Origin: Candidatus Bathyarchaeia archaeon
GTDB taxonomy: Archaea > Thermoproteota > Bathyarchaeia > 40CM-2-53-6 > DTGE01
Reading direction: 5' to 3'
Assembly (NCBI GenBank): GCA_038852285.1
Contig: JAWCKG010000011.1
Location: 1 to 45,646, forward strand
DNA length: 45,646 nucleotides
Notes under the pieces: generated by a model
Database searches by the model: none
Seen by the model: only the letters and a program-made list of their open reading frames with translations
What the model was told of the DNA's origin: nothing
Shown: piece by piece, positions 1-45,646 of the stretch
Position numbering within the stretch: the stretch's first letter is position 1
How the letters are laid out: each line of letters begins with the position of its first letter
Translations under genes and position numbers: made by a program

Positions 1-213
1 CGCCGCGCCCTTCCCTAGGTTCCGCTCATGCCTCACGACAACCGCTCCCAGCCGCTCCGCTAGCTCCGCCGTCATGTCTGTGGAGCCGTCGTCGCAGACC
101 AAAACCCTGTCCACATGCCTCTGCGCCCTTAAGACGACCTTGCCGATCGACGCCTCCTCGTTGTAGGCGGGTATGCAGGCAACGATAAACGGTCTATCTT
201 TAGCGGCGGCCAT
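1..213 (-). CDS. Family 2 glycosyltransferase, N-terminal part (runs off the window)
   Basis: The reverse strand from ATG at 213 stays open to the window edge (71 codons). It begins with a GT2 nucleotide-diphospho-sugar transferase fold: a hydrophobic strand followed by IPAYNEEASIGKVV, then the VLVCDDGSTDMT segment whose Asp pair binds the sugar nucleotide, then RHERNLGKGAA. These are the hallmarks of DPM1/GtrB-like enzymes that move a sugar onto a lipid or protein at the membrane. Acceptor and donor cannot be told from this fragment. A GAGGGGG purine run sits directly before the ATG, and an A/T-rich TATA-like stretch lies about 40 bases upstream (near 246-257). Confidence 0.9.
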   Translation of the reverse strand, partial: MAAAKDRPFIVACIPAYNEEASIGKVVLRAQRHVDRVLVCDDGSTDMTAELAERLGAVVVRHERNLGKGAA

Positions 214-305
214 CCCCCTCAGCCTCGCTTACCAGCCAAGCCCTGAATTTATATCCGGAAAGCTGGATATAAAGGGCATCAAAATCCCCGTTTACTTGAC
301 CTTGG

Positions 306-331
306 AGCTTTTAGCCCTTTGGCTAAAAGCT
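306..331. repeat. Perfect 11-bp inverted repeat with 4-base loop
   Basis: AGCTTTTAGCC (306-316) and GGCTAAAAGCT (321-331) are exact reverse complements around the loop CTTT. The palindrome lies in the divergent gap between the leftward glycosyltransferase and the rightward HEPN/MNT pair. No T-tract follows on either strand, so an operator is as likely as a terminator. Function is inferred only from position. Confidence 0.6.
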
Positions 332-344
332 TGAACCACAGAGC

Positions 345-368
345 CATATAATATGAGTCATATAATAT
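345..368. repeat. Direct repeat of CATATAATAT, 4-base spacer
   Basis: Two identical 10-mers (345-354 and 359-368) lie close together in the divergent gap. They are TATA-rich and could be overlapping promoter elements or a paired regulator site. No gene starts within 30 bases of them on either strand, so a role is unproven. The rest of the 214-521 gap shows no open frame of note. Confidence 0.45.
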
Positions 369-470
369 ATGTGATGCGGTAAGGTAAGGCTGGATATCGG
401 AGCCCGAAACCCACCGGTAGGCGCTGAAGCCCCTAAGAATCTGCTTTAACGCGCAGGATAGCCGGCTAGC

Positions 471-480
471 TTTATATAAG
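471..480 (+). promoter_or_regulatory. TATA box for the HEPN/MNT pair
   Basis: TTTATATAAG is a strong archaeal TATA element. Transcription would begin about 25 bases downstream (near 500), giving a leader of roughly 20 bases before the TTG start at 522. Confidence 0.6.
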
Positions 481-521
481 CTTTCGCGATAAATAACGGT
501 TAGAATAGCGGTGTCGAAGTT

Positions 522-917
522 TTGGCTGTTCGGAGAGAAGCGTCACTGTGGATGAGGCAGGCGGAAAGCGATTTAAGGAAAGCTGAAAACGACCTAAAGA
601 CCTACGATTGGGACTCCGCCGCCTTTTGGTCGCAGCAGGCAGCTGAAAAGGCGTTGAAAGCGCTGCTCCTCAACTTCGGGAAGACCCATAGAGGACATGA
701 CCTCCTAGAGCTAAGGGATATCCTTAAAACCGACATGAACCTTGAAGTAGGTTCGATTGAAAAAGAGCTTAGAGAACTCACCGTACACTATACGATCTCT
801 AGGTACCCAAACGCTGCCAACGCTCTACCCACCGACCTATACGATCGAGAAAAAGCTCATGAGCTCGTTGAGAAAGCGAAGAAGGTGATTGAATGGGTAA
901 AGCGATATCTGCGTTAA
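522..917 (+). CDS. HEPN domain protein of a HEPN/MNT pair
   Basis: A 131-residue all-helical HEPN-family protein. The N-terminal half has the usual MRQAESDLRKAENDL helix, followed by SAAFWSQQAAEKALKALL and then THRGHDLLEL. The second half carries YTISRYPNAA, the RYP motif common in archaeal HEPN proteins. It starts with TTG. HEPN proteins paired with MNT nucleotidyltransferases are usually RNase-type toxins. I do not see the R-x4-H-x-Y catalytic motif of HepT here, so this is the non-DUF86 HEPN subfamily and toxicity is less certain. The last 25 bases overlap the downstream MNT gene, so the two are translationally coupled. The role as TA partner is inferred from family and pairing. Confidence 0.88.
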   Translation: MAVRREASLWMRQAESDLRKAENDLKTYDWDSAAFWSQQAAEKALKALLLNFGKTHRGHDLLELRDILKTDMNLEVGSIEKELRELTVHYTISRYPNAANALPTDLYDREKAHELVEKAKKVIEWVKRYLR

Positions 918-1237
918 AAAGTCAGGAGAAGATTCTCGGCAGAATAAGAAAATTCATCGAAGACGTTAAGGAGATCTGTACAAAAAATGGCTTAGTCTTC
1001 AAGGAAGCGTATCTAGTAGGTTCTAGGGCTAGGGGAGACTACCTTGAAGACAGCGATGCAGATTTAATCCTATTAGTGGACGGCGTGGAAGGATTAGACA
1101 GGATCGAGAGGCTCAGGCTATTCTCCGAAGCGCTAGCGCCAAAGATCGAGTTCACCGTCCATACAACGGCCGAATGGCTTGAAAAAGAATCGATCTGGAT
1201 TAGTGAGCTTAAAAAAGAAGCGGTTAAACTCGAATAG
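893..1237 (+). CDS. MNT-type minimal nucleotidyltransferase
   Basis: A 114-residue minimal nucleotidyltransferase of the DNA polymerase beta superfamily. The active-site motif is intact: GSRARGD near residue 43, then DSDADLILL carrying the catalytic D-x-D, with a third acidic position plausibly in KIEFTVHT. MNT proteins in such pairs act as antitoxins, by AMPylating the HEPN partner in the best-studied MntA-HepT case. The gene starts inside the 3' end of the HEPN gene (25-base overlap). The order is HEPN first, MNT second, as in pairs 2 and 3 of this island. Confidence 0.9.
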   Translation: MGKAISALKSQEKILGRIRKFIEDVKEICTKNGLVFKEAYLVGSRARGDYLEDSDADLILLVDGVEGLDRIERLRLFSEALAPKIEFTVHTTAEWLEKESIWISELKKEAVKLE

Positions 1238-1625
1238 ACTTAAACCCTCCAACAGGATAAAAGTGAGGTAAAATACAGTAAAAGCGTTACGCGTACGCTG
1301 TGACTCCTCATCATACTCGCCGATCACCATCCCTATCCTCTGTAAAAATTTCTTAGTGTTCGTCACTAGTCGATGTATGCTCGATCTCCGTCATGAACTC
1401 GGGGTTTACGCAGACCCCAAACCCCCAAAAGCTTAGGCTTCCAACCCCTTGCTATGACATCAGGACTCAGGATGACCCTCTAACAGCATATAGGATGTCG
1501 TCAACGCTCGTTCAACATCAACCACAAAGCAGGGGAAAATCCTTTTTAACGTTTCTTAAAGCCCGAATGTGAAGCCGCCGTTTTAGCGGGGCTGTCGCCT
1601 CAGCCGGAAAATCCGATCCCCGGCA
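1238..1625. other. Gene-free gap between two opposing HEPN/MNT pairs
   Basis: About 390 bases without a convincing gene. A hairpin with a 7-bp stem (1401-1407 with 1412-1418, one G-U pair) could end transcription of the first pair. On the reverse strand, roughly 1280-1366 reads KKFLQRIGMVIGEYDEE and looks protein-like. It is preceded in another frame by an ATG at about 1395 with a short peptide, so it may be the remnant of a lost gene. I could not assign it. Confidence 0.4.
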
Positions 1626-1955
1626 TCAAGCCTTCCTCGCCTTCTTCAACATCTGTTCGCACTCCTCCCTGAGGTACACGTGCAGCTCCACGGGGTAATC
1701 CCACGGTAAACCATACTCGTCAATCGCCTTAGCCAACACCTGTCTCCTCAACTGGGCCAGCCCCTCCCTTGAGCTTGACGAGTCAACGCATATCAACACA
1801 TCTACGTCACTCAACACTGTAAGCCTATCCTCAGCCGCACCCCCGATAACATAAGCCTCAGCCTCCACCGTTAAATCCTCCAACGCCCTCGACACAGCTT
1901 CCACAGCCCTCCTCCAATTCCTCAACTGGTTCAAGTGATATTTAACCCAGTACAT
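1626..1955 (-). CDS. MNT-type nucleotidyltransferase (pair 2)
   Basis: A 109-residue minimal nucleotidyltransferase. The nucleotide-binding loop reads YVIGGAAEDRLTVLSDVDVLI: the acidic D-x-D is present, but the usual Gly-Ser is Gly-Gly, a variant of this subgroup. Coding begins within the last 14 bases of the HEPN gene upstream, behind a purine-rich GAGGAGG. It is likely the antitoxin of the pair, by analogy with MntA. Catalytic competence with Gly-Gly is inferred from the intact acidic residues. Confidence 0.85.
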   Translation of the reverse strand: MYWVKYHLNQLRNWRRAVEAVSRALEDLTVEAEAYVIGGAAEDRLTVLSDVDVLICVDSSSSREGLAQLRRQVLAKAIDEYGLPWDYPVELHVYLREECEQMLKKARKA

Positions 1956-2376
1956 CCTCCTCCACCCGGTCGAGAAGGCTAAACAACTCCTCAGCCACCC
2001 TAATCATCCCCCTCAAGCCTTCCCTCGTCGGCGCCGTCAACCCATACCTAGACTCCGTGTAAGCGCTTTCCACGTCGAATAGGCGATCCCTATATTCCCT
2101 CACAAGGCCTACCACGCTCTCCGACTCCTCGAGGTAATTCAACTCCTCCAACCTCTTAGCCAACATGCCTAGAAGCTCCCTTAAACCGTGAACCCTCGGC
2201 GTCTCCCCGGTAAGCCTCAGCAACGCAGCCTTAACCCTCAGCTGACACGCTTGATGAACGTTGAACGAAGCGATATCCAACCTACCCTTCCCCAACAGAT
2301 CCCTAGCCAACTCCAAGAACGCCCCCGCCCTCTCCTTAATGACGTTAACCCTATCGCCGCTCAAACCCAACAACAC
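1942..2376 (-). CDS. HEPN domain protein (pair 2)
   Basis: A 144-residue helical HEPN protein with the typical order: an N-terminal helix (GAFLELARDLLGKGRLDIA), FNVHQACQLRVKAALL, then PRVHGLRELL, and near the C-terminus the AYTESRYG signature. Several TTG codons could start it. The one at 2364 has GGGTG nine bases upstream and would give 140 residues. The 3' end overlaps the MNT gene by 14 bases. There is no R-x4-H-x-Y motif, so it belongs with the other archaeal HEPN proteins rather than with HepT. A role as toxin partner is inferred. Confidence 0.85.
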   Translation of the reverse strand: MLLGLSGDRVNVIKERAGAFLELARDLLGKGRLDIASFNVHQACQLRVKAALLRLTGETPRVHGLRELLGMLAKRLEELNYLEESESVVGLVREYRDRLFDVESAYTESRYGLTAPTREGLRGMIRVAEELFSLLDRVEEDVLG

Positions 2377-2478
2377 CCCCTCAAACGACGAAACCCTTCA
2401 ATCGATTAAACCCCGCTTCCCTCTCAGCCAACTCAACTTCACCAATCGGAGACCCCTATAAAATCCTTAAAACGCCCC

Positions 2479-2835
2479 CTAAAAAACAAACAGACGAATC
2501 AGCATCGTTATGACGACGATCAATATGGGAACATTAAACCCTATCAACAACTTCTCAACCAAGCCCACACGCTTATCCACATAACGCGTCAAATCCTCAA
2601 ACCTCCTATTAACGTCCTCAAACCTCCTATTAACGTCCTCAAACCTCCTATTAACGTCCTCAAACCGCTTTTCCATGAATTCTAAGAGCGTTTTCACATC
2701 CTCCTTGGTCGCGAACCGGTCCCAGGGGGCGAGTCTAAGCATCAAACCCGTTAACAGCTCAGGCCTCTTCTCCAAGGCCTCAGCGATGGCTTCCGGATGG
2801 CTTCTAATCACCTTCAATATCTCTTCAACGCTCAT
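2479..2835 (-). CDS. Small coiled-coil protein with C-terminal membrane anchor
   Basis: A 118-residue protein. Residues 1-45 are a helical head (MSVEEILKVIRSHPEAIAEAL), then KEDVKTLLEFMEKRFEDVNRR begins a coiled coil made of exact heptads RRFEDVN repeated three times. The C-terminal 22 residues (FNVPILIVVITMLIRLFVF) form one membrane helix. The heptads come from a 21-bp tandem DNA repeat. Such proteins sit in the membrane and oligomerise by the coil. The function is unknown and I recognise no family firmly. A TATA-like GCTTTTAAGA lies 30-40 bases before the ATG. It sits between TA modules, and linkage to them is only positional. Confidence 0.7.
   Translation of the reverse strand: MSVEEILKVIRSHPEAIAEALEKRPELLTGLMLRLAPWDRFATKEDVKTLLEFMEKRFEDVNRRFEDVNRRFEDVNRRFEDLTRYVDKRVGLVEKLLIGFNVPILIVVITMLIRLFVF
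2595..2666. repeat. 21-bp tandem repeat, three full copies plus a partial
   Basis: Identical 21-base units at 2595-2615, 2616-2636 and 2637-2657, with the first nine bases of a fourth unit at 2658-2666. The unit length is exactly seven codons, so each copy adds one coiled-coil heptad to the protein encoded on the reverse strand. Perfect DNA identity between units indicates recent expansion by slippage. Confidence 0.92.
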
Positions 2836-3064
2836 CCAACATCAACCTGAATACGCCAATGACGTCTTAAAAGCTTTACAAACCACGCCTGCTCGCCGAA
2901 ACGCTTCAACAACTTCTCCATTTTCAACTCAACACGACACCCTGGCATTGTTATATTTTGCTATACCTTGTTATACGGCTAGAATTTCCTCGGTGTAAAG
3001 GGTAAGAACGCCCCCTTCACCACGCTGTTACCCAGGATCTTCACGATCGCCTTCCACTCCTTGA

Positions 3065-3317
3065 CTAGCCGACTGCGAACATAAACCTCCACCCCCTCCT
3101 TGAGGAAAACCAGCTCAATTCCCCTTTTGTTAAACCATCTTCCGCGATTATTTCGAGTAGGCCTCTTTCCATCTCGCTGTGTTTTGGGACAGGAATGATG
3201 ATAGTTGTTTTTGATGAGAATGACGTGGCTACCCTTCCGCCCCACGCTTCTAAAGCCAGCCTCAACCAAGGCTTTAACAACGCCACGCCACGACAGCAGC
3301 AGGGGGAGCATCAACAA
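3065..3317 (-). pseudogene. hicA: hicA-like mRNA interferase with a frameshift
   Basis: Two reverse-strand frames together make one HicA. From ATG at 3317 the first frame gives WRGVVKALVEAGF then RKGSHVILIKN, the HicA double-stranded-RNA-binding start with its GSH catalytic His. It then continues out of register. The +1 frame supplies TIIIPVPKHSEMERGLLEII and AEDGLTKGEL, the conserved HicA C-terminus, and ends at 3065. The switch falls near 3200-3212 next to a run of five A. HicA is a toxin RNase of about 60-80 residues, so one indel kills it unless ribosomes shift frame there. No HicB-like gene is adjacent, so the toxin would have no visible antitoxin. A sequencing error in the A-run is the alternative. 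Confidence 0.8.
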
Positions 3318-3322
3318 TCACT

Positions 3323-3433
3323 TCAACCCTCCCTCCCAACCCTACCCTTAAAAGGCTCCGCCTTAACCTCTAAACAGCCCTCCTTGACGTCGGTTACAGC
3401 ATCCCTCCCTCCTACTTTCACCCTGGCTGGCAT
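3323..3433 (-). CDS. Very short ORF upstream of broken hicA
   Basis: ATG at 3433 opens a 36-residue frame ending five bases before the hicA start. It reads MPARVKVGGRDAVTDV then EGCLEVKAEPFKGRVG. The pattern loosely resembles the N-terminus of DUF167/YggU proteins, which are about 100 residues long, so this may be a truncated remnant. It does not look like HicB. A real small antitoxin is possible but unsupported. Confidence 0.3.
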   Translation of the reverse strand: MPARVKVGGRDAVTDVKEGCLEVKAEPFKGRVGREG

Positions 3434-3449
3434 CAGGCAACCTTAAACA

Positions 3450-3755
3450 CTAAACTTCTATGAGTTCATCTGTTGGAATGAACCGCCTATACCATCTATT
3501 AAGCATCGCCTTATTGGCGACGTGGAGTTCCAGAGGCTCCTCCAAAGCCTTATACACTTTAACCATCATGTCGTATCTACGTTCAACCATCTCAGTAACT
3601 ATCAATATGTCTATGTCGCTTAAGGCCGTGGTTTCACCTCTGACGGCTGAGCCGAATAGATAAATTTGCGCGCATGGATCTATATCCTGCACTATTGCTT
3701 TAACACGTCTAGCCGCATTAAGATGATCCCTAAATTCTTTCTCCGTATTCATCAA
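3450..3755 (-). CDS. MNT-type nucleotidyltransferase (pair 3)
   Basis: A 101-residue minimal nucleotidyltransferase with a textbook motif, LFGSAVRGE followed by SDIDILIV, giving Gly-Ser and the two metal-binding Asp. LELHVANKAM may hold the third acidic position. It overlaps the upstream HEPN stop codon by four bases (ATGA), so both proteins are made from one message. The likely role is antitoxin and AMP-transferase, by analogy with MntA. Confidence 0.9.
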   Translation of the reverse strand: MMNTEKEFRDHLNAARRVKAIVQDIDPCAQIYLFGSAVRGETTALSDIDILIVTEMVERRYDMMVKVYKALEEPLELHVANKAMLNRWYRRFIPTDELIEV

Positions 3756-4138
3756 ACCTCATCCACAAGCAACTTAAACTTGCTTGTTACAAACCTGTGA
3801 AGGCTTTGAGCTTCTCCCTCTTCATAACTGTATGGAATATACCTTGAAGTTACATACGCCTCTTCAAGTCGAGCCACATAGTGAAGCTCTTCCTCATCTT
3901 CAACCAAGGAAAGCAATTTGGGATGAAACCTTGCAAGCTCCCTTATTAACCTTCTAAGGGAATGCGTTCTCGGATATGAGCCTACCTTAACCAAAAGTTT
4001 ATACTTTAAAATCAGCTGGCAATACTGCTCTAAGTTGAAAACCGCTAGATCCCATTCGCCGCTTTCAAGGAGATACTCAGCATTCCTCAAGAAGGCTTCA
4101 GCCCGCCTCCGAAGAACCTCTGCTTCCTCAAAAGACAT
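3752..4138 (-). CDS. HEPN domain protein (pair 3)
   Basis: A HEPN protein of 128 residues: MSFEEAEVLRRRAEAFLRNA, then DLAVFNLEQYCQLILKYKLL, PRTHSLRRLI and the closing AYVTSRYIP. A longer frame opens at 4192, but I chose ATG 4138. GGTGA stands seven bases before it, and a TATA box (4171-4180) lies inside the longer version about 35 bases upstream. As in pairs 1 and 2 there is no HepT R-x4-H-x-Y motif. The MNT partner follows with a 4-base overlap. Confidence 0.87.
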   Translation of the reverse strand: MSFEEAEVLRRRAEAFLRNAEYLLESGEWDLAVFNLEQYCQLILKYKLLVKVGSYPRTHSLRRLIRELARFHPKLLSLVEDEEELHYVARLEEAYVTSRYIPYSYEEGEAQSLHRFVTSKFKLLVDEV

Positions 4139-4170
4139 GCCACTCACCGCATAACATTTGACTAGAGAAG

Positions 4171-4180
4171 ATATAAATGG
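4171..4180 (-). promoter_or_regulatory. TATA box of pair 3
   Basis: CCATTTATAT on the reverse strand places the transcription start near 4148. That leaves a short leader containing the GGTGA ribosome site before ATG 4138, and it decides the start codon of the HEPN gene. Confidence 0.55.
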
Positions 4181-4192
4181 CATTATTTTCAC

Positions 4193-4554
4193 AAAGCATC
4201 AAGTAAGACATTCTCAACCGCTAACGTCCCCATCCTTCCTCAACCACCCTCCCTGGCTTTATACATGTATGGCGCGCCGCATGAGGGTTGAAGGCAGTTG
4301 AACGAATACGGTGCAGCGTACATGAACTTTAAGGCAGAGCGGAATAGGATGACTTAGAAAAAGGGAGCTTTGATGAATGAACGATGCGCGTGATTGGAAA
4401 GGTTAAAACATCAACCGTACATCATGGGGCTTAATCCGAAAATCAACATATTTCCGCCCAAAAATAGCCTCATTCAACAAGCATTAAACCCTAACCATTT
4501 ATAAATTTCCGCCGCCATAAATTTCACCAGTCAGGCGTTAAGGGTAAGCGTAGG
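4193..4554. other. Gap before broken mntA
   Basis: About 360 bases without a convincing gene. A TATA-like CTTTATACATG near 4257 precedes a 19-codon TTG-started frame at about 4298-4357, possibly the stub of a lost gene. The stretch just before 4555 is A/T-rich (TTTATAAATTTCC near 4498) and could be the promoter of the broken mntA. Confidence 0.35.
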
Positions 4555-5036
4555 ATGTTAAGTAGGATGCCTGAAAATTTAATTGAGTTCTTCAAGAATG
4601 AGGAAAAGATTTTGGTAGTCTACCTATTCGGCTCATAGGTGAAGGGAGGAAAGACACCTTCAAGCGATGTCGACATCGCCCTTCTACTATCTGAAGAACC
4701 CAAGACCATGAAGGAATTGCTTGAATACTACCTGTACCTGTTAAATAAGCTATCTAACGTATTCGGGGACAGGGTTGATTCAATAATTTTAAACCTCTCC
4801 CCACCCTTACTTAAACATCAGGCGATTAAACACGGTAAGCTCATCTATTCCAGAAGCGAGAGGGCGAGGGTAGAATTCGAAGCGAGAAGCCAAAGAGAAT
4901 ACTTAGATTTTAGCCTAGCGTTAGCAATGTATGATGAATGTTTCATGAATGTTTCATGTACGAATCTCTACAAACAAAATTTTCAGACATCGAGGAATTC
5001 ATCAAACATATCGCAAAGTACCTGGAGGGACGGTAA
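4555..5036 (+). pseudogene. mntA: mntA-like nucleotidyltransferase broken by an amber codon and an 11-bp duplication
   Basis: From ATG 4555 the frame reads MLSRMPENLIEFFKNEEK then VYLFGS, a TAG at 4636-4638, then VKGGKTPSSDVDIALLL. The stop sits inside the G-S-x-x-x-G catalytic loop, where related proteins have Tyr or a similar residue (one base from TAG). At 4936-4957 the 11-mer GAATGTTTCAT is present twice in tandem, shifting the frame. With one copy removed, the frame continues through YESLQTKFSDIEEFIKHIAK to a natural TAA at 5036, giving a protein of about 155 residues. It is therefore an MntA-family antitoxin gene carrying two independent lesions. No HEPN partner follows it. Confidence 0.88.
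4936..4957. repeat. 11-bp tandem duplication inside mntA
   Basis: GAATGTTTCAT occurs at 4936-4946 and again at 4947-4957. Eleven is not a multiple of three. Deleting one copy restores a protein-like frame to the end of the gene, so the duplication is the frameshifting mutation. Confidence 0.9.
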
Positions 5037-5265
5037 AATAAATCGCTCACGCCCCTTAACTGAGAACGTTGCGGCCGCCCATTGTGCATCGTTTCCAAGC
5101 GTATTGGCAGCATTTTTTAAGGCTGTTAGGGCGTGGAGACGCAGTTAAGCCATGAAAAGTGCGAATCGATAAGTGAGGCTTAACCAGCTCGGATAGGCTT
5201 AGGGCAGAGGCATCCAACAAACGTCCGCCAATATAAGCTCACAGGCCTCAAAGTAAAGATCGAGG

Positions 5266-5278
5266 TTATATTTATAAG
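5266..5278 (+). promoter_or_regulatory. TATA box of the AbrB/PIN operon
   Basis: TTATATTTATAAG lies about 40 bases upstream of the ATG at 5312, giving a start of transcription near 5298 and a very short leader. The preceding 5037-5265 stretch holds no gene I can see. Confidence 0.6.
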
Positions 5279-5311
5279 GAGAGGTGCGCCTCCTCATATT
5301 GGGATTTGAAA

Positions 5312-5533
5312 ATGGAAATAAAAATTGGGAATAAAGGGAGGGTGACGATTCCAAGCAAATTGAGGCTCCTTTTAGGCATTAAGGAAGGAGACTCCCTGTC
5401 AATCGAGGTTTCCGGCAGCGGCATACTCCTAAAGCCCAAGGGGGCTACTCTCGAAGAAACGTGGGGTTTAGTTCGAGTTGGCAAGGTTGAGGTTGAAGAG
5501 GTTGAGGAGGCCGCGGGAAGGGAGATCATTTGA
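5312..5533 (+). CDS. vapB: AbrB/SpoVT-type antitoxin (VapB)
   Basis: A 73-residue swapped-hairpin AbrB protein: MEIKIGNKGRVTIPSKLR, then LLGIKEGDSLSIEVSGSG and ILLKPKG, the classic DNA-binding barrel half. The acidic C-terminus (KVEVEEVEEAAGREII) would be the part that occupies the toxin. A TTG two codons earlier (5306) is an alternative start. It forms an operon with the PIN gene, whose TTG start overlaps the TGA stop. VapB usually represses its own operon by binding near the TATA box. Confidence 0.9.
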   Translation: MEIKIGNKGRVTIPSKLRLLLGIKEGDSLSIEVSGSGILLKPKGATLEETWGLVRVGKVEVEEVEEAAGREII

Positions 5534-5931
5534 GCTTTGTAGATTCCAACGTGTTTGTATACCATTTGGCCGCAGACCCCTTATACGGACAAAAAGCTAG
5601 GAGCCTGCTGGAAAGGATAGAGGCCGGTGGGAGGGCCGTTACATCTACGCTGGTGATCATCCAGGTTTGCAGCTATCTTAAGTGGAAGAAGGAGCAGAAC
5701 GCGATACCAATTTTCCTATCGCTCCTGAAGCGATTAACCACCCTGGAGAAAGTTGAGGCGAATATGCTGGATTTCGAGGAGGCAAAGTCCATACAGTCAG
5801 AGTTAAACCTACCATGGTCGATGTGGGACGATATGGTGATCGCCGCTCAAATGAGGAGACTCCAAATAAAAGAAATATATTCGAACGACGGAGACTTCGA
5901 CAAAATTCCATGGATCAAAAGAACCTTCTAA
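5530..5931 (+). CDS. vapC: PIN-domain RNase toxin (VapC)
   Basis: A 133-residue PIN domain with TTG start. VDSNVFVYHL supplies the first metal Asp, WDDMVIAAQM the middle acidic cluster, and YSNDGDFDKIPWIKRTF the last Asp and a typical C-terminus. PIN toxins cut RNA with a Mg2+ site of three or four acids. At the second position, where VapC normally has Glu after the T-S strand, this protein reads TSTLVIIQV, so a Gln appears to replace the Glu. Activity may be lowered or lost. The neighbouring AbrB gene is the cognate antitoxin. Confidence 0.88.
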   Translation: MSFVDSNVFVYHLAADPLYGQKARSLLERIEAGGRAVTSTLVIIQVCSYLKWKKEQNAIPIFLSLLKRLTTLEKVEANMLDFEEAKSIQSELNLPWSMWDDMVIAAQMRRLQIKEIYSNDGDFDKIPWIKRTF

Positions 5932-6183
5932 CCTATAAGCCAAAACTTCAGAAAAAAGGGATCCCGCAAGTAAGGGTCAAGGCGAAGATTTAGGCTTTCA
6001 AGTATGGCTAAGCCTATACCATGATTAAGCCTTACCAAGCCTCCGACCTCCTCCTCATCACCCCTCTCCCAAACCGAGCATGGATTCCGGCTAGGAGCCC
6101 CACCTTCCCCGCGTCCTTCCCCAGAGACCACTCAGAATCCCAACCCACCTTTAAAAAGACGTGAATACAGCTATACGGAAAAA

Positions 6184-6192
6184 TATTTATAT
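6184..6192 (+). promoter_or_regulatory. TATA box of the RHH/protease pair
   Basis: TATTTATAT lies about 38 bases before ATG 6226, so transcription would begin near 6213 and the short leader excludes the longer frame opened at 6196. The rest of 5932-6183 is gene-free. Confidence 0.6.
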
Positions 6193-6225
6193 GGATTGAA
6201 GGCAAACCATCAATACGGAATAAGC

Positions 6226-6642
6226 ATGGTCAAGACAACAGTCGAAGTGGATGATGACCTCTGGAGGAGGTTCAGCATCCTCGTGCTCCGCGAAAAAGGC
6301 GAACGAAAGAAGAGCGAGACCATAGCCAAGCTGATCGAGGAATACGTTGAGAGGGAAGGTTTGAGGGGGGATCGGCGGAGGCTGGAGCACATCCTGAGGT
6401 TGGAGGAGGAAAGGGAGTCCTTCCTCAAGATGAGGGATGAACTGACCAGGGACCCAAACTACGCTGGAAGGTATGTCGCGGTGTTTCGAGGCGCCGTCGT
6501 GGGCTGCGGCGAGGATAAGGGCAAGCTCGCCGAGGAGGTTTACAAGAAATATGGATACGTACCCATCTACATTGAACGAGTAACCGCGGGTGAAAGGCGC
6601 GTTGAGGCGCCATCCCCCGAGGCGGTCCACCGTGGAGTATAG
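6226..6642 (+). CDS. Ribbon-helix-helix protein fused to a DUF5678-like domain
   Basis: A 138-residue protein. Residues 1-44 (MVKTTVEVDDDLWRRFSILV through KSETIAKLIEEYVERE) look like a ribbon-helix-helix DNA-binding unit with an antitoxin-style N-terminal strand. A charged helical linker follows. Residues about 82-125 contain YAGRYVAVFRGAVVGCGEDK and YGYVPIYIERV, the pattern I know from DUF5678. Domains of that type often stand next to clan AA proteases in archaeal and bacterial genomes, but I cannot verify this here. The stop codon overlaps the start of the retropepsin-like gene, so the pair is co-translated. It is probably an autorepressor and/or partner of the protease. Confidence 0.75.
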   Translation: MVKTTVEVDDDLWRRFSILVLREKGERKKSETIAKLIEEYVEREGLRGDRRRLEHILRLEEERESFLKMRDELTRDPNYAGRYVAVFRGAVVGCGEDKGKLAEEVYKKYGYVPIYIERVTAGERRVEAPSPEAVHRGV

Positions 6643-7003
6643 CCTCGAGTACGATCCCCCAGCCCCGGCCTTGAAGGTGAGGGTCGGCAAACCGCTCTCG
6701 GACAAATACATCGAGCTTCAGGCCAAACTGGACACAGGCGCGGATATGACCGTAATCCCCGAGAGCGCGATAGATAGAGCTGGGATCATCCCAGCCAGCC
6801 GAGTCTACGTTTCAACGTTCAAGGGAGAGGAGGATGCGGAGTATACCTACTTCGTAGACCTGTCCCTACCAGGCTATGAATTCCACATGGTAGAGGTCAT
6901 CGGCTCCAAGCGTCAAGACATCCTCCTAGGCAGGGATATCCTCAACGCCCTAAGGTTAACGCTCGACGGCAAGGCCCAAACCTTCACCATAACCGACCCT
7001 TAA
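6632..7003 (+). CDS. Retropepsin-like clan AA aspartic protease
   Basis: A 123-residue single-lobe aspartic protease. It has the active-site loop AKLDTGADMTVIPESAI (Asp34-Thr-Gly-Ala), a flap-like region around STFKGEEDAEYTY, and the second signature DILLGRDIL that completes the psi loop. Length and motifs fit retropepsin-like proteins, which must dimerise to build one active site. I chose GTG 6632, which overlaps the upstream stop and leaves only the domain. A GTG at 6590 would add 14 Arg-rich residues. There is no signal peptide, so it acts in the cytoplasm. The substrate is unknown, and the overlapping RHH protein is the obvious candidate partner or target. Confidence 0.85.
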   Translation: MEYSLEYDPPAPALKVRVGKPLSDKYIELQAKLDTGADMTVIPESAIDRAGIIPASRVYVSTFKGEEDAEYTYFVDLSLPGYEFHMVEVIGSKRQDILLGRDILNALRLTLDGKAQTFTITDP

Positions 7004-7333
7004 GCTTAACACCGATTAGAAGCCTCATAACGGCGTTAAAAGATGATGCTTCAAGTTGACAAGCCCACTTCAACCGCGATCTCAAACATTAATTATCTTC
7101 GGCTTCAGCCATGCCATTTCCCACCAATGTGCGGCGTCCCTTGAACATCTTCGACGCTAAAAAGGCTCCAACCGTTTACCTGGCTCAACTCCCAATTTTC
7201 GGTTAGGAGAAAATGGATTCGTGTAAACATAGGGAAAGGTTTGCCATGACAGCACCTTTTCAAACATCCCGCGACGCGAATCATTTCACGGGATTACCCA
7301 ATATCTCGCTCAGGACCCTGTCATGGATGAGCT
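7004..7333. other. Gene-free gap downstream of the protease
   Basis: About 330 bases without a credible gene on either strand. On the reverse strand, just past the mntA stop, a different frame reads KLIHDRVLSEILGNPVK, which could be the lost C-terminus of that gene after a frameshift. This is weak. Confidence 0.35.
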
Positions 7334-7801
7334 TTACACCTCAGACATGCCCTTTCGGCGGTAAATCTCGCCTCCTCTGACGCCTGTCTCCGTTAACAGC
7401 CTAAGATCCGCGTAATGTCGAGCAGTCATATCGGCCAACCTCAGCCTCAGCTCCTCATCCCTGGAGAGGAGTAGCTTACCTCGAGTGAAGACGTAGTGCT
7501 TGAACGGCAGCGGAGCTTCGTTCAGGACCTGAACGTCCACCGAGACCCCGACCTCGATTCCCAGCCAAGCTGAGAAATCAACCGTGTAGTAGAAGGCCTT
7601 TTCAGGATCCCTTATCCAGACAGCTATGTCTAAATCCCTGAACGAGCTACCCTCTACGAAGCTTCCGTAAACATATGCGAACACGACATCATCAACGCCC
7701 AGAATCCTCCTCCTCACCTCTTCAAGGAGCTTAAGCCTCCGCTCAGCCGACAGCTCACGGCGCTTAAACTCGAGACGAGCAAAATCCGTGAACCCGCTCA
7801 T
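7334..7801 (-). CDS. mntA: MntA-type nucleotidyltransferase antitoxin (pair 4)
   Basis: A 155-residue nucleotidyltransferase with YVYGSFVEGSSFRDLDIAVW, containing Gly-Ser and the D-x-D metal site, and a later acid in GVSVDVQVLNEA. It is longer than the other MNT proteins here and matches the MntA subtype. MntA transfers AMP onto a Tyr of HepT and so neutralises it. The gene starts with a 4-base ATGA overlap at the end of the HepT gene. Order and motifs make this the one classical type VII MntA-HepT module in the island. Confidence 0.92.
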   Translation of the reverse strand: MSGFTDFARLEFKRRELSAERRLKLLEEVRRRILGVDDVVFAYVYGSFVEGSSFRDLDIAVWIRDPEKAFYYTVDFSAWLGIEVGVSVDVQVLNEAPLPFKHYVFTRGKLLLSRDEELRLRLADMTARHYADLRLLTETGVRGGEIYRRKGMSEV

Positions 7802-8220
7802 GCCCCACCCTTCTCCAAGAAGCCTCTAACATGCAGGATGAAAGTCTCAAAATCCTTTAACCCATCCTTCACGCTCTCATACACTTTATCGTCAGAGATC
7901 ACCCAATACCTGTGCACGAGCAGGTTTCTAAGCCTAGCGGCTGAGGAGAGCCGAGACGCCAATTCTCCTGGTATAACGCCCTTAACCCCAAGCCTCACAA
8001 AACACTCGGGAAACCCCTCAACCCCCTCATTAAAAACGTTCAAAAGAAGGCGCATACATATGCTGGAGGAAGCCTCCACCAGCTGGATAACAAGGTACCT
8101 CATCGAAAGCCTCTCGTGAACCGTCAACTCCCCAAACCCCTTGCCCGTGAGGCTCCTAAGCATCTGAACGGCGTCATTAATTTCCCTAACCCTAGCTTCA
8201 ATCGCCTCGTCAACAGGCAT
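7798..8220 (-). CDS. hepT: HepT-type HEPN RNase toxin (DUF86)
   Basis: A 140-residue DUF86 HEPN toxin. The catalytic R-x4-H-x-Y motif is complete in ARLRNLLVHRYWV. In studied HepT proteins Arg and His cut RNA and the Tyr is the AMPylation target of MntA. The upstream helices (MRYLVIQLVEASSSICMRLL) are typical of the dimer interface. I start it at ATG 8220 rather than 8232, because GGTGA lies eight bases before the former. MntA follows with a 4-base overlap. Confidence 0.92.
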   Translation of the reverse strand: MPVDEAIEARVREINDAVQMLRSLTGKGFGELTVHERLSMRYLVIQLVEASSSICMRLLLNVFNEGVEGFPECFVRLGVKGVIPGELASRLSSAARLRNLLVHRYWVISDDKVYESVKDGLKDFETFILHVRGFLEKGGA

Positions 8221-8282
8221 ACATCGATTCACCCTTCAACTCCAGAAACACCTTCCATTCCTCTTAACTTTATCCAATTCAA

Positions 8283-8641
8283 TCACACCGCCCACCCACC
8301 ATAAGCCATAATTTTAGCAGAACTAACAAATTCCAAACATGCTTTTTGAAGCTTTAGCTTTAAATCCCCATCCACCGATTCTGAAGGTGCTTCGCTCAAC
8401 AGCGAGATGTAAAGCTTACGATCCCTAACGATCAATTTGAGGCAGTCCAACAGTGCTTTCAGCCTCAGCTGGGGGCCTCCCTTAACGGCACACCGTCCGC
8501 CGGGATCCTTAACGCGTCCTCAAACGTGTTAGCCATCCTCAAAAGCCGTTTAAGGCTGGGTTCAGGCTTCACAACCATCCGGTATCAGTGAATTAACAGG
8601 TTTCGCAACCTAACCGTGGATTCAAAATCGCTCAAACGGCA
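8283..8641 (-). pseudogene. Decayed HepT-like HEPN gene
   Basis: Reading leftward from about 8641, one frame gives LSDFESTVRLRNLLIH, a TGA at 8587-8585, then YRMVVKPEPSLKRLLRM. This is the HepT R-N-x3-H-x-Y motif with a stop in place of the residue after His (a CGA-to-TGA change would explain it). The frame continues to another stop at 8465. After a shift, a second frame reads LRLKALLDCLKLIVRDRKLY and runs to 8283. The remnant has no intact start. It lies head-to-tail upstream of the intact HepT gene, so it may be an older copy of a similar module. Confidence 0.5.
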
Positions 8642-8831
8642 ACTCCTAGCCTTTCGTAATCCACCGCATACCCATACGCGAATCGAAAGCTGAGGCGAAT
8701 CTACGGCGGATAGATGTCTAGCCCAACCCTACTCAAAACCCTATGCTTAACGGGTTCGGCGGTAGGTGCTCACATCGACAGCTGTCATACTTTAGGCAAT
8801 AATACTTCATAATTATTATCACATTAACCCC

Positions 8832-8900
8832 ATGAGCTTTGTTTCAGTTAGAGTTTCCAAAGAGCTTAAGGAAAAGATGAGAGGTGTGATACTCAACTAA
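8832..8900 (+). pseudogene. Truncated VapB-type antitoxin stub
   Basis: ATG 8832 opens only 22 codons, MSFVSVRVSKELKEKMRG and four more, before TAA. This matches the N-terminal strand and first helix of archaeal VapB (RHH) antitoxins, which normally run to 70-90 residues. About 160 bases further on, 9061-9114 reads KHGVDLMDLSVYAYMEA and stops, reminiscent of the end of a PIN toxin. This could be the last trace of a deleted vapBC pair. No gene is seen in the rest of 8642-9138. Confidence 0.55.
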
Positions 8901-9097
8901 TCTTCATATTCGACGGACTGAACTAAGGATTCCAACGTGAACTCTTAATCTCCAAAGGGCACAATAGAGCATCCACGAATTTGAACGATGTGAGCGAAGC
9001 GACCAACGCAAAACACGCCCCACATCGCTTAGAACCCTCAAACCACCCTCAAGTACCCTAAAACACGGCGTCGACCTGATGGACCTAAGCGTCTACG

Positions 9098-9106
9098 CTT
9101 ATATGG
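9098..9106 (+). promoter_or_regulatory. TATA box of lysS
   Basis: CTTATATGG is centred about 37 bases upstream of ATG 9139, giving a transcription start near 9127 and a leader of about a dozen bases. Confidence 0.5.
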
Positions 9107-9138
9107 AGGCGTAGGCTTTTAACATCACCGGTGCGTCG

Positions 9139-10752
9139 ATGAGCTTAAAGGTCATCGGCAGGGGCACCTGGCTGGACAAGGTTGCCCACGAGCTGATTGA
9201 AAGGGAGAAAAGGCTGAGGGGAACCCCCAAACGCATCAGGGTTGAAAGCGGCCTAGGCGCTTCAGGCTTCCCCCATCTAGGCAGCTTCGCAGACGCGGCT
9301 CGAGCCTACGGGGTGAAGCTCGCCGTCGAAGACGCCGGCTACCCCTCAGAGTACATAGCCTTCTCCGACGACATGGACGGGTTGAGAAAGGTTCCAGCCG
9401 GGCTGCCGAAGCGTTTAAAAGAGCACTTAGGCCGCCCAGTATCCGAGATCCCAGACCCCTTCAAATGCCATGAAAGCTTCGGAGCCCATATGAGCTCCCA
9501 ACTCCTAGACGCCCTCGACAGATGCGGCGTCCAGTACAGGTTCATATCCGCCACCCAAGCCTATAAGGAAGGCCTACTCAACCAGGAGATAAAGACGATT
9601 TTAAACCACGCCGACCAGGTTGGGGAAATCATAAGAAGAGAGCTTTCCCAGGAAAAATACTTGGAAGCCCTACCATACTTCCCCATCTGCGAGAAATGCG
9701 GACGCATATACACAACCAAGGCGCATAAATGGATCCCTGAAGAGGAAAGAATACTGTATCGATGCGAAGGAGGCGCGTTGAAAGGGGCTGAGTTGAAGGG
9801 ATGCGGATACAAAGGCGAAGTCGACTACCGCCAGGGGAGGGGGAAACTCAGCTGGAAGGCAGAATTCGCGGCTCGCTGGTCAGCCTTAAACATCAGCTTC
9901 GAAGCCTATGGAAAAGACATAGCGGACAGCGTTCGAGTAAACGACACCGTCATGAAAGAGGTTTTAGGCAAGCCCCCACCATACCATGTGAGATATGAGA
10001 TGTTCCTTGATAAAACCGGGCGAAAGATCTCAAAGTCAACCGGCAACGTGTTCACCCCCCAAACCTGGCTGAGATACGGATCACCCAGCTCCCTACTGCT
10101 ATTGATGTTCAAGAGAATCGTGGGCACGAGAGAGCTTTCAATCGAAGACATCCCTAAATACATGGATGAGCACGACTGGCTGGAGCAAGTCTACTTCGGC
10201 ATGAAAAAAGTCTCTGACGAAAAAGAGCTCGCCAAGCTGAAAGGCCTATACGAGTACTGCCACCTCCTCAAACCCCCGGCGGAGCCCTCAACACACATCC
10301 CATACAACACGTTAGTGCAGTTGGCCTCAGTCGCCCCGAAAGGATTAGAGAAAAGCTTCATAGCCGAGAAACTAAAGAAGTATGGTTACAGGGTCGCGGA
10401 GGATGTCGCTGAACGGATACAGTACGCCGTCAACTGGTCCCGAGACTTCCCATCCGAAGAAGCCCCAAAAGAGAGAGTTCAGTTGACCGAGCCTGAAAGG
10501 CAAGCCCTCCTAGAGCTTGCGGGAAAGCTTAAGCATTGCCGGGGCGGGGAAGAGGCTCAGACAGCGGTTTTCGAAGCCGCCCGATCGAAAAACATACCGG
10601 TGAAAAGGTTCTTCAACATCCTATACCTCATACTGCTCGGGAAAGACTCAGGCCCAAAGCTAGGACCCTTCATCGCCACCCTCGGCGCATCCGAAGTGGC
10701 TGAGAAACTGGAAAAAGCCGCGGCGCACACCAAAATCCTGGAGGCGGGTTAA
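9139..10752 (+). CDS. lysS: Class I lysyl-tRNA synthetase
   Basis: A 537-residue LysRS of the archaeal class I type. The HIGH-equivalent is GASGFPHLGSFADA near residue 36 and the KMSKS loop is KISKSTGN near residue 298. A zinc-binding insert shows CEKCGR with a following Cys pair (CEGG, GCGY). It charges tRNA-Lys in the cytoplasm and is unrelated in fold to the class II LysRS of bacteria and eukaryotes. Length is normal for the family and nothing is missing. The phosphoesterase gene starts three bases after its stop, so the two are probably co-transcribed. Confidence 0.97.
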   Translation: MSLKVIGRGTWLDKVAHELIEREKRLRGTPKRIRVESGLGASGFPHLGSFADAARAYGVKLAVEDAGYPSEYIAFSDDMDGLRKVPAGLPKRLKEHLGRPVSEIPDPFKCHESFGAHMSSQLLDALDRCGVQYRFISATQAYKEGLLNQEIKTILNHADQVGEIIRRELSQEKYLEALPYFPICEKCGRIYTTKAHKWIPEEERILYRCEGGALKGAELKGCGYKGEVDYRQGRGKLSWKAEFAARWSALNISFEAYGKDIADSVRVNDTVMKEVLGKPPPYHVRYEMFLDKTGRKISKSTGNVFTPQTWLRYGSPSSLLLLMFKRIVGTRELSIEDIPKYMDEHDWLEQVYFGMKKVSDEKELAKLKGLYEYCHLLKPPAEPSTHIPYNTLVQLASVAPKGLEKSFIAEKLKKYGYRVAEDVAERIQYAVNWSRDFPSEEAPKERVQLTEPERQALLELAGKLKHCRGGEEAQTAVFEAARSKNIPVKRFFNILYLILLGKDSGPKLGPFIATLGASEVAEKLEKAAAHTKILEAG

Positions 10753-10755
10753 GAG

Positions 10756-11229
10756 TTGAGCGAAGAAGAGAAGTTAAAGGAATATCGTGGGAAGAGGGAC
10801 TTCAACGCGACCCCGGAGCCGAAGGGAAAAAGCCTCCCTAAAAGCTCAGGCGCGTTAAAATACGTGGTTCAAGAGCATTACGCCACGCATCTCCACTACG
10901 ACCTTAGGCTTGAAATGGACGGCGTGTTGAAGAGCTGGGCCGTGCCCAAAGGCGTTCCGGTCGGGACGGATGCCCGCCGCCTCGCGGTTCAAACAGAAGA
11001 CCACCCAGTCGAATACGCTGAGTTTGAAGGAATAATCCCTGAAGGCGAGTATGGCGCTGGATCCGTTAAAATCTGGGATAAAGGATCCTACACCCCGGTG
11101 GAGAAAAGCGAAAACAAGCTGATCATAGACCTGAACGGCGAAAAGGTTAAGGGCAGATACTGCTTGATTCGCTTCAAGCCAAAGGAAAACCCAAAAAACT
11201 GGCTTCTATTCCGCGTCAAGAAAGATTAA
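10756..11229 (+). CDS. Stand-alone LigD-type 3'-phosphoesterase
   Basis: A 157-residue protein matching the PE domain of bacterial LigD. EHYATHLHYDLRLEMDG carries the His, His, Asp and Arg that bind Mn2+ and phosphate, and QTEDHPVEYAEFEG carries the second His and the Tyr. In LigD this domain removes 3'-ribonucleosides and 3'-phosphates to prepare DNA ends for ligation. Free-standing archaeal versions have the same activity. Start TTG 10756 lies three bases after the lysS stop. No ligase or Ku is nearby, so it may act in general DNA or RNA end repair. Confidence 0.92.
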   Translation: MSEEEKLKEYRGKRDFNATPEPKGKSLPKSSGALKYVVQEHYATHLHYDLRLEMDGVLKSWAVPKGVPVGTDARRLAVQTEDHPVEYAEFEGIIPEGEYGAGSVKIWDKGSYTPVEKSENKLIIDLNGEKVKGRYCLIRFKPKENPKNWLLFRVKKD

Positions 11230-11248
11230 TCAATGATTAATTGTTTGG

Positions 11249-11824
11249 TTAGCCAGCCTCTAAAACGGGTTGAGCGCAGCCACATCGAGGACAGTACACA
11301 GCCTCCCAGCCCAACGCCTCTCCGCAACCCACGCAATATTTGCGGAACGCCATGCTCCTCAACGCGATCCCAACCTTCTGTCGTTCGGAGGGGCCCCGCA
11401 TCCTCTCCGGTCTGGCGTCGACTACGATGGTTCCGGCGAGCCTGTCCCCCAGCCTCTGCTTGTTAGCGGACCTTAAAATTGAAATAATTCCTACGATGTA
11501 TAGTCCTGGAAGCATGTCGACAAGCCTTAAAAAGTTTCTAACGAAAGCCGCGCCGAAACCGCATGGACCACCCCTCTCCCTCAACACCTTCAACCTGAGA
11601 AGCCTCTTGCCCAGCGAAGCGCCTGAAAAGCCCTCCATAACAGTAAAGTATCCAACTTGGATGAAGAGGTAGATGCCCAACGCCACGTACAGCTCCCCCA
11701 ACGGTAAAGGATCACCGAACAAGGCCATGTTCAATCCTGAGAACAACGCGGCTAACACAAAGCTGTCGACGAGGTAGGCTAAAAGCCTCGGCCCCAAACC
11801 CTTACATTCAAAGGCCTCCAACAT
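11249..11824 (-). CDS. RDD-family membrane protein with C-terminal zinc ribbon
   Basis: A 191-residue protein. It starts with the RDD-type GPRLLAYLVDSFVLAALF helix (the Arg and Asp of the family), followed by a second helix (ELYVALGIYLFIQVGYF) and a third near SILRSANKQRLGDRLAG. TSAGKR-like motif GASLGKRLLRLKV is present. The C-terminus adds a zinc ribbon: CVGCGEAL and CPRCGCAQP (four Cys in two knuckles). RDD proteins are poorly understood membrane proteins, some linked to Na+ or Li+ export. The cytoplasmic zinc ribbon suggests a sensing or docking role. It converges on the phosphoesterase gene, leaving 19 bases between the stops. Confidence 0.88.
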   Translation of the reverse strand: MLEAFECKGLGPRLLAYLVDSFVLAALFSGLNMALFGDPLPLGELYVALGIYLFIQVGYFTVMEGFSGASLGKRLLRLKVLRERGGPCGFGAAFVRNFLRLVDMLPGLYIVGIISILRSANKQRLGDRLAGTIVVDARPERMRGPSERQKVGIALRSMAFRKYCVGCGEALGWEAVYCPRCGCAQPVLEAG

Positions 11825-11972
11825 CCTTCAACTTTCATCAAAGATTTTGAGCTTAAACCAAGCTTATTTTCCACTCAACTTAAAAACTTATTTCACCGAA
11901 TACGGATTAAAATCCTAGAAAAGCCATGTCAATGATTCTTCACCTACCCCCCGCGTCCAGGTTGCTGAAACC

Positions 11973-12662
11973 CTAACCGGATGAGAAACCAACGTTGGTC
12001 AGCTTTAGGCTTCGAGTTTTCCACCTCACCGTGAAATCCCCGTTTAAGCTAAAGATCAAGCCGTCAAGGTAATCAGGCCACCCCTCTTCTTCATGCCTCA
12101 CCTTAAGATAGAGGTCCCTAACGGCCAATATGTTCCAGTCATGCGACACATACACATGCAACGCAAACGAATTGTCCTCTTCTTGAAGAAGGCTTTTTAC
12201 CTCAGCTATGAGCTGTGAAGTCACTTTCCACGGGTCATCCATGACCCTTTCATCCACCTCGCCATTCAACCATCTTCTCGCGAAAACCTCGAACCCCACT
12301 TTTTCAATTTCCCTGACGATTTCACGGGGCTTAAGCATGAATCCAGGGCTGAGGAACTCCCTCACCCCCATGAACTGAACAGATCTCCCAGCCGAGGATG
12401 CCCCTTCAAATATGTGTTTCGCCGTGTCTCCGCATCTTGGAACCGGACTGTGGTAAATTTTAATCAACCTCCCCTCTGGAAGGGCCTTCCCAAACTCTAG
12501 GGACGCCTCCAAACCCTCTGGCAAGAGTGGAAGATGATAGTAATCGTCGCCTGTGGGATCAGACCGGGCGGCGTGGCGTATGAGCGCAGCCACCCTTCTG
12601 GAAGGATTCCGTTTGAGCAAATCTACAAGTTGGCCTCCGCTGTCCTTTCCCTTCAACTCCAA
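11973..12662 (-). CDS. Histidine phosphatase superfamily protein
   Basis: A 229-residue protein with the branch-1 histidine-phosphatase core. LIRHAARSD is the phospho-His loop (normally R-H-G/A-x-R), IYHSPVPRCGDTA supplies the second Arg, and HVYVSHDWNI supplies the second catalytic His. The middle FEVFARRWLNGEV region is a helical cap. Members range from phosphoglycerate mutase to nonspecific phosphatases, so the substrate is unknown. The N-terminal 25 residues before the core are unusual. It lies 76 bases downstream of the AOR gene on the same strand, and linkage is uncertain. Confidence 0.85.
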   Translation of the reverse strand: MELKGKDSGGQLVDLLKRNPSRRVAALIRHAARSDPTGDDYYHLPLLPEGLEASLEFGKALPEGRLIKIYHSPVPRCGDTAKHIFEGASSAGRSVQFMGVREFLSPGFMLKPREIVREIEKVGFEVFARRWLNGEVDERVMDDPWKVTSQLIAEVKSLLQEEDNSFALHVYVSHDWNILAVRDLYLKVRHEEEGWPDYLDGLIFSLNGDFTVRWKTRSLKLTNVGFSSG

Positions 12663-12738
12663 CCCCTTTCAACTACGCCTTAGCGTAACGTCAACCATTG
12701 AAGGCCTTTCTCTTCTCAACGCGGATTACCGCTCACCG

Positions 12739-14628
12739 TTAAGTGTGGGGAAGATGCTGGACGGCCCATCCGACATCAAGTTCGTAGAGCTTTTCAGCTG
12801 TGGGGACACCCTCATCATCCCAACCCATCATCCTATAATAGATCTTCTTACACTTCTCCAATTCATCGCCAGTGATTCTTTCACCCGCGATCGGCCCTCG
12901 GCTGAATGGTTGAGCGAACCTACCTGGGAGGCGGTCATCCTCCGCTGTAAATCCCTCCCTTACGTTGAAAACCCTGGCCAACGTGGCCGCCCTCTCCCCT
13001 ATCTTCATCAGCTCCCATGTGGTCGTGTTCCACCCTGTTATGGCGTTAACCAAGCGAGGCGTATTATCGTAGAACCAAGGCGTAAAGTAGCATATCACGG
13101 CGGAGTTCGTGAAATGCCTCCAATTGGACGCGTAAACCAGTAACCTGACCTTCTCGGGATCAAGAGAGTTAGCTGGCATAGGCTCCAAGACCCCCAACGC
13201 CTGTATGGCCTTCATGCTCTCACCCCAACCCTGAAACAGGGTATCATGCAAGTTGTGGCAGTGATCGGCTCCAGTGGGTGAAACCGCGTAACCGACTCCA
13301 AGCCCCTTTTTCAAGCGTGGTTCATGCATAGGAATCTCCAACCCCTTCACGTGCATCGCGTACTCGTAAGCGTTTCCACCGATCTTCTCAGCAGCCCTCC
13401 TCACACCCTCACCTAACATCTGTCCAAGGCCTCGCCTCTCACCTATCATCCTCACCGTTTCAACCATGGCCTCCGCGTCGCCGAACTTAAGGGAGAAGCC
13501 CCCAGCATCCTCCAGGCCTATTAACCCTTTCATATAGCATTCCATGGCGAAGGCTACGCATACACCGGTCGAAATTGTGTCCAGCCCATAGGCGTTGCAT
13601 ATTTCATTGGCCTTCGCGATGGCCTTCAGATCCTTTACCCCGCAGTTAGATCCTAAAGCGGCTAATGTCTCGTATTCAGGTCCACCGTACACCGGGTCGA
13701 CGAGGTATGGCTCATCAACCTTAACGGTTCGCTTACAGTTTATCACACATCCGTAACAGGTGTGTCTGCCTGTTAAGATGGTTTCAACCATCCTTTCCCC
13801 TGAGATTTCCTCAGCGCCCTCAAACTCGCCCTCAGCGAAGTTTCGGGTCGGTAAACCGCTTGAAGCGTTCAAGCTGAGCAATCCTCCACCGGTCCCCGTT
13901 TCCCTCAGGCTTTTCAACGTCCTGCCGATGGGCAACTCCAAGTCCGGGTTATCCGACACCCATCGAGCCAGCTCCCTCACCGTTTCAGCGTCCGCCATTT
14001 CAGGCGCATGAGCACCACGAACAACAACGGCTTTCAGGTTTTTAGAACCCATCACCGCCCCCATGCCGGTTCTCCCAGCGAAGTGTGTGAGGTCATTCGC
14101 GATACAGGCGTACCTAACCCCTTTTTCACCAGCAGGCCCTATCAACGCCGTTCTAATGTTCCTTCCCAACTCGCTTCGAAGCAGCTCGTCAGCCCGGCCT
14201 GTCACCAAACCCCACAGGTGCTCGGCGTCCCTGATCTCCACCTCCCCATCGTGAACCCAAAGGTATGAGGGGTTTTCAGCCCGACCTGAGATGACTATGG
14301 CGTCGAACCCAGATCTCTTCAACTCAGAACCCCAGTAACCTCCAACCTCCGAGCAACCAAACCCATTAGTGAGGGGGGACTTACCGCCGACGCTGTTCCG
14401 CCCTGAACCTGTAAATGGATGGCCTGTCATAACGCCTGAGGCGAATATCAGAAGGTTCTCTGGGCCCAGAGGATCCGCGGAAGGCTTAACCTCCCTCAGC
14501 AAATAGTAGGCGATTAAGGCTTCTCCGCCAAAGTATTGTCGATAAAACCTTTCAGGTGGCTCATCAACGGAAATCTTACCATCGGAGAGGTCGACTCTAA
14601 GAACCTTCCCACAATACCCAAACGTCAT
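12739..14628 (-). CDS. Aldehyde ferredoxin oxidoreductase family protein
   Basis: A tungstopterin enzyme of the AOR family, about 629 residues. YCGKVLRVDLSDGKI opens domain 1, and SGRNSVGGKSPLTNG and AGRTGMGAVMGSKNLKAV bind the pterin phosphates. CYGCVINC provides three Cys of the [4Fe-4S] cluster, and AVICYF near residue 520 is the probable fourth. Such enzymes oxidise aldehydes to acids and reduce ferredoxin. The aldehyde range (AOR, GOR or others) cannot be told from sequence alone. A frame opens at ATG 14646, but family members begin close to Gly-Tyr-x-Gly-Lys, which favours ATG 14628. A TATA-like TTTAA stretch stands about 27 bases upstream, suggesting a leaderless message. Confidence 0.94.
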   Translation of the reverse strand: MTFGYCGKVLRVDLSDGKISVDEPPERFYRQYFGGEALIAYYLLREVKPSADPLGPENLLIFASGVMTGHPFTGSGRNSVGGKSPLTNGFGCSEVGGYWGSELKRSGFDAIVISGRAENPSYLWVHDGEVEIRDAEHLWGLVTGRADELLRSELGRNIRTALIGPAGEKGVRYACIANDLTHFAGRTGMGAVMGSKNLKAVVVRGAHAPEMADAETVRELARWVSDNPDLELPIGRTLKSLRETGTGGGLLSLNASSGLPTRNFAEGEFEGAEEISGERMVETILTGRHTCYGCVINCKRTVKVDEPYLVDPVYGGPEYETLAALGSNCGVKDLKAIAKANEICNAYGLDTISTGVCVAFAMECYMKGLIGLEDAGGFSLKFGDAEAMVETVRMIGERRGLGQMLGEGVRRAAEKIGGNAYEYAMHVKGLEIPMHEPRLKKGLGVGYAVSPTGADHCHNLHDTLFQGWGESMKAIQALGVLEPMPANSLDPEKVRLLVYASNWRHFTNSAVICYFTPWFYDNTPRLVNAITGWNTTTWELMKIGERAATLARVFNVREGFTAEDDRLPGRFAQPFSRGPIAGERITGDELEKCKKIYYRMMGWDDEGVPTAEKLYELDVGWAVQHLPHT

Positions 14629-14696
14629 TGAACAACTCACATCCACATATTGGTTAAATTATCTCATCCTTTTTAATCAGGAGGGTTGGCGAACAC

Positions 14697-14704
14697 CTTA
14701 TAAA
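14697..14704 (+). promoter_or_regulatory. TATA box of the tRNA-Arg gene
   Basis: CTTATAAA is spaced about 26 bases ahead of the first base of the tRNA (14727), the canonical archaeal distance. Confidence 0.75.
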
Positions 14705-14757
14705 CATATAGTCGCCGATAAAACTTGGGCCCGTAGTCTAGTCAGGACAGGACGCTG

Positions 14758-14771
14758 AGCAACACGCGTAA
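14758..14771 (+). other. tRNA intron 1, bulge-helix-bulge, at position 29/30
   Basis: The 14 bases interrupt the 5' strand of the anticodon stem. The surrounding RNA folds as a complete bulge-helix-bulge: outer helix CAGG/CCUG, central 4-bp helix ACGC/GCGU, and three-base bulges UGA and AAG. Cutting after the second base of each bulge releases exactly this segment and restores the stem CUG+GC. Introns at 29/30 are non-canonical and are known mostly from Thermoproteota-type archaea. Confidence 0.85.
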
Positions 14772-14779
14772 GCCTGCGG

Positions 14780-14793
14780 ACCTTATGGAGGAC
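14780..14793 (+). other. tRNA intron 2, at the canonical 37/38 position
   Basis: A second 14-base insert follows the anticodon. Its removal is needed to give a seven-base anticodon loop. Boundaries could be one base later (14781-14794), because both junctions carry an A. Unlike intron 1, no clean 4-bp central helix is visible. Only an internal CCU/AGG stem and a UG/CA pair can be drawn, so it would be a relaxed motif. Confidence 0.65.
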
Positions 14794-14832
14794 AGCCGGA
14801 GATCCGGGGTTCAAATCCCCGCGGGCCCGCCA

Positions 14833-15693
14833 AACTTTTTCACAAAATCAAATAAACGTGTATCTCTTCTTTAGATGGAATAGCTGTGATAACTATGTCA
14901 AAGGCATGGCGAAGTCCTAACTCAGCTTCGGCAACGTAAGCCTCAGCGCCGTCAGGTCATTTACAGTATTTCTTATTCTATCTCTTTTGGTCGCATATAT
15001 TGTGCATGAACTAAGCTTGAGAACGGAGTTGCCTAAGCTTCTAGAAATGAGGAGGCTGAAGCTAGCTACGAGTCGGCAACGCGTGTGGGTCGTCAAGAGT
15101 TTGATTAACTACGTCCCAGCAAGCGACAAATCGTAAGAACTAAAATTGGGGCAGCTAGGATTAATAAGCCAAGGTCTGACAACTACAACGTTCAAAGTCG
15201 AGGTACACCTTCCGAGAGTTTAGGCCGAAAAGATATTAGCTGGAGCGAAACGGTTCTTAGAGAAGGTTAAGAGCCGGGAAATCTCAAATTAATGATACAT
15301 CTACAGGAGTGAGAGCCGAATGCTGAAGGAGACATTTGGGAAATCCATGTTAGGCACTAATATTTGTGATCGAGCTTTTCCTGCTCAGGACTTTCTACTT
15401 TCCAAGATGGGAGTTAATGAGTGAAGTGCTGGTTTGAATATAGAAGATTGAAAAATCTATAATCGCCGACAGAACAACGGTAGAAGACCGGCTGCAGCAT
15501 ACAAGATCCAAGAAACGGTTTACCATGGAAGAATTCCGACCACTAGCCTAGCGCGTCCAATATCTCGAATCAAAAAGAAATTCATCGAGATATTAATTAT
15601 GCTTCTGATAGAGAATACTGAAAGGCGCAAGATGATTTGAGACGCCTCAACCTTTCATATTAGCGTACTTTCTAATCGACCATTGTATATTCC
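14833..15693. other. Gene-free, possibly decayed region
   Basis: About 860 bases without an intact gene. On the forward strand, one frame from roughly 14920 to 15293 is protein-like but interrupted by TAA and TAG codons. It includes a hydrophobic stretch (SFTVFLILSLLVAYIVHEL) and, near the end, AEKILAGAKRFLEKVKSREI. It may be a dead membrane-protein gene, but I cannot name a family. The remainder holds only a hairpin-forming repeat. Confidence 0.35.
15559..15594. repeat. 10-bp perfect inverted repeat
   Basis: AATATCTCGA (15559-15568) and TCGAGATATT (15585-15594) are exact reverse complements separated by 16 bases. The element lies 100 bases beyond the stop of the leftward NSS transporter gene. 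There is no T-tract, so termination is uncertain, and a protein-binding site or element end is possible. Confidence 0.5.
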
Positions 15694-17151
15694 TTATGAA
15701 AATTGCTTCAGGCGTCGATGGTGACGATAACGGTAATCGAGCTGGATTAGAAGTATTAGTATTGTAAGAGGGAGACCGACCAGTAACAACGTGAATAGTT
15801 CTTGCGCTAAGCTTCCTATATATGGGATGCCTGGAAGAAAGTGCCACTCTGGGAAGTCAAGACCTAGAAAGAGTCTAGATACTGTTATTATAATCAAAAC
15901 TGCTGGAACAACGTACTTGGTTATCATATATACGGTTAAGGGATGCAGATCTCCCCATGAAGATCTCATCTGTGAGGACAAAGCCCGTTTATCTAAGAAC
16001 CACGTGAAGATCACCGCGATTAGAAGTGCGTTAATAGGCAGCCCTATCGTCCCTACGGTTTCATCCAGCAAGTCAAGAACCCTAAATCCGAACATATGGA
16101 GGTTTATAGAGCTGTAGCTTAAGGCTGATGGTAATCCAAGCAAAAAAACCATCACCGTTAAAATTAACGTGAGCTTTCGTCTTGAAAGGTCAGTTGATGA
16201 TATGACCGCGGCAACGTTCACTTCCATCATCGACACGGATGAAGTTAAAGCTGCAAAGAAGAGAAGTAAAAAGAATCCCCCCGCGAGAATTCTACCCGAC
16301 GGTATGTGTTCGAAGGCTCGTGGCAAGGTTGAAAAGGCAAGCTCAGCACCTATAGCGGGCTCCATTCCAAATGTGAAGACTATAGGAAAAATCACTATTC
16401 CAGCCAGTATTGAGATTGCAAGATCCGCGATAGTGATGATTAAGGAGGAGCTGGGGATCGCGGTGTCGTTGTCAAGGTATGCCCCATAAGTGATAAGAAC
16501 TCCGAAGCCCACAGACAGGGAGAAGAAGGCTTGACCGAATGCTGCACTCCAGATGAGAGGATTATGGAGGGCCGTAAAATCGGGCTTAAGAAAATAATTC
16601 AGACCATTAGTGAACCCCGATAATGATGTAGAGAATAAGGTCATTCCACCCAGTATGATGAAGTTAATTGGCATCAAAATAGACGTTACCCTCTCGATGC
16701 CTCCTCTTATCCCTAAAGAAACCACCAAACCTGTCGCGACCGTTGCAGCAGTGAAATATAGGATTGGCTGACAAGAGGATGTGAAACTTGAAAAAAGAAT
16801 CTTAACCCCTACTAGTGAAGCAATCGCATAAGCAAGAGTCCAACCTGTTATAACGAGATAATAACTCAAAATGTAGAAAACTATCACCCAAACCAACCAA
16901 CCAAAAAAATGAAATTTAGAGCCTATCCTTCGAAAGGCGGATACTACATCCGCCCTCAAGTACCTTCCTATAGCCAGCTCAAGAGTCATTAACGGAAGAC
17001 CAAAACCGAAGACTGCCAGGAGATAGGGAACCAGATAGGCGCCTCCTCCATTCTGGCCAACAACTGAGGGAAAACGCCAAATATTCCCTATGCCTACAGC
17101 AGAGCCGATGGTAGCCAACAGAAATCCAAATCTTGTAGACCACCTCTCCAT
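15694..17151 (-). CDS. Sodium-dependent NSS/SNF-family transporter
   Basis: A 485-residue LeuT-fold symporter. The first membrane helix carries ATIGSAVGIGNIWRFPSVVG, where the unwound G-x-G-N-x-W-R-F-P builds the Na+ and substrate sites. About eleven to twelve membrane helices follow. Family members import amino acids or related amines with Na+, and the substrate cannot be deduced. I start at ATG 17151, because GGTGA lies seven bases ahead of it. The ATG at 17166 has no such site. A TATA-like ATTTTATATG is near 17220. No partner gene is adjacent. Confidence 0.93.
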   Translation of the reverse strand: MERWSTRFGFLLATIGSAVGIGNIWRFPSVVGQNGGGAYLVPYLLAVFGFGLPLMTLELAIGRYLRADVVSAFRRIGSKFHFFGWLVWVIVFYILSYYLVITGWTLAYAIASLVGVKILFSSFTSSCQPILYFTAATVATGLVVSLGIRGGIERVTSILMPINFIILGGMTLFSTSLSGFTNGLNYFLKPDFTALHNPLIWSAAFGQAFFSLSVGFGVLITYGAYLDNDTAIPSSSLIITIADLAISILAGIVIFPIVFTFGMEPAIGAELAFSTLPRAFEHIPSGRILAGGFFLLLFFAALTSSVSMMEVNVAAVISSTDLSRRKLTLILTVMVFLLGLPSALSYSSINLHMFGFRVLDLLDETVGTIGLPINALLIAVIFTWFLDKRALSSQMRSSWGDLHPLTVYMITKYVVPAVLIIITVSRLFLGLDFPEWHFLPGIPYIGSLAQELFTLLLVGLPLTILILLIQLDYRYRHHRRLKQFS

Positions 17152-17559
17152 CCGAAGCTCACCCATGAATATGCCTGGTTAGAACAAGCCTTTGAAATCC
17201 TTTCTGATTCACATTCATATAAAATATATAGTACGAACTATTAATATTCCTTTATTCGGAAAGCTCGACATTAGTCTATACACCGTTGCATCGGAATCGT
17301 TCTATTTTTAAGTTATAAAAGCGAGATTTGATGTCAGCAATAATATGAATAAGTAAAGATAATCCAAACCTATATCCCAATATTCTCGGACTCAACATAC
17401 ATGCCACAACCCCTATCATTAAAATCTTCAAGAATGTCAGAGTAAAGGAAGAGCGCGACAAATAATATAATGTTTCAGAGGTCTTTATAAAAGAGGAATA
17501 ACATCTATATTCACAATAACAGTTACAAGAATATTAATAATGATAATCGGTGAATTAGC
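17152..17559. other. Divergent promoter region
   Basis: An A/T-rich intergenic stretch between the leftward NSS gene and the rightward protease gene. A TATA-like element for the protease gene, CTTTATAAAAG, lies at about 17483-17493, and the one for the NSS gene lies near 17220. A 61-codon reverse frame here has no ribosome site or family resemblance and is not called. Confidence 0.5.
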
Positions 17560-18687
17560 ATGTCCTTCAAAGCTGGAAGAGTATTCGGCGTCACGATCAG
17601 GGTCCATTATACTCTCCTTTTTATTTTCTTCCTAATCGTATGGTCTCTGGCCATGGGGTATATGCCCCAGCAATTTCCAGGTCTCTCCCCCATAAGGTAT
17701 TGGATTATTGGCACTATATCAGGTTTCATCCTTCTCTTATCAGTGGTAATACATGAGTTATGCCATTCCATAGTCGCCATAAAGTTAGGTTTGCCGATTA
17801 AGAGGATCACTCTGTTCTTTCTGGGCGGAGCCGCTGAGATGGCGGAGGAGCCTAAAAGACCTGATGTTGAGTTTAAGATGGCGTTGGTAGGTCCACTCTC
17901 CAGCTTTGCCATCGCCGCTCTTTTTGGTGGGTTATGGTACATATTTAAGACAGTAAGCCTCAGCGTCGAGCTGTTAGCGATAGCTCAGTATGGAGCAGTC
18001 ATTAACCTTATTCTCGGGGGGTTCAATCTTCTCCCCGCGTTTCCTATGGATGGGGGAAGAATATTCAGGTCCATTGCATGGAAGTATATGAGAAGCATGA
18101 TCAAAGCCACTCAGCTTGCCACAAAATTGAGTGTTGGATTCGCTTATGCTATGATGTTCGGCGGCTTCCTCATGATAATCTTCAGAGGCCTGTTCAACGG
18201 CCTCTGGATCATATTCATCGGGTGGTTCATAAAATCTGGAGCTGAGGCGGGACTCAGCCAAACTATCATCACTCAAGCATTATCGGGAACCACTGTAAGC
18301 GAGATAATGTCTAGCGACGTCGTTACTGTAGATTTTGATACGCCATTACACAGACTAGTTACGGAATACTTCTTGACTAGAAAATTTGCTGGATACCCTG
18401 TTCGAAAAGACGGGGCCGTGGTAGGCATGGTCACAATGGATCAGGTAAAACGTATCCCTCGCCCTCTTTGGGAAAAAACGGCTGTGAGAGACGTTATGAA
18501 ACCCCTTGGTGAGTTGGTGATCGTGGAACCTGAGACCCCTGCGTCAGATGCGTTTTATAAAATGTCTAGAAAAGATGAGGGAAGGATACTCGTGATGAAA
18601 AACGGCGAGTTGAATGGAATCGTTAGCAGAAAGGACTTTACACATCTAATCAAAACTAAAATTGACTTAGAATACGGACTTACCTGA
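17560..18687 (+). CDS. Site-2-protease-type metalloprotease with two CBS domains
   Basis: A 375-residue M50 membrane protease. His65-Glu-Leu-Cys-His69 is the zinc HExxH in a membrane helix, and NLLPAFPMDGGRIFRS holds the third ligand, Asp164. There are about six membrane helices over residues 10-235. Residues about 245-375 are a CBS pair (VSEIMSSDVVTVDFDTPLHR and RDVMKPLGELVIVEPETPA), which in this subgroup binds adenine nucleotides and gates cleavage. Substrates are membrane-bound regulators, here unknown. GGTGA stands seven bases before the ATG. The P-type ATPase follows after 118 bases on the same strand and may be co-regulated. Confidence 0.95.
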   Translation: MSFKAGRVFGVTIRVHYTLLFIFFLIVWSLAMGYMPQQFPGLSPIRYWIIGTISGFILLLSVVIHELCHSIVAIKLGLPIKRITLFFLGGAAEMAEEPKRPDVEFKMALVGPLSSFAIAALFGGLWYIFKTVSLSVELLAIAQYGAVINLILGGFNLLPAFPMDGGRIFRSIAWKYMRSMIKATQLATKLSVGFAYAMMFGGFLMIIFRGLFNGLWIIFIGWFIKSGAEAGLSQTIITQALSGTTVSEIMSSDVVTVDFDTPLHRLVTEYFLTRKFAGYPVRKDGAVVGMVTMDQVKRIPRPLWEKTAVRDVMKPLGELVIVEPETPASDAFYKMSRKDEGRILVMKNGELNGIVSRKDFTHLIKTKIDLEYGLT

Positions 18688-18805
18688 ACAAGAGGAAAGG
18701 CGTCTAAAGTATGAGACAATACCTTAACCTGAATCTTCAATTGATCACCAGCCTCACAAGTACAGAATCAACTTAAAACGCTTAGGCCGTCAGAGGAATA
18801 CCACC

Positions 18806-21562
18806 TTGGTCAAAGAGAAAATCTGGCATGCTCGGAATATCTTGGAAATATTCAGAGAGCTTGAAACAAATGAGAAAGGGTTAACAAGCGCTGAAGCGGA
18901 GAAGAGACTTCAAAAATATGGGCCGAACGAGTTAGAGGAAGAAAAGCCGATAACAAAATTGGCTTTGCTCGCGGCTCAGCTGAGGAGTCCCCTTATCGCA
19001 GTGCTCGTCATCGCTGCATCGATCTCGTTGCTCCTCGGAAAAATGATCGACATGATCGTTGTCGTCGCCGTTATCGTCTTCAACACGTCGATAGGGTTCT
19101 TCCAAGAGTATAAGGCAGAGGCAGCCCTTCGCGCTCTGAAATCGATGGCTGCTCCTGAAGCGGAGGTAATTCGCGATTGCCCTGAAGAAGGGGCCTGCAT
19201 CGAGATGCGGATCAAGACGAGAGAGATTGTTCCTGGCGATATCATACTTCTAGATTCTGGCGATAAGATTCCCGCGGATGCTCGCATCCTCGAAGCGGTT
19301 AATCTTGAGATAGATGAATCCATGCTGACCGGCGAATCTACCCCTGTGAGGAAGGTCGCTGAGACTCTCGCTGAAGATCTACCTGTAGCCGAGAGGATAA
19401 ACATGGCCTTCGCGGGTACGATTGTGACGCGGGGAAGGGGAAAGGCGGTCGTTGTTGAAACTGGAATGGAAACCGAGATGGGGAAAATCGCTAAACTGAT
19501 AAAAGAGACAGAGAAAGCTGAAATCCCCATCAAACGGCGAATCACCGACCTCACTAAAAAACTAGGGTTGCTTGCCTTATTTGCAAGCAGCCTAACATTA
19601 GCCCTCGGCCTTCTTCGCGGATTTGAATTCTACGAGGTTTTTCTCTTCGCATTGGCCTCTGCGGTTTCAGCCATCCCCGAAGGATTACCAGCGGTGATGA
19701 CAATAACATTAGCGGTCGGTGTGAATAGGATGGCCAAGCGTAATGCCATTATCAGAAAACTTCAGGCAGTTGACACATTAGGCTCGGCTACTGTAATATG
19801 CACCGATAAGACGGGAACTCTTACAACTAATCAGATGACTGTGAAGAAAATCTTAGTGAACAATAGAATGGTTGAGGTTACTGGAGCTGGCTTCACTCCT
19901 GTAGGACAGTTCATTGTTGAGGGCAATCCGGTAGATGCTTTAAAGGACGAATCGCTCAGACAGTTCCTCGCGGCCGCTACTCTCTGCACCGATGCCCGGC
20001 TCAGACGCCGCGAAGTGAAAGAGGGATATCGATGGGAGATCGCGGGGGACCCGACCGAGGGAGCATTGGTCGTCGCTGCAGAAAAGGCCAGGCTCCACAA
20101 GGATGAGTTAGAGGAGAAGCTCCCACGCATCGATGAGATCCCATTTGACCCGAAGCAAAGGTACATGGCCACATTTCACATCGGTGAATCAAAAAAACTG
20201 AAAGCCTATGTTAAGGGTGCGCCTGAGACCATCATCAGAATGTGTCATAAGATTTTGGAAGACGGTAAGATAGAAAATCTGGTGCAACGTGAAAAAGAAA
20301 AGATATTAACCATTAGCACACAGATGGCGAGCGAAGGGCTACGGGTGCTTGCCATAGCCTTCCAAGAGATAGAAAAAGATAAACTTGTTAACTTTAAGGC
20401 AGGGATGCAGACACACCGAGCGAAGCTAGTTTTTGTTGGCCTTGCAGGGATAACTGACCCTCCACGTCCCGAAGCAAAGTCAGCTGTGCAACTTTGTAAA
20501 AGGGCAGGAATCAAAGTTGTCATGATAACAGGTGATCATAAACTCACCGCAGAGGCCATAGCAAAAGAGATTGGAATTTACAAGATAGGTTCACAGATTC
20601 TTACAGGCTCAGATATCGATAATTTTAGCGATGATCAATTAGATGCTGTCGTTGATGAAACCTCAGTCTTCGCCCGGATGTCCCCGACTCATAAGCACAG
20701 GGTCGTGGAATCCTTCAGACGGAGAGGCCACATCGTTGCTGTGACTGGTGATGGAGTCAACGACGCGCCAGCTTTGAAAGCCGCAGAAATCGGTATTGCG
20801 ATGGGCGTCTCAGGAACCGATGTTACCAAAGAGACCGCGGATATGGTATTGGCCGATGACAATTTCGCAAGCATCGTCAACGCGGTTGAAGAAGGACGGG
20901 TAATGTTTGAGAACGTAAGGAAGGTCGTAAAATATTTGATTACCACCAATGTTGGGGAGATCCTCACACTACTGACAGCTCTCACCCTTCTCTCAAACGC
21001 TCCTCTCATCTTTACACCTGTTCAAATCTTATGGGTTAACCTAGTAACTGATGGGTTGCTTGACGTGACTTTAGCGTTGGAGCCAAAAGAAGAAGATGTT
21101 ATGGATCAACCTCCCAGAAAAGCTGAGGAGAAAGTGATCAATCGAGACATCATGTTGAGCACCATATATGTGGCTGCGATTATGGCGACCGGAACGCTGT
21201 GGGTGTTCATAAAAGAGTGGAATGGAGGAAGCATCGTAAGAGCGCAAACCCTAGGATTCACCACGATGGCCATGTTTCAAGTCTACAACTCATTAAACTG
21301 TAGATCAAGAAACAAATCAATTTTTAAACTTGGACTATTTACCAACAAGTATCTATTAGGCGCAATAGCTGCTTCAGTTATGCTGCAAATATCAGCAACC
21401 ATCTTCCCCTTCTTTCAAACAGCGCTGGGCACTATTCGACTGTCCGTTGGAGACTGGTTAACTATAGCTACTGTTTCAAGTTTGGTATTTGTCGGTGACG
21501 AGTTGAGGAAATTTGTTAGAAGCAGAATAAAAAAGCATGTAGATTGGATCAAAGACGGTTGA
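18806..21562 (+). CDS. SERCA-like P2A-type cation (probably Ca2+) ATPase
   Basis: A 918-residue P-type ATPase starting with TTG. Actuator LTGES at 174-178, phosphorylation site CTDKTGTLT with Asp334, and hinge VTGDGVNDAPA are all intact. Ion-site motifs match SERCA: AIPEGLPAVMT (M4, 289-299), TTNVGEIL (M5) and NLVTDGL (M6). These carry the Glu, Asn/Glu and Asn-Thr-Asp ligands of both Ca2+ sites, so two-site Ca2+ export is likely. Both termini lack metal-binding cysteine domains. The sequence is complete. The site-2 protease upstream and the LigD-like spacing give no further functional clue. Confidence 0.93.
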   Translation: MVKEKIWHARNILEIFRELETNEKGLTSAEAEKRLQKYGPNELEEEKPITKLALLAAQLRSPLIAVLVIAASISLLLGKMIDMIVVVAVIVFNTSIGFFQEYKAEAALRALKSMAAPEAEVIRDCPEEGACIEMRIKTREIVPGDIILLDSGDKIPADARILEAVNLEIDESMLTGESTPVRKVAETLAEDLPVAERINMAFAGTIVTRGRGKAVVVETGMETEMGKIAKLIKETEKAEIPIKRRITDLTKKLGLLALFASSLTLALGLLRGFEFYEVFLFALASAVSAIPEGLPAVMTITLAVGVNRMAKRNAIIRKLQAVDTLGSATVICTDKTGTLTTNQMTVKKILVNNRMVEVTGAGFTPVGQFIVEGNPVDALKDESLRQFLAAATLCTDARLRRREVKEGYRWEIAGDPTEGALVVAAEKARLHKDELEEKLPRIDEIPFDPKQRYMATFHIGESKKLKAYVKGAPETIIRMCHKILEDGKIENLVQREKEKILTISTQMASEGLRVLAIAFQEIEKDKLVNFKAGMQTHRAKLVFVGLAGITDPPRPEAKSAVQLCKRAGIKVVMITGDHKLTAEAIAKEIGIYKIGSQILTGSDIDNFSDDQLDAVVDETSVFARMSPTHKHRVVESFRRRGHIVAVTGDGVNDAPALKAAEIGIAMGVSGTDVTKETADMVLADDNFASIVNAVEEGRVMFENVRKVVKYLITTNVGEILTLLTALTLLSNAPLIFTPVQILWVNLVTDGLLDVTLALEPKEEDVMDQPPRKAEEKVINRDIMLSTIYVAAIMATGTLWVFIKEWNGGSIVRAQTLGFTTMAMFQVYNSLNCRSRNKSIFKLGLFTNKYLLGAIAASVMLQISATIFPFFQTALGTIRLSVGDWLTIATVSSLVFVGDELRKFVRSRIKKHVDWIKDG

Positions 21563-21809
21563 AATCTAAAAGATATGTCTACTCACCTCAAGCCTTCGAG
21601 ACTGGTTTATGTCAGAGATTGCGTCCTAGATGGTTTACGTTAGAGATAAAGCTTCAATAAGATAAAGGGACGATTTAAGAGATATCGAGCTAGGTCCATA
21701 CGCATGTCGGGCTCCGCTCCCTCCAAGATCGATTTCCGAACCCAAATCCGACATCTTTACGTTGCCATGTCTTGAGTTTCCTCAAGCTGTGAGTGGAGAG
21801 CAATTGGTC

Positions 21810-21980
21810 CTAAGCAAATATTCCACGACGACCATTCAGAAGGATGTAGAGAACGCCGAGCATAGCGCTCCGATAGGCACCATGGGCATACCAGGCGTTC
21901 CTAAAGGCTTCTGCAGTAATTAGAAGTTCAACGATTCTCCGTAAATCATCTATTGAATCTTCTAAAGTGTAGCCATAAAC
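21810..21980 (-). other. Protein-like open frame without start codon
   Basis: A 56-codon reverse frame between a TAA and a TAG reads YGYTLEDSIDDLRRIVELL then AFRNAWYAHGAYRSAML and VLYILLNGRRGIFA. Composition is protein-like, but no ATG, GTG or TTG opens it. It could be the C-terminal remnant of a lost gene. I recognise no family. The remaining 21563-22052 stretch shows nothing else. Confidence 0.3.
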
Positions 21981-22052
21981 TTAAAAAGCAGAAATGTCTA
22001 AGGAAGTTTTGAAACACTCTAAAAGTTATCAAAAGTGAACAAGGTGATCAGA

Positions 22053-22667
22053 TTGTCAGCTTTCATAAGAAGTGTATACTACTTCAAAAGACCGGGACCT
22101 TCAAATACTAGATTAGTCATCGAGGCGGTGAAGAAGAGGCTCGAATCTGGCGATGTAAGGCTAATCGTGGTTCCCGTCACTACAGGCAAGACTCTGGAAA
22201 TGTTCACTCAGGAATTAAGTGAAGATGTAGAAATAAAGGCGGTTTCTGAAGATGAAACACTCGTCGCGTGCAGAAGTACAGCTTATTTGGATAAAGGATT
22301 GCTCGGCACTCTTATCCGAAGCCGTATAGATGAAGGCTTAGGAATTATCGATAGAAAATCTCGAAGAGAGATTTTCGACATAACCTTCCTACCTTTCTGC
22401 GGGGAAAAATGGGAAGCGTTGCGCGAAGTCCTCTATGCCTTTGGTCAGGGGATGAAAGTGGCTATCGAAATTTCAGTCGCCGCTGTAGAAGTGGGCAAAG
22501 TAAAACCGTACACCAAGGTCATCTCTATTGGAGGGATGGAGGAGGGGGCAGACACCGCGATAGTAGTCAAAACGTCACCACAGAGGGAAGCTTTCGGAGG
22601 AGTGCCCGAAAAGAGGCTCTACGTCCATGAGATAATAGCTATGCCTGTAGAGAAATGGGCTATATGA
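22053..22667 (+). CDS. Stand-alone pyruvate-kinase-C-domain-like protein
   Basis: A 204-residue protein resembling the alpha/beta C-terminal domain of pyruvate kinase without the catalytic barrel. KRPGPSNTRLVIEAVKKR opens it, VTTGKTLEMF forms the nucleotide-like loop, and the end carries FGQGMKVAIEISVAAVEVG and SIGGMEEGADTAIVVK. Such free-standing domains are common in archaea. Their activity is not established and they may bind phosphate ligands. I choose TTG 22053 because GGTGA lies five bases upstream. GTG 22035 would add six residues. It stands alone, with gaps on both sides. Confidence 0.85.
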   Translation: MSAFIRSVYYFKRPGPSNTRLVIEAVKKRLESGDVRLIVVPVTTGKTLEMFTQELSEDVEIKAVSEDETLVACRSTAYLDKGLLGTLIRSRIDEGLGIIDRKSRREIFDITFLPFCGEKWEALREVLYAFGQGMKVAIEISVAAVEVGKVKPYTKVISIGGMEEGADTAIVVKTSPQREAFGGVPEKRLYVHEIIAMPVEKWAI

Positions 22668-22795
22668 ACGGAGATTGGATGATCACCTCTTTATGCCTGT
22701 AATCAATCTACTCCAAACGTACGACGCATGTTATGAACCTTAAGAACAGGATAGGAAGATAATTTTTGTAGTTAACATTTATGGGGTATATCAGC

Positions 22796-22984
22796 ATGAA
22801 AACATTTGTGGTATTTTGGGAAATTCTGTTGCTTCTTGCTTCTGTCTTAGTTTTTAGAAGTATATGGTTGTTCCTTGATGATCTGATCGGGGTGAATCAG
22901 CGGGGATTGTGGGTGTCGCTGGTTTTAGGGGTGACAGCTGCTTCGATATCACTCTACGTTCTAAATAAATACACAAAAGAATGA
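22796..22984 (+). CDS. Small two-helix membrane protein
   Basis: A 62-residue hydrophobic protein. Helix one is FWEILLLLASVLVFRSIWLFL, a short polar turn (DDLIGVNQRG) follows, and helix two is LWVSLVLGVTAASISLYVL, ending NKYTKE. No family is recognised. An ATG five codons earlier (22781) is possible, and GGGGTA sits eight bases before ATG 22796. The clean two-helix pattern supports a real gene despite the small size. Confidence 0.55.
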   Translation: MKTFVVFWEILLLLASVLVFRSIWLFLDDLIGVNQRGLWVSLVLGVTAASISLYVLNKYTKE

Positions 22985-23062
22985 TCGTACTCTCTACATA
23001 AGATAACAGACATGTCTATTCGAATCCCGTTTTGTATTTGAGGTCAGCAAGTGTTTAAATGA

Positions 23063-23233
23063 ACCCATTTATCGTTCCTCCTAGGTGGCCGATGTAAGCT
23101 GCTAGAACCGACATACCAGACCTTCGGATTCGAAGAAGCGATTGGAAGACTTGCCGTGCGAATGGCTTTTGGCGTTCCTCTAGAAAGCATGGAGGCCCAA
23201 GCATACAATATAAACCGCGCCCCGGCAACCTAG
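23063..23233 (+). other. Open C-terminal-like fragment
   Basis: Between a TGA and a TAG, 56 codons read LLGGRCKLLEPTYQTFGFEE then GRLAVRMAFGVPLESMEAQA and YNINRAPAT. The ending has the feel of a conserved enzyme C-terminus, but there is no start codon and no upstream gene. It is probably the tail of a decayed gene. The rest of 22985-23432 shows no other coding signal. Confidence 0.3.
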
Positions 23234-23432
23234 GCCTAGACTCTCTTACCCTTCTTTTATGCCAGAATGGTGCATATTAACCACCCCTAAGTTGGAGATG
23301 ACCGCAGCCCAGAAGGATTTGATGGAAAACAAACATCTTAAAGCTATGACTTACATATCATAGAGAGTAATGCGCCACAGAAGCGCGTAGCCAAATGACA
23401 TGCTAATTAACCTATTAAAAGAGATGATTAAC

Positions 23433-24329
23433 ATGAATTTAGCGGAAGGGATTAAATGCCTCAAGGAGGAGAAGAAGGCTATCCTCCTCGTACACAACTA
23501 TCAGCGGCCAGAGATCTACGAAGTCGCGGACTTCATCGGCGACTCCCTAGAGCTTAGCAGAAGAAGCGCCGAGACAGACGCCGAGATGATCGTGTTCTGC
23601 GGAGTAGACTTTATGGCGGAAACCGCCCACATACTCAACCCCCAGAAGACCGTGTTACTCCCCATCCTACAGGCCCGCTGCCCCATGGCGGCCATGGCCG
23701 ACGCCGAAGGCGTAAAGAGGATGAAACAGAGTCATCCAGACGCCGCCGTGGTGAGCTACGTCAACACGTCAGCGGAGGTAAAAGCCGAGTCGGACATATG
23801 CTGCACAAGCGCGAACGCTGTAGAAGTCGTCAACTCCCTGGACCAGGATGAGGTTATCTTCGTCCCCGATGAGAACCTAGCGCTCTACGTGCAAAGATAC
23901 TCTAAGAAGCGCATCATCCCGTGGAGGGGCTGGTGCTACGTCCACACCCAGTTCTCAGCTAAAGAGTTAAATGAGGCACGGCTGAAACATCCAAACGCCG
24001 AGGTCATCGTACACCCTGAGTGCAAACCTGAAGTCATAGACCTAGCGGACCATGTCTGCAGCACAAGCCAAATGGTCAAGAGGGTTGCGGTAAGCCATAA
24101 AACAGAGTTCATCATCGGAACCGAGGTGGGGATGATAGAGCGGCTTAAGATGCTGTATCCGAGCAAGACATTCTACTCAGCTCCTCCCAGATCAACCTGC
24201 GTCCAGATGAAGAAGATCACCCTAAGGTCGATTCTCAAGGCTTTGGAGACGGAACGGCATAAGGTGCAAGTTCCCGAGGAAATAAGGTTTAGGGCTAAGA
24301 AGGCGCTGGACAGGATGTTAGAGATTTGA
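23433..24329 (+). CDS. nadA: Quinolinate synthase
   Basis: NadA, 298 residues. It condenses iminoaspartate with dihydroxyacetone phosphate into quinolinate using a [4Fe-4S] cluster. The opening KAILLVHNYQRPEIYEVADF and GDSLELSR are family signatures. The three cluster cysteines are in FCGVDFMAET, RGWCYVHTQF and STCVQMKK. VHPECKPEV and GTEVGMIERL are other conserved substrate-site segments. Alternative starts at 23400 and 23424 would add up to 11 residues, and ATG 23433 fits the family's usual N-terminus. The nadB start overlaps its stop. Confidence 0.96.
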   Translation: MNLAEGIKCLKEEKKAILLVHNYQRPEIYEVADFIGDSLELSRRSAETDAEMIVFCGVDFMAETAHILNPQKTVLLPILQARCPMAAMADAEGVKRMKQSHPDAAVVSYVNTSAEVKAESDICCTSANAVEVVNSLDQDEVIFVPDENLALYVQRYSKKRIIPWRGWCYVHTQFSAKELNEARLKHPNAEVIVHPECKPEVIDLADHVCSTSQMVKRVAVSHKTEFIIGTEVGMIERLKMLYPSKTFYSAPPRSTCVQMKKITLRSILKALETERHKVQVPEEIRFRAKKALDRMLEI

Positions 24330-25813
24330 AAACGGATTTCCTAGTGATTGGAAGCGGAATCGCAGGCCTCAGCTTCGCTTTAAAAGCCTCTAAACACGGT
24401 AGGATAATGGTGCTCACCAAGAAGAGCGCCCCTGAGTCGAACACGAACTACGCTCAGGGAGGAATCGCCGCCGCCATCGGAGAGGACGACAGCCCTCGAC
24501 TCCACTTTCAGGACACGGTCAGGGTAGGATGCGGCCTATGCGACGAGGCGGCGGTGGAGATTCTCGTCGAAAACGCACCCATGGTAATAGAGGAGTTGCA
24601 GTCACTTGGAGTAGAGTTCGACAAGGACAAGCAGGGAAGGCTCCTCCTAAGCAGGGAGGCCGGCCACAGCAGAAACAGGACAGTCTACATAGGCGACGCG
24701 ACCGGGAGGGGGATTGAAAAGGCGCTCCTCCACCAGGTGCGGCGGATAGGGAAGGACATCAGCCTCCTTGAAGGATGCATCGCCATCGACCTAATCGTCG
24801 AGGATGGAAGATGCTGGGGTGCCAGAGCCCTAGACGTAGATGGGAAGCGCGTATTCGAAATCTATTCCAAGGTCACGGTCCTAGCCACGGGTGGAATAGG
24901 CCAAATCTACCGCATGACCTCGAACCCAGCCGTCGCCACGGGCGACGGCATCGCCATGGCCCACCGAGCTGGAGCCTCGGTCAAGGACATGGAGTTCATT
25001 CAGTTTCACCCCACCGCCTTCTACAAAGGGGGAAGAGCCCTCTTCCTGATATCCGAGACCCTACGAGGCGAGGGAGGCGTCCTCCGAAACTGGCGAGGAG
25101 AGGCGTTCATGAAAAACTACCACAAGGATGGGGATCTAGCGCCCCGGGACGTCGCCGCCCGATCAGTCTACCTGGAGCTTAAGAAAGGCCCAGTCTACCT
25201 AGACGTAAGGCACATGGGGGATGCCTTCATCAAGAAACGGTTCCCCAACATCTACAGGAGATGCCTCCGCCAAGGCGTCGACATCACTAAAGACCTCATA
25301 CCCATAACCCCCGCCGCCCACTACCTCTGCGGAGGCGTTAAAACGAACACGTACGGTGAAACCGACATTAAAGGGCTATTCGCCTTCGGCGAATGCGCAT
25401 GCACAGGGGTCCATGGGGCCAACAGGCTGGCGGGCAACTCCCTCCTGGAGTCGATCGTCTTCAGCTTCAGGGCTGAAGAAAAAGTCACAGACTACCTTGA
25501 AGATATACCGAGGCAGACTCACGCCCCAGCGTACCCCAGGAGGATCGCGAAACGCTCTATGAAAGCCATCCCGGTCAGGCGGGAGCTTCAGAGTACGATG
25601 TGGGACTACGTGGGGATCGTCAGAACAAGGGAGGGGCTTGAACACGCTTTGGAAGAGCTTGACCGCCTGGAGGCTGAAGCGGCCGAGCTGCAGCGAAGCA
25701 CCATTAGCCCAACCCTCATAGAGCTGGGAAACATGATAGCAGTGTCAAGGCTAACCGTCCAGGCCGCCCTCGACAGGAAGGAAAGTGTCGGAACACACTA
25801 CGTTCTCCGGTAG
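24326..25813 (+). CDS. nadB: L-aspartate oxidase
   Basis: NadB, 495 residues, a FAD enzyme that oxidises L-aspartate to iminoaspartate for NadA. GSGIAGLSFALKASKHG is the Rossmann dinucleotide motif, NTNYAQGGIAAAIG and SREAGHSRNRTVY are substrate-loop hallmarks of the succinate dehydrogenase/aspartate oxidase family, and MEFIQFHPTAFY and GANRLAGNSLLE complete the FAD site. The TTG start overlaps the nadA stop by four bases, so the unstable iminoaspartate intermediate is made by coupled genes. Confidence 0.96.
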   Translation: MKTDFLVIGSGIAGLSFALKASKHGRIMVLTKKSAPESNTNYAQGGIAAAIGEDDSPRLHFQDTVRVGCGLCDEAAVEILVENAPMVIEELQSLGVEFDKDKQGRLLLSREAGHSRNRTVYIGDATGRGIEKALLHQVRRIGKDISLLEGCIAIDLIVEDGRCWGARALDVDGKRVFEIYSKVTVLATGGIGQIYRMTSNPAVATGDGIAMAHRAGASVKDMEFIQFHPTAFYKGGRALFLISETLRGEGGVLRNWRGEAFMKNYHKDGDLAPRDVAARSVYLELKKGPVYLDVRHMGDAFIKKRFPNIYRRCLRQGVDITKDLIPITPAAHYLCGGVKTNTYGETDIKGLFAFGECACTGVHGANRLAGNSLLESIVFSFRAEEKVTDYLEDIPRQTHAPAYPRRIAKRSMKAIPVRRELQSTMWDYVGIVRTREGLEHALEELDRLEAEAAELQRSTISPTLIELGNMIAVSRLTVQAALDRKESVGTHYVLR

Positions 25814-25883
25814 CCTTTTCAACCCATACGCCTTTAGAAAGGACGAAGATTAACGGTAAAAGCGGATCGATGAGGGGAGAGAT

Positions 25884-26702
25884 GTGGAGACTGAGAAGCT
25901 AATATTGGCGGCCTTGGAAGAGGATCGCTGCGATGAAGACGTTACCACGAACGCCATAATACCTCGGGGCCTGCGGATAAGAGGAGCCATATACGTGAAG
26001 GCGGAGGGCGTGGTCGCGGGGATAGAAGTCGCCCAGAAGGTCTTTCTTCACGGAGGCTCAGCCGTCACCTTCACCCCACTCGTCAAGGACGGCGACCACG
26101 TCACCCCAGGCCAGAAGATCGCTGAGATAAGCGGCGACGCCCACACAATCCTCTCCCGGGAGAGGGTGGCGCTGAACTTTCTCCAACACCTATCAGGAGT
26201 AGCCACCGCCACCAGAGAATACGTTAAGCGGGCAGGAGGCGTCAAGATACTGGATACGAGGAAGACAACCCCCGGCCTCCGCGACTTGGAGAAGGCCGCA
26301 GTGAGGGCGGGCGGAGGACATAACCATAGGTTAAGCCTCGCCGAGATGGTTCTCATCAAAGACAACCACTTGGCGATCATAGGAAGCATACCCGAGGCGG
26401 TCATGCACGCTAGGAGGCGAACTCGTCTGAAGGTTGAAGTTGAGGCCAAGACGCTCAGCGAGGTGATGGAAGCCCTCAAAGCCAAGCCGGATCGAATAAT
26501 GCTGGACAACATGAGCCTAGTTGAGATGAGGAAGGCCATAGAAGCGATCCGCTCCTCCGGTTTACAGGTAGAGATCGAAGTCTCAGGCGGGGTAACCCTA
26601 GACACCGTAAACCAGATCGCAGAGCTGGGGCCAGACTACATCTCTGTAGGGTCTCTAACCCACTCGGCGAAAGCCCTGGACATGAGCCTCGAGGTTGAGT
26701 AA
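25884..26702 (+). CDS. nadC: Quinolinate phosphoribosyltransferase
   Basis: NadC, 272 residues. It converts quinolinate and PRPP into nicotinate mononucleotide with loss of CO2, the third step of the pathway. LNFLQHLSGVATATREY, DTRKTTPGLRDLEKAAV, GGGHNHRLSLAEMVLIKDNH and EVEVSGG-type IEVSGGVTLDTV strands are all present, covering the PRPP and quinolinate ligands. The GTG start follows a strong GAGGGGAGA ribosome site, 70 bases after nadB. No nadD or nadE is nearby. Confidence 0.96.
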   Translation: METEKLILAALEEDRCDEDVTTNAIIPRGLRIRGAIYVKAEGVVAGIEVAQKVFLHGGSAVTFTPLVKDGDHVTPGQKIAEISGDAHTILSRERVALNFLQHLSGVATATREYVKRAGGVKILDTRKTTPGLRDLEKAAVRAGGGHNHRLSLAEMVLIKDNHLAIIGSIPEAVMHARRRTRLKVEVEAKTLSEVMEALKAKPDRIMLDNMSLVEMRKAIEAIRSSGLQVEIEVSGGVTLDTVNQIAELGPDYISVGSLTHSAKALDMSLEVE

Positions 26703-26781
26703 CCGACCCATCGAAAAGATATCCGAGCTTTATGATGGTTAGCCTCATAAGTCTGTTAATTTGCTGATGATTTACGCAGCC

Positions 26782-27300
26782 TCAGAGGTTCAACCTCCAT
26801 AGATAGAAGTTTAACGTAGCTGCGATCGTAACCCATGCGAGATAAGGGATAAGCAACATGGAGGAAAGCTTACTTATCTTGGAAAATACCAACATGGTGA
26901 GAAGTATCATGATCCATAGAAGGACGATCTCTACGAACCCGTAAAAGGGGTTGCGTAAGCCGAAGAACAAATATGACCAAATTCCGTTCAAAGCCAATTG
27001 AACGGCGAAGATGGTTAAGGCAGGAATTATCTTCCCCCTCTCTCCTCCTCTAACCAGTATTAGGAACAAGGAGAGCCCCATCAAAAGGTATAGGATCGTC
27101 CAAACAGGGGCAAACACCCAGCCCGGCGGGGTAAAGGCAGGCTTCGTAAGGTTCGGATACCACGTCGAGACGGATGAAGAAGTAAAGATCGCTCCAACTC
27201 CCCCAACTATTTGACAGAGCATAATGGAGAAGATAAATTTCACCACATCGGCCCGACACCTAAATAAACGGCTGGTCACACAACTCACTTCCAATACCAT
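26782..27300 (-). CDS. tspO: TspO/MBR family membrane protein
   Basis: A five-helix TspO protein. STWYPNLTKPAFTPPGWVFA then PVWTILYLLMGLSLFLI is the signature of the tetrapyrrole-binding loop and second helix, NGIWSYLFFGLRNP follows, and WVTIAATLNFYLWRLN closes the protein. TspO binds porphyrins and related ligands. The frame from ATG 27300 gives 172 residues, longer than usual, but a TATA-like TTTTTATACC sits about 20 bases before it. A GTG at 27243 would give a family-like 153 residues, so the start is open. Confidence 0.93.
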   Translation of the reverse strand: MVLEVSCVTSRLFRCRADVVKFIFSIMLCQIVGGVGAIFTSSSVSTWYPNLTKPAFTPPGWVFAPVWTILYLLMGLSLFLILVRGGERGKIIPALTIFAVQLALNGIWSYLFFGLRNPFYGFVEIVLLWIMILLTMLVFSKISKLSSMLLIPYLAWVTIAATLNFYLWRLNL

Positions 27301-27393
27301 TCAATAGCGATCCCGGTATAAAAACACCATCAACTAGATTTAGGAAATTTATTAACTTTTGAGGCTGGTCCTCTTTTAGATTATTATTTGATT

Positions 27394-29202
27394 TTAACTT
27401 TTACGGGCGCCGCATGATGTGCAGAATTCATCCTCCGCTTTTAAAGGCGCCCCGCAATGTTGACAGTACATGGGAGCTTGCACGAAGCCGGGTTTAATTC
27501 TCCTTCTCCTCCTAACCGCGATGGCTCCGACCGCCGCTACGATGATGGCTAACGCGGGTAAAATCATGAGCAGAGGATTTTGCCTCGCGAGTAACGTCAG
27601 CTTATTCATGAACGACTTTTCAACCGTGAAATGTTCACTTTCGCTTACCGCTAGTGCGTTGCCGCTCTCATCGTAAAGAATCGCTTTCACGTCCCATTCT
27701 CCCAAGGCGCTTGGGGTGAATTCGTCGCTGAAGCTACCGTCGGGTTTAACGTTTACTATGCGCGTAACGGCTCCCCCCTCGCCGTCGGAGAACTCCGAGG
27801 AGCTGTATCGAAGGGTAAGTTTCGTGCCAGGCGTTGGGGGCGTTAGGGCGCCTGTCACCTTAACATTCACCCCTTCAACCTCCGAGCGTATTGTGAGTGT
27901 GAAGGGTTTCTTCTTAACAGTTAAAGCAACTTCAACGGAGTGGGTTTTTCCTCCTCCTTCACCTCGAATGTTTAAGATGTATGAGCCCTCACGGGTTGAG
28001 AGGGGTACGTTCAAGTTTAGGGTCGAGGTGTAAGGAGGAAGGCCTGAGGAAACCGTGAATCCTGATGTAACCCCGCTGGGAGCGCCTGACACTGTTAAGC
28101 TTACGGGTTTGTCGAATTGTCCCAATGGCTTTACCTGCACTTGAAGACTTGCAGAATCTCCCTGCTCTAATGTGATGGTTTCCGGTTGCACGGTAAGTTC
28201 GAAATCCTTCTCTTTAACTATGAGAGTTGCTGTAGCGGTTTTAGCGATTCCGCCGCCGGTTGCGGTTACCGTTAAAGTGTAGCTTCCCGGGGATGAGGAT
28301 GACGAGGCGTCAACCGTGAGCGTTGTAGTGTATGTGGGAGTCCCTGACGGCGGCGTGAAGATGGAGGAAACGTCGCTGGGTAAGCCTGTAACGGTTAAGG
28401 ACACAGGTTGCGCTGCGCCGCTAACGAGGCTGACGGTAACGGTGTATGAGTTTTCCTCGCCAATGTTCACCGTTTGACTGGTGGGGGAGATTGAGAGGGA
28501 ATAGTCGAACAGCGCTTCAACCATCAACGTTGCCGCCGCTGATCGGGTCAATCCTCTGGCCGAAAGCGAGAAGGTAAATGAATATGCTCCCGGTGGAGTA
28601 GCGTCCGATGTCGCTATGTCAAGGATTCCACGCGCCACATTGACTCTCATGCTTCGGTCTAATCCTGAGACATCCCATGTAAAACTGATACCTTGATACG
28701 AGGGGTCACTGTACGTCACGGCCCAGTTAAACCTCGCCGTTTCCCCCTTCTTCACCGTTATAGTTGAGGGGGATAACGAAATGGTGAAGTCGAAGGGAGC
28801 CCTCGCAACTATCTGGAAGGAAGCGGTGCCCTCCCATATGTCGAACTCTAACCCCACAACCACTTTTACAGTATAGTATCCAGGTATGGTTAGGAAGGAG
28901 CCGCTGATAGTGTACGTATATGTCACTCCGGTTACGATGTTTACCGTCCCAGCTGTAACAGTTCCCGCCGGACCGCTGACAATTATCTGCGCGGTTCCTG
29001 GAACTCCTCCTCCATATCCCGCCTGAAAAATCACGGCCACGGGTTCGCCGGCATAATACACTGAACGACTCGTCCTCACCATTACATCTCCATTAACACC
29101 CCTTACCGACGGAGCCGCGAGCAGAACCAAAGTCATTAGGAGCAGGCATTTAACTACCCCTCTAAAACATATAGGCTGAGTTTTGAAGTTAACAGGATTC
29201 AA
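27394..29202 (-). CDS. Secreted, membrane-anchored Ig-like repeat protein with zinc ribbon
   Basis: A 602-residue protein. A signal peptide (core KCLLLMTLVLLAAPSVRG) leads into about five beta-sandwich repeats of 90-100 residues. The first is MG2-like (VRTSRSVYYAGEPVAVIFQA) and two others contain SISPTSQTVNIGEENSYTVT and LTVQPETITLEQGDSASLQV. Near residue 550 there is one membrane helix (LLMILPALAIIVAAVGAIAV), then RRRRR as stop-transfer and a cytoplasmic zinc ribbon CQHCGAPL and CTSCGARKS. It is likely a cell-surface structural or adhesion protein. The cytoplasmic zinc ribbon resembles that of the RDD protein elsewhere in the window. Confidence 0.88.
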   Translation of the reverse strand: MNPVNFKTQPICFRGVVKCLLLMTLVLLAAPSVRGVNGDVMVRTSRSVYYAGEPVAVIFQAGYGGGVPGTAQIIVSGPAGTVTAGTVNIVTGVTYTYTISGSFLTIPGYYTVKVVVGLEFDIWEGTASFQIVARAPFDFTISLSPSTITVKKGETARFNWAVTYSDPSYQGISFTWDVSGLDRSMRVNVARGILDIATSDATPPGAYSFTFSLSARGLTRSAAATLMVEALFDYSLSISPTSQTVNIGEENSYTVTVSLVSGAAQPVSLTVTGLPSDVSSIFTPPSGTPTYTTTLTVDASSSSSPGSYTLTVTATGGGIAKTATATLIVKEKDFELTVQPETITLEQGDSASLQVQVKPLGQFDKPVSLTVSGAPSGVTSGFTVSSGLPPYTSTLNLNVPLSTREGSYILNIRGEGGGKTHSVEVALTVKKKPFTLTIRSEVEGVNVKVTGALTPPTPGTKLTLRYSSSEFSDGEGGAVTRIVNVKPDGSFSDEFTPSALGEWDVKAILYDESGNALAVSESEHFTVEKSFMNKLTLLARQNPLLMILPALAIIVAAVGAIAVRRRRRIKPGFVQAPMYCQHCGAPLKAEDEFCTSCGARKS

Positions 29203-29563
29203 ATCATTTTACCGACCGATAAGTGGATCTTCCGCGTATTTATTGTTATTGCTTACCATCCCATTAACCCCATCTTTTAAGACGCGGGTTGAAAACGCGT
29301 TCATGCTGGATTTCAGTTGCTTAGCCCACTTACCATATTGGAGAGTTAACTCAGGGCATGTCAAGCCCGATTATGCATGGTTGGATTTACAGCCCTCCGC
29401 CCCGGTAAGGAAAAAGGAGAGCAAAACGATTGCCTAACGCATCAACGCTCATTAATTGCCGAGGTTTCATCGATCCGGTATGCGAGGAAGCTTGCCTCCT
29501 GAAGGCCAGTGTTAACCAGCCTAATTAAATGAGCGTTTACATGTATAAGATTCGGGAATAAGT
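29203..29563. other. Intergenic region between Ig-repeat gene and thi operon
   Basis: About 360 bases, the upstream side of the Ig-repeat gene. An 84-codon forward frame exists, but it overlaps the promoter side and shows no family or ribosome site. The right half contains a long-spaced inverted repeat. Confidence 0.5.
29444..29537. repeat. 14-bp inverted repeat with one insertion, ~65 bp apart
   Basis: AACGCTCATTAATT (29444-29457) and AATTAAATGAGCGTT (29523-29537) are reverse complements apart from one extra A. Between them lies a smaller GAGG/CCTC hairpin. The whole unit of about 94 bases stands just downstream of the thi operon stop, so it may be a terminator, or the ends of a tiny non-autonomous element. 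Confidence 0.5.
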
Positions 29564-30913
29564 TTAGGGGTTTATGAGCTGGCTGAGCTGAACTACCCTT
29601 TTAGCGACATCGACCGCGTCTTTACCCAGAATGATCGTCATAGGCTCTTTTCCATAGTCGCCTTGATGGTAGATTACGTCCGGAACCTTTCCGAGCTTTT
29701 TAATGGCCTCCTCAGCACCCCAGATCGTGGTCATGCCTTCCTTCTCCTTAACTTCGAGGGGTTCAAGCTTCCTATCGTAGGAGGATACGGCCATGCCTAG
29801 GGATTCGCAGAGGCTGATCAGCCGCTTCGAGTATTTTATGTTCATGGCGGACCTGATCTCCGGGTTATGCTTCACGGCCACGAGAATCGTGTTGGCGACG
29901 TGTTTTGACGCACCGAACGTGGGGTGAGATGAGGCCTTAACGCCGGCTTGAAGCCTAACGATCCTTCCCGGTATGGCGGCTACATCCATGGTTGACGCTG
30001 CGTGGCTTAAAGCCATGGCGATGTTGGATTGGGATTCAGGTATCAGAGACGCCACCTTTGGGGCTTTTTCCAGCATTTCTACAGCCTTCTCCACGGTTGT
30101 TAGAACTGCGTATTTCTCAGCTTCCCGGTAAAGCGGGGCCATCGGGTTTACAGGTCCGAACCCTTTCCCAACAGGGTAAGCGAATCTAATGGCTTGGGAG
30201 ATGAATTCCTTCGCTTTTTTAACCGCGTCCTCAACGGTTTCCCCCTTGGCCATGTAGGCCGCGATGGCTGCTGAAAAGGCGCATCCAGTGCCATGGGTGT
30301 TCTTGGACATGATCCTCTCACCCTCGTACACCTTACACTTGCCCTCACAGTACAGCGTGTCATACACTTTATCCAAGCCCATGTGCCCACCTTTCACCAC
30401 GACGGCTCCGGCCCCAAGCCGACATATCTGCTCAGCAGCCCTCTCCACATCCTTTAAGGACTCTATTTTGAAGCCTGACAATGCTTCAGCCTCCATGATG
30501 TTCGGGGTAACGATCGTAGCCATAGGAATCAACCTCCTAACCAACACGTCGACAGCTTCCTTCTTTAACAGGGGGGCTCCGCTTTTAGAGATCATGACAG
30601 GATCCACAACCAACGGGAAAACGTGTTTCTTAACTTGCTCGGCCACTGTGCAGATGATTTCCGGTGAGTATAGCATACCTGTTTTAGCCGCGTCGACGCC
30701 GATGTCCTCGACGACAGCTTCGATCTGAGCCTTCACGATCTCAGGGCTTATCCCCTGAACCCCAGTCACCGCTCGGGTGTTCTGAGCCGTGATGGCGGTG
30801 ACGGCTGTCATGCCGTAGACTCCGAGGGAGGCGAATGTTTTAAGGTCCGCCTGTACCCCAGCGCCTCCGCCTGAGTCCGACCCCGCGATGGTAAGTGCTC
30901 TCGGAACCTTCAT
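29564..30913 (-). CDS. thiDN: Bifunctional HMP/HMP-P kinase and ThiN thiamine-phosphate synthase
   Basis: A 449-residue fusion. Residues 1-265 are Thi[31 protein letters not shown]-type loop, [15 protein letters not shown] and the anion hole [18 protein letters not shown]. It phosphorylates HMP twice. Residues about 275-449 are Thi[38 protein letters not shown] and [19 protein letters not shown]. ThiN joins HMP-PP to thiazole phosphate and replaces ThiE in many archaea. AGGTG stands six bases before the ATG, whose ATGA overlaps the permease stop. It is the last gene of the riboswitch operon. Confidence 0.96.
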
Positions 30914-32187
30914 CTTCTACACCTTTTAACGCGTGAAAGCGCGTAGTTGATTAAAGCTGATATGAGAAATGATGGAATGCTTGAGCCAACCCAGGGATAA
31001 AACCTCGACAGCGCGAAGTAAAACGCCACGCCGATGAGCCATGAGGCGAGGGCTCTCGGGTTTAGCGGTTCAGCCTTAGAATAGAACTCTTCAACTCGAT
31101 ACTTCCCCTTCCTTACTGCGAAGAAGTCTGAAAACAATGTGCCCAGCAAGGGGACGAAGAGGGCTCCGATCATCAACAGGAAGGATTCATACTGGGTTAT
31201 GGGTATTGACAACGCTAGGGCGACGCTTAACCCGGCGACGAGTAAGATGAACCTTCTCTGCTTGACGTTGGGGAAAAGGTTTTGAAGGGAGACGGCTGAT
31301 GAGTATATGTCGGCGAAGGCGTTGTCTGTTTCATCCACCAAAATGAGGATCAACGCCAACCCTCCGAGGAAGAGGATCGATATCGAGGACACGATGTCAG
31401 TGATGCCGGTGAAGGCGATGATGGCTGCCCCCAGAAAGTAAAACCACGTGTTTGCGATCGTGTAGCCTAAAACGGTTCCCATGAAACCCTCCCCATCGCG
31501 CCTAGCAAACCTGTTGTAATCGGAAATTAAAGGCCACCATGAAATGGGCATCGCGATCACTAAATCTAGGGCCAAAAGCAGCGGCATCTCACCAGTGCCA
31601 GGCTTAAAAAATGCCGTTAAGGACCCGGGCTTGGAAAACACTTGGATGGTTATCCATATGGTTGAGCCGTAAACAAACCATATGGCCGCCTTTTCTAGCC
31701 ATTGACGAATCACCGCCACCGGCCCCCCTATCGCTAGGAGGCTGCAGAAAACGGCGAAGACGATGATCCACAAGGGCTTCGTAAAGGGCCCCACCAGCCT
31801 TCCAGATATGGAGGACGCCGCCTCGCCCATGATGATGAGCTCGAAAGTCGTCCATCCGATAAGCTGGATCACGTTGAGGCAGGTGGGAAGATACGAACCC
31901 CTCGCTCCTAAAATAGGCCTCAGGCTGACCATAGTTGGCACCCCATACCTGGAGCCGATCACACCAGCCGAAGCCAACAACACGCTTCCAATGATCGAAC
32001 CAACCGCCGACACACACAGTATCTCCAACATGCCTAGGCTAGGGTAGAGGAGGGATCCGGCGAGGAATACGAGAAGCCCAACACCTAAACTTGACCATAA
32101 AGCGAAGTAGTCTATGAACCTCAAGCCCTTAACTTCGAGGGGGACAGGTTCAACACCCCACTCGGGGGGAAGACGAACCTTCAACAT
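30910..32187 (-). CDS. NCS1-family permease (cytosine/HMP type)
   Basis: A 425-residue, roughly twelve-helix transporter of the CodB-like NCS1 family. Key stretches are [39 protein letters not shown] with its pyrimidine-site residues, and [17 protein letters not shown]. Because the gene is under a TPP riboswitch and followed by the HMP kinase, the cargo is probably hydroxymethylpyrimidine (or thiamine) rather than cytosine. This is inference. AGGTG lies six bases before ATG 32187. An ATA/GTG upstream in the ATPase gene is less likely. Confidence 0.9.
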
Positions 32188-32189
32188 CG

Positions 32190-32813
32190 TCAACACCTCT
32201 CATTCATTTTAGCATCATTCACCGCATGATCCATCTCGACAACATTGTCCATAGCTTCAGCCAGCTTCCTCATTAAGGCCCTTTCCCTCGAAGATACGCC
32301 TGACCCTTTGTCATCGTTAAGGCTGTTTCCACGATAACCGGTTAAAATACACGTCTTAGCCCTCGATAAAGTTGAAAGCAGCTTCTCCAAGCTGCCGCTG
32401 TGTAGATAGATGCTCACATCGTTTATGAATAGAATTTCCTTAGAATCTCCTTGTAGCTCGTTGAAAACTTTTTCTACGGCGCGCGCGTTTTCCTCCGCCA
32501 GCCTCACCACTTCCTCTCCGCTTTTCCCTTCAAGCCTCGGCGCCCTCACCTTCAAAGGCTTTAAAACCTTAACCGGCGAGTTGATTTTAACATAAGCCTC
32601 TAAGGGTGCTCCAACTACCTTTCCTGAAGAAACCTTAATATTTGGGGATAGGTCAACGACCGCGATCTTCTCCGAATAGCCCAGGCGAACGGCCTCCTCG
32701 ATCAGCTTAGCCATTAGCCTAGTCTTCCCGCTCCCCACCTCGCCGATGATCAAACTTCTTTTACCTAGGAACGTTGAAAACATCTGCGAAGCGTTATCGC
32801 CCTCACCTAACAT
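32190..32813 (-). CDS. Unrecognised P-loop NTPase inside the thi operon
   Basis: A 207-residue protein with a clear Walker A, SLIIGEVGSGKTRLMAKLIE, near residue 28, and a possible Walker B in KEILFINDVSIYL. No ABC signature (LSGGQ) is present, so it is not an ECF energiser. The middle KINSPVKVLKPLKVRAPRL is basic. I know no thiamine enzyme of this shape. GGTGA stands five bases before ATG 32813, and the gene begins inside the last 11 bases of thiW, so it is made with the transporter. A role in ThiW-dependent uptake or in regulation is inference. Confidence 0.75.
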   Translation of the reverse strand: MLGEGDNASQMFSTFLGKRSLIIGEVGSGKTRLMAKLIEEAVRLGYSEKIAVVDLSPNIKVSSGKVVGAPLEAYVKINSPVKVLKPLKVRAPRLEGKSGEEVVRLAEENARAVEKVFNELQGDSKEILFINDVSIYLHSGSLEKLLSTLSRAKTCILTGYRGNSLNDDKGSGVSSRERALMRKLAEAMDNVVEMDHAVNDAKMNERC

Positions 32814-33384
32814 GGCTTTCACCAACCTCAAGACCCAAACCTTTCAGTACGCTCGCCCTTCCCAATATAAGAAGCGACAAATAACCCATCACGCTCCCAG
32901 TCACGGAGCTGATGGACCAGCCGACCCACAGCGTTAGAAGCGACTGCCACAACCCAAGTTTTTCGATTAACGCTAAAAGTGGCCTCCAGGCTACGATGGG
33001 CGCCACCAATAGGAGCGAAAGGGTCGCCCCGATCATCACCGTTCCCACGGGTTCAAGCAAGGCCGCTGAGAAGCGTATGGGTCTTTTTCTCAATCGCCCA
33101 GTAACCTTGTAGGCTAAGCCTACGACTAAAGCCCCGGGAACGCCTCCTGGAAATGCGAATACGGTACCTACGCCCAGTAAATTCCTTATCACACCTACGA
33201 AAACGGCTACTAAAGCCGCCCACCAAGGCCCAATCAACACACCCGCTAAAGCGTTGATGAAGTGCTGACCTGGAAAGGCCCTGGTTCCGAGAAAGATGAA
33301 GTGGAAAAACGGTGAGATCACAACCCCGAGCGCTGTAAAACAGCTCACCAAAACCAGCTTCAAGGTTACCACTTTAACCTTCAT
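32803..33384 (-). CDS. thiW: ThiW, thiazole/thiamine-precursor uptake component
   Basis: A 193-residue, six-helix ThiW protein, the ECF S-component-like family under TPP riboswitches. Signatures are FFHFIFLGTRAFPGQHFINA and LAGVLIGPWWAALVAVFVG, then RNLLGVGTVFAFPGGVPGAL. ThiW is thought to carry hydroxyethylthiazole or a relative. No ECF T or A subunits are in this operon, though the next gene is a P-loop protein. The start at 33384 is fixed by GGAGGT six bases upstream, giving a shorter protein than the frame from 33408. Confidence 0.93.
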   Translation of the reverse strand: MKVKVVTLKLVLVSCFTALGVVISPFFHFIFLGTRAFPGQHFINALAGVLIGPWWAALVAVFVGVIRNLLGVGTVFAFPGGVPGALVVGLAYKVTGRLRKRPIRFSAALLEPVGTVMIGATLSLLLVAPIVAWRPLLALIEKLGLWQSLLTLWVGWSISSVTGSVMGYLSLLILGRASVLKGLGLEVGESHVR

Positions 33385-33522
33385 TTTTAAACCTCCAGAA
33401 CCATTCATTTAAACCAGGAGAAGTCGGGGGCAGAGCCACATTGAAACCCTTGGCCAACAAAAAATGAGGCGGCGAGCCTTGAACTCTAAGATTCCCCGGC
33501 TCCAACGTCTTCATAGGCTTAA

Positions 33523-33628
33523 CACCCTTTCCCTACGCCGGCATTACCCGGATCAGGTTCAAGGGGTCGACGGCGGATTCGCCGTCCTCTCAGCCAGGTT
33601 CCCCCAGCTCCCCCAGGACACCTGAAAG
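33523..33628 (-). ncRNA. TPP riboswitch (THI element)
   Basis: Reading leftward, the sequence has the invariant pyrimidine-sensor core CUGAGA after a GGGG-type stem, a variable hairpin (GACGGCGAAUCCGCCGUC), then ACCCUUGAACCUGAUC and GGGUAAUGCCGGCGUAGGGA, the pyrophosphate half. All conserved blocks of the THI family are intact and in order. About 140 bases separate it from the thiW start and hold the expression platform. It should turn the thi operon down when thiamine pyrophosphate is plentiful. Confidence 0.96.
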
Positions 33629-33641
33629 CGGGAACAAGTAA

Positions 33642-33653
33642 TATTTTAACCTT
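33642..33653 (-). promoter_or_regulatory. TATA box of the thi operon
   Basis: GGTTAAAATATT on the reverse strand puts the transcription start about 25 bases on, near 33622, at the first bases of the riboswitch. The message would start with the aptamer. Confidence 0.65.
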
Positions 33654-33943
33654 TCGAGGATCTTCAGGCGTTGAGAACCGTTGTCCGAAGAGGGCTTAAG
33701 ATTAAAAACAAGTTCAACGAGTTTATCAGAACATAAACCATATGTAAAACGTGACTTCTCCCTCATTGCTAGGTCATTCCGGTAACAGTTCTCATGATTT
33801 GTGAGCCAATTTCCATACGATCCATCTCAAGGATTTTGGTTTTGAGCATGAACGCCTTTTAGCTTTTGGAAAAGATGTTAAAGCGTTTAATGAACCGTCA
33901 AAACCAAGGGTTTTCACTATAGGCGGACCGAGAGGGGTGAAAA

Positions 33944-33951
33944 CGTTATAA
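33944..33951 (+). promoter_or_regulatory. TATA box of the PEBP gene
   Basis: GTTATAAA lies about 50 bases ahead of ATG 33996. It overlaps the GTG at 33954, which therefore cannot be the start. The remaining 33654-33943 stretch shows no gene. Confidence 0.6.
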
Positions 33952-33995
33952 ACGTGTTGGTAGAAGTTAACCTTAGATTTAAGAGAGGAAAAGTT

Positions 33996-34535
33996 ATGGA
34001 TGATGATTTATACATGCCTGGCCATGCTCCAATGGCTTGCTCCGCAAAAAACAGTCCTTTAAAGTTTGGAGCCTCGGCGTCCAATTCGGGCTCCGAAAAC
34101 TTCACTTTGAGAAGCGACGACTTTGAGAATAACGGTAGGATTCCGCCAAGGTTTACGTGCGACGGTGAGGATGTTTCACCTCACCTGGCTTGGTCTAATC
34201 CACCAACCGGGGTGAAAAGCTACGCGTTAAGCGTTGTCGACCCAGACGCCCCCGGTGGGACCTTCATCCACTGGTTGGTATACAATATTCCAGTTCAATG
34301 CGCGGAGATCGAGAGGGGAAGACTTCCACCCGGTGCTGTAGAAGTGGAAAATGATTTTGGTAGAAGAGGCTACGGAGGCCCCTGCCCCCCATACGGAACC
34401 CATAGATACATATTTACGCTTCACGCTTTGAACGTCGAACGCTTGGAGGGGGTTATGAGGAGAAACTTCTTTCAGAAGGTTGGCGAGAAAACCATCGCCA
34501 AGGCAACCTTGACGGGACTATACTCCAGGCGATAG
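33996..34535 (+). CDS. PEBP / YbhB-YbcL family protein
   Basis: A 179-residue phosphatidylethanolamine-binding-protein homologue. The conserved anion pocket is clear: PPRFTCDGEDVSPHLAW, then SVVDPDAPGGTFIHWLVYNI (DPDAP and the HW pair) and GPCPPYGTHRYIFTLHALN. Members bind anionic ligands. The bacterial and archaeal group has no settled role. The N-terminal 35 residues (DDDLYMPGHAPMACSAKNS) precede the domain and are unusual. GAGG seven bases before the ATG and the TATA position set the start. Confidence 0.93.
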   Translation: MDDDLYMPGHAPMACSAKNSPLKFGASASNSGSENFTLRSDDFENNGRIPPRFTCDGEDVSPHLAWSNPPTGVKSYALSVVDPDAPGGTFIHWLVYNIPVQCAEIERGRLPPGAVEVENDFGRRGYGGPCPPYGTHRYIFTLHALNVERLEGVMRRNFFQKVGEKTIAKATLTGLYSRR

Positions 34536-34630
34536 CATGCCCGGCTCAGAGCCCCACGCGTTGGCTCTGAGCTTAAAACGTTTACCTTTAAAACTATGAT
34601 GCTCGAGGTTTTAAGCTTATGAATCAGCGT

Positions 34631-34861
34631 TTAAACTCCAGCTAGCTTTCTCAACAAGTCTAGGAACCGGCCGAAGAAGCCTCCGCTCAGGAACTGTATC
34701 GCCGTCCCCAGAATGGACATAGTGACGTAAACCTCGAGAGGAACCCCTAAAGCCAGGGCGATGACCCCTCCGACAGCGCCGTAGAACAGCGTATGCGCAG
34801 CAGAGTCCACAGCGAACCGTTTGAGGCTTCTGCCCTGTTTCAACGCTTCTAAGAGGCTCAA
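34631..34861 (-). CDS. Small two-helix protein resembling one half of AlaE
   Basis: A 76-residue membrane protein. RFAVDSAAHTLFYGAVGGVI and ALALGVPLEVYVTMSILGTA lead into FLSGGFFGRFLDLLRKLAGV. The F-x-x-D-x-x-A opening, the middle Gly and the closing G-x-x-G-x-F-L-D-x-x-R-K pattern look like the second half of the bacterial L-alanine exporter AlaE as I remember it. AlaE has two such halves in four helices. One half would have to dimerise. The family link is inference from the pattern. Confidence 0.6.
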   Translation of the reverse strand: MSLLEALKQGRSLKRFAVDSAAHTLFYGAVGGVIALALGVPLEVYVTMSILGTAIQFLSGGFFGRFLDLLRKLAGV

Positions 34862-35011
34862 AGCTTCTCAACTCCTAGACAAGCTGAGGGTACAGCCCAT
34901 AAAAGGCGTTATTCAAAAACTCGATCTAACGGGCTTCGACATAGTCGGACGTAGCCTCAACTATTCACGGCGAACTTTCCGCGAGGTGCGAGGCGCAGAG
35001 GCGATTAGGGT

Positions 35012-35782
35012 TCACCTAGAGGATTGATATAGGCGTGAAAAGTTTGTGAGGGTCTTATCAGCTACTTGTTCCATTTCAACGCCCTTCAACTTGGAAACTT
35101 CTACTAGGGTTTTAAGGACGTCTTTTGGCTCCGAAGCCTCCAATCCATATTTGACAGGGGCGTCTGTTTCAATCAGCAGGTTCTCCAAGGATGCCTCCTG
35201 GATGGCTGCCCTATGATCCTTGCTGTAAGCTAAGGCGGGCGTAGCTGACACGTAATAGCCTTCGTCGAGGACCTGTTTAAGGAGCGCGATGGAACCAGTA
35301 TACCAGTGAAATATCGCTTTCCTTACCCCCATACTGACGGCGAGGCTGTAGCATTCCTCCCATGCTCCCCTCCCATGAATGGTGATGGGTTTGTCGTATT
35401 CCTTGGCCATTTTAAGGGCTTCCTCGAAGGCGAATCGCTGTAAACTCTTCCTGCTTGGATCCTTCTTCACCTCCTTGAGCCAGTAATCTAAACCCACTTC
35501 GCCCAGCCCCGCGGCCCTTCCAACATGCTCCCGAATATATGTGAGTGCGGGTTCAACGTCTTCCTCTACGAGGCCCCAGGGGTGCAGCCCTAAGCATGGG
35601 AAGACCTTTATAGCGGAAGCCCATTGTTTTTCAGCTATCCGCATCGTCTCGACGTTGGATTGAAGTCCGACGCCCATGGAGGCGATGGCGCATACTCCGG
35701 CTTCAGCGGCCCTTTGAATCACCTCCTCCACTCTATCCATATCCGCCAAATGCGCGTGGGCGTCGGCGACCAGAAGGATTAT
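35012..35782 (-). CDS. tatD: TatD-family metal-dependent hydrolase with non-canonical ATA start
   Basis: An amidohydrolase-fold TatD nuclease of about 256 residues. Metal ligands are HAHL at the N-terminus, GEVGLDYW (Glu), TIHGRG (His), AIFHWYTG (His) and IETDAPV (Asp). The H-x-H motif lies upstream of the first TTG (35749). Its frame is open only back to a TGA at 35785, with no ATG, GTG or TTG between. AGGTGA stands six bases before an ATA codon at 35782, whose product would begin MILLVADAHAHL, a perfect TatD N-terminus. The start is probably ATA, or ATG mutated or misread. It overlaps the end of the phosphatase gene. Confidence 0.93.
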   Translation of the reverse strand: MILLVADAHAHLADMDRVEEVIQRAAEAGVCAIASMGVGLQSNVETMRIAEKQWASAIKVFPCLGLHPWGLVEEDVEPALTYIREHVGRAAGLGEVGLDYWLKEVKKDPSRKSLQRFAFEEALKMAKEYDKPITIHGRGAWEECYSLAVSMGVRKAIFHWYTGSIALLKQVLDEGYYVSATPALAYSKDHRAAIQEASLENLLIETDAPVKYGLEASEPKDVLKTLVEVSKLKGVEMEQVADKTLTNFSRLYQSSR

Positions 35783-36315
35783 TCAACCTCACCTTTCTTC
35801 AAACATAGGCTCCATCCCTGAAGGCCTGGATGAGTTTCGTCCGCCTCCGATGCCCTAAAGAGTGTAAAAACCTTGCCGCCACCCTTCAACCGCGTTGTCT
35901 TAGGATGTTTCGCTCCGTTTAGGTCTTGAAGGAGTTTCCGAATGTTTTCATAAATCTCATCCCTAATCTTCCTCAAATAATCTATGGAGTACAAGGCTTT
36001 CAACTCCTCAGCGGATTCCGCTCCTATGCTCCACTCCTGAACCTTGCCTCGGAACTTCTGGGGAATCCTGCCTTTACATTTAAAAGCCACGATTCTGTCG
36101 GCTTCACGCAACATTGAAGGGGTGAGCTTTTTGGGTTTAAGGCCTACAGCCTTAACCCCTATCTCCTTCAGGACGGTTATAACGTTTTCATCCACGTATT
36201 CGGCAGGTTCCAAGCCGGCGCTGAAGGCCCCACCTCCAGCGAGGCTGTTGAAGATGGCCTCCGCCATCTGGCTCCTCCTCGCGTTGTTCACACAGATGAA
36301 GAGAACCTTGACCAA
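35779..36315 (-). CDS. Low-molecular-weight phosphatase / arsenate-reductase-like protein
   Basis: A 178-residue LMW-PTP-fold protein with TTG start. The P-loop is CVNNARRSQMAEA (Cys8, C-x5-R-S), after MVKVLFI. Family members are protein-tyrosine phosphatases or arsenate reductases. The usual Asp-Pro after the Trp-like segment, the catalytic acid, is not evident: EWSIGAESAEEL stands there. The last 40 residues (TTRLKGGGKVFTLFRAS onward) form a basic extension. The tatD frame overlaps the stop, so the two are likely co-transcribed. Confidence 0.85.
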   Translation of the reverse strand: MVKVLFICVNNARRSQMAEAIFNSLAGGGAFSAGLEPAEYVDENVITVLKEIGVKAVGLKPKKLTPSMLREADRIVAFKCKGRIPQKFRGKVQEWSIGAESAEELKALYSIDYLRKIRDEIYENIRKLLQDLNGAKHPKTTRLKGGGKVFTLFRASEADETHPGLQGWSLCLKKGEVE

Positions 36316-36478
36316 TCACCCATCCATCTCCCGCGGATAAGCCTCAGTAAACCCTATCGAACCTTTAGATAAATGTTGAGAACACGTAAACACACCTTAG
36401 AACGGTTAGAGCCTGGAGCACAGCTGTAGGGCTGTAAGTGAAGACGTCGAGGTTCAGATTAGGTTATAGGGTGTTTGG

Positions 36479-37990
36479 TTAGGGTGGGAGTTTGAGGTTG
36501 GAGAATAGTTGACCCATCACCTGGCTTATCGTAGTCGGGTATATTCCCAGCAAAACGGTGATGAACGCCAAGACAATGATAGGGGCCAGCATCAGCGCCG
36601 GGGCTTCTGGTCCGCTGATTCTTAAGCTTGGCTTCAGCTCTCCGAAGAACATTCTCCGGAAGGCCCATAAACCGTATCCAGCTGTGATGATGGAGGATAT
36701 TACCGCTAGGGAGATAAGCCAAACCTGGGTTATGTTGGGAGCGAGCATGGAGGTTAACGCCGTTTTCATCGAGCCGGCGAACACGAAAACCTCTCCCCAG
36801 AATCCTACGAGAGGTGGCACGCCCGCCAGGCTGAGGAAGGCGATGAGGGTGGCTGTGGCCGTGTATGGCATCTTCCCCGCTAACCCTCCTAGGTCATCGA
36901 TGAGCCGGGTGTGGAAGCTGTGCATGAAGACCCCGGAAACCATGAAGAGAATCGCTTTGGCCAACCCATGGCTCAAGTATAGTACTCCGGCGCCCGTTAG
37001 CCCCAATGTGGAGACGGACGCCGCCCCTAAGAGGAGGTAACCCATCTGGCTGATGCTTGAGAAAGCCAATAAGCGCTTTAGGTCCTTCTGGGCGAGGGCC
37101 ATGAGTCCCCCATAGAACATGGTGGTGACAGCTAACCCCAACAGGGTGGTTGTGAAGCGTGAGTCCTTCATCACCACGGGAAAGGCGGTGTACGTGATTC
37201 GAATGGCCGCGTATCCCCCAATTCCGATCATGGCGGGTGAAAGCAGGGCGCTGATGGGAGTCGGCGCCTCCGCGTGGGCGTCGGGAAGCCAGTTGTGAAG
37301 CGGGAATATCGCCATCTTCACAAGCAATCCAAGGAGGATGAGGGATACGATTAGGGTGGTGAAGCCCGGGGGACCTGCCTTTAAGCGATCCGCGACTTGG
37401 AAGATTTCAAAGGTCCCTGAAGCATATTTGGTGAGCAACACACCGGCGAGAAGGGACAGAGCTCCAGCCTCAGTGTACATGAAGTATTTGAATGCGATGG
37501 CCTCCTTTCTCCCGGTTCCCCACACCGCGATCAAAGCCCACGAGGGGATTAGCATCAGCTCGAAGAACAGGAAGAAGGCTACCAGGTTGGTTGAAACCAC
37601 GGTTCCAACCATCCCCACAGCGTACAGAAGGTACAGCGCGTAATATGACTCTAAGTTTTCAGAGCCCTCCATGTAGTCGATAGAGTATAAGGCTATCAGA
37701 GCGGAGAGCAGGGATATGAGGAAGGCTATGGGGGAGCTGAACCCATCCGCCAGCAACGTGAACCTGTCTAAGAGAGGAGCCCAAGGATAGACGGCGGTTA
37801 AACCCTCTCCTAGGAAGCCTAGATAGATGCCGATGGAAATGTACCCGTAAATGATGGTGGGGTACATCATCGCCCCGAACACGATCCAACCCGCCCTATG
37901 CCTTAAATCCCGGCCCAACCATAGGACGAAAGGCGACGTGGCGGCGGGCACGATTAGGCTTTGCAGAATTAACCCCAACTCATCCATCAT
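36479..37990 (-). CDS. nuoM: Complex I NuoM-type antiporter-like subunit
   Basis: A 503-residue, about fourteen-helix membrane subunit. LFFELMLIPSWALIAVWG carries the conserved Glu of TM5, and PLHNWLPDAHAEAPTPISAL is the NuoM version of the central Lys/His loop region. These helices move H+ (or Na+) when the complex works. It is the last gene of the operon, eight bases after nuoL. Confidence 0.93.
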   Translation of the reverse strand: MMDELGLILQSLIVPAATSPFVLWLGRDLRHRAGWIVFGAMMYPTIIYGYISIGIYLGFLGEGLTAVYPWAPLLDRFTLLADGFSSPIAFLISLLSALIALYSIDYMEGSENLESYYALYLLYAVGMVGTVVSTNLVAFFLFFELMLIPSWALIAVWGTGRKEAIAFKYFMYTEAGALSLLAGVLLTKYASGTFEIFQVADRLKAGPPGFTTLIVSLILLGLLVKMAIFPLHNWLPDAHAEAPTPISALLSPAMIGIGGYAAIRITYTAFPVVMKDSRFTTTLLGLAVTTMFYGGLMALAQKDLKRLLAFSSISQMGYLLLGAASVSTLGLTGAGVLYLSHGLAKAILFMVSGVFMHSFHTRLIDDLGGLAGKMPYTATATLIAFLSLAGVPPLVGFWGEVFVFAGSMKTALTSMLAPNITQVWLISLAVISSIITAGYGLWAFRRMFFGELKPSLRISGPEAPALMLAPIIVLAFITVLLGIYPTTISQVMGQLFSNLKLPP

Positions 37991-37997
37991 GCAGCCT

Positions 37998-40043
37998 TTA
38001 ACCTCCTAACGCCAACCTGATCAGAATCAAAATCATCAGGATAAAGCCCAAGCTCATTCCCACCACGTTCAAGTTGAGGATTCCGGTATGGGTTCTCCTA
38101 AACCATCCTACCAGCCTTTGAGTAGACCCGGATAGGAAGGAGTTCACACCATCGATCGCCTTGGACTCCACCCCTCTAAACAGCCATCCAGCTGAGGCGA
38201 TGAAAGGCTCAAGCAGAGCTTGGTAGTAGAAGCGGTTAATGTACCATCGGTTGAAGAGGAAGGCCCTTAAAGACGCTAGGCTAGGCCTAATGGCCAGTAA
38301 CTGGTCAGCCGTCGGCCTACGCTTCACGTAGAGGAGGTAGGCCGGCGCCGCCCCGGCTATGAGCATGACGACGGAGAACGCTGTGACGATCCAAGCTGCC
38401 ATTGATCCATGAGTGGCGTGAGCTTCACCGAGGCCCAACACTTCACCGAGGAATCGGGCGAAAACAGCTTTTAACCAATCCCGAAACATGAACCCCGCTG
38501 CGCCGAACAGCACGGTTCCCGCGGCGAGCGCTAAATATGGGAGCTTCATGGCTGGAGGTGGATCATGGATGTGGACCCCCTCCTCTTTCAACGTTTTTAA
38601 CCGCTCGGTTTCAGGCCCATAAAAGGCCAAGCCGATCATCCTCACGGTGTAGAACGCCGTTACCGCCACCGTGAGGCAAGCTAATATGAACATCCATAGT
38701 TGCCCAGAGGTTAAAGCTGCCTCTAAGATGAGGTCCTTGCTCCAGAACCCGCTGAACAGCAGGGGGACGCCCATTAAGGAGAAGGCCGTTAAAACCGTGC
38801 ACCAGAAGGTGAGGGGCATGTAGCGTTTAAGGCCTCCCATATGGTAAAGGAACCTAGAGTGGCTGGCGTGGATCAACGCCCCGGCTGTTAGGAAGAGGGC
38901 TGCCTTAAACATGGCGTGGCTCATCAGGTGGAAGATGCCTCCCGTATAGCCTAAGAGGAATTCGGCGGTGGATCCGGCTACGCCGAGGGCGAGCATCATG
39001 TAACCCAGCTGGCTCACCGTAGAGTAGGCTAACACCTTCTTAATCTCCGTGGAAGCCATGGCTTGTGTTCCAGAAACAAAGGCGGTGACCACGCCTATCC
39101 ATGCCACAGTGTAGAAGAAAGTGATCATCTGGTTGGCGGAACCCGCGGTCCAAGCCGCTGTGTACAGCATGGGAAACAGCCTTCCCACCAGGTATACGCC
39201 CGCCTTCACCATCGTGGCTGCGTGGATCAAGGCGCTGACAGTGGTTGGACCGGCCATGGCGTCTGGCAACCACTCCATCAATGGTAACTGGGCTGATTTT
39301 CCCACCGGGCCGCCGAACATCAGGATGGCGGCGGGGGCCAACAACCACAGGGGAACCTTGAGAACAGCCCCCTCCTGGAGCTCAGTAAAGCTGAGCGTGC
39401 CCGCGTACGCGAGTATGATGAACACGCCGATGAGCATCCCCACATCCCCAATCCTAGTGGCTATGAAAGCCTTTAACCCACAGTGGGATGGCGGGTAGGC
39501 TTCTCGCCCCTCACCCACCCAGCATTTCAACCAATCCGCTTTCGAATCCCTGTACCAGAAACCGATAAGCGCATAGCTGCATAGGCCTACGCCCTCCCAT
39601 CCGAATAGGAGTTGGATGAAGTTGTCGGACATTACGAGGAGTAGCATGTTGCCTATGAAGAGGTTCATGAAGAACCAGTATCGGGTTAAACCTTCCTCCT
39701 TCTCCATGTAGGCTAGGGAGTAAACCATGATGAGCATGCTTACAATGGAAACGACGTTGGCCATGATGACGCTTAAGGGGTCCACGATCACCCCCGCCTT
39801 CACCGAGATGAGGGTTGAGCCGGGAACTTGAACCCAATCCACTTGGTTATGGATCAGCTCACCCCTCATCAAGTGTGGAAGTAGTAGGATGGTCATGAAA
39901 GCGGTGAGGATTGAAACGGCCACCGCGAAGTAGTCCCTCAACCTCCTATTGACGCGGGCGGCGAGAGGGGTCAACGCGGCTCCTATCAGGGGGATTATCC
40001 AGCAAAGCCACGCGGGCCAAACCCATTCGCTTGAAAACGCCAT
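37998..40043 (-). CDS. nuoL: Complex I NuoL-type subunit
   Basis: A 681-residue NuoL. LLFGWEGVGLCSYALIGFWY and LPLMEWLPDAMAGPTTVSAL are diagnostic of NuoL, and the extra C-terminal helices after residue 520 form the lateral arm that runs along the membrane domain. A cytoplasmic loop near residue 490 is rich in charges. It lies between the MrpD-like gene and nuoM with spacers of 3 and 7 bases. Confidence 0.95.
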   Translation of the reverse strand: MAFSSEWVWPAWLCWIIPLIGAALTPLAARVNRRLRDYFAVAVSILTAFMTILLLPHLMRGELIHNQVDWVQVPGSTLISVKAGVIVDPLSVIMANVVSIVSMLIMVYSLAYMEKEEGLTRYWFFMNLFIGNMLLLVMSDNFIQLLFGWEGVGLCSYALIGFWYRDSKADWLKCWVGEGREAYPPSHCGLKAFIATRIGDVGMLIGVFIILAYAGTLSFTELQEGAVLKVPLWLLAPAAILMFGGPVGKSAQLPLMEWLPDAMAGPTTVSALIHAATMVKAGVYLVGRLFPMLYTAAWTAGSANQMITFFYTVAWIGVVTAFVSGTQAMASTEIKKVLAYSTVSQLGYMMLALGVAGSTAEFLLGYTGGIFHLMSHAMFKAALFLTAGALIHASHSRFLYHMGGLKRYMPLTFWCTVLTAFSLMGVPLLFSGFWSKDLILEAALTSGQLWMFILACLTVAVTAFYTVRMIGLAFYGPETERLKTLKEEGVHIHDPPPAMKLPYLALAAGTVLFGAAGFMFRDWLKAVFARFLGEVLGLGEAHATHGSMAAWIVTAFSVVMLIAGAAPAYLLYVKRRPTADQLLAIRPSLASLRAFLFNRWYINRFYYQALLEPFIASAGWLFRGVESKAIDGVNSFLSGSTQRLVGWFRRTHTGILNLNVVGMSLGFILMILILIRLALGG

Positions 40044-40046
40044 TTT

Positions 40047-41600
40047 TCACCAACCTCCCAGCAATGTTCTCGAAACGGATTCAACCAAGCTGATCATGGG
40101 TCCTGGGGTTAAACCCACCAGGATGATGAGGGCCGCTAACAACACGATGGGGGCGACCATGGGTATTGGAGCCTCCTTCACCGCGTCCAGTCCGCTGGTG
40201 GGCTTCTTTACCAAGATCCTTTGAACCAGCCATAGGTAGTATGAGGCGGAGAAGACGCTGTTCAACACGACTAGGGTTGTGATGGTTGAGAGGAAGCCGT
40301 CGCCTGGGATGCCTAGGCCGCCGAGGATGATGAGGAGCTTGCTCCAGAACCCGCTGAAAGGAGGGATCCCGGCTAAGGAGAAGAGCCCTATGGACAGCGA
40401 GGCCCCAGTCCACTTCATCCTCCTTCCCACACCTTCCAGCGCTGAAATATCCCTAGTTTTAGCCTCGTGGAGGAAGCATCCTGAGCAGAGGAAGAGAAGC
40501 CCCTTGCCGAGGGCGTGGTTGAACACGTGGAACAGCCCACCAGTCGCCGCCAGCGCGGCTACTCCCAGCGCAGCCCTCGGTTCGACGGAGTAATACTTTG
40601 TGATGACGTATCCTCCGATACCTAGGCCTGTGATGATGTACCCTATGTTGACGACGCTGGAATAAGCGAGCAAGCGTTTAATGTCGGATTGGAGGAGGGC
40701 CATGAAGTTTCCAACGGTGAGGGTGAGGACGCCGAAAACCATCAGGAGGGCGCCGTAGTTGAAGGTCGTGGGGTTGAAGAGCGTGAACATGCTTCTTCCG
40801 ACGCCATATACTCCGGCTTTGATGACGACGCCTGAAAGCATGGCGCTGATGGAGCTGGGAGCAGCTGGGTGGGCGTCGGGAAGCCAGGTGTGGAGGGGGA
40901 CGATGGCCGCGGTTACCCCGAATCCCGCGACGATCACCGCGATGAGGAGGTACAGGGTGATCGGGCTTACGCCTCCCTGGGCGATCAACGCTGATCTGAT
41001 TAACCTAAAGTTGACGGTTCCCGTCATCCCGTAGAAGATGGATACTCCATATAGGATCATGAGGGATCCAAGGGTACTCATGATCAAGTACTTGAACCCC
41101 GCCTCAACCGGCTCCCAAAGATGCTTTCTGAAGCTGACCAAGGCGTAGGATGAGACGCACATCATCTCCCAGAATACGAATAGGTTGAAGAAGTCGCCTG
41201 AAAAGGCTACGCCCACCATGCCCGCTACGAGGGTTAAGAGCAACGTGTAGTAGGAGTCCTGTCCAGTATCCTTTTCCATGTACCGTGTGGAGTACACGGC
41301 GACCAGTAATCCCAGTCCGGTGAAAAGCCACGCAAAGTATATGGATAACAGGTCGACATACAACTCCACTCCTCCGTTGAGAGCTGGAAATCCAGCGAAT
41401 ATGTATTTAGCTGGACCTAAGGCTTGAATGTCATGATAGAGGAACAGGAGCGTGTAGAATGAGAGGGCGAGTGCTAGGATGCACACGATCTCCCTGACTC
41501 GCTCCGCTTTAAAGGCCCTGCCGACGATGGAGGCGACTGGGGTGAGGGCTGCGCCTCCTAGGAGGATCAGTATGGGCTGGATGATCAGCGGAGGGTTCAT
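40047..41600 (-). CDS. MrpD-like antiporter subunit in the NuoN position
   Basis: A 517-residue, roughly fourteen-helix subunit. The TM5 Glu is in FNLFVFWEMMCVSSYALVSF, and the TM7-8 region reads PLHTWLPDAHPAAPSSISAM then SGVVIKAGVYGVGR, the wording of MrpD/MnhD rather than NuoN. MrpD is a Na+/H+ antiporter subunit and an ancestor of complex I pumps. It lies after nuoK and before nuoL. Confidence 0.88.
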   Translation of the reverse strand: MNPPLIIQPILILLGGAALTPVASIVGRAFKAERVREIVCILALALSFYTLLFLYHDIQALGPAKYIFAGFPALNGGVELYVDLLSIYFAWLFTGLGLLVAVYSTRYMEKDTGQDSYYTLLLTLVAGMVGVAFSGDFFNLFVFWEMMCVSSYALVSFRKHLWEPVEAGFKYLIMSTLGSLMILYGVSIFYGMTGTVNFRLIRSALIAQGGVSPITLYLLIAVIVAGFGVTAAIVPLHTWLPDAHPAAPSSISAMLSGVVIKAGVYGVGRSMFTLFNPTTFNYGALLMVFGVLTLTVGNFMALLQSDIKRLLAYSSVVNIGYIITGLGIGGYVITKYYSVEPRAALGVAALAATGGLFHVFNHALGKGLLFLCSGCFLHEAKTRDISALEGVGRRMKWTGASLSIGLFSLAGIPPFSGFWSKLLIILGGLGIPGDGFLSTITTLVVLNSVFSASYYLWLVQRILVKKPTSGLDAVKEAPIPMVAPIVLLAALIILVGLTPGPMISLVESVSRTLLGGW

Positions 41601-41604
41601 ACCT

Positions 41605-41916
41605 TTACCACCTTAACCTTCTAAGCTTTCTCAGGTCCAATGTTCCATAGTGTCTGTAGGCATGGATGATTAAAGACAAGGCGACGGCAGCCACGGCGGC
41701 TCCCACGGCTATTGACGTGAAAACCATTGACTGAGCGAGCGGATCTGAGACCCCTCCTCTGAACCCGAAGGCTAGGATGTTCAGGTTCACGGCCACTGTT
41801 ATGACTTCGAGTCCAATAATGGTCTTCACAATGTTTCTGCTGGCCATAACTGCGTATAACCCGATGAGAATTAAGATGGCTGAAACCACAGGGTAGAGTG
41901 GAATGACATTCACCAT
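41605..41916 (-). CDS. nuoK: Complex I NuoK subunit
   Basis: A 103-residue three-helix NuoK. NIVKTIIGLEVITVAVNLNI contains the Glu of TM2, and AQSMVFTSIAVGAAVAAVAL is helix three. NuoK links the proton-transfer half channels. It is 2 bases downstream of the J' gene and 4 bases upstream of the MrpD-like gene. Confidence 0.92.
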   Translation of the reverse strand: MVNVIPLYPVVSAILILIGLYAVMASRNIVKTIIGLEVITVAVNLNILAFGFRGGVSDPLAQSMVFTSIAVGAAVAAVALSLIIHAYRHYGTLDLRKLRRLRW

Positions 41917-41918
41917 GA

Positions 41919-42185
41919 CTATCCTACCTTCATCTCGGTTTCACGAGTGTTTTTTTCCCTTCTGAATAAGGCGGCGACGGCTGCGCTGGCTGAGAAGATG
42001 AGGAAAGCTTGGGCCAGTATGTCTAGTCCCCGGAAGGTCCAGTAAAACTTCTCCACCTCTGGTCGATAGGGTAGCTGTGGTAGCGGGAACCCGTAAAGAA
42101 GGTTGCCGAAGGCTAAGACGAATGCTAAAATTATCGACACGATCACAGCCGCCAATATGGCTTCGAATTGATCTTGACCGTTCAC
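41919..42185 (-). CDS. NuoJ C-terminal-half / MbhE-like subunit
   Basis: An 88-residue two-helix protein. Helix one is LAAVIVSIILAFVLAFGNLL, followed by a loop (PLPQLPYRPEVEKFYWTFRG), then LDILAQAFLIFSASAAVAAL. The FRG-x-D-x-L-A pattern is like MbhE/MrpB modules, and also like the second part of a split NuoJ (as in methanosarcinal FpoJ). It overlaps the N-terminal NuoJ gene by four bases (ATGA), which supports a split nuoJ. Confidence 0.75.
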   Translation of the reverse strand: MNGQDQFEAILAAVIVSIILAFVLAFGNLLYGFPLPQLPYRPEVEKFYWTFRGLDILAQAFLIFSASAAVAALFRREKNTRETEMKVG

Positions 42186-42424
42186 TCCAACCCTCCTCCC
42201 AGCGTGTGTAAGGTCACTAAGAAGAGCACGGTAACCGCGCCCGCGTAGACGAGAAGTTGAAACACGGCCACGAAGGGCGCGCCTAGAAGGTAATAGATCA
42301 TGGAGACAGAAACGTTAAAGGCTGCAAACAGCGCGATGGCCCTGGTGAGGTCTCGGACGCCGATGGTGGCCATAGCCGTGGCGATCGTCACGGCGACCAA
42401 CACGTAGTGAAACGCTTCAATCAA
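42182..42424 (-). CDS. nuoJ: Complex I NuoJ subunit, N-terminal half
   Basis: An 80-residue two-to-three-helix protein. YYLLGAPFVAVFQLLVYAGA then VTVLFLVTLHTLG is the NuoJ signature of helix three, near the pi-bulge. Full NuoJ is about 170 residues, so the rest must come from the next gene. It lies 19 bases downstream of nuoH. Confidence 0.88.
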   Translation of the reverse strand: MIEAFHYVLVAVTIATAMATIGVRDLTRAIALFAAFNVSVSMIYYLLGAPFVAVFQLLVYAGAVTVLFLVTLHTLGGGLE

Positions 42425-42443
42425 ACTTTCCTTACCCTCCTTG

Positions 42444-43412
42444 TTAGATTAACATCCTCACAACGAGTAGTTGAAACAGGCTGATGGGAACTAGGTATTT
42501 CCATGAAAAAGACACCATTTGGTCTATTCTCAGCCTCGCGAAGAGGCTTCTGACCGCGGAGAGAATGTACAGGACTAATATTGTCTTTAAGATGAAATAG
42601 ATGGGTTTTAACAGAGGCTCTAAACCCTGAATCATGGGTCCGTTTGGGCCGCCTAGGTAGAAGGTGGCGGCGAGTCCTGAGATGTAGAAGAGCTCAAGGT
42701 CGCCGGCCAGCCGGAACAGGGCTAGCTTTCTTCCACTGTACTCGGTCAGCCACCCCGCCACGATTTCTTGCTCCGCCTCGGGTATGTCGAAGGGTATTCT
42801 CTCGAGCTCCGCTTGGGCCGCGATGAGGAAGACGGCGAATCCTAGGGCTTGAGGCCCTAGGATGAACCACCAAGAGGCTTGAGCGTTCACCACATCGGAT
42901 ATTCTAATTGACCTAGCGGCCATGAGGACGCCTATCAACGCGATGGTCAGTGGGATTTCGTATCCGATTAGCTGGTTGAGAGCCCTCTCTCCGCCCAAGA
43001 AAGAGAATCGGTCTACGGAGGATAAGCCAGCTAGGAAGACGATGACACAGAAGATTGTCAAGATGGCGACGGCAACTATGGCGTCTCCGTAAAAGGAGAC
43101 GACCCCCGCTTCGGAGGCGAAGGGGAGCATAAGTATGCCGGTGAGGAGGGTGGCCACGGCGAATATGGGTACGAGGTTGAAGAAAGGTTTATCCGCGGCC
43201 TCAGGAGTAATATCCTCCTTCGACAATAGCTTGATGAAGTCCGCAAGAGGTTGTAGAAATCCCGAAGGCCCAGTATACAGGGGGCCTACCCTGTTCTGAA
43301 ACTTGGCGTAGAATTTCCTGTCCAACCACTCATATACTAGGGAGGCGAGTATGGCGAAAATGAACCCTGGGAACACAAGAATCTTCAGCCATACGATTAG
43401 CCATTCTACCAT
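42444..43412 (-). CDS. nuoH: Complex I NuoH subunit
   Basis: A 322-residue, eight-helix NuoH. QNRVGPLYTGPSGFLQPLAD then FIKLLSKEDITPEAAD is the quinone-chamber loop, and RIPFDIPEAEQEIVAGWLTE with EYSGRKLALFRLAGDLE is the conserved loop contacting the quinone. NuoH anchors the peripheral arm. It starts two bases after the nuoC stop. Confidence 0.96.
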   Translation of the reverse strand: MVEWLIVWLKILVFPGFIFAILASLVYEWLDRKFYAKFQNRVGPLYTGPSGFLQPLADFIKLLSKEDITPEAADKPFFNLVPIFAVATLLTGILMLPFASEAGVVSFYGDAIVAVAILTIFCVIVFLAGLSSVDRFSFLGGERALNQLIGYEIPLTIALIGVLMAARSIRISDVVNAQASWWFILGPQALGFAVFLIAAQAELERIPFDIPEAEQEIVAGWLTEYSGRKLALFRLAGDLELFYISGLAATFYLGGPNGPMIQGLEPLLKPIYFILKTILVLYILSAVRSLFARLRIDQMVSFSWKYLVPISLFQLLVVRMLI

Positions 43413-43414
43413 TT

Positions 43415-43807
43415 TTAATCCCGCCTCTGAACCTTGAAATCCTTTCTCAACGGGTAAGCGTCCTCAGGCCAATCCTCGGAGAGAACCAGCCTCTGCAGAT
43501 TAGGGTGACCTCTAAACTTCACACCTAGCAGGTCGTAAACCTCCCTTTCGTAGAAAATGGCCCCTGGGATTAAATCCGTAATCGAGCTTACCACTGGGTT
43601 CTTCCGTTCCACGGCTGTTTTCACTGTTACCTCCACGCCGAGGCCGAACAGGTGGGTTAAAATCATCAAATCCTCACCTGTGTCCAACCCAGTAATAGTG
43701 GAAACATGACTTATCCCCATATCTTTCAACGTTTTCACAGCAGCCTTATAGTCTCTATTCTTCACCGTAACGAATATCCTCCTCTGCCTCGGCGTCGTGA
43801 CCTCCAC
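43415..43807 (-). CDS. nuoC: Complex I NuoC subunit, start codon uncertain
   Basis: A 130-residue NuoC from GTG 43807. RREIFVTV-like RRIFVTVKNRDYKAAV, ISHVSTITGLDTGEDL and FYEREVYDLLGVKFRGHPNL are the family's core, ending PLRKDFKVQRR. The frame is open a further 57 bases upstream, coding EPILAEKVKKALGKKAVEV, which fits the usual NuoC N-terminal helix, but only ATT (43849) or other non-start codons are available between the nuoA stop and GTG. Either the true start is unusual, or one base is missing, or GTG is right. It is 2 bases upstream of nuoH. Confidence 0.9.
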   Translation of the reverse strand: MEVTTPRQRRIFVTVKNRDYKAAVKTLKDMGISHVSTITGLDTGEDLMILTHLFGLGVEVTVKTAVERKNPVVSSITDLIPGAIFYEREVYDLLGVKFRGHPNLQRLVLSEDWPEDAYPLRKDFKVQRRD

Positions 43808-43862
43808 GGCCTTTTTCCCTAAAGCCTTTTTTACCTTCTCAGCTAAAATTGGTTCGCTCGTC

Positions 43863-44204
43863 TCAAACCCCCCTCAGCAAAAAGGATATGCTCAACAATA
43901 CGATGAGAACATATGTGACGGCCAGCAACCCAACCATCGGAACGGCGAAGACTGAAACGCCCATCGAAAGCGCTAACATGATGGAGATTACGTCAAGCAC
44001 AAGGAACAGCGCGGCGTAATTGAACAGCTTCACGCTCAGAGACGTCTTGATAGGTGGGAGATCCTCCCCACACGCGTAAGGCGAAACCTCCCCCTTACTC
44101 CCCTTGCTTGGAGGCGCAATCCTGCCCCCTAACGCGTAAATGACAGCCGCTGAGGCTAATGATAAAATGAAGGCAAATATGGGTGTACTTAACAGCAAGC
44201 CCAT
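43863..44204 (-). CDS. nuoA: Complex I NuoA subunit
   Basis: A 113-residue, three-helix NuoA. EVSPYACGEDLPPIKTSLSV has the conserved Cys of the quinone-gate loop (Y-A-C-G-E), and FNYAALFLVLDVISIMLAL has the LFxxxD of helix two. A frame opens at TTG 44270, but I choose ATG 44204: a TATA element lies inside the longer version, and GGGTG is close upstream. It is the first gene of the operon. Confidence 0.9.
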   Translation of the reverse strand: MGLLLSTPIFAFILSLASAAVIYALGGRIAPPSKGSKGEVSPYACGEDLPPIKTSLSVKLFNYAALFLVLDVISIMLALSMGVSVFAVPMVGLLAVTYVLIVLLSISFLLRGV

Positions 44205-44244
44205 AACGCACACCCTTATAAGCTTCAAGTATGACGACGATTGC

Positions 44245-44253
44245 TTTTTAAAT
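44245..44253 (-). promoter_or_regulatory. TATA box of the nuo operon
   Basis: ATTTAAAAA on the reverse strand, centred near 44249, would start the message near 44223 and give a leader of about 20 bases before ATG 44204. Confidence 0.5.
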
Positions 44254-44373
44254 CTTTTCCGAAGAGGCAACGTTTAAGAAGACGTTCATGTTCAGTTTAG
44301 ACGTCTCGGAGCTTTAATAATCTAACGTTCTAGGCATGAACGATTAAAGCCTCTCATCTTACTGGTTTACATT

Positions 44374-44814
44374 TTAAAACCATTTTACAGAACCTGTAGA
44401 GGGATTAGACGAGCTTTTGCTTAGCTTTAACGCTTTTCTATAATCCATGAGCGTGTTTATATTGTAAAATGTTAACAGCTAATCATCGTACTTCTTCAAC
44501 TCCAATAGGGGAATATACCTGATTCTCGACAGCTGAGCGATTACGGATTGTATTCATGCACCCTTGAGCTCATCTACACCTTTAATTATGTAGTTTTCAA
44601 ACACGAATCGGACATGGCTACCTTTTAAGACTCCCTCTATTCCTCCATCATCCCAACTTTTCAGTACCGCGGAAACTTTATAGGACACAAAGCTGGCGGC
44701 CTTTACTACCCTTTTTATAACCGGAATTCCGTCAACCGGTAGTAGAGCCTTACTCCTTCCGACGCGTGTACTCCCTCCACCCACTAATATAACCAATTCA
44801 ACAAATCTCGACAA
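44374..44814 (-). pseudogene. Decayed MobA-like nucleotidyltransferase
   Basis: From 44814 the reverse frame gives ILVGGGSTRVGRSKALLPVD and IPVIKRVV, the nucleotide-binding start of MobA/CobY-type enzymes. The 86-residue frame ends at a TGA (44556-44554). Past it in the same frame come SRIRYIPLLELKKYDD, a TAG, and FYNINTLMDYRKALKLSKS, the family's C-terminal N-x-N-T-x-x-D motif, ending at TAA 44374. Two stops interrupt one frame and about 60-100 middle residues seem deleted, so this is a dead guanylyltransferase-like gene. Confidence 0.8.
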
Positions 44815-45376
44815 TTACCTTATAATAATTCTTCCATCTTTATCTTCCTCTCAATGATTTTCCATTTGACCTCAACTTAAATGGATGTGATAATAATTTG
44901 ATGAGACGTATCAAGGTTAATTAATATACGAGAGTCGATCAGTCTCCTATAGATCAATAATGTACGAAAATAATCGTGAAAATACTCTTCATCCCCTACT
45001 CTCACGTCAAGCAGAACGTATTTAACTTATCTTTGCCTAATTAGATAGGGCAAGCCTCGACAGTTCATTACCTAATATGTGAGAGTTGGTTTGAACGTTA
45101 ATTAAAATTAAACCTACTTTCAAGTTTTGTAATGTACCCTTCAGCTATCTTATGACTTTTATGCGTCTGAGCATGTCATTTGAATGTTAGTGTTAAGGAA
45201 TAAGATAGCCTGTAAATCCTTGAAACGTTTAAGGTTCTTTGATAAACCGTCTGTAACTCAGCGTGTAGGATATGCTCTTTCTAATCTAAACCATCTATAG
45301 TATGAAAGGTTATTGTAGTTATTCATATGAAAGTTTGTACGGCTCAGCTCTATGGTCGAATGTTATATTTCTTTTA
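44815..45376. other. AT-rich gene-free region
   Basis: About 560 bases with clearly higher A/T than the rest of the window and many short direct AATTAA-type strings. I see no gene, RNA or repeat of note. Confidence 0.6.
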
Positions 45377-45646
45377 TTATGGTAAGGGAAGTTTGATGGG
45401 TCGGTTTTCCTTCTCGGATATGGCGGCGGCGAAGGCCACTTCATGAGTTTTATACGCGTCTTCCAGGTTTAGGAACGACTCTTCATCATTGAGGATGCAG
45501 TTGACGAAGTGGTCGATTTCTGCTTGAAAGGGATGATGTGTGACCTCGGCTGTGTCAGGCGCGACGGCTGGAATATGAATCCAATCATTTTGACCTACAA
45601 ACGTTTTAGACCATATCCGGTTGTTTTTGCACGTTCCTTTATCGCC
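45377..45646 (-). CDS. Gfo/Idh/MocA-family oxidoreductase, C-terminal part (runs off the window)
   Basis: The frame enters from the right edge and runs 89 codons to TAA at 45377. EVTHHPFQAEIDHFVNCILN followed by LEDAYKTHEVAFAAAISEK is the C-terminal domain of the NAD(P)-dependent Gfo/Idh/MocA group (sugar and inositol oxidoreductases). The N-terminal dinucleotide fold lies beyond the window, so the substrate cannot be judged. No gene lies between it and the AT-rich stretch. Confidence 0.88.
   Translation of the reverse strand, partial: GDKGTCKNNRIWSKTFVGQNDWIHIPAVAPDTAEVTHHPFQAEIDHFVNCILNDEESFLNLEDAYKTHEVAFAAAISEKENRPIKLPLP

Follow-up and report, generated by a model that had tools for sequence, protein, structure and literature searches.

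The described arrangement closest to the one reported here is that of the COG2856 (ImmA-like) Zn-proteases and their Xre partners, which have been predicted to be related to toxin-antitoxin (TA) systems (Makarova 2009, PMC2701414). In both cases, a protease is found beside, or fused to, a DNA-binding protein of the antitoxin type. However, the proteins are unrelated: COG2856 members are HEXXH metalloproteases with Xre HTH partners, whereas the present pair combines a clan AA aspartic protease with a ribbon-helix-helix (RHH) or Phd protein that also contains DUF5678.

Type II TA systems with an RHH, Phd/YefM or AbrB antitoxin gene in first position provide a second point of reference. They share with the pair the gene order, gene size and overlap, the DNA-binding N-terminus and constant C-terminal tail of the first protein, the swapping of domains, the occurrence of orphan partners and perhaps a patchy spread. 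They differ in that the effector of the pair is an aspartic protease, that DUF5678 is not a described part of antitoxins, and that the pair is not seen on plasmids (it was not found in searches of plasmids and viral contigs).

The protease of the pair has the fold and both signatures of the prokaryotic single-domain clan AA peptidases (COG5550, COG3577; SpoIIGA, PerP, Rickettsia APRc). In contrast to it, none of the described members is paired with an antitoxin-type protein, and DUF5678 partners are absent from the solo COG5550-like proteases of Thermoproteota. The characterised prokaryotic retropepsins (SpoIIGA, PerP, APRc) act in regulated processing, and to our knowledge retropepsins are not a known class of toxins. 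The same superfamily includes the PEPT_D proteases of type III CRISPR operons in Sulfolobales (PADLOC) and the PADLOC candidate PDC-M08B. The PEPT_D gene, too, comes after a partner gene that it overlaps and whose product has a small C-terminal domain, but the partners are CARF or RAMP proteins. The PEPT_D model PDLC01133 did not match the protease in the window or the genome from which the window comes, and the match of this protease to PDC-M08B was weak (E 0.017).

The gene pair and its products

The window is the whole stretch of 45,646 nucleotides from a Candidatus Bathyarchaeia archaeon that was analysed. It contains two small, co-directional and overlapping genes, with the regulator first:

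6226-6642, plus strand: gene A, ATG open reading frame of 138 amino acids, an antitoxin-shaped regulator with RHH domain, long helix, DUF5678-like domain and C-terminal tail
6226-6357, plus strand: RHH domain of A, residues 1-44, from hhalign and PDB profile matches
6460-6579, plus strand: DUF5678-like domain of A, residues 79-118, beta-beta-alpha-beta behind the long helix
6595-6627, plus strand: conserved C-terminal tail of A, RRVEAPSPEAV, residues 124-134
6632-7003, plus strand: gene B, GTG start, 123 amino acids, a retropepsin-like (clan AA) aspartic protease
6731-6745, plus strand: active-site motif D34-T-G-A-D of B, with the Asp and Gly conserved in downstream proteases
6923-6937, plus strand: second clan AA signature of B (hydrophobic-hydrophobic-Gly), LLGRD, residues 98-102

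The start of B at the GTG in position 6632 was set by alignment with homologues, the start codons of which align there, and results in an overlap of 11 nt with A. An earlier note on this DNA had reported both reading frames at the same positions, with the same numbering of D34, and had described an RHH-type gene ending inside the start of a protease gene, in agreement with our findings. Order and spacing are alike in the relatives, where A also comes first, overlaps B in 26 of 46 cases, and lies at most 50 nt from it in 18 more. As part of what we regard as the best explanation, the two genes probably form a translationally coupled module.

B scores above the Pfam cut-offs for PF13975 (41 bits), PF13650 (38.5 bits) and RVP (26 bits), and its profile matches in the PDB are the HTLV-1, HIV and DDI1 proteases. 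The AF2 monomer model (pLDDT 94) consists of a single retropepsin lobe, for which Foldseek returned the EIAV, SFV, XMRV, HIV and APRc proteases as best matches. B thus has the D-[ST]-G and hydrophobic-hydrophobic-Gly signatures, the single-lobe length and the retropepsin fold of clan AA peptidases. Among 85 alignable downstream proteases, collected with no motif filter, all have the catalytic Asp and 82 the Gly of the active-site motif. The Gly of LLGRD is invariant in A2 and present in 71 of 76 proteins of a wider set. The catalytic residues of B are in place, and B appears to be an intact clan AA protease. The active-looking single-lobe aspartic protease of the earlier note is thus borne out by Pfam, fold and motifs. 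All profile matches of B are to clan AA protease models, with no known toxin family among them, and B has no HEXXH motif. With an aspartic protease as B and an RHH in A, the pair falls outside the COG2856/ImmA-Xre class.

The alignment of the N-terminal family of A with NikR/CopG/Arc/EndoAI covers 43 columns (hhalign probability 93%), and the top PDB profile match of this part is NikR (E 0.06). Pfam did not detect an RHH in A alone, though the comparison at the family level upholds the RHH that had been proposed before. The DUF5678 (PF18929) score of A, 16.0 bits, is below the curated Pfam cut-off of 23.2 bits. The domain can nevertheless be placed, because the Pfam model matches 25 of 29 relatives, several of them above the cut-off, and A aligns continuously with these relatives; the DUF5678-like part recognized in the earlier note is in this way confirmed. 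In the AF2 model of A, the DUF5678 block is confident (pLDDT about 88-94), and the RHH half is of low quality, as different N-termini are mixed in the alignment. A fold search with this model gave no significant match. Like type II antitoxins, A combines a DNA-binding domain of the antitoxin type with a constant C-terminal part.

The tail of A contains an S-P dipeptide, which is found within the last 32 residues of 24 of the 29 partners in A3 and 21 of the 30 Chloroflexota partners, and in none of these partners within the preceding 32 residues (shuffled mean 2.3). Five Chloroflexota partners without DUF5678 retain the tail, in the form S-P-x-L. It is a property of the subfamily present in the window, and the tails of other archaeal subfamilies differ from it (4 of 46). 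We also considered that the tail could be a mere by-product of the ribosome-binding site of B. This was rejected, because in five Chloroflexota loci (L287-L291) about 20 codons separate the tail from the end of A, and because the residues after S-P vary. The constant C-terminal part of A may well be the part that binds B.

Conservation and modularity of the pair

The earlier note had made its proposal depend on conserved adjacency of the two families, and the pairing turned out to be strongly conserved and more general than that note saw. In 251 genomes of the class, each full-length relative of A directly precedes a relative of B, and two weaker protease relatives (E about 1e-8) are also preceded by a DUF5678-like gene. 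A scan of 84,980 prokaryote species genomes with the protease alignment yielded 34 loci in Bathyarchaeota, Brockarchaeota, Baldrarchaeota, Nitrososphaeria and many bacterial phyla. A DUF5678-type gene is located directly upstream of the protease in all 34 loci, although it is cut short in L174 and frameshifted in L190. Pfam, which was not used for finding the loci, assigns DUF5678 to 25 of 29 partners and gag-asp_proteas to 30 of 31 proteases of the scan. When the search started from DUF5678 in 349 genomes of the phylum, it gave 78 archaeal genes, and 56 of these have a clan AA protease just downstream, according to a protease profile that had been partly built from such downstream proteins. 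In a mostly bacterial sample, composed of the genomes to which the 34 loci led and 100 genomes of one Chloroflexota class, 33 of 57 DUF5678 genes have a protease just downstream or, once, fused. The survey numbers include near-duplicate genomes (L066-L068), and several genomes with G numbers are the same records as L166-L199. With dozens of genomes showing it, the adjacency of A and B is not due to chance.

In the 100 Chloroflexota genomes, a search that started from the protease yielded 43 matches, 30 of them with loci, and DUF5678 is in front of the protease in 25 of these 30. The other five proteases are the lowest-scoring ones of the 30, and have another small antitoxin-like gene, overlapping or adjacent, in front. 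This gene belongs to Phd/YefM in L287 (34 bits, over the cut-off), is AF2212-like in L288 (17 bits, under the cut-off) and, by eye, similar in L289 and L291, and is unassigned in L290. A full-length protease of the window subfamily without a partner was not seen in the surveys; orphans of DUF5678 are common. The distances between the C-terminal parts of A correlate with those between the proteases (Mantel r 0.85 for 73 pairs, 0.71 for 54 non-redundant pairs, 0.88 for 18 bacterial pairs). This suggests co-evolution of A and B, with a contribution of shared species history to the correlation.

The region in front of DUF5678 can be an RHH of several kinds, Phd/YefM, a DUF2281-like domain, an AbiEi-like winged helix, a histone fold, HEAT, or nothing. 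Phd/YefM (44.4 bits) and archaeal histone (49.9 bits) domains are fused to DUF5678 with scores above the cut-off, and AbiEi HTH, FitA RHH and DUF2281 with scores near it. Many protease partners have no DNA-binding domain at all, and some partners with a Phd or AF2212-like domain have the tail alone, without DUF5678. Because the N-terminal domain of the partner varies, and DUF5678 or the tail and the protease are constant, the RHH is, by this comparison, not the defining part of the pair; DUF5678 or the C-terminal tail, together with the protease, is. The earlier proposal of an RHH-protease pair thus holds for the pairing and not for the RHH, as the partner family is modular.

Some variants of the arrangement deserve mention. 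In Baldrarchaeota (L175:690-1591), an archaeal histone fold is fused to DUF5678 ahead of the protease. A Chloroflexota genome (G545, L202:1441-2058) encodes DUF5678 and protease in a natural single chain of 206 amino acids, with both domains over the cut-off and a retropepsin domain that looks active. In L079, DUF5678 is fused to an apparent protease domain that lacks the DTG motif, and a separate pair is adjacent. In a split version with three genes (L066-L068, 1209-1376 in match orientation), an RHH gene (RHH_6, 23 bits) immediately precedes a gene for DUF5678 alone, which the protease follows. DUF5678 is, judged by its distribution, not a dedicated anti-protease, because it also occurs without a protease, for example fused to a receiver domain. 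In L211, and by eye in L229, it stands behind the receiver domain of a response regulator. In L231, L235, L244, L248, L250 and L253, it is located within or at the start of long open reading frames, and the one in L235 resembles a nucleotidyltransferase by eye.

In the Sulfolobales genomes G320, G493, G397, G392 and G466 (L258-L264), PEPT_D-type proteases are found directly behind, and overlapping, genes for CARF and winged-helix proteins or type III-G RAMP (Cas7) proteins, in L264 as three units in tandem. Each of these CARF or RAMP partners has a C-terminal extension of about 50 amino acids that is faintly DUF5678-like. The similarity of the extensions to DUF5678 is weak (hhalign probability 35%) and is kept as a lead.

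Promoter, spread and neighbourhood

Two further features were located upstream of A:

6175-6197, plus strand: promoter block with BRE/TATA, conserved in related loci
6168-6223, no strand: possible operator, an imperfect direct repeat with 81% identity from a repeat search, which could be chance

The TATA-like sequence TTTATATGG (6186-6194) is located about 35-40 nt ahead of the ATG of A. The block gggaaaat.TTTATAAGGatt around it is kept in 10 of 11 related loci, despite differing upstream DNA, and the TATA box that the earlier note had ascribed to the pair is thus part of a conserved element. The repeat copies CAGCTATACGGAAAAA (6168-6183) and CATCAATACGGAATAA (6208-6223) are 40 bp apart and flank the TATA box. 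They are a candidate operator, although the repeat could be a chance occurrence.

Among the 38 genomes of the order, 3 have a pair of the window type, including one from a genus whose two other members lack it. Similarity between the window and the related genomes G040 or G061 spans about 6112-7055 and ends there, save for short scattered matches. The flanks of the pair differ between relatives, and no conserved target operon adjoins it. Near the window, pair and promoter thus appear to have spread as a unit, in an island of about 0.9 kb. One copy (G033:C1:136030-136805; L009, L027) is dead: codon 3 of its A gene is a stop, and its B gene is frameshifted.

One might argue that regulator and protease are merely co-transcribed, as parts of a housekeeping operon without functional coupling, especially as many clan AA proteases, and some of the DUF5678 genes, stand without the other. 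In view of the adjacency across many phyla, the co-evolution, the natural fusion, the patchy distribution and the spread as a unit, this explanation is already disfavoured, and we consider it highly improbable.

The pair is surrounded by densely packed TA genes, which form an island at about 3-8.2 kb of the window:

2979-3317, minus strand: HicA-like open reading frame, matching the first half of the model only
3450-4192: HEPN+MNT
4639-5148, plus strand: lone nucleotidyltransferase (MNT) without a HEPN partner
5306-5931: MazE/AbrB+PIN
7334-8232: HepT-like+MNT

At least four TA modules are found within 5 kb of the pair, and the surrounding TA modules of the earlier note were recovered (HEPN+MNT, MazE/AbrB+PIN and HepT-like+MNT). 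The HicA-like frame and the lone MNT look like remnants. PIN, MNT and MazE are among the high-ranking neighbours of the pairs, but PIN and HEPN reach equally high ranks next to solo clan AA proteases. Enrichment of TA genes in the neighbourhood was therefore rejected as a specific sign of the pair, because such genes are as frequent beside the solo proteases. One solo clan AA protease, of the MGHVWV type and without a DUF5678 partner, is present elsewhere in the genome of the window (L002, G000:C20:22182-22412). In Thermoproteota, solo proteases of this type often adjoin HEPN or PIN genes.

Possible modes of action

The pair may be a proteolytic module of the TA type, in which A represses the promoter and silences B, and in which B, once released, cuts cellular proteins. 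We consider the chances of this model to be about even. The exchangeable N-terminal domain of A, here the RHH, would bind the shared promoter and repress it. The C-terminal half, consisting of the DUF5678-like domain and a tail with S-P-x-hydrophobic motif, would bind B and keep it inactive. Upon loss of A, which could be degraded, titrated, or cleaved by B, the protease would dimerize and become active, and its cuts in cellular proteins would stop growth, or elicit a defence or stress response. The steps that we infer are binding and inhibition, autorepression, the toxicity of B and the trigger. The model rests on the anatomy of the locus, the intact catalytic residues, the fold, the conserved pairing and order, the domain swapping, the co-evolution and the spread as a unit. 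The parallel to type II systems is drawn because the regulator comes first, the genes overlap, the DNA-binding domains are swapped in front of a constant C-terminus, and orphans are found for A, but not for full-length B. Nevertheless, the pair is not filed as a type II TA system, though it is laid out like one, because B matches no known toxin family and its toxicity is presumed.

A switch based on a regulated protease also explains the anatomy of A and B. B could cleave A, either between its DNA-binding and C-terminal parts or in the tail, or cleave another repressor, and thus cause derepression on a signal, in the manner of ImmA and ImmR and without any toxin that stops growth. The partner is DNA-binding, the operon is overlapping, and the conserved, extended tail of A could be a substrate or pseudo-substrate. 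There is also a precedent in the predicted Zn-protease COG2856 with its Xre partners (PMC2701414). However, many partners lack a DNA-binding domain, so that there would be no repressor to inactivate, and with flanks that vary among relatives, a conserved target operon beside the pair is missing. Overall, we regard this switch as possible, but rather unlikely.

The great diversity of the N-terminal domains (DNA-binding, HEAT, receiver) suggests yet another role of A, as an adaptor that docks or switches on the protease through DUF5678 or the tail, depending on the fused sensor, which in type III CRISPR might be CARF. B would then be a stress or defence effector, and the pair not an addiction module. 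This would fit with the Sulfolobales PEPT_D proteases, the genes of which come after and overlap that of a CARF-winged-helix protein or of a C-terminally extended RAMP subunit of type III-G, and with the observation that an RHH-DUF5678 protein (L076) is the partner class nearest to the PEPT_D protease. In contrast, the similarity of the CARF and RAMP extensions to DUF5678 is weak, the partner in the window is an RHH protein, and DNA-binding domains of the antitoxin type dominate its subfamily. Overall, we regard an adaptor role as unlikely.

Taken more broadly, the data may be a hint of a widespread and undescribed proteolytic switch, in which a retropepsin-type protease is governed in cis by a DUF5678/S-P-tail module with an exchangeable sensor, and which would encompass TA-like and immune systems. 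The sensors would be antitoxin DNA-binding domains, the histone fold, HEAT, receiver domains, and perhaps CARF proteins or type III-G subunits. We put this forward tentatively, with somewhat less than even confidence.

B as a clan AA peptidase and the antitoxin domains of A are known, and the nearest described idea is the pairing of COG2856 with Xre (PMC2701414). No paper linking DUF5678, retropepsin-like proteases and antitoxins was found in the literature searched, which consisted mostly of papers available without subscription. To this extent, the remark in the earlier note that the type of system was not known as described still applies. The pair is real and conserved and, as far as could be checked, neither it nor a role of DUF5678 has been described before, with the mechanism being the part that we infer.

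The short tail of A and the catalytic residue of B are directly testable parts of the model. If A restrains B, archaea and bacteria of many phyla would have a TA-like system with an aspartic protease as the effector. This would also give a function to DUF5678, and likewise to a subfamily of the prokaryotic retropepsins, the cellular relatives of the retroviral proteases.

Follow-up and report, generated by a model that had tools for sequence, protein, structure and literature searches.

Where are the genes for the B, D and I subunits that an archaeal operon of complex I type lacks, and to what enzyme would its products belong? The question is raised by a locus of a Candidatus Bathyarchaeia archaeon in which nine genes, all on the minus strand, encode a complex I-type set in the order A-C-H-J-J'-K-N-L-M, and it touches on a long-standing one, how a core resembling a hydrogenase and an arm resembling an antiporter came together in complex I, for which a modular assembly is assumed. 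The window, that is, the whole stretch of DNA analysed (45,646 nucleotides), is one entire contig (C11) of a draft genome of 42 contigs that is 99% complete (G000), and the gene neighbourhood is visible only up to position 45646. The nine genes are:

43863..44204, minus strand: A subunit (NuoA/FpoA-like, with a PYACGED loop); PF00507 above the gathering score.
43415..43807, minus strand: C subunit (30 kDa, NuoC/FpoC-like), encoded with the membrane arm; PF00329, E 1.8e-32.
42444..43412, minus strand: H subunit (NuoH/FpoH-like); PF00146, E 1.5e-91.
42182..42424, minus strand: J, first half of NuoJ (MbhD type); PF00499 and PF13244.
41919..42185, minus strand: J', taken as the second half of NuoJ from its place in the operon and its conservation among relatives.
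41605..41916, minus strand: K subunit (NuoK/MrpC-like); PF00420, E 1.9e-25.
40047..41600, minus strand: N subunit (MbhH type; MrpD-like in the earlier note); PF00361, orthologous to the N that ends the operon in relatives.
37998..40043, minus strand: L subunit (NuoL-like); PF00361, and TIGR01974 with 509.7 bits, over the cut-off.
36479..37990, minus strand: M subunit (NuoM-like); PF00361, and TIGR01972 with 317.9 bits, over the cut-off.

This is the order that the earlier note had given, and all nine genes were found in place. The intergenic gaps are 55 nt (A-C), 2 nt (C-H) and 19 nt (H-J), and the later genes overlap or lie at most 7 nt apart, distances so small that B, D and I, which that note had described as skipped, are absent from the operon and not overlooked, as there is no room for any of them. 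The A subunit matches its family (PF00507) weakly and keeps PYxCG in an alignment with eight relatives; its start most likely lies near 44204, as homologues favour, rather than at the TTG at 44270 of the mechanically drawn reading frame. For J' the Pfam search gave no accepted match, DUF6338 lying below the cut-off, and the gene owes its name to the position and conservation listed above. The H subunit is nearer to the H chains of complex I/NDH-1 than to MbhM, and the family search of the nine proteins revealed no MrpE/F/G-type genes in the operon. The suggestion that NuoN had been replaced by an MrpD-like protein has to be given up: the gene is an ordinary N orthologue, with MbhH as its best solved relative (6cfw_H, E 5e-80), which lies between K and L here and at the operon end in relatives. 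A residue check found that the N of this clade has threonine in place of the TM7 lysine, which is regarded as important for pumping; the same threonine stands there in 9 of 81 N proteins.

A search of the rest of the genome for nuoB, nuoD and nuoI, which the earlier note had proposed, found them as one B-D-I cluster on another contig (C2), each in single copy; the genome has a single 49-kDa subunit, within this cluster, and a single H, and its three PF00361 genes are all inside the window. Both alternatives that had been offered, namely that the three subunits are encoded elsewhere or that the arm joins a hydrogenase-like module, are thus borne out together, and the pattern that would have spoken for a simple rearrangement, canonical nuoBDI beside other nuo genes with NuoN elsewhere, is not what was found. 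Compared with solved structures, D matches MbhL first (E 1.3e-81), then HycE, ahead of Nqo4. It carries the motifs L1 (CGICNVAH) and L2 (DPCMCCMDR), whose four [NiFe] cysteines align with those of MbhL and are conserved throughout the alignment (18/18 sequences), and Lys and Gly stand at the positions of His38 and Tyr87 of Nqo4, residues that presumably have quinone roles. One non-ligand position of L2 holds C where the printed pattern has A/G/S/T, leaving the ligands unaffected; the same C occurs in 32 of 103 D proteins, which rules out a CxCC motif special to the split lineage. Selenocysteine in D was also considered, TGA standing inside some matches (e.g., G003, G042), and was rejected, the D proteins read having plain cysteines in both motifs. 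The B subunit has the hydrogenase-type CxxC, present in 95 of 96 loci with a [NiFe] D (the one miss being cut by a contig end), and loci with a Cys-less D have CC (9/9). I has two CxxCxxCxxxC motifs, and the genome encodes the maturation proteins HypD, HypC, HypF and a HycI-type protease, as well as an ATP synthase.

Taken as a whole, these features are best explained by an energy-converting [NiFe] hydrogenase of Hfo type that has the complete membrane arm of complex I and is encoded in two loci, a reading that, judged from the sequences, we consider very probable. What speaks against it is the one deviating position of L2, the missing TM7 lysine in N, the arm of G005, for which no matching core was found, and the weak family match of A and the lack of an accepted one for J'. 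Hfo is the Fpo-like [NiFe] hydrogenase named in Bathyarchaeia (Loh, Herve and Brune 2021, PMC7886697), and it is also reported for the Bathyarchaeum tardum M17CTs enrichment (PMC10477458); the enzyme would be of this established kind, with a novel arrangement of its genes and a predicted function. The gene content, the [NiFe] ligands, the single copies and the conserved two-locus arrangement are seen in the sequences, and the following path of electrons and ions is predicted. The locus in the window would supply the membrane arm and C, and the other contig the soluble catalytic core B-D-I; I would accept electrons from ferredoxin via two [4Fe-4S] clusters, and perhaps also from F420H2 by way of an FpoF/FrhB-like protein whose gene adjoins B-D-I; B would pass them to the [NiFe] site in D, where protons would be reduced to H2, or the reverse; and the resulting change at D, H and A would drive ions through K, N, L and M.

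The arrangement recurs in relatives. The arm order A-C-H-J-J'-K-N-L is also found in G001, G010 and G005, and is thus not due to chance; the separation of core and arm is common to G000, G001 and G010, and must be regarded as real, because it occurs in three genomes from two families, and G010, one of these genomes, has both loci on one 623-kb contig, 300 kb apart. G061, G062 and G064 likewise encode core and arm separately, and in sister lineages B-C-D-I lies apart from A-H-J-K-N. Judged from these sister lineages, the break runs along the boundary between soluble core and membrane arm, with C having moved later into the arm operon, so that the earlier statement that precisely B, D and I had been skipped holds as to their absence, and is better read as the separation of a B-C-D-I module.

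That the two loci in fact lie together on the chromosome and were parted by assembly or binning has a negligible probability: the genome is a draft, but C and H lie 2 nt apart inside one contig, and the same break occurs in G001 and within a single contig of G010. A respiratory complex of Fpo/Nuo type with rearranged genes, reducing quinone or methanophenazine, would fit the gene set A to N and the NDH-1-like H, L and M; we nevertheless hold it to be highly improbable, since the respiratory complex I/Fpo signature (quinone-site His and Tyr, no [NiFe] cysteines, tandem CC in B) is not that of this enzyme, the four cysteines of D and the CxxC of B are both missing from the Cys-less relatives, D is nearest to MbhL, and maturation genes are present. 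It is scarcely more probable, and in our opinion very unlikely, that the operon acts independently of B-D-I, its products forming an ion/proton antiporter or joining some other soluble partner. The related Mrp antiporters have no redox core, and G005 (98% complete) has the arm, no matching core having been found in it; however, the contact subunits C and H sit in the arm operon, each of the other small subunits of G000 is already paired with its own PF00374-type large subunit, and cores co-occur with arms in G000, G001, G010, G061, G062 and G064.

Two further readings concern how the hydrogenase is fed and what its separation means. The hydrogenase and pump could be driven mainly by F420H2 through the FpoF/FrhB-like protein, whose gene lies at most 60 nt from I in G000, G001 and G010; a gene of this family comes after I, in the same orientation, in the Cys-less f2 loci and in L058, L091, L096 and L101. 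In the split genomes, however, this gene is convergent and therefore not co-transcribed with B-D-I, FrhB-like genes occur in only 17 of the 110 places searched (109 loci and the flank in G000), and FrhB proteins also serve other enzymes, so that we consider this unlikely. Far more weight, close to an even chance though somewhat below it, is due to the view that the split is neutral operon decay in an otherwise ordinary Hfo, leaving regulation and exchange unaffected. Operons are known to fall apart, M is found by itself in G010 and G005, and the f4 genomes have yet another gene order; against this, three genomes share conserved flanks of B-D-I, and the same partition recurs, as the 16 core loci labelled split agree in keeping B with D and I (16/16), A in none and C in 13, with at least five split/joined changes on the D tree, four of them among [NiFe] D. 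The latter is a corrected count: an automatic count of 11 was rejected when gene maps showed wrong labels, four Aminicenantes labels (ORF-overlap errors) were relabelled by hand, four rows with other gene orders were left out and two f2 rows were added by hand. Trees and counts leave out duplicates or loci lacking genes (L079, L082, L085, L086, L093, L104, L130, L167, L170-L172), short first-look loci, and ORFs below the length limit.

If the split Hfo-type hydrogenase is accepted, its separate genes would allow core and arm to be regulated apart and exchanged between lineages. The split genomes group together in both the D and the H tree, and are not resolved as one group in the L tree. The L, M and N subunits of the window have much better scores with G059/G040 than with the arms found in its own order, from which a chimeric complex was suspected; this was rejected, as the N tree places the window's arm beside Methanomethylicus and Nezhaarchaeota, the same neighbours as those of its D and H. 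Because of this agreement, it is more likely that G059/G040 and G003 have the mixed complexes than that the window does. The differing histories of core and arm in some relatives point to module exchange, whichever way the transfer went, and suggest that core and arm have been inherited and swapped as modules. Tentatively, and as a reading rather less probable than its opposite, complex I-type enzymes of Bathyarchaeia and their kin could still have separable pump arms and catalytic cores, the modular assembly of complex I being ongoing and one arm possibly serving alternative cores in a cell. On this reading, the arm type of the window would be combined with a hydrogenase core in its own lineage and with a Cys-less respiratory-type core in G059, G040 and G063, and the window-type hydrogenase core with the arm of another lineage in G003. 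G063 has a hydrogenase core besides its Cys-less one. Core and arm encoded apart, together with the conflicting core and arm trees of relatives, offer natural test cases for the exchangeable unit of subunits; moreover, such genes are easily annotated as nuo, and the H2 metabolism of sediment archaea can therefore be missed.

No earlier account of a split Hfo was found in the literature searched, which covered few subscription papers, and according to Loh et al. (2021, PMC7886697) biochemical characterisation was still lacking for every enzyme of hydrogenase subgroup 4g, in or near which the catalytic subunit of an Hfo is expected. The enzyme resembles the Hfo described there in its 11-subunit set (A, B, C, D, H, I, J, K, L, M and N, from the nine genes of the window and B-D-I, with J in two pieces), the [NiFe] cysteines in D, the cluster without an NADH module and the archaeal class. 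It differs in that Hfo forms one cluster in Fpo/Nuo order (PMC7886697), a trait of the original description and not of the enzyme itself, whereas here there are two loci with N before L, and it is therefore called a split-locus variant and not a standard Hfo; its D, moreover, groups in the tree with D proteins of Methanomethylicus, Nezhaarchaeota and some Bathyarchaeota, and not with the [NiFe] D found in most members of its order. With Mbh of Pyrococcus furiosus (6cfw, group 4d) it shares a D nearest to MbhL, an N nearest to MbhH and a J in two pieces, but it has A and three antiporter-type subunits, lacks MrpE/F/G-type genes, and its H is nearer to that of complex I. Fpo (F420H2 dehydrogenase) and Nuo/complex I, finally, have the same set of subunits, from which the enzyme is set apart by the [NiFe] ligands kept in D, the replaced His and Tyr of the quinone site, and a CxxC instead of CC in B.

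The operon was described in an earlier note as a complex-I-type cluster lacking B, D and I, and this is borne out, since the gaps between its genes are so small (55 nt between A and C, 2 nt between C and H, 19 nt between H and J, and at most 7 nt or an overlap elsewhere) that the three genes are truly missing and none can have been overlooked. The same note took an MrpD-like gene for a stand-in for NuoN, which has to be abandoned, as this gene encodes an antiporter subunit of the MbhH/MrpD type, orthologous to the operon-terminal N of the clusters in which soluble core and membrane arm are joined in one locus. The window is one entire contig (C11, 45,646 bases) of a genome of 1.72 Mb in 42 contigs, 99% complete, and the relevant features are the following.

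Window, 44204 down to 36479, minus strand: A, C, H, J, J', K, N, L and M, in that order
Contig C2, L011:17574-19578: B-D-I cluster
Window, 44554-44814, minus strand, upstream of A: ORF of 86 aa resembling a MobA-like NTP transferase, matched over less than half of the domain, perhaps a remnant

The cluster on contig C2 holds the sole 49-kDa (D) gene of the genome, which likewise has a single H gene and three PF00361 genes, all of them within the window, while the three other genes of the small-subunit type adjoin their own PF00374-type large subunits on contigs C1, C3 and C5. On this gene census, B-D-I and the window operon are therefore the only evident partners of each other, and their products presumably assemble into one complex.

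By sequence, the core is that of a [NiFe] hydrogenase. Among solved structures, D matches MbhL best (E 1.3e-81), followed by HycE and then Nqo4; its four [NiFe]-binding cysteines sit in ERICGIC and DPCMCC, invariant in all 18 aligned sequences, and Lys and Gly occupy the positions of His38 and Tyr87 of Nqo4, residues which we take to have quinone roles. B reads GCNGCDIE, the CxxC form shared by all but one of the 96 loci with a [NiFe] D (95 of 96, the single exception being cut by a contig end), with CC in all nine loci where D is Cys-less. I carries two [4Fe-4S] motifs, and the genome encodes the maturation proteins HypD, HypC, HypF and a HycI-type protease, as well as subunit A of an A-type ATP synthase (832 bits, under the curated cut-off).

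In the arm, the window H is closer to that of NDH-1/complex I (E 1e-58) than to MbhM (1e-25), and L and M keep the TM5 Glu, TM7 Lys and TM12 Lys/Glu (alignments of 67 and 46 rows), which, together with the TM8 Lys, we assume to be pump residues of antiporter-type subunits. N (40047-41600) keeps the TM5 Glu, TM8 Lys and TM12 Lys, with Thr at the position of the TM7 Lys, a replacement that runs through the whole of the window's arm clade and is confined to it (9 of 81 distinct N rows: the window, G001, G005, G010, G059, G040, L099, L133 and L157), so that one of the three ion channels of this clade may work differently. Electrons would enter through I, from ferredoxin and possibly also F420H2, and pass through B to the [NiFe] site of D, where protons would be reduced, or the enzyme could run in reverse with H2; in either direction the redox reaction would be coupled, in the way supposed for Mbh and complex I, to the passage of ions by way of H, A, J, K, N, L and M.

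The split is genuine, and other genomes have it too. In a search for D in 38 genomes of the window's order, B-D-I was found apart from A-C-H-J-J'-K-N-L in G001, of the same family, and in G010, of another family, where the two lie on one contig at 341 kb and 40 kb; in all three genomes two small ORFs with Lrp/AsnC ligand domains precede B and a convergent FrhB/FpoF-like gene follows I. M comes after L in the window's genome and G001, and is located elsewhere in G010 and in G005, a 98%-complete genome that has the same arm (L075) and in which a matching B-D-I was not found.

Core and arm can also be separated in evolution, as their trees conflict. These were quick trees, made without bootstrap, with groups chosen after the bit scores were known, and they covered only those names whose ORFs were of sufficient length (29 to 35 of 38). 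For D and H, the Cys-less proteins, including those of G059 and G040, fall into a single clade, with SH-aLRT 100, that is separate from the window; for N, L and M, G059 and G040 instead join the window's lineage, with support of 86, 99 and 99. Keeping the Cys-less rows together was rejected for N, L and M (p 0.0039, 0.0008 and 7e-8), and for D and H the same was true of joining the split genomes with G059 and G040 (about 3e-6 in both cases). Binning does not explain the mixed histories of these two genomes, because each carries core and arm on a single contig (L186, L187). In G003, D groups with the window's lineage and N and M with its own order, the reverse groupings being rejected; its core and arm lie on different contigs, although in its congener G017 there are an I and a tail of D that match. 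G063 (L199/L200) encodes a hydrogenase core, A-B-C-D-H-I-J-K, with N, L and M absent from the 19 kb covered there, and at a separate place a Cys-less core accompanied by the arm J-J'-K-N-L-M, so that it possibly has two cores with a single arm.

The break coincides with the module boundary. A B-C-D-I set lacking A and H is present in the Cys-less f2 family as well as in G003 and at L088, L090, L092, L101 and L108; the arms A-H-J(-J'-K-N) in the genomes of L090, L092 and L101 (G061, G062 and G064) are without B, C, D and I, as are the f2 arms, and no H was found in the genomes of L088 and L108. What sets the window's lineage apart from other split loci is that C is placed in the arm operon. A tree of 112 D proteins (by corrected labels 16 split, 89 joined and 7 unclassed) needs five changes between split and joined, four of them among [NiFe] D. 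At five f2 loci (L174, L176, L178, L180 and L188) an FrhB/FpoF-like gene comes after the Cys-less B-C-D-I in the same orientation, an arrangement that looks like the core of an F420H2 dehydrogenase separate from its own arm; at L101 (11705-13267), an FrhB-like protein fused to CBS domains adjoins the B-C-D-I core.

A hydrogenase of this kind is already known: Hfo was named for an 11-subunit enzyme of Bathyarchaeia with Fpo gene order (Loh, Herve and Brune 2021, PMC7886697), and A-B-C-D-H-I-J-J'-K-L-M-N with a [NiFe] D is seen in other genomes of the window's order (L056, L059, L061). The best 80 loci of a scan of named genomes, taken together with the relatives, include 101 loci with a [NiFe] D; 75 of these also encode A, and 51, some of them in bacterial phyla, hold the full set in a single locus, J and K being called there on low scores. 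Bacterial loci with full Hfo-like sets, including A and a [NiFe] D (DPCICCAER), belong to Aminicenantota, Omnitrophota and others (L113, L121, L126 among them), and are ordered antiporters-J-K-A-B-C-D-H-I. An Hfo-type [NiFe] cluster also occurs in a MAG labelled PFL18 (L104, JALHTG010000072, the same as G006:C49), which perhaps, if our guess from the label is right, belongs to a study of Polar Fox Lagoon; the abstract of that study states that hydrogen metabolism was hardly found (PMC9534799). A literature search found no earlier report of a split Hfo. The complex of the window is thus a variant of the described Hfo, which follows the Fpo gene order, whereas here the enzyme is encoded in two loci; what is new is this two-locus arrangement, together with what the relatives show of the exchange of modules.
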